Source: Pseudomonadota bacterium (GTDB taxonomy: Bacteria > Myxococcota_A > UBA796 > GCA-2862545). From it: a DNA stretch of 37,321 nt. The stretch spans positions 1 through 37,321 of the forward strand of contig CANLGQ010000007.1 of NCBI GenBank assembly GCA_947490265.1. The letters run 5' to 3'. The position numbers and the translations under genes are program-made. The notes under the pieces are model-generated. The model saw only the letters and a list, made by a program, of their open reading frames with translations. It had not been told where the DNA came from and searched no databases. The number at the start of each line of letters is the position of its first letter. Positions within the stretch are counted from its first letter, which is position 1. Shown piece after piece: positions 1-37,321 of the stretch.

Positions 1-2
1 AA

Positions 3-221
3 CTCGTCACCGACGCGCTGCGCGCCGCGCTGCTCGAGGCGGCCGGATACCGCACGCGGGTCTTCGAGTTCGTGTCCACGGAGCACACGGCGAAAAACCT
101 GATGATTGCCGCGACGCGCACCGATCGTCCGGGGCCGGCCGAGGTGCCCCGCGACCTCGCCCGCTTCTGGTCGATCCGCGAACAGCGACTAGCCAAAAAC
201 ATGGCGTTCTCTCTGGAGTAA
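3..221 (+). CDS. C-terminal fragment of a probable SAM-dependent methyltransferase (5' end outside window)
   Basis: An open frame enters from the left edge and ends at TAA 219-221, giving 72 residues. The segment EFVSTEHTAKNLMIAATR has the look of the last strands of a class I SAM-dependent methyltransferase, where an E-x-x-x-x-EHT-x-KN-L pattern is followed by a basic tail; the acceptor-binding and SAM-binding motifs would lie upstream and cannot be seen. The tail (residues about 50-72) is rich in Arg and Lys. Codon third positions are mostly G or C, as in the rest of the window. The family call rests only on resemblance of this tail, so the substrate (RNA, protein or small molecule) is unknown. 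It could also be the end of another Rossmann-fold protein. Confidence 0.5.
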   Translation, partial: LVTDALRAALLEAAGYRTRVFEFVSTEHTAKNLMIAATRTDRPGPAEVPRDLARFWSIREQRLAKNMAFSLE

Positions 222-228
222 CCTTGTT

Positions 229-483
229 GTGGCTCGCCGCGCGCGTGGGGGTGGCTGGCGCGTGGCCGTGACCCTCGACCTCGACTGCGACGGCTCCTTC
301 CGGCTCGAGGCCGACGGTCGAGATCTGGCGGTGCATGCCGGCGACCGGCTGGGCGCCTCGTACGGGTGGGGGCTGCACTCGAGGCGCTCGGCTGGCGGTT
401 TCCGCACCCCTTCGCCAGCCACCGTCCGGCCGATCTCCGCGGGGTACGACGCGTGGCTCGTCCATACGCGGGCTAGGGCCTAG
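229..483 (+). CDS. Small hypothetical protein, doubtful (84 aa)
   Basis: A GTG-initiated frame starts 7 bp after the methyltransferase stop and ends at TAG 481-483. Its stop overlaps the stop of the convergent hydrolase gene inside a CTAG tetramer, exactly as at the 18332-18335 convergent junction. Third positions are G/C-rich. The middle of the product (about residues 14-48) alternates charged and hydrophobic residues like a beta-strand protein, but the C-terminal half is Arg/Ser/Pro-rich and looks like noise. There is no clear ribosome binding site and no recognised domain. It may be a real short gene, a decayed remnant or non-coding DNA. If it is not coding, 222-479 holds nothing else I recognise. 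Confidence 0.3.
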   Translation: MARRARGGGWRVAVTLDLDCDGSFRLEADGRDLAVHAGDRLGASYGWGLHSRRSAGGFRTPSPATVRPISAGYDAWLVHTRARA

Positions 484-1448
484 CGGCCGCCGGGCAGAAA
501 CGTCCATTGCCCGCCGTCGGCGAGGAGGTCGCGCTCGGACACCGCGGTTCCCGACAGCACCCCGGCGAGGTCGCGGAGCGCCACCTCCGACTGCCGGAAC
601 GTCGCGTGACGCGTGTAGCCCCGGTCGAGTGCGGAGGTGTCCACCACGTCGAGCGCGGGGGGAGGGGAGTCGAGCCCGGTGAGCCCGAGTCTGCTGTAAC
701 CACCGTGTAACGCTCCTGATGCGCCAAGTGCCCGATCTCGGCTGGAGACGTAGAGGGTGGTGCGCTCGGCGGCCGCGAGCAGGCTGTCGAGGTAGCGCTC
801 CCGGAACTCCAGCGTGTCGATGTCGGCACTGGCCAGAATGACTTGGCCCAGCTGGCGGTTCGGCGGCTTGGTGCCGCCCCACATTTCGTCGATCGCGGCG
901 GCCACCACGCGAGCCCCCATGCTGTGGGAGACGATGTGCACCTGCCCTTCGGGGACGGCGTCGATCAGCGGTCGCAGGAAAGACTCGAAGCGCACCACCG
1001 AGCGATACGCGGCGTTCTCGTCCGAGACATACCGGACGAGCCCTCCCGAGGGCCACGAGAACAGGACCGGAACGACCGGCGCGCCCGACGCCTCCAGGTC
1101 GAGCGCGAGTTGCGCCGCCTCGCGAGCGGCCCAGGTCCAGTTCGTGTTGTACCCGTGGACGACGACCAGGACCGGGAGGTCGCGCGCGGCCACGACCTGC
1201 AGGACCGAGTCGGCCCCCCAACGCTCGGGCTGATGGGGGAGGAGCACCTTGTCCTGCCCAGGAAGCCGGAAGGCCGACTCGAGCACCGAGACCCGCCCCC
1301 ATGACAGACTCTCGGCGTCCTTATGGTCGAAGCCTGGTTTCGGCCCAGAGTGCCAAGTTCGGTTCGTGGCGAAGTAGACCGGCAACTCGCGCCCGTCGAG
1401 GTCGAGCGCGTGGGCCGGACCGGAGAGCGCGGCGAGGAGGACGATCAT
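480..1448 (-). CDS. Secreted alpha/beta hydrolase, DUF900 type
   Basis: The 322-residue product starts with a short hydrophobic leader (residues 1-14, ending AHA) that fits a signal peptide, so it probably acts in the periplasm or at the surface. YFATNR near residues 25-30 and VVVHGYN at 95-101 are typical of DUF900 alpha/beta hydrolases. The nucleophile elbow is SHSMG at 174-178 with Ser176 as the likely catalytic Ser (the usual first Gly is Ser). Acidic residues at 209-211 and a His near 281 could complete the triad. The ATG lies 2 bp after the stop of the ViaA-like gene, so it is the last gene of the RavA-ViaA operon. The substrate is unknown; esterase, lipase or peptidase activity is possible. 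Family confidence is high, role is open. Confidence 0.85.
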   Translation of the reverse strand: MIVLLAALSGPAHALDLDGRELPVYFATNRTWHSGPKPGFDHKDAESLSWGRVSVLESAFRLPGQDKVLLPHQPERWGADSVLQVVAARDLPVLVVVHGYNTNWTWAAREAAQLALDLEASGAPVVPVLFSWPSGGLVRYVSDENAAYRSVVRFESFLRPLIDAVPEGQVHIVSHSMGARVVAAAIDEMWGGTKPPNRQLGQVILASADIDTLEFRERYLDSLLAAAERTTLYVSSRDRALGASGALHGGYSRLGLTGLDSPPPALDVVDTSALDRGYTRHATFRQSEVALRDLAGVLSGTAVSERDLLADGGQWTFLPGGR

Positions 1449-1450
1449 CG

Positions 1451-2911
1451 TCAGTAGTCCCTAACATTTCTGCGGGCGAACCGCCGGATGAGCCCGACCG
1501 AGGCCGCCGCGTCGCCGGGGTCGAGTTGCCAGACCTCGTCCGAGAATGGAGCAATACCCTGGGTCATCGCGGGCCCGAGCACCACCGAACAGACCCGCAC
1601 GCCGCGCTCGGTCCGCATGGCGTTCACCCGGTCGACCACGTGCCCGTCGGCATGTCCGAGGCCGTCGGTGACGACCAGGATGTCCGCCGCCTTCAAGTCC
1701 CGCTCCTCGAGCAGCTCCATGGCCCGGAGAAGCGGGCCGTCGAAGTCGGTCCCGGCCTGAAAGCTCTGTGCCAGGAAGCCAAGCAGCGACTCCAGGCCAC
1801 CGAGTCCGCGTCGCAGGCGGATCTCGGTCCGCTCGCCGAAGCCGCCGAACAGGATCAGGTGGACGACGCGGCCCTGGGGCATCACCTTCCGGCAGACCGC
1901 CAAAACGAGGGCTTTTGCAGCCATCTCTGGCGCCCCGGCCATCGACGACGAGGTGTCGATGCAGGCGATCACCGGGCCGCGCTTGTTGCCGCCACTCACC
2001 CCGTCCTGCCCCCGACCGGCCAGGGCCAGCGACACGAGCCGCCGCTCCAAAAAGCGCTCGTAAAAGAGGTCTTCGGTGTCCTCGTCGCCCAGCAGCGCCA
2101 ACTCCGACGGCAGCGTGTTCGCCACGTCGCCTCCGAGGGTGACCCCCACGACCTCCTCGCTGCCGCCGGATGCGCTTCCCTTCCGTCTGGACGACTCCTC
2201 CAGGCGACCGAGGTGGTCGGCCAGCTTTTTCAGCTCTGGGAGGCGCTGCAGGAGCGTCGCGAGCTGCTCGACCTGGCCGAGCAGGGTCCGCTCCAGGCTC
2301 TGTGGCGTGCTCGACCAGCCCACTCCTGGGACGAGCTGTTCGAGGGTCCGAGCCAGTTTGTCCGACGCGATGGCGCCATCTGCAGCGGCCTGGGCCGCCT
2401 CCACCAGACCGGCCTCGTCCGGGTGCTGGACCGCCTTTTTTAGCGCATTGGCCAGGGCCTCCAGATCTTCGTCGCCGTCCGGGTCCGCCTCGCGGAGCTC
2501 CTGGAGCAGACCCTCCATCGGCGAATCGGTCGCCTCGCCCTGGTCTGACGCATCGCCGCTCTCGGCCTCGCTTTCGCCCGGGTCCCCGGACTCCTCGCTC
2601 TCCTCCGGCTCGGGTGGGGGCGGCTCTGGGTTCCGGAGGAACGGCCATAGCGCTTCGGTCGCCCGGGCGGCGGCTTCGACGGCGAGCAGGGGACGGTCCC
2701 GGCACAGGGTGCGGGCGTCGGCCAGCTCTCGCCGGGCGACCACCGTGACCACGCGCACGAGGGGCCCGATCTCCTCATCGGGACGACCGACCAGCCAGCG
2801 AGCGAGATCGCGGGCGAAGTGCGCGATTCGCGCCTGGTCCGCCGCCGTCTCACCGAGAGCGCGGATCCGAGCGTGGTGTTCGACCACATCCGTCGGCTGA
2901 TCGGGGTTCAC
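1451..2911 (-). CDS. viaA: ViaA-like von Willebrand factor A domain protein
   Basis: The 486-residue length almost equals E. coli ViaA (about 483). In order: a helical N-terminal region (1-93), a Pro/Glu/Ser-rich acidic linker (94-130), a second helical region (131-245), then a VWA domain (about 310-470). The metal-ion-dependent adhesion site is complete: DTSSS at 319-323, Thr388 in GTD and Asp416 in VVTDG. ViaA is the partner of the MoxR ATPase RavA; the E. coli pair acts on respiratory iron-sulfur enzymes and affects aminoglycoside sensitivity. The start is the GTG at 2911, because it overlaps the stop of the ATPase gene by 4 bp (GTGA). A longer frame runs upstream to 3805 but lies entirely inside the ATPase gene in another frame. 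Confidence 0.9.
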   Translation of the reverse strand: MNPDQPTDVVEHHARIRALGETAADQARIAHFARDLARWLVGRPDEEIGPLVRVVTVVARRELADARTLCRDRPLLAVEAAARATEALWPFLRNPEPPPPEPEESEESGDPGESEAESGDASDQGEATDSPMEGLLQELREADPDGDEDLEALANALKKAVQHPDEAGLVEAAQAAADGAIASDKLARTLEQLVPGVGWSSTPQSLERTLLGQVEQLATLLQRLPELKKLADHLGRLEESSRRKGSASGGSEEVVGVTLGGDVANTLPSELALLGDEDTEDLFYERFLERRLVSLALAGRGQDGVSGGNKRGPVIACIDTSSSMAGAPEMAAKALVLAVCRKVMPQGRVVHLILFGGFGERTEIRLRRGLGGLESLLGFLAQSFQAGTDFDGPLLRAMELLEERDLKAADILVVTDGLGHADGHVVDRVNAMRTERGVRVCSVVLGPAMTQGIAPFSDEVWQLDPGDAAASVGLIRRFARRNVRDY

Positions 2912-5004
2912 GGAGCGGGGAGCATTCCGGCCCGCGGCACCGGATCGTGGTTCAAGGCGCGGATAACCGATCCGAGGGCGGTCGCGGCCTGGCGCATCGC
3001 GTGGACCGGGACCGTTCTCAGGAGCGCGGCCTGCTCGAGGCTGCCTTCCACGCATTGAAGGAACTCGCTGGGCGTGGTCTCGAGGATCGGCAGCTCGGCG
3101 ACGTTGGTCGCCGAAGGCAGGACGGTGGTTCGACCGACGGTCGGGAGATCTTCCCGCTCGCCCCCGAGCGTGAGGCCGACCGAGACGTCGGCTTCCCGAA
3201 TCCGCAGCACACACACCGACGAAAAACCAAACTTGCGTTTCGACGACTCCGGAAGCGAACGGATCAGCCCCGCGACCGCGGCCACCGGGTTCTCCAAGGC
3301 CCCCTTGTACTTCTCGGCGACGGCCAAGATCCGAGCGAGATCGCGCGAAGCGGACAAGTGCTCGGACAGGACCTGCGTGGGGAAGGCCGACAGCCACGGA
3401 TGGGCCAGCGCGCTCGCCTCCACGCGCTCCCGATCGGCAGCCAAGGCGTCGACCGCCCGCTGGTGGTGGGCGAGGAACCGGTTGAGGTTGTCGCGACGCA
3501 CAAGCAGGCGGAGGGCGAGGTTGTTGTCCCCGATCTTCGGTGCAGTTGGGCGAAGCGAGCCGATGGGTGCGACCCGATCGAGCTCGAGCAGGAACCACTG
3601 CGCTCGAAGGTCGTGCGTGGGAACGGCACCGGTCAGGTGGCTGACGAGCGCCTCGCGCACCGCGGGCGCCTGGTCGGGGGTGTGACTCAGCACCGGCTCG
3701 AGCAGGAGCAGGTCGAGCGGCAGAACGGTGCGACGACCGGCCGTCACGGCGGCGACCTTGAGCAGGCCTACCGCTTGCCTCCACCGGCGGTCGGAGACCA
3801 GCCACTCGGACTCGGTGGCGCGGCGCCAGAGCGACACGAGCGCCTGCTCGACGCCGGGAGACAGGGTCACCTGCTGGGAGGCGAACCGGATCTCAGCCAG
3901 CTCGGTCGGGGTGAGTCGGTCCTCGACGGAGTGTTCCAGCCGGGCCGCTTTGCCGGTTGCAACGCGAAGGAAGGCTTGTGGCGCGCCGATCGGGGGCACG
4001 GCGAGGCGAACGAGGAATCGGTCGTAGAGTGCCTCGAGGCCCCCGTCCGGGTCGGGCAGCTCGTTCGATGCCCCGATCAGGCCGATGAGCGGCACTCCGT
4101 CGCGGTGCCGGCCGTGGTGGAACACCCGCTCGTTCACAATGGTGAGCAGGCTGTTGAGGATGGCGCTGTTGGCCTTGAAGATTTCGTCGAGGAAGGCGAC
4201 GTGGGCCGTGGGGAGGAACCCTTCTGTTAACCGGCGATAATCCTCTGTTTTTAGCCCAGGTATGCTCACCGGGCCAAACAGCTCGTCGGGATGGGTGAAC
4301 CGCGAGAGGAGGTACTCGAAGTATTGCGCTTCGACGAAGCAAGTGCAGAGCGCGCGGGCCAATGCGCTCTTCGCGGTTCCTGGCGGGCCAAGGAGCAGCA
4401 CGTGGTGGCCCGCGAGCATGGAAAGGAGCGAAAACCGGACCTGGGGCCCGCGCTCCTCAAAGGCCTCGTCGAGGGCGGAGATCAGGCGACGGAGTCGGGC
4501 GGTGAGTTCCTCGGCCACCAGCGGGTGGGACGGCGGCGGCACCGCGACGGGTACCGCGAGAGACGGGTCGCCGGGTGGCATCGAGCGGGGGATGTGCCGC
4601 TTGTCGGTTTCGGCGGCCAGATCGCCGATCGCCTTCGCGTACCGGCGCGTCGCCTCAGCCCACTCGGCCGGTACGCCCTGGGTCGCACACCAAGCCGCAA
4701 AGCGGAAGGCGAGGTCGCGCGGATCCGTGAGCGGGTCGAGGACGATTCGCCCGTCGGGTGCCCAGTTGGCCATGTGCGACGCGGGCAGCCAATCGAGAAG
4801 GCCCTCGAAACGTGCGCGCTCGCCGCGCGCGTCCTTGGTGAGCAAGTCGGCGAACTCGCTGCGCCGCAGGCCGTTTCGAACGCCGTCGAACAACAGGTTC
4901 AGGGCGCGCATCGCTTGGGCGGGGACCTTGGGGAGGACCGGTCGCGCATCGATGGCCGTGACCCCTGGAAGATCGGGCCAGTCTGTAGGGGGCGGTGCGA
5001 GCAT
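2908..5004 (-). CDS. ravA: RavA-like MoxR-family AAA+ ATPase
   Basis: The product is 698 residues. Its core matches RavA: Walker A GPPGTAKS at 206-213, a segment reading FEYLLSRFTHPDELFGPVS, Walker B VAFLDEI at 269-275, sensor 1 GASNELP at 311-317 and LYDRFLVR at 327-333. The later stretch SDRRWRQAVGLLK is also a RavA signature. E. coli RavA has about 498 residues; most of the difference is a roughly 165-residue N-terminal region before the AAA+ domain, and the C-terminal region is also long. RavA hexamers work with the VWA partner encoded immediately downstream with a 4-bp overlap. An AGGAT sequence sits upstream of the ATG. The gene starts about 10 bp from the open frame of the divergent gene, so the promoters are probably very close or overlapping. 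Confidence 0.92.
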   Translation of the reverse strand: MLAPPPTDWPDLPGVTAIDARPVLPKVPAQAMRALNLLFDGVRNGLRRSEFADLLTKDARGERARFEGLLDWLPASHMANWAPDGRIVLDPLTDPRDLAFRFAAWCATQGVPAEWAEATRRYAKAIGDLAAETDKRHIPRSMPPGDPSLAVPVAVPPPSHPLVAEELTARLRRLISALDEAFEERGPQVRFSLLSMLAGHHVLLLGPPGTAKSALARALCTCFVEAQYFEYLLSRFTHPDELFGPVSIPGLKTEDYRRLTEGFLPTAHVAFLDEIFKANSAILNSLLTIVNERVFHHGRHRDGVPLIGLIGASNELPDPDGGLEALYDRFLVRLAVPPIGAPQAFLRVATGKAARLEHSVEDRLTPTELAEIRFASQQVTLSPGVEQALVSLWRRATESEWLVSDRRWRQAVGLLKVAAVTAGRRTVLPLDLLLLEPVLSHTPDQAPAVREALVSHLTGAVPTHDLRAQWFLLELDRVAPIGSLRPTAPKIGDNNLALRLLVRRDNLNRFLAHHQRAVDALAADRERVEASALAHPWLSAFPTQVLSEHLSASRDLARILAVAEKYKGALENPVAAVAGLIRSLPESSKRKFGFSSVCVLRIREADVSVGLTLGGEREDLPTVGRTTVLPSATNVAELPILETTPSEFLQCVEGSLEQAALLRTVPVHAMRQAATALGSVIRALNHDPVPRAGMLPAP

Positions 5005-5142
5005 GGCATCATCCTGTCTCGAACGCGCGAGAGCTGCACGCTACCCTGGATCACCATCGCCCTCGCGGGGCCGCTCGAGGCGCCGGACCTCGGCGATCCT
5101 GGCCCGTGGATCACGGCATCCGAGCGGCTCCTCGACGGCCCG

Positions 5143-5835
5143 ATGGGGTGCTGGGAGGTGGTGGGTCGGGCGAGTTGGGATCACGACTTCGGAGCGCTGG
5201 GGAGCACGCGCGGGGACATGGTCTTCGCTGGCCGACTGAGCGACGGAGTCTGGGGTGAGATCGCTCTCTTTCCGCTTGGGATGGTCGAGGCGGCGCGCGG
5301 AGACGGCGAGGCGGGACCCGAGGTGTATGGCCGGGATCAACGGTTCACCCCTCTCATCGGTCGCGTGCGCGGACTCGCCGTCTCGCTCGACGCGGAGGGA
5401 ATGCTGGGCGTGCGGCGTTCCGCCGATCCCCGGGTCGAGCCGGTCAACACCGTCCGCGACGTCATCGACTCGCTCTCTCGCGGGGCCGAGACGGCGTGGG
5501 TGCGGTGGGAACCCGAATCGGCCGCGGTGGTGCTGGAGCGCGGCCGCACCGTCGGGAAGCGGAAGAGCCCGCTGTCCGCGCAGGTGGTGTTTTCTGGGGA
5601 TCTGAGCCTGTCTCCGATCTCGTGGCACCTCCACCTCGAGCGGCCCTACCACCACGACCTGCTCGGGCTGGTTCGCGTGACCGCGCTGGAGGTGACGCTG
5701 GAGGCGAGCCCCGACGGAGCGCCGCGGTCCGAGCGGATGTCCACGTCTCTCAGCCTAGCCGGGGCGAAGTTCTCGGCTGCACAACGGCTGATCTACACGT
5801 CCTTCGTCCCTTGCGCTGGTCCCACCCACCCTTGA
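5143..5835 (+). CDS. Hypothetical protein, probably beta-rich; true start likely further upstream
   Basis: I do not recognise this protein. From the first in-frame ATG (5143) it has 230 residues, with many alternating hydrophobic stretches (for example VWGEIALFPLG and SWHLHLERPYHHD) and several Trp/His residues that suggest a beta-sandwich. The frame is open and keeps strongly G/C third positions back to about 5050. No in-frame ATG, GTG or TTG lies between there and the divergent RavA-like gene; a CTG at 5014 is the only near-cognate start seen. Translation may therefore begin at a rare start codon, giving up to 43 more residues, including a short hydrophobic patch (about 5041-5075). The next gene begins 14 bp downstream, so the two are probably co-transcribed. 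Confidence 0.7.
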   Translation: MGCWEVVGRASWDHDFGALGSTRGDMVFAGRLSDGVWGEIALFPLGMVEAARGDGEAGPEVYGRDQRFTPLIGRVRGLAVSLDAEGMLGVRRSADPRVEPVNTVRDVIDSLSRGAETAWVRWEPESAAVVLERGRTVGKRKSPLSAQVVFSGDLSLSPISWHLHLERPYHHDLLGLVRVTALEVTLEASPDGAPRSERMSTSLSLAGAKFSAAQRLIYTSFVPCAGPTHP

Positions 5836-5849
5836 ATCTGGAGAGAACT

Positions 5850-6170
5850 ATGTTGCCCCTGGCCCTTTTCGTGTCGTTGGCTCTCGCGGGTGACCCTACC
5901 GCCCTGCGGGTGGAGGCTGAGGCGGTGACCCTCGCGCGGACCTCCGAGTACGCGGCCGGAGCGGCGAGCGCGGAGGACGTTTACCGCTGGTCGGTGCGCT
6001 GGCTCGACGCCGAGCGGCGAAGCCCGGCCGCGCTCGCGGCGCACTTGGCTCGGATGCTGGCCTTGGCCGAACTGGCAAGAACGCGCGTGCAAACCGGTGT
6101 CGCGCGCGCTGTCGAGGGCCACGAAGCGGCCTGGTACGTGGCGGAAGCGAGGATCTGGACCGCGGGCTGA
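5850..6170 (+). CDS. Small secreted protein of unknown function (106 aa)
   Basis: The ATG at 5850 has a good ribosome binding site, GGAGAG at about 5839-5844. Residues 1-14 (MLPLALFVSLALAG) form a clean signal peptide with a probable cleavage site after the A-L-A-G stretch. The mature part is mostly alpha-helical by composition, rich in Ala, Arg and Glu, with no Cys and no recognised domain. It could be a periplasmic helical-bundle protein. It follows the preceding unknown gene by 14 bp and ends 1 bp before the stop of the convergent OmpA-domain lipoprotein gene (6172), so there is no room for an independent terminator. No function is proposed. Confidence 0.75.
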   Translation: MLPLALFVSLALAGDPTALRVEAEAVTLARTSEYAAGAASAEDVYRWSVRWLDAERRSPAALAAHLARMLALAELARTRVQTGVARAVEGHEAAWYVAEARIWTAG

Positions 6171-6171
6171 G

Positions 6172-6630
6172 TCAGTTGTTCGCGCGGCGGAAGTCCTCTT
6201 CCAGCACGCCGGACTGAATGACCACTTCCTTTTTGGTCAGCCCGGTCTCGTGGTAAAACACGAACTCGACCTTGCGCTCTCGCACGCTCGACCCGGTCGC
6301 CAGCCGCTCCCCGATCGAGTGGACCACGATTCGGCTCTCCGGAACGCCCGATTTCCGAGCGAGAATGGCTGCCACGTTCTGGGCGCGTTCCAGGGCGAGC
6401 TTCTTGTTCATTTCGGCATCCCCGGTGGCATCTGCGAGCCCGAGCACGAGGACGGTCCAGTCGCTGTTCTTCAGGACAGAAGCCGCTTTGTCGATCGCCG
6501 CTTGCTCGTCATCCGTGACCTTTTCGCTGCCAGTTGCGAAGTTGACCGGGTCGATGATGGGGGCCAGCCCCTGCTTCGCACACGCCACCACAATCGCAAA
6601 CAACGCCATGCCGAACCACTTCGCGCTCAT
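6172..6630 (-). CDS. OmpA C-terminal-domain lipoprotein (Pal/OmpA-like)
   Basis: The 152-residue product has a lipoprotein signal ending VVAC with Cys17 as the lipidation site. An OmpA-like peptidoglycan-associating domain follows (about 25-140): a start of the type VNFATGSEKV, a central helix ending NKKLALERAQNVAAIL and the closing SIGE segment. Domains of this fold bind diaminopimelate in peptidoglycan and tether the outer membrane. The ATG at 6630 is chosen because AGGAGG lies at optimal spacing upstream; the frame stays open further upstream without another good site. It is transcribed away from the lipid operon, and the palindrome at 6722-6737 sits between the two. The TGD and ERAQ motifs fit the family, so the domain call is firm while the cellular role is inferred. 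Confidence 0.88.
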   Translation of the reverse strand: MSAKWFGMALFAIVVACAKQGLAPIIDPVNFATGSEKVTDDEQAAIDKAASVLKNSDWTVLVLGLADATGDAEMNKKLALERAQNVAAILARKSGVPESRIVVHSIGERLATGSSVRERKVEFVFYHETGLTKKEVVIQSGVLEEDFRRANN

Positions 6631-6721
6631 TGAATCGCCTCCTGCTTGGACGGCGGATCCTGCCATCTTTGTCGCGAGAACGCCAGCGAACTTTTCGCGG
6701 ACGCCGGGAGGCAACAATTTA

Positions 6722-6737
6722 GACTGACATGTCAGTC
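6722..6737. promoter_or_regulatory. Perfect 16-bp palindrome, candidate TetR operator of the lipid operon
   Basis: GACTGACATGTCAGTC is a perfect inverted repeat with no spacer. It lies in an AT-richer patch 38 bp before the first gene of the ten-gene lipid operon and about 90 bp before the divergent lipoprotein gene. The size and TGAC...GTCA symmetry are typical of TetR-family operators, and the operon ends with a TetR gene. A TAGACT hexamer (6720-6725) overlapping the left arm could be a -10 element, but I see no convincing -35. Autoregulation of the operon by its own TetR protein is inferred. Confidence 0.6.
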
Positions 6738-6774
6738 CAGTTGCGATAGCAGGGCTCACCCGGACGGGGGAGCC

Positions 6775-7422
6775 ATGTCGACCGCCGCTTTTGTCCGCGC
6801 CGAGGGCGTGCTCGTCGATCGCCCTGCCGTTGCGTGCGCCGGCTGGCTGGCGGCCAACGCGCTTGCGCCGGCCGAGCGGGCCCTGCGCCTCGGGGGGGTC
6901 GCGCTGTCGGTACCGCTGTGGCTGTCGGGAGACGCTGCCGCCGGCACGCGGCTCGCCTGGTCGGCCCTGCGGGGGACCACGGTGGATCGACTGGAGGTGC
7001 TCGGTCTCGAGTACTGGGAAGCAAGGGTTCTTCCACGTCTTTCTAGGCTCGGCCTCGATCTCTGCGAGCGGGCGCGCGCCGCGGGCCACCGGCTCGTGGT
7101 GGTCACCGACCTTCCTGAGCCGGTGGGGCGCCACCTGGGGCAGCACCTGCGCGTCGATGCCCTGGTGTGCAACCACCTCGAGGCGCGGTCGAACCGGCTG
7201 ACCGGCCGGCTCCTCGATCCGTTGGCGAGCGCGTTCGGGGGCGCGGCGCTCCGCGGGCTCGCCGAGCGGAATGGCTACGATCTCGGTTCGAGCGCGGCGT
7301 ATGGCTCCGCGGCGGGCGATGCGGTGCTCCTCTCTGGGATCGGGCGGCCGTGTGTGGTCGCGCCTGACCGCGGGCTGCGCCGCCTGGCCCGCGACCTCGA
7401 CTGGCCGGTGGTGGAGGCATGA
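6775..7422 (+). CDS. HAD-superfamily (subclass IB-like) protein with degenerate active site
   Basis: The 215-residue product has the layout of HAD-IB phosphatases (SerB/CicA-like): motif I position at 7-13, a helical cap, motif II VVVTD around Thr111, and a C-terminal motif IV region at 176-186 followed by APDRGLRRLARDLDWPV, a classic HAD-IB ending. Catalytic residues are largely gone. Motif I, normally DxDGT, reads RAEGV, so the nucleophile Asp is Arg8 and the acid/base Asp is Glu10; the motif III Lys is not visible; of the motif IV acids only Asp182 remains. It may be a non-catalytic scaffold or allosteric subunit. GGGGGAG precedes the ATG. It is the first gene of the operon and overlaps the next by 4 bp. 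Confidence 0.8.
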   Translation: MSTAAFVRAEGVLVDRPAVACAGWLAANALAPAERALRLGGVALSVPLWLSGDAAAGTRLAWSALRGTTVDRLEVLGLEYWEARVLPRLSRLGLDLCERARAAGHRLVVVTDLPEPVGRHLGQHLRVDALVCNHLEARSNRLTGRLLDPLASAFGGAALRGLAERNGYDLGSSAAYGSAAGDAVLLSGIGRPCVVAPDRGLRRLARDLDWPVVEA

Positions 7423-9002
7423 CCGAGTCGGCGCAGCGCGGGGGGACGGCGGCCAGCAACGGGGTCGAACCCGAGGGCCTGGTGGCGGGGGCTTTCCGCG
7501 GTCGAAAGATCGTCCTCACGGGGTTCACCGGCTTTCTGGGCAAGGTCTTCCTGGCCCTTCTCCTCGAGGAGGTCCCCGGTGTCGGGCAGGTCGTGCTGCT
7601 GATTCGGCGAAAGGGAAGGAAAGAGCCGTCAGTCCGGCGTTTTGAGCGAGCTGTGGACAGCTCGCCGGTGTTCCGGCAGCTTCGCCGCCAACACCCGACC
7701 GATCTCCCGGCTTGGCTCGGCCGGCGGGTCAGGGTGGTCGATGCGGATGTCGAAAAACCGGGTTGTGAGCTGAACCAAGATGCGATGGCGGTGCTCGCCG
7801 GCGCCGATCTCGTCGTCCACTGCGCCGGGCTGGTCGACTTCGAGCCGGATCCCCTCCGGGCCATCTCGGTGAACGTCGGGGGTGCGCAGCATGTCGCGGC
7901 GCTGGCGACCCGCCTCGGCGCGCGCCTGCTCCACGTCTCGACGGCCTATGTCGCCGGGATCGGCTCGCGGACCGTCCCGGAGTCGATCGAGGTCGGGCTC
8001 TCGCCCTCGGGAGTGCGTTTCACGCCGGCTGCCGAGCTCCGGGCGCTCCAGCTCGCGTGTCGCACGGCAGGCGACGACCTCGCCGCGCGAATCACGGCGG
8101 CGAATGCCCGAGCCGGGGCCCTCGGCTGGGCGAACATCTACACCTACACCAAGGGGCTCGCCGAGCACGCGATCGCCACGCGCGAGCAGGTGACGATCGT
8201 CCGACCCACGATCGTCGAGTGCGCACGGACCTTCCCGTTTCCGGGCTGGAACGAGGGGATCAACACCGCTGGCCCCCTGGCCTGGCTCATCACCACCGCG
8301 TTCCGGCGACTGCCGACCGCGCCCGATCACGCCTTCGACGTGATCCCGGTCGACGACGTGGCTCGGGGGATGCTCCTGATCGGTGCCGAGATCCTCGCCG
8401 GCCGCGGCGGGGGGGTGTTTCAGCTCGGATCCAGCGACCACAACCCGATGAGCTTCGGCCGCTGCGTGGAGCTCACCGGACTCGCGCACCGCAAGTGGTC
8501 GCGGAGGCACGAACGGGGCTGGCGTCCCTGGTTGCTCAGGCAGCTCGACCCGGTGGCCGCGCCGGAAGAGGCCGATGGCGGTCTGGGTCTAGGTGCCGGG
8601 CCGGAGTGGCTCGAGGCGGCCGGTGAGGCGCTCGCCTGGGCCGACCGACACCGGGAACGATGGGGGGCGCTCGGCGAGTGGCTGGGCCCGCGCCTCGATG
8701 GGGCGAGCCGCCGGGTGGCGGGTTGGGAGGACGACGTCGAACGAGTCACCCGGATGCTGAAGCTCTACCGCCCGTTCATCTTCGACAACGGCTACGTCTT
8801 TCGCACCGACCGGGTGAGGGCCCTGCCGTCCGACGCCAGTGTGCGGTGGGAGGTGGGGCAGCTCGACTGGTGCCACTACTGGGTGGATGTGGAGTACCCG
8901 GGTCTGCGGAAGTGGTGCATTCCCCTGCTTGAGCATCGCCGACCGCCGACCGAGCCGGTCCCCGCGTCGCCCTTTCGGCTGCCCGAGGGGGTGTCGGCGT
9001 GA
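7419..9002 (+). CDS. Extended SDR of the fatty acyl-CoA/ACP reductase type
   Basis: The 527-residue product has an N-terminal Rossmann fold with the nucleotide-binding motif TGFTGFLGK at 34-42, a central HVSTAYV strand (172-178) and the catalytic Tyr-x-x-x-Lys pair Tyr241/Lys245. This is the pattern of NAD_binding_4 fatty-acyl and thioester reductases, which reduce an acyl thioester to aldehyde or alcohol with NAD(P)H. The C-terminal third (from about residue 330) holds the segment LKLYRPFIFDNGYVF (about 440), which recurs in altered form in the next gene. The ATG overlaps the upstream stop (ATGA). With ACP and acyl ligase genes downstream, an acyl-ACP or acyl-CoA substrate is likely. Chain length and final product cannot be read from sequence. 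Confidence 0.82.
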   Translation: MTESAQRGGTAASNGVEPEGLVAGAFRGRKIVLTGFTGFLGKVFLALLLEEVPGVGQVVLLIRRKGRKEPSVRRFERAVDSSPVFRQLRRQHPTDLPAWLGRRVRVVDADVEKPGCELNQDAMAVLAGADLVVHCAGLVDFEPDPLRAISVNVGGAQHVAALATRLGARLLHVSTAYVAGIGSRTVPESIEVGLSPSGVRFTPAAELRALQLACRTAGDDLAARITAANARAGALGWANIYTYTKGLAEHAIATREQVTIVRPTIVECARTFPFPGWNEGINTAGPLAWLITTAFRRLPTAPDHAFDVIPVDDVARGMLLIGAEILAGRGGGVFQLGSSDHNPMSFGRCVELTGLAHRKWSRRHERGWRPWLLRQLDPVAAPEEADGGLGLGAGPEWLEAAGEALAWADRHRERWGALGEWLGPRLDGASRRVAGWEDDVERVTRMLKLYRPFIFDNGYVFRTDRVRALPSDASVRWEVGQLDWCHYWVDVEYPGLRKWCIPLLEHRRPPTEPVPASPFRLPEGVSA

Positions 9003-10108
9003 TCTTCTTGACCGGTGGGACCGGATTCCTCGGCAGCTACGCGTTGGCCCAGCTCGTGGAGCGCACCGACGCGTCCTTCGCGCTGTTGGTGCGGGCCCGC
9101 AGCACGGCGGAAGCGGAGGAACGACTCTGGCACCACAGTCAGCTGCATTGGACGGCTGAAGAGTTTTGGCGTTACAGGTCGAGAATACGCTTCGTGCACG
9201 GCGACCTGCACGCCGACCGGCTGGGGCTCGATGCCGAGCGTTGGTCGGAGCTCGCCGGTGAGGTGACCTCGATCTGTCACATCGCGGCATCCCTGAACCG
9301 CAAGTCCGAGAAGGCCTGTTTAAACACCAACCTTCGCGGCACGCTCGCGGTCGCCCTCCTGGGGCGTGCGGCCGCGGATCGCGGGCGGCTGGCTCGCTTC
9401 ACGCACGTATCGACCGTGGCCGTGGCCGGGCAGCGATCCCACGAGGTGGTCGAGGAGGACGCGGCGATCGACTGGGAGCGGTCGGACTACGATCCATACG
9501 GGCGGACGAAGAAATTCGCCGAGCACATGGTCACGCAGATGCTTCCCGACGTCTCCCGCGTCTTTCTGCGGCCGTCGATCGTGATGGGCGACAGCCGATT
9601 CCCCCAGACCACCCAATTCGACATGGTCCGCTCGTTCTGTGAGCTGGCCCAGCTTCCGCTCGTGCCGCTCGATCCCGAGACGCGCTTGGACATCGTGAAC
9701 GCCGACTGGGTCGGCGAGGCGATCGCCCGGCTCCACCTGGAGAAAAAACCAGCCTTTGAGCGCTATCACCTCGCCGCCGGGGAGAACGCCCCGCGCGCGC
9801 GGGACATCGCGGACGCGCTGCGGGGGACGTCACTCGGCCTCCGGTTCGCCCCTCGGCTGGCGCCCGGCTTTGGGGTGCTGGTTCGCGGCATGAACCGGTT
9901 GCCGCGTGGGAACGCGGCGCAGGCGATCGGGGCGTTGCTGAAGGTGTTCTGGCCCTACATCGTGTACGACACGGTGTTCGCCAACCATCGGGCGACGGAA
10001 GCGCTCGGGCGTCCGCCCGCCCCCTTCCCCGCGTACTGTGCCGGTCTATTCGAGTGGGCTACTTCCAGGCGTTACACCTACCCTCACATCCCTTTGGCCC
10101 GGCCATGA
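8999..10108 (+). CDS. Second extended SDR, NAD-dependent epimerase/reductase type
   Basis: The 369-residue product has the dinucleotide-binding motif TGGTGFLG at 5-12, THVSTVAVAG at 135-144 and the catalytic Tyr167/Lys171 pair (YGRTK). It belongs to the same thioester-reductase/epimerase group as the preceding gene. The segment LLKVFWPYIVYDTVFANHR (about 313-331) resembles the C-terminal signature of that neighbour, so the two are probably ancient paralogues. The GTG start overlaps the previous stop by 4 bp and the gene ends in ATGA with the next start. It could reduce the aldehyde made by its neighbour, oxidise or epimerise a hydroxyl on the acyl chain, or act on a sugar. The fold is firm; the reaction is undetermined. 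Confidence 0.82.
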   Translation: MIFLTGGTGFLGSYALAQLVERTDASFALLVRARSTAEAEERLWHHSQLHWTAEEFWRYRSRIRFVHGDLHADRLGLDAERWSELAGEVTSICHIAASLNRKSEKACLNTNLRGTLAVALLGRAAADRGRLARFTHVSTVAVAGQRSHEVVEEDAAIDWERSDYDPYGRTKKFAEHMVTQMLPDVSRVFLRPSIVMGDSRFPQTTQFDMVRSFCELAQLPLVPLDPETRLDIVNADWVGEAIARLHLEKKPAFERYHLAAGENAPRARDIADALRGTSLGLRFAPRLAPGFGVLVRGMNRLPRGNAAQAIGALLKVFWPYIVYDTVFANHRATEALGRPPAPFPAYCAGLFEWATSRRYTYPHIPLARP

Positions 10109-11598
10109 CCTTGTTGTCTCGGTGGCGTGGGCGGGCGGAGTCGGCTCTCGACCACGTCCGACGCTTCGACTCAGATACGGCGTTACAAGGTGCGATGGCT
10201 GGATTCGTCGAGCTCGCGTCTACCCGGTATGCCCTCGATCCCGGCGCTCAGTGGCGCCCTGGCCAGGCGTTGCGCTTGTTGTTCGCCGGATACGCCGGTA
10301 CCCGCAACACTGGAGCGGATGTTCGCGTCGAGGAGATGATCCGCCAAGTCCGGCACCTGCTCGGCGACGAGGCGGTCGATCTCTCCATTCTGACTATCGA
10401 CCCTGCGCTCACGCGCGGGTACTTCCGCACCGTTCGGCAGATCGTGCTCCCGAAAGTGTTTCCGAAGTTCGTGTTCGACACCGTGCATCAGCAACACGGG
10501 GTCATCGCCTGTGAAGGCTCGATGTTCAAGTCCAAGTTCGCGAATGCGCTGGCGACGCTCATGGTCGGCGCGCTGGGGGTCGCCGGCGCGGAGAACAAAA
10601 TCGCGGTCGGCTGGGGTGGCGAGGCCGGCAAAATGGATCCGGCGCTCGAGGCGCTGGTTCGCCGATACTGCCGGGATGCGTATGTGCTGGCCCGAAACCC
10701 CGAATCGGTGGCGGTCCTCGCGGGGCTCGGGATTCGCGCCGAGTCTGGGACCGATACCGCCTGGACGTTCGAGCCGGCTCCTCCAGCGGTGGGGCGCAGA
10801 ATCCTCGAGGATCACGGCTGGAACGGTCGCGACCCGGTGCTCGCCGTGTGCCCGATCAACCCGTTCTGGTGGCCGGTGAAGCCCGACCTGATGAAGAGCG
10901 CCGCCCACGCGGCCACCGGCGCCTGGTCTGAGAGCCACTACGCCAGCCTCTACTTCCACCGGAGCGGGGAGGAGGTCGAAAGCGCCTGGCGCGCCTATCT
11001 GCAGGCTCTCGCCACGGCCGTGAGCCGGTTTCAGCAGACTCACCGGGTATTCCCAGTGATCGTCGGGATGGAGATGCTCGATCGCCCGGCGTGTGAGCGC
11101 CTTGCGGAAGCGCTCGGGGGCGCTCCGGTGCTCGTGAGCGACGCCTACGACATGTACTCCCTCGTCTCCGTGCTACGGCAGGCTTCGCTCCTGCTCTCCA
11201 GCCGGTACCACGCTATCGTGTGTACCATGCCCGCCGGGATCCCGTCCGTGGGGGTGACGATGGACGAGCGGATCCGAAACCTGATGGCCGATCGGGGCCA
11301 GGCTCCGTTCGCGCTGTCGGTCGACCAGCCCGATCTCGCCGACGTCGCCGGGGCCCGACTCGAGGAGGCGTGGCGCGACCGCGAGGCCCACGGCGTCGCC
11401 ATCGAGCGGGCGGTGGCCCACAACCTAGTCCGGATGGGACGGATGGGCGCTTGGTTCGTCGAACACCTCCGCGACCGCCACCCGGAATTCCCGGTCCCCA
11501 GCCGCTTCGGGCTGCACGCCGACCCCCTGTCCCACCTCCCGCCGCCGTCGGCCGCCATCCAGGCCCTCCTCCTGCGGCAGTCCTCGGTGGCCGCGTGA
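10105..11598 (+). CDS. Polysaccharide pyruvyl transferase family protein
   Basis: The 497-residue product shows the two ends of the pyruvyl-transferase (CsaB/WcaK-like) fold. GYAGTRNTG at 62-70 is the N-terminal glycine-rich loop. SSRYHA at 365-370, followed by PAGIPSVGVTMDERI, is the C-terminal signature whose Arg and His help bind phosphoenolpyruvate in known members. These enzymes place a ketal pyruvate on a sugar. At roughly 500 residues it is longer than the usual 300-400, with an insertion around 275-310 (PFWWPVKPDLM region) and extra C-terminal sequence. The ATG overlaps the preceding stop (ATGA). Its place in a fatty-acyl operon is unusual and suggests that the product is a glycolipid or that the acceptor is not a polysaccharide. 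Upstream in-frame start codons lie inside the previous gene. Confidence 0.8.
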   Translation: MTLLSRWRGRAESALDHVRRFDSDTALQGAMAGFVELASTRYALDPGAQWRPGQALRLLFAGYAGTRNTGADVRVEEMIRQVRHLLGDEAVDLSILTIDPALTRGYFRTVRQIVLPKVFPKFVFDTVHQQHGVIACEGSMFKSKFANALATLMVGALGVAGAENKIAVGWGGEAGKMDPALEALVRRYCRDAYVLARNPESVAVLAGLGIRAESGTDTAWTFEPAPPAVGRRILEDHGWNGRDPVLAVCPINPFWWPVKPDLMKSAAHAATGAWSESHYASLYFHRSGEEVESAWRAYLQALATAVSRFQQTHRVFPVIVGMEMLDRPACERLAEALGGAPVLVSDAYDMYSLVSVLRQASLLLSSRYHAIVCTMPAGIPSVGVTMDERIRNLMADRGQAPFALSVDQPDLADVAGARLEEAWRDREAHGVAIERAVAHNLVRMGRMGAWFVEHLRDRHPEFPVPSRFGLHADPLSHLPPPSAAIQALLLRQSSVAA

Positions 11599-12386
11599 GC
11601 CTGGCGTTCACCGGCGAAGCGCTGTCCTGGGCGCTCGAGCAAGGCGTGCTCGAGGTCAGCCTGCATCGGGCGCCGTGCAACGAGCTCGGGGTCGCGGCGC
11701 TGGCCGAGCTGGAGTTGCTGGTTCCGTGCCTCACTCACCCCGATGTGCGAGCGCTCCTCCTCTTCTCGCGGTTGGACAGCGGGTTTTCGGCGGGCGCCGA
11801 CCTGCGGGCGCTGCACGCTGGACTCGGCGCCGAGGGGTGGGTGGACGGCGTGCGCGCGTTCCTCGACCGGATCCACGCGGTATTCGATGCGCTCGATCAG
11901 GCGGGGATCCCTACGTTCGCTGCCGTACATCGGGTCGTGTTCGGCGGCGGGCTGGAGCTGATGCTCACCTGCGATGTCGTCGTCGCCGACCCGAGCGCCC
12001 GGTTCTGCCTTCCGGAGCTTCGGCTTGGGATCATCCCGGGCTTTGGGGCGATCCCCCGCCTCACCCGCGACCTCGCCGGCCCGGTTGTCCGCGATCTGCT
12101 CCTCACCGGTCGCAGCCTGGGCGCCCGACGGGCTTACGAGGCCGGGCTGGTCGCCCACCTCGCGAGCCCCGGCAAGTCGCTCGACCTAGCTCGAAGTCTG
12201 GCCCGGCAGGCCGCGAAGTTCCCAGTGGCAGCGACGGCGGCCGCGAAGCTGCTCGCGAAACCGCTGCCCCGCGCGGCGCTGGATCGCGAGAAAGACTTGT
12301 TCTGCGCGCTGGTCGTTCGGCCCGAGGTCACGGCGGCGCTCGGTCGGTTCGTCGCCGACGCCTCCACGCGGCCGTACCTGCCGTGA
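11595..12386 (+). CDS. Enoyl-CoA hydratase/isomerase (crotonase) family protein
   Basis: The 263-residue product is of standard crotonase length. SAGADLRAL at 65-73 supplies the first oxyanion-hole segment. GGGLELMLTCDVVVADPSARF (about 117-137) gives the second, and LPELRLGIIPGFGAIPRL follows. Both acids used by hydratases are kept: Glu121 (in GGGLE) and Glu141 (in LPE), so true hydratase activity on an enoyl thioester is likely rather than only isomerase activity. The GTG start at 11595 overlaps the preceding stop (GTGA); longer in-frame extensions lie inside the upstream gene. Together with the adjacent ACP and the two reductases it could shape a hydroxylated or unsaturated acyl chain. The substrate, CoA- or ACP-bound, is not known. 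Confidence 0.88.
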   Translation: MSLAFTGEALSWALEQGVLEVSLHRAPCNELGVAALAELELLVPCLTHPDVRALLLFSRLDSGFSAGADLRALHAGLGAEGWVDGVRAFLDRIHAVFDALDQAGIPTFAAVHRVVFGGGLELMLTCDVVVADPSARFCLPELRLGIIPGFGAIPRLTRDLAGPVVRDLLLTGRSLGARRAYEAGLVAHLASPGKSLDLARSLARQAAKFPVAATAAAKLLAKPLPRAALDREKDLFCALVVRPEVTAALGRFVADASTRPYLP

Positions 12387-12622
12387 CCCGCCCCGAACTG
12401 CTCGTTCGCCTCCGTGCCCTCGCGGTCCACCGATTCGGTCCTCGGGCTGCCGGGCTCTCCGACGATCAGGATCTGTTCGACGTCCTCGGCATCGACAGCC
12501 TGGCGGCCCTCGACCTGCTGACCGACCTGGAGGTCGCGTTTTCCGTCGAGATCCCCGACTGGGAAGTCCAGGGCGCGACGACGCTCGCTGGCCTCGCCGA
12601 CGTATTGGGAAGGAGGCTGTGA
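12383..12622 (+). CDS. Acyl carrier protein
   Basis: The 79-residue protein has the ACP phosphopantetheine attachment site LGIDSL, with Ser39 as the prosthetic-group acceptor, followed by a long acidic helix (AALDLLTDLEVAF) and the short VEIPDWE segment seen in carrier proteins. The N-terminal helix is more basic than in housekeeping AcpP, so it is probably a dedicated carrier for this pathway. The GTG start overlaps the crotonase stop by 4 bp, and the last codons overlap the start of the acyl ligase in the same way. The close link with a ligase suggests direct loading of free fatty acids onto this ACP. Confidence 0.92.
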   Translation: MTRPELLVRLRALAVHRFGPRAAGLSDDQDLFDVLGIDSLAALDLLTDLEVAFSVEIPDWEVQGATTLAGLADVLGRRL

Positions 12623-14229
12623 ACGCGGATCCTCGGTCCTTTCCTTCCCTGGGTGCGCTGCTCGGGGACGCGCTCCTGACCTGGAAGTCAGAAGTCGCCC
12701 TGATCGAGGCGAATCGGTCGCGGGAGGACCACCGGCTGACGTACCTGGAGACGTGGGTGGCGGCCCATCGCTTCGCCGCCTACCTCGCGGAGCGGGGGGT
12801 CCGGCCAGGCAGTCGGGTGGCGATTCTGGCGGGCAACCAGTCCGGTTGGGTGATCTCGGCGATCGGCGCGATCTTCCTCGGCGCCGTGCTCGTTCCGCTG
12901 GACTACAAGCTCACACCGCCAGAGTGGCGGGCCTTGCTGGCTCACTCCTCGCCGGATGTGCTCGTGGCCGAACAGCACATCGCGCTCCAACTCGGTCCGT
13001 GCGGCGTCCCGGTGGTCGTGCCCCTCGACCCCGACGATCTGCCGCCCGTTGACACCCGGGTCGAGATCGCCTCTCGAGCACCCGAGGATCCCGCCGCGAT
13101 CGTCTACTCCTCCGGTACCGGTGGACGCCCGAAGGGGTGCGTGCTGCCCAATCGGGCCTACCTCCATCAGCTCGCCGCCGTGCTGGCGCGCTACCCGATG
13201 GCGCCCGGTCAGCGATTCTTCAGCTTTTTACCAACGAACCATGCGATCGACTTCGTTGCCGGGTTCCTCGGACCGTTGGTGTGTGGGGCGACCGTGGTCC
13301 ACCAGCGGGTGCTCCGCCCCGAGTTCCTGTTGGCGACGTTCCAGCGCTATCAGCCCTCTCACACCGCAGTGGTCCCGTCGCTGCTCGCTGCCTTCGAGCG
13401 CGCTGCCAGAGAGAAGCTCGACGCCGCTCCGCCGTGGGCGGCGTTCCTCGCCGACGCGATGAGCGGCAGTCCGCTTCGGCACCGCCACCCCCTTCGGGGT
13501 GCCTTCGGGGGAAAGCTCGAGGTGATGTTCTGCGGCGGGGCCTTTACCGATCGGCAGCGCGCCGCCTGGTTCGGCGAACGCGGGCTTCCGGTCGTGATCG
13601 GCTATGGGCTCACCGAGTGCTGCGCGGTGGCAGCGTTGAACGGCACGCGTCCGCTTCGCTCAGATTCGGTGGGGTCGGCTGTGGAGGGGGTCGAGATCGC
13701 GATCCACGCACCGGATGCCTCCGGGGTGGGGGAGGTCTGGATCCGGGGGCCGACGCTGATGCTCGGCTACCTCGACGAACCGGCGCTCACCGCGGAGGTG
13801 TTGAGCGGCGACGGCTGGCTTCGCACCGGAGATCTCGGCTGGATGGACGGGTCCTTCCACCTCCACTTGGTGGGGCGAAACAAGGACGTCATCGTGACCG
13901 AGGGGGGAAAGAACGTCTATCCGGAGGACGTCGAACAGGCCTTCGCGGCCCTGGACTGCGAGGAAGTGGCCGTTTTTTCCGAGAACTACCTCTGGCCTCG
14001 GCGCGGCCTCGTGGGCGAGCGGTTGGTGGTGGTCCTCCGCCCTCGGGGTGCGCTGCCGCTGGAGGCGCTGCAGCGCGTCAACCGCACGCTGAGCGACTAC
14101 AAGCGCGTGTCCGGCGTTGTCGCGTGGGCCGAGGGGTTTCCCCGGACCGCGACGTTGAAGCTCAAGCGCGGCGAGCTCGCCTCCCGGGTCGCGGCCAGCG
14201 TGCGTCAGGACCAGGTCGTGCCGTTGTGA
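12619..14229 (+). CDS. AMP-dependent acyl synthetase/ligase (acyl-CoA or acyl-ACP ligase)
   Basis: The 536-residue product is a complete class I adenylate-forming enzyme. Visible motifs are the P-loop YSSGTGGRPKG (163-173), GYGLTECC (about 331), LRTGDLGWMDG (about 395), the hinge GRNKDVIVTEGGKNVYPEDVE and the C-terminal TLKLKRGE bearing the catalytic Lys. Such enzymes activate a carboxylate with ATP to acyl-AMP and pass it to CoA or a carrier protein. The immediately upstream ACP gene, with a 4-bp overlap, makes ACP the likely acceptor. The KNVYPEDVE form is common in long-chain acyl ligases. The GTG start overlaps the ACP stop. Chain specificity cannot be read from sequence. Confidence 0.9.
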   Translation: MNADPRSFPSLGALLGDALLTWKSEVALIEANRSREDHRLTYLETWVAAHRFAAYLAERGVRPGSRVAILAGNQSGWVISAIGAIFLGAVLVPLDYKLTPPEWRALLAHSSPDVLVAEQHIALQLGPCGVPVVVPLDPDDLPPVDTRVEIASRAPEDPAAIVYSSGTGGRPKGCVLPNRAYLHQLAAVLARYPMAPGQRFFSFLPTNHAIDFVAGFLGPLVCGATVVHQRVLRPEFLLATFQRYQPSHTAVVPSLLAAFERAAREKLDAAPPWAAFLADAMSGSPLRHRHPLRGAFGGKLEVMFCGGAFTDRQRAAWFGERGLPVVIGYGLTECCAVAALNGTRPLRSDSVGSAVEGVEIAIHAPDASGVGEVWIRGPTLMLGYLDEPALTAEVLSGDGWLRTGDLGWMDGSFHLHLVGRNKDVIVTEGGKNVYPEDVEQAFAALDCEEVAVFSENYLWPRRGLVGERLVVVLRPRGALPLEALQRVNRTLSDYKRVSGVVAWAEGFPRTATLKLKRGELASRVAASVRQDQVVPL

Positions 14230-15095
14230 GCATGCCTCACACCCTTGCTATTGTCAATCCGGCCGCGGCGGGTGGCCGCGCCGCTCGCCGCGCCGCGCCC
14301 TACCTCCGCGCGCTGGGCGACGTGCGGATCGCCCACACCACTGAGCCCGGTCATGCCCGGGAGTTGGCGCGGGCCGCCGATGCCGCGGTCATCGTGGCGG
14401 TAGGCGGCGACGGCACGGTCCACGAGGTCCTCAACGGCCTGCAGCTGCGCTCGACGCCGGCCGTGCTCGGAATCCTTCCGGTAGGAACGGGGAACTCCTT
14501 TGTGCGCGACCTCGATCTCACCCTGGAGCGGTCGGTCGATGCGATCCGGTTGGGCCGGCGTCGTCGCGTCGACGCGATGCGGCTGTCGTGGGACGACGGT
14601 GCGTTGTGGTCGCTGAACCTGGTTTCGCTGGGCTTCACCGCAGCGGTGGGGTCGCTCGCCAATCGACGGTTCAAGGCCCTCGGGGCGGGCGGCTATGTCG
14701 CGTCGGTCGTGGTGGAGGTCTCTCGATTGCGGTCGGAGAGCGTAGCGTTTGGGCTCGATGGGGGCCCTATCGTGGCCCGACCGTCGCTCCTGCTGTCGTT
14801 CTCGAACAGCCGGTTTACTGGCGGGAGCATGGCCATCGCGCCGTGCGCCCGCATCGACGACGGGAAGCTCGATGTCATCCGGGTTGGATCGATGGGTCGG
14901 GCGCGCCTGCTCTCTGCTTTCCCACGGATCTTTGCGGGCACCCATCTGGAATTGCCCGAGGTAGACGCCACGACGGCGGCCCGAGTGGACTTCGCGCTCG
15001 ACGGCCCGGTCGATGTGCTCGTCGATGGGGAGATCCTGCGGTGCCAGCCGCGCGCGTTGGAGGTCTTCCCGGGCGCGGTCGAGGTGGCAGCATGA
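14226..15095 (+). CDS. Diacylglycerol/lipid kinase catalytic domain protein (YegS/DagK-like)
   Basis: The 289-residue product carries the DAGK catalytic signature: IVNPAAAGG near the N-terminus, GGDGT at 60-64 (nucleotide binding) and PVGTGN at 85-90. Downstream are the two-domain features FTGGSMAIAP and DDGKLDVI (about 200-220), then a C-terminal DVLVDGE segment, all typical of YegS/DgkB-type lipid kinases. These phosphorylate diacylglycerol, sphingoid or related lipid alcohols with ATP. I chose the GTG at 14226 because it gives the same 4-bp overlap seen at the other operon junctions; an ATG two codons later (14232) is the alternative. In this operon the substrate may be a glycerolipid or a long-chain alcohol or ceramide-like product of the reductases. 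Confidence 0.88.
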   Translation: MSMPHTLAIVNPAAAGGRAARRAAPYLRALGDVRIAHTTEPGHARELARAADAAVIVAVGGDGTVHEVLNGLQLRSTPAVLGILPVGTGNSFVRDLDLTLERSVDAIRLGRRRRVDAMRLSWDDGALWSLNLVSLGFTAAVGSLANRRFKALGAGGYVASVVVEVSRLRSESVAFGLDGGPIVARPSLLLSFSNSRFTGGSMAIAPCARIDDGKLDVIRVGSMGRARLLSAFPRIFAGTHLELPEVDATTAARVDFALDGPVDVLVDGEILRCQPRALEVFPGAVEVAA

Positions 15096-15838
15096 CCGAC
15101 AAGACGTCGGTGTTCGATGCGTCCCGCAGCGTCCTGCTGTGGACCCTCGGGGTGTGCTGGCTCGTTCCCGTGATGAGTCTCCTGATGGTGGCCACCCTGG
15201 TGGTGCCGACCGACCGCACGCCCTGGCTGGATCGGTTGTACTGCTGGGGTCAGGTGCGCCTCACCGGGTCGTCTTGGCGCGCGGTGGTCCATCCCGATGT
15301 GAGGCTGGATCGGCCGTACCTTTTTGTGCAGAACCACGTGAACCTGCTCGACCATGTGGCGATGTACAACGCCACACCGCACTTCAAACAGGGGGTCGAG
15401 CTCGCGTCGCATTTCGCCATCCCGTTCTATGGATGGATGATGCGCCGCCGCGGCACGATTCCGGTCGATCCTACGGATCGCCGGCAGACCCAGCTCCTCG
15501 CGCGCTTCCGGTCGGAGGTGGAGCTCGGTCACAGCATCCTGGCGTTTCCTGAGGGTACGCGGAGCCGCAGCGGGCGCGTGGGCAAGTTCCGGCGGGGGGT
15601 CTTCTACCTGGCTGTGGAGCTCGGGCTCCCGATCGTCCCGGTGACGGTCGTCGGGATGTACGAGGTTCTGCGCACCGGAAGCTGGGTGATGCGCCCCGGG
15701 CGGGTCCAGGTGTTTTGCGACGCGCCGATCGAGACGGCGGGGGTCGGGCGCGAGGAGGTCGCCGACCTCGCCGAACGAGTGCGCGGGGTGATCGCCTCCC
15801 GGGTCGACCAGCACTACGCCGAGGTCGGCAATGGATGA
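15092..15838 (+). CDS. 1-acyl-sn-glycerol-3-phosphate acyltransferase family protein (PlsC-like)
   Basis: The 248-residue product has a hydrophobic N-terminal segment (about 13-38) that should anchor it in the membrane. The acyltransferase motifs follow: NHVNLLD with His82 and Asp87 (HX4D), a FYGWMMRRRGTIPVD stretch (112-126) corresponding to motif II, FPEGTRS (152-158, motif III) and LPIVPVTVVGM (motif IV). PlsC enzymes acylate lysophosphatidate or related acceptors using acyl-ACP or acyl-CoA. The ATG overlaps the lipid kinase stop (ATGA). With kinase and acyltransferase next to each other, a phosphorylated backbone is probably made and then acylated. Lysophospholipid or glycolipid acyltransfer is also possible, since this family is broad. 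Confidence 0.9.
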   Translation: MTDKTSVFDASRSVLLWTLGVCWLVPVMSLLMVATLVVPTDRTPWLDRLYCWGQVRLTGSSWRAVVHPDVRLDRPYLFVQNHVNLLDHVAMYNATPHFKQGVELASHFAIPFYGWMMRRRGTIPVDPTDRRQTQLLARFRSEVELGHSILAFPEGTRSRSGRVGKFRRGVFYLAVELGLPIVPVTVVGMYEVLRTGSWVMRPGRVQVFCDAPIETAGVGREEVADLAERVRGVIASRVDQHYAEVGNG

Positions 15839-16454
15839 CCCGGGAGACCGCCGGATGAAGCGCGCGAGTGAAGCGCGCGAGGCGCGCCGCGCACACATCT
15901 TGCGAGAAGCGACCTCGGTGTTTGCGGCGCGGGGCTACCACGGGACGAGCGTCACCGACCTGGTGGCTGCCGCCGGCGTGGCCCGTGGCACGTTCTACCT
16001 GTACTTCGAATCGAAGGACCAGATTTTCCTCGCGCTGCTCGACGGACTGTTGCTCCACCTCCGGGCGAGCGTCCGGGGTGTGGAGCGCGCTCCGGGCGCG
16101 GCGCCGGTGCTCGAGCAGCTCGAGTCGATTGCGGTGCGCATTCTCCAAACCTTGGTCGATAACCGGCCGTTGACCCGCATCATCTTTCGGGAGGCCGTTG
16201 CCCTCGACGCTGCCGTGGACCGACGCCTCGCGGGGTTCTATGGAGAACTCAGCGAGTGGGTCGCCAACGCGATCGGGGTGGGACAGGGACTCGGCATCCT
16301 CCGGCCGTCCGACCCGGCGCTTGCTGCGGCGTGTGTGCTGGGCTGCTTCCGGGGAGTCGTGCAGAGCCAGGTGGTCGAGGCCGACGGCCCGGTCGATGTG
16401 GAAGGCACGGCCCGCGCGGTTCTCGATCTGATGCTTCGGGGACTCGGCCGCTGA
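15831..16454 (+). CDS. TetR/AcrR-family transcriptional regulator
   Basis: The 207-residue product has the canonical TetR N-terminal DNA-binding domain: HILREATSVFAARGYHGTSV, then VAAAGVARGTFYLYFESKD as the recognition helix region and start of the ligand domain (about 20-65). The C-terminal part is variable, as expected. The ATG overlaps the PlsC gene by 8 bp, so it is co-transcribed as the last gene of the operon. It probably binds the palindrome at 6722-6737 and represses its own operon until a lipid or acyl-CoA ligand binds; this is inference from position. It might also bind the related palindrome at 17355-17372 in front of the hydroxylase gene, which converges on it. Confidence 0.92.
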   Translation: MDDPGDRRMKRASEAREARRAHILREATSVFAARGYHGTSVTDLVAAAGVARGTFYLYFESKDQIFLALLDGLLLHLRASVRGVERAPGAAPVLEQLESIAVRILQTLVDNRPLTRIIFREAVALDAAVDRRLAGFYGELSEWVANAIGVGQGLGILRPSDPALAAACVLGCFRGVVQSQVVEADGPVDVEGTARAVLDLMLRGLGR

Positions 16455-16460
16455 TCAGCG
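16449..16460. other. 12-bp palindrome holding both convergent stop codons
   Basis: CGCTGATCAGCG spans the junction of the TetR gene and the hydroxylase gene. The TGA stops of both genes sit back to back in its centre (TGATCA). It is too short, and lacks a T-run, to be called an intrinsic terminator with confidence, but nothing else separates the two transcripts. It may simply be a consequence of the abutting stop codons. Confidence 0.35.
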
Positions 16461-17318
16461 TCCGGCAGGGTGGCGGCGAAACGGGGCGAGCACCTGGCCG
16501 GTCCACCTGCGCGGATAGGGAGTCTCGAGGCCGACCGACCGGGGAACCCGCCGGTCCTTGGGGAGGTACCAGGTGCCGAACACCCGGTCCCACACCGCGA
16601 GGTTGTTGCCGAAATTCGTCTGCGACTCCAAGAGGTCGGTAGAGTGGTGCCACCGATGGAGGTCGCAGGTCGCCAACCATCGGTTGAGCCAACCAAGCTT
16701 GAAGTCGGCGTTACAATGTTGTAACAGTCCATTCGTCCCGGTAAAGGCACCGTGCAGTGCGATGACCTCGGGGCCGGCCCCGAGGAGCACCAGCGGGAGG
16801 GCCTGCAGGCCATGGGTCAGCGCGACATACATCGGGTGGGTCCGAGCGGAGCTGAACGCGTGCAGCCGCTCTGAGCTGTGGTGCATGGCATGGAGGCGCC
16901 AGAGCGGTTCCCAGGCATGGCTCAAGCGGTGGAGGCCGTAGGCGAGGAGGTCGCACAGCAACACCGCGAGGGCGAGCTGAACCAACCAGGGCAGCTCGCG
17001 CGGCCACGGGCCGGAAGTGGGAAGGACGGTGAGCACCGCGACGACGACTCCGCGGGCCACGACTTCGGCGAGGACGCTGCCGAGCGTGGTGGAGAGGCTG
17101 GCGTGCAGCAGGTCGGTTCCCAGATCGGGCCACCAGCTCCTCCACGCGGAGACAAGGGGTATCAGCCGCTGAATTGCGAGGACGAACAGGCCCATGGTCC
17201 ACACGCTCGCGACGGCCATCACCGGCGGGGAGTAGCCGAGCGCCATTCCGCCGCCCGCGAGCGCCACCCCGCCAGCCAAAAGAGCGGGATAACCGTAGCT
17301 TGCAAGCCAGCTTCGCAT
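16455..17318 (-). CDS. Membrane fatty acid hydroxylase/sterol desaturase family protein
   Basis: The 287-residue product has several membrane segments (about 8-28, 33-53, 72-100, 110-128 and 168-190). All three di-iron histidine clusters are present: H130-R-L-S-H134, H143-A-M-H-H147 and H221-R-W-H-H225, plus His201. This is the sterol desaturase/fatty acid hydroxylase superfamily, which uses oxygen and a di-iron centre to hydroxylate or desaturate lipids. An AAGGGG ribosome binding site precedes the ATG at 17318; an upstream frame extension to 17486 crosses the palindrome and lacks coding character. The gene is convergent with the lipid operon. Acting on the operon's product is plausible, though alkylglycerol monooxygenase-like or carotenoid roles also occur in this superfamily. 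Confidence 0.9.
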   Translation of the reverse strand: MRSWLASYGYPALLAGGVALAGGGMALGYSPPVMAVASVWTMGLFVLAIQRLIPLVSAWRSWWPDLGTDLLHASLSTTLGSVLAEVVARGVVVAVLTVLPTSGPWPRELPWLVQLALAVLLCDLLAYGLHRLSHAWEPLWRLHAMHHSSERLHAFSSARTHPMYVALTHGLQALPLVLLGAGPEVIALHGAFTGTNGLLQHCNADFKLGWLNRWLATCDLHRWHHSTDLLESQTNFGNNLAVWDRVFGTWYLPKDRRVPRSVGLETPYPRRWTGQVLAPFRRHPAGR

Positions 17319-17354
17319 CGGCGGCCCCTTGTCTATTTGAACTAAGCACATCAT

Positions 17355-17372
17355 ACCGACCCGTGGGTCGGT
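17355..17372. promoter_or_regulatory. 18-bp palindrome, candidate operator of the hydroxylase gene
   Basis: ACCGACCC-GT-GGGTCGGT has perfect 8-bp arms and lies 37 bp upstream of the hydroxylase start codon. On the minus strand it is followed directly by TATGAT, a good -10-like hexamer sharing the palindrome's outer bases, so a bound repressor would block transcription. The -35 is weak. On the plus strand the arms are followed by TTTT, so it could also be read as a terminator, but no plus-strand gene ends nearby. Its ACCGAC arm recalls the ACTGAC arm at 6722-6737, but the arm spacing differs. Confidence 0.5.
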
Positions 17373-17555
17373 TTTGCTAATAAAGTGATCCGAGAGGCCG
17401 CGGGCGGCGAATTCGTGAAGGTCGTTGACCGTTCGACACGCGACTCGCACGGGATGCCGGTTTCGGCGTGTCGGGCGCGAGATCACGTCGTGGGTGGTGC
17501 CCCTCGCAGTCCGTCCGCGCTCCGGCCCGGGCCGGACCGCGCTAGACTACGGACC

Positions 17556-18335
17556 ATGTCGCGTCGGCGTCGCTTCATCGTGGTGTTGCTGGGGATCGCG
17601 TTCGGCCTCGCGCTCCTGGGCTTGTGGGGCGTGAGCCGGGCACCGGAGTCGCCCCCCTCGCGCGGCGCTCGGTCGCCGCACGCCGGGCGTTTGCTGTCCT
17701 CTCGCGGACCCCTGCGCGGGACCCCCTCCCTCGCGGCTCCGGTCGCTGGCCCGCTCGAGCCCGAGGTCGCTCCCGAGGCAGAGGAGCCACCGGCGGAGGC
17801 CATCGTTCGCGTGCAACTCGTCCATCCCGACGGCTCCCCCGAGCCCGATGCGCGCGTGCGTCCGGACTGTGAGGGGGCGCGCCTCGTGTCGCGGAGCGCC
17901 GCTGAGCTGGTGATTTCGGTACCCCCTGGCCGTTGCACGATCGAGGGGATCCGGTCGGATGGATTGCTCGTCGCGCGACCCGAGCCCGTCGAATTCACCG
18001 TGCAGGCGGGGGACGAGCTGGAAGTCGAGCTGGTGTTTCCCGCCGAGCGGACGGGCGGGATCGGGGTCGGGATCCAGGAGGTGGAGGACGGCGTGCTCGT
18101 GACCTACGTGCACCCCGGGTCCCCCGCGGAGCAGGCCGGACTCGTGGCCGGCGACGTCATCGTGGAGGTGGACGGCTTGTCCACCGCGGCCCTCGAGATC
18201 GAGGACTTCGTCGCGGTGATGACCGGGCCCGAAGACACCCCGATCGCCTTCGTCCTGGGGGGCGAGTCCGATACCGGCTACGTCGAGGAGGTGTTGGAGT
18301 TGGTCCGCGCCTACCTGCCCGACCCGCGGAGCTAG
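17556..18335 (+). CDS. Membrane-anchored PDZ-domain protein
   Basis: The 259-residue product begins with five basic residues and one transmembrane helix (about 7-26), giving an N-in, C-out topology. A Pro/Ala/Glu-rich low-complexity linker follows (28-95), then a beta-rich domain (about 95-160) containing a stretch of the type HPDGSPEPDARV that resembles carboxypeptidase-regulatory or Ig-like folds. A PDZ domain closes the protein (about 165-245): GIGVGIQEV, HPGSPAEQAGLVAGDVIVEVDG. Residue order fits PDZ domains of HtrA and GspC type proteins, but no protease domain is present. The ATG at 17556 directly precedes the basic stretch; an earlier in-frame extension to 17385 is poorly coding. Its stop overlaps the convergent PLD gene stop in CTAG. 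Role unknown, possibly envelope scaffolding. Confidence 0.8.
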   Translation: MSRRRRFIVVLLGIAFGLALLGLWGVSRAPESPPSRGARSPHAGRLLSSRGPLRGTPSLAAPVAGPLEPEVAPEAEEPPAEAIVRVQLVHPDGSPEPDARVRPDCEGARLVSRSAAELVISVPPGRCTIEGIRSDGLLVARPEPVEFTVQAGDELEVELVFPAERTGGIGVGIQEVEDGVLVTYVHPGSPAEQAGLVAGDVIVEVDGLSTAALEIEDFVAVMTGPEDTPIAFVLGGESDTGYVEEVLELVRAYLPDPRS

Positions 18336-20068
18336 GGATTCGCGACGTCGGGTGATGCGAAGATCATCGGCTGGTAATCTGGATTCACGAGGCCGATCCC
18401 CGCGGACGCCGGGCACGCCCGCCAGCTCACCGGCACCCGCCCGTCCTCGGTCCCGGAGAGCCGCTCCATCGAGCGAACACCGCCGGCCGGGTCGGGGCCG
18501 CCCGCGAACGGCGGGCCGCCGTTGCCGGCGTGGTCGATCTCGTTCGCGTCGGGATCCTGAAGGATCAGCTCAAACGCCGTGTCTTTGATGTAGAGCCGCG
18601 ACTGGCGGTTGTCGTTGAACGGGTTGAGAACGAGGTCGCCCGAGGCGTAGGCGGTGGTCTGATCCTGCGGTTGGCCGTCGACGTAGGGCTCGAGCGTGTG
18701 GTCGACGATCGTGAAATACCCATGCGGGGGAATGAACGAGCCCGGCGGGAACCCCACCACCACGTCGTCGGAGTTCACGATTTGCCAGAGATCCAGGTCG
18801 ATGCGGCGGTCTGTTCGATTCTCGAGCTCGATGAACTCGTCGAAGCCGTCGAGGTCGACGTCGGTCACGCCGTACCACATGACCTCGTTGATCACGACAT
18901 CGCCGGCCTGGAGCCCGGTCTCGTCGCCGATCCGGTCCCCGCCGAGCTGGCGCGCCTCCGACCACAGGTTGTCGAAGTACGCGTCGTAGAGCAGGGCGCC
19001 TCGCGGTCCCTTGAAGACGATCATGAACTCGTCGTTGCTCTGGGTGGCCGAAGCGGACCAGTTGAACGAGCCGGTGATGATCACGGGGTCGGCCCCTTGC
19101 GCGTCGATCACCATCGTCTTGGCGTGAAGCCGTCCCCCGCCCGCCTGGTAGTCGCCGGGCAGGGTGCTCGCGTCGTTCGGGTCCATTCGAACGGGGATCC
19201 CCGCTCCGAGCAGGCGGTAGACCTCGTGGTACTGGCCGTTGCTGTGGAGCTGGGACTGGTCGATCACCCCCGCGACGGTGTGCCGCCCGCCGAACGGTCC
19301 GCCGTCGTCCGCGAGGTCGGCCGCGGCGTTCAGTTCGTCGAATTCGGCCTGCTTCTCGATGAGCGCAGACCCGAGCTGATCCTTCGTGAACGCGAAGATG
19401 GTGAATCGGATCGACTCCTGGGCCGCTTCCACGAGCTCGAGGATCCGTCCCATCGCGTCTTCGTTCGGAGAGAACCAGACCTCGATCTCGGTGTCGTCGA
19501 CCTGGTACACGCGGCCGTTGTCGAGCTCGACCTTGTTCGCCCCGAACACGCCGTCGAACATCTGTTGGTGCTCGGCTCGAAAGTCCGCGGCGATCGGCGG
19601 GGAGTCGATGACGAAGGAGTTGTTCGCGTTTTGCTGCAGGTCCGAGTCCGACCAGTTCGCTGTGCCGCCGAACACCAGCCGGTCGTCGAGGATCATGAAC
19701 TTGTCGTGCATGATGTGCTGGCCGTTGCCCGCGACGAGCGGGATGTGCTCGTCTCGGAAGGCCGCGTAGCCGGTGTTGGAGAGGTGGCCCGCGTCGCCTA
19801 CCATGCGGATCGCGACGCCCTCGTCGTCGGCGGCCACGAGGGCATCGATCAGCGGTTCGTGGGAGAAGCCCATGACGGCCATGTCGATGGTCGCCCCGGC
19901 CTGACCGATCAAGTCGGTCATCACGTCGACCGCGTCGGGCGACCACACGTTCTCGAGCCGAGAACCGGGGTCGTTGAAGAAGAAGTCGACCCGGCTGCCT
20001 TGGGTCGACGCGAGGTCGGCGGCGCTCGGGGGACCGCACGCGGCGAGCAGCAGCAGCAAGGGCCTCAC
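18332..20068 (-). CDS. Lipoprotein with two intact phospholipase D-like domains and a lamin-tail domain
   Basis: The 578-residue product has a lipoprotein signal with lipobox LAAC (Cys11). Two PLD repeats follow, each with a complete HxKxxxxD catalytic motif: His121-Lys123-Asp128 followed by GGTANWS, and His315-Lys317-Asp322 followed by TGSFNWS. The spacing of two HKD motifs in one chain matches PLD-superfamily nucleases and phospholipases. From about residue 388 the segment VVINEVMWYG...DEFIELENRTDRRIDL marks a lamin-tail (LTD) domain, common in secreted nucleases. The GTG start overlaps the upstream stop (GTGA). It is the last gene of the six-gene envelope operon. DNA or phospholipid could be the substrate; the LTD favours nucleic acid. 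Anchoring to the outer membrane is inferred. Confidence 0.88.
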   Translation of the reverse strand: MRPLLLLLAACGPPSAADLASTQGSRVDFFFNDPGSRLENVWSPDAVDVMTDLIGQAGATIDMAVMGFSHEPLIDALVAADDEGVAIRMVGDAGHLSNTGYAAFRDEHIPLVAGNGQHIMHDKFMILDDRLVFGGTANWSDSDLQQNANNSFVIDSPPIAADFRAEHQQMFDGVFGANKVELDNGRVYQVDDTEIEVWFSPNEDAMGRILELVEAAQESIRFTIFAFTKDQLGSALIEKQAEFDELNAAADLADDGGPFGGRHTVAGVIDQSQLHSNGQYHEVYRLLGAGIPVRMDPNDASTLPGDYQAGGGRLHAKTMVIDAQGADPVIITGSFNWSASATQSNDEFMIVFKGPRGALLYDAYFDNLWSEARQLGGDRIGDETGLQAGDVVINEVMWYGVTDVDLDGFDEFIELENRTDRRIDLDLWQIVNSDDVVVGFPPGSFIPPHGYFTIVDHTLEPYVDGQPQDQTTAYASGDLVLNPFNDNRQSRLYIKDTAFELILQDPDANEIDHAGNGGPPFAGGPDPAGGVRSMERLSGTEDGRVPVSWRACPASAGIGLVNPDYQPMIFASPDVANP

Positions 20069-21189
20069 AGGGCCTCCGCGAGATCGAGCTGCTGCTCGAA
20101 GAGCGAGAGGAGTGCCTGCTGACCGTCGCCATCGGGTTCGTCAGTGTCGAACAGGACGAACAGCGCCCCGTCGATGAGCTGATCGGTCTCGACCTCCGAG
20201 CCGAGCCAGGTGCGGGAGCTCGATACGAGGTCGTGGGTCAACACCATCGCCATCGACGTGTTCCGCTGGCCGAGCCGGGTTTGTTCGAAGTCGACGAGCA
20301 CGACGGTGGGCAGGCGGTCGGTCGCGAGGACCTGGAACTTCTCGACGTCGGGGGTGGCGCCCTCCAGCTCGCGCGCCTGACTCGATGAGGCGACGCCGAA
20401 CCGCGGACCGACGATCACCGTCATCGGAAAGCCGTTGGCCGCCTTGGCCTGAAGCGCGCGGGCGAGGCCGTCGTTCGAGAGGTCGTCGGTCAGGATCCGC
20501 ACGCTCGCTCGCGCGCCGTAGACCGCGTCGATCACCCGCTTGACGAGGCGGTCCTGGGGACCAAACCACACCCCGAGGGTGGTGTCGTCGGTGGTGCCGT
20601 AGGCCCAGCGGGGCTCGACGATCGACTTCGCGGGGTTCGAGAACGCGGTGAGTGCGGTGGCGTCGGTTCCGCCAAACACCTGGTTGAATTCCAACAAGAG
20701 GTCTTCTACAAGCGTCTCGCCGCGTGCCTCGAACACCACCCGCGGGCCGGTGTCCGCGAGGGCCGCGGTGGTCGCGACGACCACCGTCTGCTGGTCGGCG
20801 ATGGCGAAGGCGTGGCTCATCACCACCTGATCGCTCGTCCAGGCGACATCGAGGTTGATCGCGAAGTCGAAGTAGGTGAGCGACCCGTCGGCCAGCCGGA
20901 CCGGAACCAGCGCTTCGGTGAGCGCCGCGATCCCCGGGTCGCCCGCGCGGTCGACATCCGTGACCACCTCGAGATCCACCCCACGATCCCAGGCGGCCAG
21001 CAGCGCGTCGGTGACCTCGAGGTTCTCGCCGCCGGGAAGGGCGACGGCCAGCTCGGTGGTCGCCGCGTCGATCGCCGCGATGAAGTGAGCGTCGGCGGCG
21101 GCCGGATCCGATTCGACGAAGGTCTGCAGGTCGCCGAACAAGGAGCCAGTGTCGGGGCGGGCGCAGGCGAGCAGGGCAAACGCGATCAC
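20065..21189 (-). CDS. Lipoprotein with degenerate phospholipase D-like fold
   Basis: The 374-residue product starts with a lipoprotein signal (FALLAC, Cys9). Its layout parallels the neighbouring PLD protein: an opening helix-strand unit (DAHFIAAIDAATTELAVAL), a strand-rich middle and a second unit from about 240 (WFGPQDRLVKRVIDAVYGARASVRIL) with the spacing of a second PLD repeat. The catalytic HKD motifs are missing. Where the first should fall the sequence reads SHAFAIAD, so the His is kept and the Lys is Phe128. The second is LPTVVLVD with neither His nor Lys. It therefore probably binds or shapes substrate without cleaving it. The GTG start at 21189 overlaps the upstream stop by 4 bp. 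Distant relationship to PLD is inferred from pattern, not from a search. Confidence 0.72.
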   Translation of the reverse strand: MIAFALLACARPDTGSLFGDLQTFVESDPAAADAHFIAAIDAATTELAVALPGGENLEVTDALLAAWDRGVDLEVVTDVDRAGDPGIAALTEALVPVRLADGSLTYFDFAINLDVAWTSDQVVMSHAFAIADQQTVVVATTAALADTGPRVVFEARGETLVEDLLLEFNQVFGGTDATALTAFSNPAKSIVEPRWAYGTTDDTTLGVWFGPQDRLVKRVIDAVYGARASVRILTDDLSNDGLARALQAKAANGFPMTVIVGPRFGVASSSQARELEGATPDVEKFQVLATDRLPTVVLVDFEQTRLGQRNTSMAMVLTHDLVSSSRTWLGSEVETDQLIDGALFVLFDTDEPDGDGQQALLSLFEQQLDLAEAL

Positions 21190-21881
21190 TCGAGGCTCCC
21201 ACTGGCGGTTGCGCCGGAGTAATCTGGTGAATTTGGGCGGCCAGGCGAGGCCAGGGTGCGGAGCCGGCAGGTGTCGGCGATCCGGTCGTTGTTGGGAACG
21301 TCGACGTCGGCGTCGGTGTAAAAGTGCCAAGCGTTGGGGCTCGTGCCCTCCCCGCCGAACATGAGCTCGACCCGTTCCATGCTGCGCGACTCGACGAGGT
21401 CGAAGCCGCCGGCGAACGGCGGGGCGTCGGTGCTCCCGGCCGGCTCAATCAGGCGATCGTCGGCATCGCGCAGGGTGACCTCGAAGGGGTCGCCGGCGGT
21501 GAACCTGAGGGCCGGCGCGACCCCGTCGGGTTCCGGGAAGCATCCGCTGGATTTGGTAGCGTAGAACCAGTGTTCTCCCACCGCGATCTCCCGGCCGTTG
21601 GCGGGGAGGACCGCTGTGGTGGTCACCGCCCCTTCGATGACCAGTTGCCAGCCCGCCACGTCGAGCGGGCGGTTGCCCTCGTTCCGGATCTCGACGAAGA
21701 CATCCGTCGGATCCCAGGCTCCCGTGTCGGTCACGGAGCCGGACCAGCCGACCTCGCTGATCTTCACGCTGCCCCGTTCACCGGAGTTGGGTCCTTCCTG
21801 GTCGCTGTCGCGGAAGGTCACCCCTTGAACGGGCGCCTCCGGTGGACCACATGCGGCCGCGAGGAAGAGCAGGGCGCGCAT
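21186..21881 (-). CDS. Lamin-tail-domain lipoprotein
   Basis: The 231-residue product has a hydrophobic leader ending LAAAC (Cys11), a slightly non-consensus lipobox. Residues about 40-190 look like a lamin-tail (LTD) domain: VKISEVGWSG, then DVFVEIRNEGNRPLDVAGWQL, the usual core of this immunoglobulin-like fold. LTDs in bacteria occur in secreted nucleases and surface proteins and are thought to mediate binding. The C-terminal part (SMERVELMFGGEGTSPNAWHFY) parallels the end of the PLD-LTD protein two genes downstream (RSMERLSGTEDG), so the two LTDs are related. The ATG shares one base with the upstream stop (TGATG), and the gene overlaps the degenerate PLD gene by 4 bp. A binding rather than catalytic role is inferred. 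Confidence 0.8.
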   Translation of the reverse strand: MRALLFLAAACGPPEAPVQGVTFRDSDQEGPNSGERGSVKISEVGWSGSVTDTGAWDPTDVFVEIRNEGNRPLDVAGWQLVIEGAVTTTAVLPANGREIAVGEHWFYATKSSGCFPEPDGVAPALRFTAGDPFEVTLRDADDRLIEPAGSTDAPPFAGGFDLVESRSMERVELMFGGEGTSPNAWHFYTDADVDVPNNDRIADTCRLRTLASPGRPNSPDYSGATASGSLE

Positions 21882-23431
21882 CAGAACCGCACCCGCGCCC
21901 CGCCCGAGGCGGCCATCGCGTTCCTCGGATCGGACGATCCGAGCTGGTCGCCGGCGACGCGGTCGATCTCGATCTCGTAGAACGCGCCGGGCAGCAGGAT
22001 GCCCCCGGTGGCGAGCAGGTCGAGCGACGGAGTGACCTCGGCCGAGATCGTGGCGTCGAGCTCCTGTCCGAGCGTCTTGCCGAGGCGGAACTCCGCGGCG
22101 AACTCGGAGCGGGAGTAGCCGTACGGCGGCTGGATCGTGTCGAGCGCCGATTCCGCGAGGTAGGTGACGCCGGTGTCCTGGGCGAGCCACCAGCCGATCC
22201 CGAAGCCGAGCGGGCCGGACAGCTCGACGTCGACCCCGGCGTGGAGCAGGCGGGTGCCCGACTTGCGATCGGGCTCGTGTGGCGTGTCGGCGATGCCCTC
22301 GGTGCCGACGTACGCGCTCGGGTGCCAGCCGAGGTACCGGTTCATCAGGAGGCCGCCGGCCTGGCGGCCCTTCATCGACACGTAGCCGTGGCTGTAGAGC
22401 AGGCCGTTCTCGGCATAGGCGGCACCGAGGCAGTCGAAGTAGGTCAGCTCGCCGTCGAAGCCGGAGGTATCGCCTGTGTCGTCCTCTTTCTGGCCCCGCA
22501 GGTTGACTCCCGCTCCCCAGGCGAAGCCGTAGGCGTCCGCGTCCTGCGCGGTGAGTTCCTTGCGGTCTGCGCCGGTCGAGAAGTCGAAGTGGGCGAAGGG
22601 TTTGACGATCCCGAACTCCCCTTGGGCGCGGATCCCGGCGTTGGCGACCCAGTCCTTGTCGGCGAAGTTGCCGAGCTCGCCGTCATAGCTGATGTCGGCG
22701 CCGGTCCCCTTCGCCCCGATCTTCGTGAAGAAAGCGTAGGCCGTGCCGTCGATGGGCAGGCTTGTTTCGTCCATCGCGACCACACCGCCGGTTCGCAACG
22801 TCGCCCGCGCGCCCCGCAGGTTGTAGATCGGATCGGAGGACTGCCCGACATAGGACAGGAAATCGGGTCCGGCGTCGTCGCCAGAGACCGCGACGAGGTT
22901 GGCCGGGATCAAGGTGATGTGGCCAAAGCCGGCGATCGGAAGGTCGCCGCGGACGTAGTCGAGCACGTCGGCGAGGGCATAGTCGGGGGCTCCGGCCAGG
23001 CCGCCGATCTCGAAGTACTGGCGGCCGACGGTGAGGCTCGGCCCCTCAGCGGTCGTGGAGGCCCGAACGGTGAGGTTGTTGAAGTACAGCCACCCGCCAT
23101 AGGGCGTCACCGCGCCGATCTGGTCGCCTCCCCACAATCCGCGGAACGAGGCGGACACCGCGACCGACGTGTGGTCGTCGATCTGGTGCGCCACGTCGAG
23201 CGCAGCGCCGGTGAACGCGAGCTGGCCTCGGTCGTCGCTGTCGAGGATGGCCTGATCGCTCGACTCGTCGAGCTCGCGGAAGTCGAGGTTGCCGTACTCG
23301 TGCCATTGCGTCTCGATCACGCCGCCGACGGTCGTGGCCGCGCCCTCCTTCGGGGGCTCCGCGGTGCGGTATTCGAGGTCGGCGTCGACGCTTTGGGCAA
23401 AGACGGATGCGCTGAACAGTGAAACGATCAC
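21881..23431 (-). CDS. Outer-membrane beta-barrel protein (porin-like)
   Basis: The 516-residue product has a signal peptide cleaved near VFAQ (about residue 12). The mature chain is a long series of amphipathic strands with aromatic girdle residues and short turns (for example HTSVAVSASFRGLWGGDQ and SEFAAEFRLGKTLGQ). It ends RVRF; a C-terminal Phe is the recognition signal for the BAM machinery. Composition is acidic and Gly-rich, and Cys is rare, as expected for a barrel of about 16-18 strands. I cannot assign a porin family. The GTG start overlaps the upstream stop (GTGA), so it is tightly coupled with five lipoprotein genes and probably serves as their channel or membrane partner. Transport of DNA fragments or nucleotides is a hypothesis only. 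Confidence 0.8.
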   Translation of the reverse strand: MIVSLFSASVFAQSVDADLEYRTAEPPKEGAATTVGGVIETQWHEYGNLDFRELDESSDQAILDSDDRGQLAFTGAALDVAHQIDDHTSVAVSASFRGLWGGDQIGAVTPYGGWLYFNNLTVRASTTAEGPSLTVGRQYFEIGGLAGAPDYALADVLDYVRGDLPIAGFGHITLIPANLVAVSGDDAGPDFLSYVGQSSDPIYNLRGARATLRTGGVVAMDETSLPIDGTAYAFFTKIGAKGTGADISYDGELGNFADKDWVANAGIRAQGEFGIVKPFAHFDFSTGADRKELTAQDADAYGFAWGAGVNLRGQKEDDTGDTSGFDGELTYFDCLGAAYAENGLLYSHGYVSMKGRQAGGLLMNRYLGWHPSAYVGTEGIADTPHEPDRKSGTRLLHAGVDVELSGPLGFGIGWWLAQDTGVTYLAESALDTIQPPYGYSRSEFAAEFRLGKTLGQELDATISAEVTPSLDLLATGGILLPGAFYEIEIDRVAGDQLGSSDPRNAMAASGGARVRF

Positions 23432-24246
23432 CCTGAGCTCCCGGTGGCGGGGTCGACGATCTCGACCTGGCCGATCTGCATGACGACGATAGCGAAGATG
23501 GAGTAGCTGTACAGCACCGGACCGGTGACGATGATCCGCGTTCCGACGGGGTAGTCAACCCCCCTGCGGTTCAACTCGACGTCGAGCGTGATGTCGTAGG
23601 TCGTGCCATTGTCGGCCAGAACCTGGAAGGCCCCGAAGGTGTCCTTCTCGGAGATCACGTCGCCCTCGACACGGCGGACCAGCGCGATGTCGGGCAGATC
23701 GAGCGGCCCGCTGGGAACCTGGTAGTAGATCGGCTCCGGACCTCGCTCGATCTCGATCACGTCGTGGGCGGTGACCATCGGGAGGTCATACACATTGGCG
23801 ACCCCGCGGATCGACAGGCTGACGCGATCGCCGGCGTCGAAGTGGGCGACCTTGCTGTCGCCCAGCACGAAGATGCCGCCGCTCGCATCCTGGATGAAGT
23901 ACGAGCCGTAGTACTTTTCGTCGTCGCCGTCGCAGCCCTCGGTCTTGAAGTAGAGCCGAGGGAAGACGGTGACGATCCCTTCGATCTGGGCGGGGAGCTC
24001 CGACGACGTGGCCCAGTCGGGACAGGTGGGGAGCGGCCCAGGAGCAAAGAGCGATTGGTAGGGCTCGGCGATGGGGAGGTCCCCGATCGCCGTCGAGCCC
24101 GTGACGGCGTAGGGCTCCTCGGTGAACGCGAGCGGTTCGATCACCTCGAGCGGATTCCCCGCGTCGAACCAATCCGACGGATCGTCGGGGAGTGGGTGGT
24201 CGAGCCCCGCGCACCCGGCGAGGCAGGTGGCGAGGATCCAGCGCAC
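23428..24246 (-). CDS. Lipoprotein with an OB-fold-like domain
   Basis: The 272-residue product has lipobox LAGC (Cys12). The central region (about 85-165) reads AQIEGIVTVFPRLYFK, then YYGSYFIQDASGGIFVL, DAGDRVSLSIRGVANVYD and a final strand with MVTAHDVIEI. This strand order, with the FIQDxxGGI turn and GDxVxxxG, is the pattern of the YhcR/ExeM-type OB fold found in extracellular nucleases, where it is thought to bind nucleic acid. A second similar unit may run to the C-terminus (VLADNGTTYDITLDVEL...YPVGTRIIVTGPV). No nuclease motif is present. Its GTG start directly abuts the stop of the preceding gene. A nucleic-acid-binding surface lipoprotein is inferred. Confidence 0.72.
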   Translation of the reverse strand: MRWILATCLAGCAGLDHPLPDDPSDWFDAGNPLEVIEPLAFTEEPYAVTGSTAIGDLPIAEPYQSLFAPGPLPTCPDWATSSELPAQIEGIVTVFPRLYFKTEGCDGDDEKYYGSYFIQDASGGIFVLGDSKVAHFDAGDRVSLSIRGVANVYDLPMVTAHDVIEIERGPEPIYYQVPSGPLDLPDIALVRRVEGDVISEKDTFGAFQVLADNGTTYDITLDVELNRRGVDYPVGTRIIVTGPVLYSYSIFAIVVMQIGQVEIVDPATGSSG

Positions 24247-25077
24247 TTAGTAGGCCTTGATCCAGTCGTTGTTCAGGACGCTGTCGAACTGCAGCACGTC
24301 CATGAACTCGATGACGGGTGCCGAGACCCGGACGCAGGCCCCGTTCACGAGGCCATCCGACCCGTCGCGCACCAGCACGTCGGCACTCGCGCCATAGTCC
24401 ACGTCGAAGCAGAGCGGCCCACCGCAATCCACGCCGTCGCTCGTCATCTTGCCCCAGAAGCGCACGACCTGGCTCATGTCGTTGTCGTAGACGAGGTCCT
24501 GGCCGCGCACGTCGCGAACGAACACGGCGTTGGCCGACGAGTCGATGGTGAAGTCGCTGAGGTCGGTGATCTCGGGCGTGCCGTAGTAGTTCTGGATCTC
24601 GAGCGCGGTGAAGCTCACCGCGTCGCCGACGGCCAACCCGGGCATGTCGATGCCGTAGACGAGGATGGCCCCGTCCGCGTCGGCCAGCCAGGCCTGGGTG
24701 GCGGGGTCGCCAAACTTTGCGGCCCCGACGATAGCGCCGGTGACCGCGATGTTCACCGCGGCGAAGTCGCCGGGCTTGGCGGGCGCGGCGGCGAGGACCG
24801 CGCCGATTCCGGCGGCGTTGGCGTAGGGAGTGCTCGTGCCGGTCGGGACGAGGTCGCCAAAATCGGTGGCCCAGCCTGCGGGCTCCTCGCATGGGGTTCC
24901 GACGTCGGTGTCGGTGTCGGTGTCGCTGTCGGTGTCGCCATCGGTGTCGGCGTCGGTGTCGGCGTCGGTATCCGCATCGGTGTCGGTGTCGCCGCCACTA
25001 TCGGTGCTCGGCTCCGGGCGGCAGCCGAGGGTGAGCGTCAGTAGGGGAGCGGCGAGCAGCCAGGGGCGAAGCGACAT
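24247..25077 (-). CDS. Lipoprotein with Asp/Thr-rich linker and OB-fold-like domain; first gene of the envelope operon
   Basis: The 276-residue product has a lipoprotein signal (LTLGC, Cys19), then a low-complexity Asp/Thr linker (about 24-60), the spacer type often seen in surface lipoproteins of Myxococcota. The rest is an OB-fold-like domain: FAAVNIAVTGAIVGAAKF, TQAWLADADGAILVYG, GLAVGDAVSFTALEI, NYYGTPEITDL. The same strand plan occurs in the next gene, so the two are probably paralogues. Four Cys residues in the C-terminal half could form disulfides. The ATG at 25077 has GGAGGT at good spacing. The gene heads a six-gene operon running to 18332. No catalytic residues are apparent. Confidence 0.75.
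   Translation of the reverse strand: MSLRPWLLAAPLLTLTLGCRPEPSTDSGGDTDTDADTDADTDADTDGDTDSDTDTDTDVGTPCEEPAGWATDFGDLVPTGTSTPYANAAGIGAVLAAAPAKPGDFAAVNIAVTGAIVGAAKFGDPATQAWLADADGAILVYGIDMPGLAVGDAVSFTALEIQNYYGTPEITDLSDFTIDSSANAVFVRDVRGQDLVYDNDMSQVVRFWGKMTSDGVDCGGPLCFDVDYGASADVLVRDGSDGLVNGACVRVSAPVIEFMDVLQFDSVLNNDWIKAY
24901..24992. repeat. Imperfect GTCGGT/GTCGGC hexanucleotide repeat
   Basis: About 15 degenerate copies of a 6-bp unit lie in tandem inside the lipoprotein gene and encode the Asp-Thr/Asp-Ala linker on the minus strand. Units differ at the third base and by single substitutions, so the tract is a diverged coding repeat. Such tracts can change length by slippage in 6-bp steps without shifting the frame, varying the linker by two residues per unit. 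Confidence 0.8.
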
Positions 25078-25187
25078 CGAGACCTCCGGTTCGCCGGTCG
25101 GCGCCGGCGGGCCCGCCCGCTTATCCCGGGTCCGGGTTCGCCGCCCGCGCCTTGTCCAGTGTCGGGGCTCACTGCCGCCATCCCGTC

Positions 25188-25216
25188 TTGACACCGCCCC
25201 GCGCCCGTGGCTTAAC
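25188..25216 (+). promoter_or_regulatory. Candidate sigma70-type promoter of the pseudokinase-PP2C gene
   Basis: A perfect -35 TTGACA (25188-25193) is followed after 17 bp by CTTAAC (25211-25216), a partial -10 match. The gene starts 33 bp downstream. The pairing in such GC-rich DNA is unusual enough to support a promoter, but the -10 is weak. Confidence 0.45.
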
Positions 25217-25248
25217 GGACCTCCGGGCCCTTGACCCGCTGGCGGAGC

Positions 25249-26748
25249 ATGCCGGAACGTCCCCCCCATTTGCCCCCAGGAACGCTGTTAGGCGACGATT
25301 TTACCGTCGAGGGCTTGGTCCGGCTTTCCGAAGGGCGGATGTTTTACCTCGCCCACGATTCGCGGCCGGAGCGCGAGACCCGGCGATGCTGGAGTTGCGA
25401 TCACGCGGGCACCCCGCGGGCCGCGTCGGTGTGCGCGCGGTGTGGATCGGCGATGCGCGATCGGCGCTTCCTCGTTTCGGCGCATTGGAACACCGAGGTA
25501 TTCGACGCCTTCGAGGCCTACCATCGCCTGCGGATCGAACACCCGGGCGTGATCGCGCCCTTGGTCGTGTTTCGGCAGCAGGGGGTGCTCTACTCGGTGG
25601 TCCCCTATGGCGGCGAAGGGTTGATGATCGACGAGGCGTCGCCGCTCTCGAACGAGCGGCTCCTCTACCTGGCTCAGCGGGTGCTCGGGGTGCTGGCCTG
25701 GATGCACCGCAGGGGGGTGCGCATACGCGCGATCAACCGGGCAAACCTGCTGGTCTCGCCGGATGGGTCGGTCCGATTCTTCGACCCGGAGGTCGATTCG
25801 GTCCGGACCGCTCCCGTCGCCGTGGCGGAGCAGGCCGACGTCTTGCGGAGCGCCGGCGAGATGCTCCGTCGCTACTGCAACATCGAGGCAGACGGGCTCG
25901 CCGAGATGCTGGGCGCCTTGGAGGCCGGACTGGCGCCGGCTCTCCCCGCCTTCGGTCGCCAGATCGAGACGGCCCACGACAATTGGGCACCGCTGACGTA
26001 CTCACACTGGGACGCGGCGATGTCGGATGTCGGCCTCACACGCCAGCTGAACGAGGACAACTGGGGTTGGCTTCGACTGTCCGAACGCGCGCGGCTGTAC
26101 GTGGTGGCGGACGGGATGGGCGGACATGATGGGGGCGAGGTCGCGTCCGCGCTGGCCGTCGAGACGATCTGCCGGGTCGCCCGCGAGCGAGAGTCCGTAT
26201 CACCCGAAGGGGACGATGCGGTGGAAGCGATGCTCGACACCGCGTTTCAGACCGCCAACAACACGATCAAGGAGAACGCTGAGGCCAAGGGCACCGACAT
26301 GGGCACCACCCTCGTGAGCTGCCTCATCATCGACAACCGGCTGGGCTTTCTGGCCAATGTCGGTGATTCCCGCGGCTATCTCCTGCGTGATAGCGCGCTC
26401 CATCAGGTCAGCCGCGACCACTCGCTCGTCCAGAAGATGGTGGAACGGGGTCGGCTCACTGCTGACGAGGCCCGGAATCACCCACACAGCAACATCCTGT
26501 TGCGCACCGTCGGGACGGAGCGCGACGTGGAGATCGACATCTTCCGAGTGGAGTTGGCGCCCGGCGACCGGCTCCTCATGTGCTCCGATGGCTTGTGGGG
26601 CGAGGTCGAGGACCGCGACATCGAGGCGATCCTCAACACCTACACCGACCCGCGGATCGCAGCGCGGGAACTCGTGCGCGCGGCCCACCACGGCGGGGGC
26701 AAGGACAACGTCACCCTGATGATCGTGACCATCCCCCACGCAGCCTGA
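25249..26748 (+). CDS. Zinc ribbon-pseudokinase-PP2C phosphatase fusion
   Basis: The 499-residue product has three parts. Residues 10-40 resemble a kinase glycine-rich loop region and are interrupted by a Cys4 zinc ribbon (C47-x-x-C50, C62-x-x-C65). Residues 70-240 follow a Ser/Thr-kinase C-lobe, but the catalytic loop reads IRAINRANLL where HRDLKPANIL is expected, and the DFG triad is DPE (179-181), so kinase activity is unlikely. Residues 255-497 are a full PP2C domain: RQLNEDN (265-271), VADGMGGHDGGE, NVGDSRGYL, SRDHSLVQ, CSDGLWGE and GGKDNVT supply the metal-binding Asp and Gly residues. It should dephosphorylate Ser/Thr, gated by the pseudokinase. I chose the ATG at 25249; a TTG at 25231 is the alternative. 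Confidence 0.88.
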   Translation: MPERPPHLPPGTLLGDDFTVEGLVRLSEGRMFYLAHDSRPERETRRCWSCDHAGTPRAASVCARCGSAMRDRRFLVSAHWNTEVFDAFEAYHRLRIEHPGVIAPLVVFRQQGVLYSVVPYGGEGLMIDEASPLSNERLLYLAQRVLGVLAWMHRRGVRIRAINRANLLVSPDGSVRFFDPEVDSVRTAPVAVAEQADVLRSAGEMLRRYCNIEADGLAEMLGALEAGLAPALPAFGRQIETAHDNWAPLTYSHWDAAMSDVGLTRQLNEDNWGWLRLSERARLYVVADGMGGHDGGEVASALAVETICRVARERESVSPEGDDAVEAMLDTAFQTANNTIKENAEAKGTDMGTTLVSCLIIDNRLGFLANVGDSRGYLLRDSALHQVSRDHSLVQKMVERGRLTADEARNHPHSNILLRTVGTERDVEIDIFRVELAPGDRLLMCSDGLWGEVEDRDIEAILNTYTDPRIAARELVRAAHHGGGKDNVTLMIVTIPHAA

Positions 26749-29244
26749 TTACTCGCGTCCCTCCAGGTATCCCATGGCTTCGAGGGCACTCTTCAGCTCG
26801 TCGTCGCTTCCTTCGACCTCAGTGGTGGTCGCGTCGGGCTGGGGAGCGTAGACAAGGCTCACGTTGAACACCCGGCTTTGTCGGTAGCGCGCGGTCAGGA
26901 GCGGCTGTCCGCGGGACCGATTCGCGTCGGGATTTAGCCGTTCCTCCCGGTTCTCCTCGCCGTATTCCACCTCGAAAACGAGCTGTGGGGTCACGGTCTC
27001 GACCGCCAGGCGGGGCAGCAGGTAGGCTTCGCGGGTGCCGTGAAATCCGCGCAGCCAGGTGAAAGTCACCGTCTGCGTGGGCGGATCCACGCTGGTGTCG
27101 AGCGGTCCGAGGTCGACCAGCACCTTCGAGCCCTTCAGCGGGTCGTCGCCGGTCCATGCGGCCGCCACGCCCCCGGGCACCTCGACGCGGACCCGAAAGT
27201 CGTCGCTCGCCAGGGTTCCGGTCGCCCGGCCTGGGGCCAGCCGGTAGCCCACCTCGACCCGGCGGCCGAGGGTGGTCCCCAGGCGCGCCGGCCAGTCGCC
27301 GACCGTCGCCATGGGATTCCCCTTCAGCAGGTTTTTCAGCTCGGTGGGGTCGTCCTGGAGGTTGTAGAGCGCGTCGCGCCCTTCGGTCGTCGTCCACTTC
27401 TCCCCGTTGTGGAGTACGCCCCAGCGTGGCGCGCCATACAGCGGGCGGCCGAAGGCCAGGTCCCGTTGCGCGAAAGACTGGGCCGCCCCGGGCTCGCGGC
27501 GCAGGAGCGGCACGAGCGAGCGCCCGTCGAGATCCGGCGCCGTGGCCCCGACGAGCTCGAGCACCGTCGGGGTGAGGTCGAGGAGGCTCACCGGGGCGGC
27601 GACCCGCCCGGGCTCGAAGCCGGGCGCTCGCACCACAAGGGGGATCCGGAGCAGCTCGTCGAAAAGGCTGTGCCCGTGCTCGAAGCCGCGGTGATCCCAG
27701 AACTCCTCGCCATGGTCTGCGAAGAACATCACGATGTCGGTGGGGTCGGTCTCGGCAATGACCGTGGCCGCTTCGTCGATCGCGTAACGGACGTTGTTGT
27801 CGTAACGCGCCTGGATCCAGGCCTGATCGTCCGCATCGAGCGACTTCTTGCGGATGTCGGCCAGCTCGAGGTGTTCGGGGAGTCCGAACGGGGCCTCGGC
27901 CGCGTAGGTGAAGCGGTAGGCGGTGGGCTCGTCGTAGGGAAGGTGGGGATCCATGAAGTGAACGCACAGGAGGCGATCCTGGCCGTCGTGCTCGGCCAGC
28001 CACTGGCGGGCTTGAGCGCTGACTTCGCTGCCGTCCGGCAGGTTGGTCACGTGCTGGTAGTCCCAACCGGCGTTCAAACCCATGTTGGGGGACAGGTAGA
28101 CGTTGCCGGCGATCATGCCGGTGGCCCACCCGCGGGCGCGCAAAACCTCCTGCAACGGGGTGGCGCTCTCATACTCTTCGGGTTGGCGGCCGGAGAGGAG
28201 CGCGCGAGCGGAGGGGAGGGTCCACGGCGCGACCGTCCGAGCCTGCTCGAACACGACTGAATCCGCGGCGAACGAGGTGAGCGCCTTGCTGGTGTCGCGC
28301 TCGTAGCCGTAAAACGTCAGGTGGTCCGGGCGGAGGGTGTCGATGAAGACGAGCAGCACGGTGGTTGGGTCGGCCTTTCGCGACGAGAGGATGGGTTCCG
28401 CGAGAAAGACATAGTCGAAGTTCGCATTTTCCTTTGGAAGCGATCGCGCGCGCAGCCGGATGGCTTTCCCGGCCCAGGGCGACAGATCGAGGCGCTGTGG
28501 GGTGAAACGCCCGGGTTGAAGGTCGCCCTCCCACACCCGGCTCGTCGTCGGGCCTTCGACCACCTCGAGGATCAAGCGCGCGCCGTCGCTGGCCGGGCCG
28601 TCGCGCACCTCGGGGGGTACGATCCCGGGTGAGAAGTGCAGTTCGGCCGCGGGGGGCACGTCGATGTCCCACGCGAGCGTGCTCGGCGCGGGGAGCAGGA
28701 GGCCCATCCGGCTGTCCCACCCGACCTGAACGGTCGTCCGCGCGAACTGCGCCGCATCCGAAAGCCCCGATGTGGCGAAATTCAGCGTGCGCTCGCGCTC
28801 GGACGCCTTCTCCCAGCGCAGCGAAAACTCGCCAGGCTGGGGCGGGCCGCGATCCCCGGGCAGGGCGACGACCAGGGTCTCCCGGTCGTGGTTCCAATAC
28901 GGGCGCTTGCGCGCCGCGGACCGGGCGTAATCCAGCGGCTGCCCGTCGCTGTCGAGCACAGCCATGCCCGCCTGGGCGACGTGAAAGAACAGCGCCCTGG
29001 GTCGCACGGGCAGGTCCGCCGCAAACCGGGACATCCCCTTGTGGGAGCCGAGCGCGCGCCACGGCCCATCGAGTGGGATCGCAGTGGCGGGTTCACGGCC
29101 TTCGGGCCGACTCGACTCCGGGATCTCGATCTCGGCAAAGGGCACGTCCACCGCCAGGGCGATGGACCGGGCCTCCTCACCAGAAACCGAGCGCGGACGT
29201 GCATCTCCGCCACACGCTGCGAGCCACACCCACCAGCCGAACAC
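26749..29244 (-). CDS. Sulfatase-like (alkaline phosphatase superfamily) lipoprotein with Thr at the nucleophile position
   Basis: The 831-residue product has lipobox LAAC (Cys13). Residues 50-290 form a beta-rich N-terminal region without clear family. The sulfatase-type core (about 293-650) keeps metal ligands Asp304 and Asp309 (VFIDTLRPDH), the HFMDPHLPYDE segment (431-441) and Asp512-His513 (FFADHGEEFWDH). The nucleophile region reads APWTLPSARALLSG; classical sulfatases have CxPSR there, giving formylglycine, but this protein has Thr344. Thr is also the nucleophile in phosphoethanolamine/LTA-synthase relatives, so phosphodiester or phosphoglycerol transfer is possible. A beta-rich C-terminal region (650-831) follows. 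The GTG at 29244 has GGAG 8 bp upstream, inside the gap after the metalloprotease gene stop. Confidence 0.85.
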   Translation of the reverse strand: MFGWWVWLAACGGDARPRSVSGEEARSIALAVDVPFAEIEIPESSRPEGREPATAIPLDGPWRALGSHKGMSRFAADLPVRPRALFFHVAQAGMAVLDSDGQPLDYARSAARKRPYWNHDRETLVVALPGDRGPPQPGEFSLRWEKASERERTLNFATSGLSDAAQFARTTVQVGWDSRMGLLLPAPSTLAWDIDVPPAAELHFSPGIVPPEVRDGPASDGARLILEVVEGPTTSRVWEGDLQPGRFTPQRLDLSPWAGKAIRLRARSLPKENANFDYVFLAEPILSSRKADPTTVLLVFIDTLRPDHLTFYGYERDTSKALTSFAADSVVFEQARTVAPWTLPSARALLSGRQPEEYESATPLQEVLRARGWATGMIAGNVYLSPNMGLNAGWDYQHVTNLPDGSEVSAQARQWLAEHDGQDRLLCVHFMDPHLPYDEPTAYRFTYAAEAPFGLPEHLELADIRKKSLDADDQAWIQARYDNNVRYAIDEAATVIAETDPTDIVMFFADHGEEFWDHRGFEHGHSLFDELLRIPLVVRAPGFEPGRVAAPVSLLDLTPTVLELVGATAPDLDGRSLVPLLRREPGAAQSFAQRDLAFGRPLYGAPRWGVLHNGEKWTTTEGRDALYNLQDDPTELKNLLKGNPMATVGDWPARLGTTLGRRVEVGYRLAPGRATGTLASDDFRVRVEVPGGVAAAWTGDDPLKGSKVLVDLGPLDTSVDPPTQTVTFTWLRGFHGTREAYLLPRLAVETVTPQLVFEVEYGEENREERLNPDANRSRGQPLLTARYRQSRVFNVSLVYAPQPDATTTEVEGSDDELKSALEAMGYLEGRE

Positions 29245-29258
29245 CCGAACCGCTCCGA

Positions 29259-30650
29259 TCAGCGCTGGCGACGCGCGCCCCGCCGGATCACGAGGCCCGC
29301 CAGCGCCGAGAGGGCGATCGCGCTGCCGCCGGCGGCCGCGGTGTTGCAACCGTAGCCGGTGCCGCGGTGGTTGTTGGCCTCGAACGTCAGGCTCGAGGCG
29401 CCGGTTCCGGCAGGGCCGCCGATGTTCAGCACGACGGTGTAGGTGCCGTCGTCTGGGAACGTGATGTTCGGCTCCCAACCGTTGTACGTGAGATCGGCGA
29501 GCGGCTCGCCGCTGACGCCCTCACCCGCATAGACCTGCCACTCGATGTTGCTGTAGCAGCCGTACACCGAGACGTCGGTCTCGTTGAGCATGGCGTACTT
29601 CAGGCCATCGACGTGCTGGATCCGGAACTCGGGTGTCGGCTCGGCGCAGGCCCGGACGAAGCCGACCTTGCGGAACTGATTCGTCCACCCCTCCTCGCCG
29701 CAGGCATCCCGGTTGCCGTGCACCTCGACCTCGACCGTGTAGTTGCCGGAGGCCTCATAGACGTGCGAGGCGTTGGGGCCTTCGCTGGTCCCGCCGTCGC
29801 CCCAACCCCACGCGACCGAGTCGATCTCGTCGAGGTAGTCCGACACCACCGAGCACTTCAGCTCGAACGGGACGTTGCCCGTCGCGAGGTCTTCGCTGAC
29901 CTCGTGGCTGCAGGTGAAGCTCGCGGAGGGGCCGTAAAGCGCAGTGATGCCTTCGATGTCGTCGCTGTTCAGGTCGTCGGACTTGATGTCGCAGTCGCCG
30001 CCCGCCCAGTACATCGTGGCGTCGAGCAGCGTCGGGTCGGGGCACGGATCCTCCTTCTGGCAGGAGTGATCCATCCCCCACCGATGCCCGACCTCGTGGG
30101 TGGCCACGCCGAGGAAGCTCGTTCGCCCGCTGCATCCGGGCCCCATGTCTTCCGGGGCGCCGAAGCTCACATCTTCGGCGAACACGATGTCGGAGTCGGT
30201 GGAGTGCCGGTAGACGTGCCCGTCGAAAACAAAGAGCTGATCCACCGCCAAGGTGTAGGTCACCGCGAGCGTTCCCGGCTCGAGGATGTCGTCGTCGTCG
30301 CGGGTCGTGATGTCGCCATCGGGGCCGGGATCGTTGAACGCGGTGCTGTTCATGAGATCGCCGTTGTTGTTGCCGCGATTCTCGTTTTCACCCATGTACA
30401 GGTTGGTGAGCGACGCGCATCCGGCGCTGTTGCCCCACTCGTCGTGCGCGGCTTTCATGGCGACCTGGCAGTAGTTCTCCGGGTCGGCGAGGGTGTTCAC
30501 CACCGTCTCCTCGCAGTCGGCGCGGCCGGCGACGTAGAACTCCAGCGGGAAATCTTCTTGGGGAACCCAGACCTGGTAGGTGTGGCTCCAAGCCGAGGCG
30601 CTCCCCGGAAGGGCCAGCACGATCATCGAGACGAGGGCAGGGGTTCTCAT
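29259..30650 (-). CDS. Secreted matrixin-like zinc metalloprotease with PKD domain and MYXO-CTERM-like tail
   Basis: The 463-residue product has a signal peptide (1-20, ending SASA). The zinc-binding motif is HEVGHRWGMDH with ligands His185, His189 and His195 and general base Glu186; the Met-turn is ATMYW around Met213, so the protease should be active. A PKD-like domain (about 240-310) contains SVAWGWGDGGTS and HVYEASGNYTVEVEV. The C-terminal 32 residues have Gly-Cys (GYGCN), a hydrophobic stretch (AIALSALAGLVI) and a basic end (RRGARRQR), as in the MYXO-CTERM sorting tag that directs myxobacterial proteins to the outer surface. The ATG overlaps the upstream stop (ATGA). Cys-rich loops suggest disulfides. 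The substrate is unknown. Confidence 0.9.
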   Translation of the reverse strand: MRTPALVSMIVLALPGSASAWSHTYQVWVPQEDFPLEFYVAGRADCEETVVNTLADPENYCQVAMKAAHDEWGNSAGCASLTNLYMGENENRGNNNGDLMNSTAFNDPGPDGDITTRDDDDILEPGTLAVTYTLAVDQLFVFDGHVYRHSTDSDIVFAEDVSFGAPEDMGPGCSGRTSFLGVATHEVGHRWGMDHSCQKEDPCPDPTLLDATMYWAGGDCDIKSDDLNSDDIEGITALYGPSASFTCSHEVSEDLATGNVPFELKCSVVSDYLDEIDSVAWGWGDGGTSEGPNASHVYEASGNYTVEVEVHGNRDACGEEGWTNQFRKVGFVRACAEPTPEFRIQHVDGLKYAMLNETDVSVYGCYSNIEWQVYAGEGVSGEPLADLTYNGWEPNITFPDDGTYTVVLNIGGPAGTGASSLTFEANNHRGTGYGCNTAAAGGSAIALSALAGLVIRRGARRQR

Positions 30651-31306
30651 CGGGGGATCCTCGTCTCGGGCAGGTTGATCTTGCGGAGTGTCTCGGTGTT
30701 GATGCCCTGGATCGGCACGCCGTCCCACCCGACGGAGACTCGGGCGGTCACCCGGGCGAGCACCTCGTCGAGGTAAGCGCGGTCCTCGACCGCCGGATGT
30801 GGGAGGAAGCGGCCGTCGTAGGGGATGCCGGTCGACTCGGACTGCTGCCAAGTGCGGGTGTACAGCCGGTCTTCGCCGGGCGCGCGCCGGATGTCGAGCT
30901 TTCCGAGGTGGGCTTGCACCGGCACCCACCGACCGCTCTCGTGAAGGTACAGGAACAGGAGGGTGTCCTCCTGGGCCGAGAACCAGGCCCGCCCCGGGAC
31001 GTCGAACGTGACGCCGCTCTTCGTGCCGCCCAACTGATCGACGATCAGCTCCTCGGGCAGGCCATTCCCCTTATAGGTGTCGGTGATCGCGACCCGCGCC
31101 CGCGACCAGACCCGATCGTCTTTATCGAGCTCGGTCCAGGTCTCGAGGACGGTCGCGCGCACGATGGCCGTGGAGGCATCGGTCTGCTGCTCCAGGGTGT
31201 AGCCGGCAAAGGTGGTGGCCTCTGCGAGCGGGCTCCACGTGGCGAATCCCGTTCCGGCGGCGAGAATTGCGCCGGCGAGGAGGCGATGGACGATCCGGCT
31301 GGACAT
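30647..31306 (-). CDS. Secreted hypothetical protein paired with the metalloprotease
   Basis: The 219-residue product has a signal peptide (about 1-30, ending AEA). The mature part has a beta-strand pattern, including ASTAIVRATVLETWTELDK, SRARVAITDTYKG and EDTLLFLYLHESGRW. I do not recognise a named domain. The gene overlaps the metalloprotease gene by 4 bp (ATGA) and has the operon promoter directly upstream, so the two products are likely made together. An inhibitor, chaperone or substrate-binding partner of the protease are possibilities; the sequence does not choose among them. AGGAG precedes the ATG at about 7 bp. Confidence 0.8.
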   Translation of the reverse strand: MSSRIVHRLLAGAILAAGTGFATWSPLAEATTFAGYTLEQQTDASTAIVRATVLETWTELDKDDRVWSRARVAITDTYKGNGLPEELIVDQLGGTKSGVTFDVPGRAWFSAQEDTLLFLYLHESGRWVPVQAHLGKLDIRRAPGEDRLYTRTWQQSESTGIPYDGRFLPHPAVEDRAYLDEVLARVTARVSVGWDGVPIQGINTETLRKINLPETRIPR

Positions 31307-31341
31307 GGACGACTCCTGGGGGTGGGCACCCCGGCCGCACC

Positions 31342-31370
31342 ATCCTAGCGCGCAACCCGCCCACCATCAA
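31342..31370 (-). promoter_or_regulatory. Candidate sigma70-type promoter of the metalloprotease operon
   Basis: On the minus strand TTGATG (31370-31365) is separated by 17 bp from TAGGAT (31347-31342), each matching four of six consensus bases. The start codon of the first gene lies 35 bp downstream with AGGAG before it. Confidence 0.5.
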
Positions 31371-31564
31371 TGACCCGCTCAGGAAGTGCTTCGTCCGGTC
31401 GCGTCGTAAACGTCGACCCGTTCCGGCGCCCAGCGCGACTTCTGAATGATCCCGCTTCCCTCGACCCGTCTGTCAATCTCGCTGCGGCTGGGGTGTGCCT
31501 TCAACGCGGTCTGTGTTAGCAGCGGCGCCTTCCGTGCCACCCAGTGCGGTTGACTTCGTTCGAC

Positions 31565-31579
31565 GGGTCTTGTAGACCC
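31565..31579 (+). other. Perfect small hairpin in the TonB-receptor leader
   Basis: GGGTCT-TGT-AGACCC forms a perfect 6-bp stem with a 3-nt loop. It overlaps the weak -10-like hexamer. It may be an operator or an RNA hairpin, depending on where transcription starts. Confidence 0.35.
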
Positions 31580-31637
31580 AGCCTGTTCCGCACTCGGCAC
31601 CCGGTTCGGGGCAGGCGGCCAAAAGCCGAGCTTTGAA

Positions 31638-31649
31638 GGTCGAAAGACC
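31638..31649 (+). other. GNRA-capped hairpin just before the TonB-receptor ribosome binding site
   Basis: GGTC-GAAA-GACC is a 4-bp stem closed by a stable GAAA tetraloop, located 2 bp before AGAGGA (31651-31656), the likely ribosome binding site. Such placement can affect initiation or mRNA stability. Chance occurrence is possible because the stem is short. Confidence 0.35.
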
Positions 31650-31665
31650 CAGAGGACAAAGCGAC

Positions 31666-34434
31666 ATGCTCCTCATCCGCTGCAATCCCCGCGCGATCCT
31701 CCGATGGTTCGCCACCGCAATCGCCCTGTGGATCGCCGTCCCCGCGTTCGCGCAGACCACAGGTGCGATCCGCATCACGGTCGTGGATCCAGACGATCTC
31801 CCGATCCCGGGCGCCGAGGTGACCCTCGGCAGCGACGCCGGCGTGATGGGCGGCGCTCAGGTGCGCTCCGCCGATGACAACGGCCAGGTCGTATTCTCGG
31901 CATTGCTCCCCGGGTACTACTCCGTCGACGCGACCAAGGCGGAGTTTCAAGGGGTTCGGGCGACCGGGATTCAGGTCAACATCGGCCGCGAGACGGCCCA
32001 GACGCTCGTGTTGCTCCCCGGCTCGGGCACCGTCGTCGAGGTCATCGTCAAGAAGGCGGTCGACGTCAACTCCACCTCGAAGGGTGAAGTCCTCACGCGC
32101 GAATTTCTCCAGCGCGTCCCGGCCGGTCGCAGCTACCAGCAGGCGGTCCAGACCGCAGCCGGTGTCACCGGCGGTGGAAACCCGAGCATGGCCGGTGGCG
32201 CGTACAACGAAAACACCTACATGCTCGACGGGGCGACGATCACCGACCCCGTGACCGGCACGTTCTCGGTCAACTTCAACTTCGACGCGATCGCCCAGAT
32301 CGAGGTGCTCCTCGGCGGCTACATGCCGGAGTACGGAACGTCCGCGGGTGGCGTCCTCAACGTCGTCACCGAGTCCGGCGGCAACAACCTCGAGTTCAAC
32401 CTCTCGGCCTACTACGAAAACGGACAGTGGTCGCCGAAGATCGACGAGCGCTACACCGCCGATGGCTTCCTGCTCGCGCCGACCGGGTTCGACCAGGAGT
32501 TCCAGGTCATCGGGATCTCCGGCTTGGTGAGCGGCCCCATCGTGCGCGATAAGGCCTGGCTCATCGTCAGCTACCTGGGTGAGCGCAGCTTGATCGGGTT
32601 CTCCGGCGTGGCTGTGCCCCGGGACTACGATGGCAACTACGTGTTGGCCAAGGCCACGGTCCAGCCGGTCGAAGAGCATCGCTTCACCGCGTTCATCCAG
32701 ATGGACCCCACGGTGATCGACAACAATACCCAAAGCGTGTTCACGCGGCCCGAGGCCCAGGATCGCCAGGCTCAGGGCGGGTTCGTGTCCCAGGGGCGGT
32801 GGCAGTGGTTCCTCTCGCCGGACACCAGCCTGGACACGATGGTCGTCGTGCAGAAGACGTACATCGAAGTCGCCACGGTGCCGTGCACCCACGATCGCGA
32901 CCTCGGCTATAGCCCCTGCGCGCCGGACGAGATCGAGAATTCGCAGGACTGGGAGTCGCCGGGTCACGTCGGCCTGAACGGTGCCTTCGACACTGTGAAC
33001 TACGGCATCTACTACTTCGACGACCGCTACCGCTACCAGGCCTCGACCAAGCTGTCGGTCCTGTCGGTGAAGGATCCCTTCGAGGGTTCGCATGACTTCA
33101 AGTTCGGCGTCGAAGGCGTGCAGGTCGTGTGGGACCAGCTGCAAGGTTACAGCAGCAACTCGCTGTACTACGACATCAACCAGACGTTCTCCGACCCGAA
33201 CTCCCTCGAGGGCTACTTCTGGTTCGAGATCACCGGTCCGATCACGTTCCGAACCACCGGGTCGCAGTTCAACGCCTTCGCCCAGGACTCGTACAAGCCG
33301 GTCAGCAACCTGACCATCAACTACGGGTCCCGCATCGACAACTTCGTGATGCGCAACGATCTCGGCGAGCCGGTGCTCGACGGCACCGTGTTCGGCCCGC
33401 GCATCTTCGCGGCGTGGGATCCATTCAAGGACCAGAAGACCAAGGTGGCGGCTGGTTACGGCCGGTTCAACGACACCGGAACCTTCGATGTCGCGAGCTT
33501 CACCTCGGCCGCCAGCTACGGCAGCAAGATGTTCCTCGGGGAGAACATCCTCGGCGCGGTGGATGGCTCCTTGAACACCGCGGACTACATGTATGACCTG
33601 GGTCCCCGCGAGAACACCAACATCTCGGCCGAGAATCTCCGCACGCCGCAGGTCGACGAGCTCCTGTTGTCCCTGGAGCGCGAGGTGATCTCGGACGTCG
33701 CGCTGTTCAGCAACGTGTCGACGAAGTTCACCCGGTACATGTACGAGTACGACACGACGAACATCATCTACGACAGCGATGGTTCGACGGTCATCGGCTC
33801 GCGCAACGACGACCCGAACGTCCCGATCTACCGCCTCCGCACCCCGCTCCTCGCCAAGCGCGACTACGTGCAGTGGGACCTCGGAATCCGAAAGGTCGAG
33901 TCGCGCCGCTGGTACAGCAACGTGACCTACACCTACACGCACTCCAGCGGCTCGAGCCAAGTCCGTACCTCGGGGTCGTTCCGCCGTGATCCCCAGACCC
34001 AGTACAACTACGGTCCGTTCCCGAGCACCGACCTCACCCACGTGGTCAAGGCCACCGGCTACTGGGACCTCCCGACCGATCCCTGGACCCAGTCCATCGG
34101 CTGGTTCTTCCAGTACGCCAGCGGGTATCCGATCGAGCGTCTGTATTACGCCGAGTACGAGGCGGGCGGCGACGGCGGGTTCTACAACCTGCGCATCCAG
34201 CCGCGCGGCACCTACACCCGGTACACCCCCTCGTGGTTCCTAAACCTGCAGTTCCAGCAGCAGGTCAACGTGCGCAAGGGCCGCCTGCAGTTCAGCCTCG
34301 AAATCGACAACATCACGAACAACCAGGCCCCCTCGTACTTCAACTCCAGCTCGCTGTACACGGAGAACCGTCTCTTCGCGAACGGCCGTCAACAGCCCCG
34401 TTCGTTCATCCTCGGCGCCGAATACAACTTCTGA
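31666..34434 (+). CDS. Oar-like TonB-dependent outer-membrane receptor
   Basis: The 922-residue product has a signal peptide (about 1-29, ending AFAQ). Next comes a carboxypeptidase-regulatory-like domain (about 33-110): GAIRITVVDPDDLPIPGAEV and LLPGYYSVDATKAEF. The plug follows (about 120-235) with GGGNPSMAGGAYNENTYMLD and EYGTSAGGVLNVVTESGGN. The remainder is a large beta-barrel rich in Tyr, Trp and Asn, ending SFILGAEYNF with a C-terminal Phe. This is the architecture of Oar of Myxococcus xanthus and SusC-like receptors. The ATG at 31666 is preferred over an upstream in-frame TTG (31633) because AGAGGA precedes it and the signal peptide then begins properly. Two lipoprotein genes follow and are probably co-transcribed; the ligand is unknown. 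Confidence 0.93.
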   Translation: MLLIRCNPRAILRWFATAIALWIAVPAFAQTTGAIRITVVDPDDLPIPGAEVTLGSDAGVMGGAQVRSADDNGQVVFSALLPGYYSVDATKAEFQGVRATGIQVNIGRETAQTLVLLPGSGTVVEVIVKKAVDVNSTSKGEVLTREFLQRVPAGRSYQQAVQTAAGVTGGGNPSMAGGAYNENTYMLDGATITDPVTGTFSVNFNFDAIAQIEVLLGGYMPEYGTSAGGVLNVVTESGGNNLEFNLSAYYENGQWSPKIDERYTADGFLLAPTGFDQEFQVIGISGLVSGPIVRDKAWLIVSYLGERSLIGFSGVAVPRDYDGNYVLAKATVQPVEEHRFTAFIQMDPTVIDNNTQSVFTRPEAQDRQAQGGFVSQGRWQWFLSPDTSLDTMVVVQKTYIEVATVPCTHDRDLGYSPCAPDEIENSQDWESPGHVGLNGAFDTVNYGIYYFDDRYRYQASTKLSVLSVKDPFEGSHDFKFGVEGVQVVWDQLQGYSSNSLYYDINQTFSDPNSLEGYFWFEITGPITFRTTGSQFNAFAQDSYKPVSNLTINYGSRIDNFVMRNDLGEPVLDGTVFGPRIFAAWDPFKDQKTKVAAGYGRFNDTGTFDVASFTSAASYGSKMFLGENILGAVDGSLNTADYMYDLGPRENTNISAENLRTPQVDELLLSLEREVISDVALFSNVSTKFTRYMYEYDTTNIIYDSDGSTVIGSRNDDPNVPIYRLRTPLLAKRDYVQWDLGIRKVESRRWYSNVTYTYTHSSGSSQVRTSGSFRRDPQTQYNYGPFPSTDLTHVVKATGYWDLPTDPWTQSIGWFFQYASGYPIERLYYAEYEAGGDGGFYNLRIQPRGTYTRYTPSWFLNLQFQQQVNVRKGRLQFSLEIDNITNNQAPSYFNSSSLYTENRLFANGRQQPRSFILGAEYNF

Positions 34435-34443
34435 GGCATAGCA

Positions 34444-35382
34444 ATGTCGCGCTACACCCTGATTCCGGTCGTCGTCGCTACCTTGGCGGGTTGCCATTGG
34501 GACGAGGGCCTCGTCATCGAGAACATGGTCGGCACTGTGGTGCTGGCGCCAGAGGCGCTCACGCGGCCCTTCGTGAGCGAAGAGGGCGTGGAGTCCACGA
34601 TCACCGATCCCCGGCTGATCGGGCCGGTGTACCTCGGCGTCTATTCGGGCGTTACCGCGGGGATTGAGCCCTATCTCTATCCGTATGTCGGTCCGCAGTT
34701 CGTCGAGGGGGTGTCGGGCGACACCTACCCGTACGGCGGCACGACGGTGGGCGACATTCGCTACGCATGCGTCGAGTTCCTCACTTGTAAGCTGACCTCC
34801 GGACGATTCGTCGACTTCGACGCCATCGTCGACTGGTTCGGGAACACGCTGCAGGATCCGGTGGTTGATCAGTTCGGAAACGAGATTGAAACCGGCGATT
34901 TTCTCCGCCAGGCCTGCTACGACCTGCTCGAGATCACGAGCGATGCCGAGGTTCGGATCACCGCGTATGAGGATCGCAACGGCGACGGGGCGGTGGACGA
35001 AGGCGACCTCGACTTCGTCGTCCGCGAGGATGGCAAGTGGGAGGCGGAGTTCACGCTCTGGCAGCAGGACTACTTCGACAACAGCGCCAAGGTCGAGGAG
35101 GACGACGGCTCGGAGGACGAGATCCACGGGTTCACGCTCTTCGGCTGGATGGACGCGCCGGCGGTGGGGTCGGGTGAACTATCGACCTGCAACGGCGAAG
35201 TCGCGGGGTTCAACGAGAACACCTACAACAATTACTTCTATGGCGGACGCCCCTACCTCGACGTGTTGAACGACCCAGGGTTCTACATCTCGACGGGGGA
35301 CTGGGTGTCCGGCGAGCCCTACCAGTATGAGAGCGAGTGGGACACCCCCGAGCTCGAGCTCAATTTTGAGGTGACGGAATGA
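34444..35382 (+). CDS. Lipoprotein of unknown function with one EF-hand-like loop
   Basis: The 312-residue product has lipobox LAGC (Cys17). No family is recognised. The mature part is acidic and rich in Tyr and Asp, and contains DRNGDGAVDEGD (about 178-189), which matches a Ca-binding EF-hand or dockerin-like loop with acids at positions 1, 3, 5 and 12. Three to four Cys residues could pair. The ATG lies 9 bp after the TonB-receptor stop, so the two genes are co-transcribed. By position it may be the surface partner of the receptor, as SusD is for SusC, although there is no SusD sequence similarity visible. Asn/Tyr-rich segments near the C-terminus (ENTYNNYFYGG) suggest an exposed surface. 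Confidence 0.8.
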   Translation: MSRYTLIPVVVATLAGCHWDEGLVIENMVGTVVLAPEALTRPFVSEEGVESTITDPRLIGPVYLGVYSGVTAGIEPYLYPYVGPQFVEGVSGDTYPYGGTTVGDIRYACVEFLTCKLTSGRFVDFDAIVDWFGNTLQDPVVDQFGNEIETGDFLRQACYDLLEITSDAEVRITAYEDRNGDGAVDEGDLDFVVREDGKWEAEFTLWQQDYFDNSAKVEEDDGSEDEIHGFTLFGWMDAPAVGSGELSTCNGEVAGFNENTYNNYFYGGRPYLDVLNDPGFYISTGDWVSGEPYQYESEWDTPELELNFEVTE

Positions 35383-36389
35383 AGCCGCTGCTCTTCCCGG
35401 TGCTCCTCCTGGCCGCCGGTTGTGACTATGAGCCGACGTGGCTGTACCCGGTCGCCTCCGAGCAGGCGCCCGCGTTGTACGAGCTCTTCTCTGAAGACGG
35501 CGAACCGCTGGTGCCCGCCGACATCAACGACTCCACCGACGCGCAGAAGAACACGATCTACGCCGAGGTCGGGGCGTCGTTGAACGCCCAGAAGGGCGGC
35601 GTCACCTTCAACTTTGTCGGCACGGGCGGCGACGTCTGTGTGCTGGTCGACCCAGAGGGGGTCACCTGGACCGAAGCGGTGTCGCCGCGGCTCGACGACA
35701 ACTCGAGGCCCTGGTCGTACCCAGACAACCTCTACGACGACGGCGACATCGACATCTACGGCGGGCTCTCGGTCTACTACACCGGGTCGTCGGACGAGAT
35801 CGGTGACTTCAAGGTGTCGTACGAAGATCCGCTGGGGAACCCGGTGGAGGTCTCGCTCTCGGTGTGCGCTTCGACCTCGCTGTTCGAGACCGTCAACGCC
35901 CACGCCGGGCGGAGCACCGTAGAGTCGTGCACGCTTCCGCAGACCGACCTCGGCGTGGAGTACACGGTTGTTCTCGAGACGTGGTCGACCCCGCTCGACG
36001 ACGATCGGCTGTCCTTCGGCCTGATCCTCGCCAATGGCGACTGTGGGACCCTCCAGTCGCGCTTGGGCTTCTCCGGCGATTATCACGCGCTCGAGTGCAT
36101 GATCCCGGGCGAGGCGCTGATGCCCACGTCCCAGGGTCCTTGGTACGGGAAAGCGGCCATCAACGACCTGATCTGGGGCGCCCCGGTCGAGGGCGGCATG
36201 GGGTACGTGGACTACGAGCGCGAGTTCTGTGAAGACATCGCCACCAGCCGGATCGACCAGTTCTGCGGCGACGAGGCCGACGACGTGGCCGCCGACCTGT
36301 CCGTGTGCAGCTGGTTCCGCGGGGAGGAAGACGCGGTTCACTGCTTCTGCGGCGACCCGGCCTGGAGCCCAGAGCCAGGCGCGTTCTAG
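35379..36389 (+). CDS. Lipoprotein of unknown function, receptor operon partner
   Basis: The 336-residue product has lipobox LAAGC (Cys15). The mature protein is acidic and contains about a dozen Cys, concentrated in the last 60 residues (including CFCGD near the end), so several disulfides are likely. Beta-strand-like stretches (GVTFNFVGTGGDVCVLVD, EVSLSVCASTS) suggest one or two beta-sandwich domains. I do not recognise a family. The ATG overlaps the stop of the preceding lipoprotein gene by 4 bp (ATGA), so the receptor and both lipoproteins form one operon. A ligand-capture role next to the TonB receptor is inferred from position only. The gene ends 18 bp before the convergent nucleotidyltransferase stop. 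Confidence 0.8.
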   Translation: MKPLLFPVLLLAAGCDYEPTWLYPVASEQAPALYELFSEDGEPLVPADINDSTDAQKNTIYAEVGASLNAQKGGVTFNFVGTGGDVCVLVDPEGVTWTEAVSPRLDDNSRPWSYPDNLYDDGDIDIYGGLSVYYTGSSDEIGDFKVSYEDPLGNPVEVSLSVCASTSLFETVNAHAGRSTVESCTLPQTDLGVEYTVVLETWSTPLDDDRLSFGLILANGDCGTLQSRLGFSGDYHALECMIPGEALMPTSQGPWYGKAAINDLIWGAPVEGGMGYVDYEREFCEDIATSRIDQFCGDEADDVAADLSVCSWFRGEEDAVHCFCGDPAWSPEPGAF

Positions 36390-36407
36390 CGGATCGCGAG
36401 GGACGGG

Positions 36408-37321
36408 CTAGCGCTCCTCGGCCAGTCGCCGGGCGAGCGCCAGTGCGTCCTCGCGGGACGCCACCGTGCCCTCGAGCTGTGCCTCGTAGACGGCGCTGAG
36501 GATTCGGCCCATGCGCGGGCCGGGAGGCAGGCTCAGGGCCTGCAAGTCTCGGCCCAGGACGAACCGAGGGGGGGGCTCGGTGAGGATGCCGAGTGCGGCG
36601 GCCCGCTCCAGGCGGTCGGGACGGTCCGGTGCGAGGATCGCGCGAAGCGCGAGGGCCAATCCCGCCTCGCACCGCGCAGAGAGGTGGCGCAGATCGCGGT
36701 CGGTGTCCGCGGGGTCCCGCCAGTGGGCGACCACCGCATGGACGGCTTCGCGGACGGGATAGCCGCCGATCTTGTGGAGCCACAGCCGGTCGAGGGTCGC
36801 TTCGACCGCGGTGGGGGTCTGCTCGGCAAGCCAGCAGGCGAGCATCAGCGCCCACCTGCGGCCGTGCGGGGCGGTGGCGGCGCGCATCGGCACCAGCGCG
36901 GTGAGCGCGGCGTCGCGCTCGGGTCGATCGACGAGCTCGGGGAACACCCGGCGGAGGATGTCCGCGTCGCGCGCGACCTGGAGGCCGCGACCCGGATCGG
37001 TGGCGGACAGGAGCAGCTTCTCCCATTCCCCGGCGATCCGCTCGGCGGGCAGCTCCGCGAGCGGTGCGGTGCGGCAGAGGGCCAGAAGGGAAGGATCGAC
37101 GTCGAACCCCAGCCGGGCGCTGAACTGGACGACCCTGAGGGCGCGGAGCGGATCTTCCAGAAAGGTGGTGGCGTCGACCGCAGCGAGACGCCGGGACGCG
37201 AGGTCGGCGAGGCCGTTGCAGGGGTCGACGATCTCCCCGGTGCGCAGGTCGGCGAAGATGGCGTTGACCGTGAGGTCGCGGCGCCTCGCGGCCTCGGTCA
37301 CCGAGAGGAAGGGGTCGCCTT
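36408..37321 (-). CDS. CCA-adding enzyme/poly(A) polymerase family nucleotidyltransferase (N-terminus outside window)
   Basis: The frame enters from the right edge; 304 residues are visible. Near the left end of the protein is EAARRRDLTVNAIF, the conserved RRD-x-T-x-NA motif of class II tRNA nucleotidyltransferases and poly(A) polymerases, followed by GEIVDPCNGLADLASRRLAAV and FLEDPLRALRVVQFSARLGF, the neck and nucleotide-recognition segments. The C-terminal half is helical and may contain a degenerate HD-like region, but no intact HD pair is seen. The catalytic DxD head would lie outside the window. The family repairs or adds CCA to tRNA 3' ends, or adds poly(A) to RNA; sequence alone does not separate these. 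An internal GTG at 37301 could be mistaken for the start, but homologous sequence continues upstream of it. Confidence 0.88.
   Translation of the reverse strand, partial: GDPFLSVTEAARRRDLTVNAIFADLRTGEIVDPCNGLADLASRRLAAVDATTFLEDPLRALRVVQFSARLGFDVDPSLLALCRTAPLAELPAERIAGEWEKLLLSATDPGRGLQVARDADILRRVFPELVDRPERDAALTALVPMRAATAPHGRRWALMLACWLAEQTPTAVEATLDRLWLHKIGGYPVREAVHAVVAHWRDPADTDRDLRHLSARCEAGLALALRAILAPDRPDRLERAAALGILTEPPPRFVLGRDLQALSLPPGPRMGRILSAVYEAQLEGTVASREDALALARRLAEER

Follow-up and report, generated by a model that had tools for sequence, protein, structure and literature searches.

What do five lipoproteins and one outer-membrane β-barrel, encoded by six adjoining genes in the window (the whole 37,321-nucleotide stretch analysed here), accomplish together, and on which substrate? 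A sequence-only reading had proposed a split surface nuclease. The genes, their domains, the catalytic residues, a pseudo-enzyme, the lipoboxes, the conserved order and a second nuclease in spirochaetes form the observed basis on which we favour, on balance and with some reserve, a multi-subunit nuclease, anchored in the outer membrane, that would act on nucleic acid at the cell surface or outside the cell, with a likely scavenging use; from these we infer surface location, complex formation, substrate and import. The six ORFs lie on the minus strand from 25077 down to 18332, and their features, in transcription order, are as follows.

24247..25077, minus strand: A1, lipoprotein (ATG start at 25077; lipobox LTLGC); tether long and rich in Asp-Thr (DTDTD), OB-like region at the C terminus; profile relative of B2
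23428..24246, minus strand: B2, tandem-OB-fold lipoprotein (lipobox LAGC), from AlphaFold2 model and Foldseek
21881..23431, minus strand: outer-membrane β-barrel, AlgE-like, ~18 strands, from AlphaFold2 model and Foldseek
21186..21881, minus strand: LTD4, lamin-tail-domain (LTD) lipoprotein (lipobox AAAC; LTD match), domain at ~21447-21779
20065..21189, minus strand: PLD5, lipoprotein (lipobox LLAC), degenerate PLDc, PLD-fold pseudo-enzyme
18332..20068, minus strand: PLD6, lipoprotein (lipobox LAAC), predicted nuclease: two HKD PLD domains, then a lamin-tail domain at the C terminus
19685..19708, minus strand: PLD6 HKD motif 1 (H121, K123, D128; H, K and D each 42/42)
19103..19126, minus strand: PLD6 HKD motif 2 (H315, K317, D322; H, K and D each 42/42), followed by GSFNWS
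18524..18907, minus strand: PLD6 C-terminal lamin-tail domain, residues 388-515 (Pfam LTD, 6.3e-13)

At each of the five junctions the neighbouring genes either abut or share 1-4 bp, leaving no gap. Each of the five lipoproteins has a signal peptide followed by a lipobox Cys, whose conservation in the family alignments is complete for A1, B2, LTD4 and PLD6 and almost complete for PLD5; the barrel has a signal peptide but lacks a lipobox. These ORFs, gapless junctions and lipoboxes bear out the description of the locus as six coupled genes for five lipoproteins and a barrel. In Myxococcota all six products are acidic (median pI 4.0-4.5).

The gene order is shared with relatives and in part with a second phylum, so that the earlier reading, which named a lack of such conservation as grounds for refutation, withstands this check. 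The order is identical in all 26 full six-gene loci, and in 43/43 loci the core barrel-LTD4-PLD5-PLD6 keeps its order too; at the mean identities of 35-54% across the conserved loci, this conservation far exceeds chance. Order was scored by ORF midpoints in loci with all genes on one strand, and no exception was found; L056, L089 and L092 appear out of order by raw ORF coordinates only because long stop-to-stop ORFs overlap or a second A1-like gene was taken. The locus is spread over Myxococcota, including the cultured predator Lujinxingia vulgaris, and the core is also carried by Spirochaetota (Turneriella), the order being kept in part in free-living spirochaetes. The divergence of five of the products is correlated (r 0.78-0.91, 34 loci), which is expected under plain co-inheritance as well as under coevolution.

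The likely catalyst is PLD6. Pfam finds two PLDc_2 domains in one chain (6e-37) besides the LTD, and both HKD motifs (HxKxxxxD) are intact in all 42 sequences. When the PLD6 profile was compared with the PDB, the top eight matches were all Zucchini/MitoPLD, Nuc or NucT (E 1.6e-19 to 2.8e-16), with a phospholipase (7e0m, 1e-12) and the PLD3/4 exonucleases behind them; in NCBIfam, NucT scored 53.9 bits versus 15.4 for cardiolipin synthase. The closest sequence relatives of PLD6 are thus nucleases of the Nuc/NucT/Zucchini branch, and a nuclease activity is predicted. PLD5 matches PLD6 by profile (99.8%) and retains a degenerate PLDc domain (1e-6; PLDc_2 in 12/13 family members). Since the equivalents of the catalytic His and Lys are lost in 39/39 sequences, PLD5 is read as a catalytically dead pseudo-enzyme. 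The proposal of PLD as the catalytic domain of the locus therefore holds for PLD6 and fails for PLD5. No EEP domain was found in any of the six proteins by Pfam or NCBIfam. An anti-phage defence system was considered and rejected: PADLOC matches were only partial, of the HKD part to DrmC and others (E 4e-9 or weaker), and A1, B2, the barrel and LTD4 had no PADLOC match.

The remaining lipoproteins are candidate strand binders. The AlphaFold2 model of B2 (pLDDT 82, pTM 0.77) resembles tandem-OB nucleic-acid-binding proteins, its best Foldseek matches being HIN, Teb1, POT1 and SSB (E 4.5e-6 to about 2e-3). The OB-fold call was thereby upheld by structure search, although neither A1 nor B2 has a Pfam OB match; profile searches with B2 gave weak DUF5818/DUF5689 matches, and PDB sequence searches with A1, B2 and the barrel returned nothing meaningful. 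A1 and B2 are profile relatives by hhalign (97.7% probability, E 1.4e-12). The lamin-tail call was confirmed by profile searches: LTD is matched in the window LTD4 (E 2e-5) and in 15/15 family members (best 2e-10), and LTD4 matches the lamin-tail domain of PLD6 by profile (99.6%). The lamin tail is a separate subunit, as had been claimed, in LTD4; in PLD6 it is fused to PLD. Neither OB nor LTD folds are confined to nucleic acids as ligands.

Comparison with known nucleases places these parts. ExeM unites an LTD, an OB-like region and a nuclease domain (PMC6085458), and ExeM/Xds of Shewanella and Vibrio, whose substrate is extracellular nucleic acid, share these three elements with the locus. 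However, ExeM/Xds are single polypeptides with an EEP catalytic domain, whereas here the elements are spread over LTD4, A1/B2 and PLD6 as separate lipoproteins, only LTD and PLD being fused (in PLD6); the predicted catalyst is a PLD, and a barrel and a pseudo-PLD are added. The HKD branch of PLD6 also includes Nuc, Zucchini and the Helicobacter pylori enzyme NucT, a PLD nuclease that is associated with the membrane and has been linked to purine salvage (PMC5714352). NucT is small, carries a single HKD and dimerises; PLD6 departs from this homodimer type, having two PLDc_2 domains per chain and a lamin tail, and is encoded in a six-gene locus. Ca. Izemoplasmatales are wall-less, single-membrane bacteria. 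In their 'DNA-degradation loci' a lamin-tail nuclease directed at extracellular DNA is encoded within a gene cluster (PMC8289736); one large protein combines the lamin-tail, nucleic-acid-binding and nuclease domains, and no barrel is described.

In Spirochaetota the cluster continues into an OB-like lipoprotein and then an Endonuclease I (6/6 genomes with enough sequence). Endonuclease I was not found at the Myxococcota loci examined. Its presence in the spirochaete cluster points to nucleic acid as the substrate. As a whole, then, the sequence-only reading is partly supported: a nucleic-acid substrate is favoured by the nuclease branch of PLD6 and the spirochaete Endonuclease I, and the suggested part in predation does not stand as a general role, for Turneriella, which is not known to be a predator, carries the core.

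These findings suggest a working scheme. A nucleic-acid strand would be held by the OB lipoproteins A1 and B2, one of them on a long acidic tether, and by LTD4; PLD6 with its double HKD would cut it through the covalent phosphohistidine chemistry of the Nuc/NucT/Zucchini branch, and the dead PLD5 may serve as a structural or regulatory partner. The AlgE-like barrel would be the membrane partner, serving either as a gated channel for the entry of nucleotides or short oligonucleotides or as an anchor by which the lipoproteins are positioned. The use is probably nucleotide or phosphate scavenging, comparable in purpose to NucT in Helicobacter.

The part played by the barrel separates several readings. 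Its AlphaFold2 model (pLDDT 76, pTM 0.80, 18 main strands) finds AlgE first in Foldseek (E 1e-14, TM 0.5-0.6), followed by chitoporin, MOMP and OprD. Counted at E up to 0.1, Pfam Alginate_exp is matched by 3/17 family members (best 1.7e-7), the window protein being unmatched. By a rough method, in which strand sides were assigned from hydrophobicity alternation alone without coordinates, the inward-facing residues are net acidic (254 D/E versus 152 K/R cells). The pore of AlgE is electropositive (PMC4118822), and passage of a polyanion through the barrel is for this reason not favoured. The acidic lumen would suit a surface nuclease without import, in which the barrel only anchors or threads the lipoproteins, with a Slam-like purpose, and extracellular DNA is cleared for biofilm control or defence; so would the lipoprotein genes that flank the barrel gene on both sides in Myxococcota loci with enough sequence. 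We regard this as unlikely, however, because the closest folds are those of substrate channels (AlgE, chitoporin, OprD), the model shows no additional periplasmic domain like that of Slam, and Turneriellaceae have a second barrel paralogue away from any lipoprotein cluster of this type, which means that such barrels also serve a purpose in the absence of these lipoproteins. The closeness of the fold to AlgE and the three Alginate_exp matches could also indicate export of a self-made exopolysaccharide or phosphodiester polymer, trimmed or anchored by the PLD and lamin-tail proteins. This is quite improbable: the conserved partners are of nuclease type, including Endonuclease I, and an unsystematic look at the neighbourhood showed no conserved polymer synthase gene. 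An alginate-type exporter in particular was rejected, since the 18-strand fold fits but the gene context does not; no alginate genes were seen, and identity to AlgE is 12%.

Other readings change the target or the fate of the substrate. Phospholipases belong to the PLD superfamily, one of them (7e0m) was matched by PLD6 in the PDB, and the carriers include predatory bradymonads (PMC7460792), all of which would be compatible with a PLD6 that attacks prey membranes or remodels the cell's own outer membrane. We hold this phospholipid-directed activity to be very improbable, given that the nearest relatives of PLD6 are nucleases, that the OB and lamin-tail partners and the spirochaete Endonuclease I point to nucleic acid, and that the core also occurs in a spirochaete not known as a predator. 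Least credence is given to an accessory of natural transformation, which would capture and nick DNA ahead of uptake via PilQ and ComEC. A ComEC-type protein was present in 8/8 carriers tested, and loss of NucT affects transformation modestly (PMC5714352); but ComEC is widespread (10/14 control genomes) and does not discriminate, and with two unrelated nucleases present, DNA would more readily be degraded than taken up intact.

A more ambitious form of the surface nuclease is a nucleic-acid foraging machine, in which OB, lamin-tail and PLD lipoproteins at the surface (with Endonuclease I in spirochaetes) capture and cut DNA or RNA, the products enter through the system's own AlgE-like channel, and the dead PLD is a fixed subunit. 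We offer this tentatively, as possible but doubtful; if true, it would be the nucleic-acid counterpart of the glycan-uptake systems of Bacteroidota. The likeness to SusCD-type systems is in outline only (lipoproteins, barrel and degrading enzyme): the barrel here, of porin type with 18 strands, lacks a TonB plug, and no homology is claimed. The parts are known, but a description of this assembly was not found: in the collection of papers searched, none joined lamin tail domain, phospholipase D, outer membrane and lipoprotein, and a search on the OB/lamin-tail/Endonuclease I combination gave nothing relevant. Little is established about how Gram-negative bacteria break down extracellular DNA at their surface and carry the fragments through the outer membrane. 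A cluster conserved in two phyla, in which nucleases of two unrelated types occur together with a specific barrel and tandem OB proteins, provides candidates testable in cultured carriers, Lujinxingia vulgaris and Turneriella parva. It also puts into context a conserved pseudo-PLD and the lamin-tail domain of bacterial nucleases, which has lacked an explanation.

Nucleoside transporters were present in 6/8 carriers tested, and neither they nor ComEC discriminate between the readings. Steps of purine and pyrimidine synthesis are reportedly missing in bradymonads (PMC7460792), a group in which some members carry the locus. Among 99 better genomes, purM is missing in four, all of which carry the barrel; three of the four belong to one genus, so that about two lineages stand behind the association. 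The idea that obligate nucleotide auxotrophy drives the system was rejected, given this weak link and the presence of PyrB and PurM in most carriers and in the window genome, which is therefore not an evident nucleotide auxotroph.

The locus comprises six minus-strand genes of the window, and the anatomy described in the sequence-only reading proved correct. The genes are, in transcription order:

24247-25077, minus strand: A1, first gene, lipoprotein with lipobox Cys
23428-24246, minus strand: B2, lipoprotein with lipobox Cys
21881-23431, minus strand: barrel, outer-membrane protein with a plain, rather short signal peptide
21186-21881, minus strand: LTD4, lamin-tail domain (LTD) lipoprotein with lipobox Cys
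20065-21189, minus strand: PLD5, lipoprotein with lipobox Cys
18332-20068, minus strand: PLD6, last gene, lipoprotein with lipobox Cys

Because all junctions abut or overlap by 1-4 bases, the six genes are probably translationally coupled. A signal peptide with a terminal lipobox cysteine is found in five of the six products (A1, B2, LTD4, PLD5 and PLD6). Directly upstream of the cluster (25231-26748) lies a divergent gene for a PP2C-type phosphatase whose N-terminal part is kinase-like; several relatives from the same family (L039, L042-L044, L046, L048) have it in this position too. The window comes from a 3.76 Mb metagenome assembly (completeness ~78%), in which it is contig C7. Its organism belongs to the phylum of the bradymonads, Myxococcota (PMC11509652); the NCBI listing still places bradymonads under Deltaproteobacteria.

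The barrel is present in 40 of 142 relatives and in 61 of 379 genomes sampled from the phylum, and the locus is therefore patchy, presence and absence both occurring inside families. With each species represented by one genome, a scan recovered 50 loci, from Myxococcota (including Lujinxingia vulgaris TMQ2) and Spirochaetota (Turneriella, other Leptospiraceae and one Brevinematales genome). Gene order is conserved in relatives: barrel-LTD4-PLD5-PLD6 in 43/43 loci where all four core genes were seen, and the window's order in 26/26 loci with all six. In the Brevinematales locus (L103) the cluster is cut down to LTD4-PLD6-barrel. In comparisons between pairs of loci, five of the six products have correlated divergence (r 0.78-0.91, 34 loci), as expected from joint inheritance. 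Three metagenome records titled Klebsiella pneumoniae (L054, L056, L067) carry the locus yet are related to the window's organism, and these titles look wrong.

Pfam identifies an LTD in LTD4; PLD6 has an LTD as well, together with two PLD domains, and PLD5 has a single, degenerate PLD domain. Searched one by one, LTD4 proteins all contain the LTD (15/15), so that the proposed lamin-tail assignment survives profile search, and PLDc_2 is found in 12/13 PLD5 proteins. Both HKD catalytic motifs of PLD6 are invariant (42/42 sequences). PLD5 is a conserved pseudo-enzyme, because the catalytic His and Lys are gone in 39/39 sequences, with the Asp retained. By hhalign, LTD4 matches the lamin-tail region of PLD6 (99.6%) and PLD5 its PLD region (99.8%), and duplication of a PLD6-like ancestor could therefore account for both. 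Against the PDB, the PLD6 profile ranks Zucchini/MitoPLD, Nuc and NucT first (E 1.6e-19 to 2.8e-16), ahead of a phospholipase (1e-12) and the PLD3/PLD4 exonucleases; the NCBIfam score is 53.9 bits for NucT and 15.4 for cardiolipin synthase. NucT has a preference for single strands and has been linked to purine salvage and to transformation (PMC5714352). In one Leptospiraceae assembly (L139:5024-7660) the PLD6 frame is broken in two, a stop or frameshift separating the PLD part from the lamin-tail part; other genomes have the frame intact. One spirochaete genome (G144) also encodes, apart from its cluster, a second PLD-PLD-LTD protein of ~1000 residues (L140:8817-11816), a PLD6 paralogue with no adjoining barrel.

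A1 and B2 match no Pfam OB family. AlphaFold2 models B2 (pLDDT 82) as two OB folds in tandem; in Foldseek the model comes closest to HIN domains, Teb1, POT1 and SSB (E 4.5e-6 to ~2e-3), with low global TM-scores (0.2-0.4) that probably reflect a different relative orientation of the two folds. A1 aligns to B2 profile-to-profile (E 1.4e-12). On this evidence the OB call stands for B2, and for A1 it is likely. Some Myxococcota have a second A1-like gene on the opposite strand, a few kilobases from the cluster (L089:2624-3829, L092:2782-4386, L101:3104-4141). In ExeM, lamin-tail and OB-like regions lie beside the nuclease domain and full activity needs all three (PMC6085458), whereas in the window locus the OB folds lie on lipoproteins of their own and an LTD stands apart in LTD4 as well as fused to PLD in PLD6.

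A sequence search among proteins of known structure found no relative of the barrel. Its model (pLDDT 76, pTM 0.80, 18 main strands) matches AlgE best (E 1e-14), then chitoporin, MOMP and OprD-type channels, and Pfam Alginate_exp is matched by 3/17 family members. The AlgE pore is electropositive (PMC4118822), whereas the inner side of the window-type barrel is net acidic (254 acidic versus 152 basic residue cells) in a rough test that uses alternation to tell inward from outward residues, which argues against simple polyanion conduction. Turneriellaceae possess another barrel gene, a distant paralogue (~35% identity) that lies away from lipoprotein clusters of this type (L137:7037-8911, L138:8014-9795, L143:1714-3585) and that in Turneriella parva comes after an aquaporin-like gene.

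In the spirochaetes, a B2- or A1-related OB-like lipoprotein gene comes next after the core, on the same strand, and then Endonuclease I (PF04231, E 2e-36 and 9e-42). This extension occurs in all six distinct spirochaete genomes with enough downstream sequence (L136, L139, L144, L145, L147, L148), including Turneriella parva; no Endonuclease I was found in the Myxococcota loci examined. That an unrelated DNA nuclease has joined this core is the strongest evidence for nucleic acid as the substrate.

The products thus most likely assemble at the outer membrane into a nuclease complex, in which the OB and lamin-tail lipoproteins would hold nucleic acid, PLD6 would cut it with support from PLD5, and the barrel would anchor the lipoprotein set or pass cleavage products. 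The component families are already known, and the locus is grouped here with the membrane-associated nucleases; the mostly open-access literature searched yielded no description of an assembly that combines a dedicated AlgE-like barrel with a fixed pseudo-PLD and with separate OB and lamin-tail lipoproteins. For the gain to the cell, nucleotide or phosphate scavenging is favoured, less certainly than the nuclease complex itself. Predation cannot be the general reason for the locus, because Turneriella, not known as a predator, has the core. For bradymonads, which are predators, missing steps in purine and pyrimidine synthesis have been reported (PMC7460792). Of the better genomes, the four that lack purM are all locus carriers, but three of them belong to one genus, and the window genome itself has PurM and PyrB. 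ComEC is present in 8/8 carriers tested and a concentrative nucleoside transporter in 6/8, and both inner-membrane routes therefore exist in carriers.
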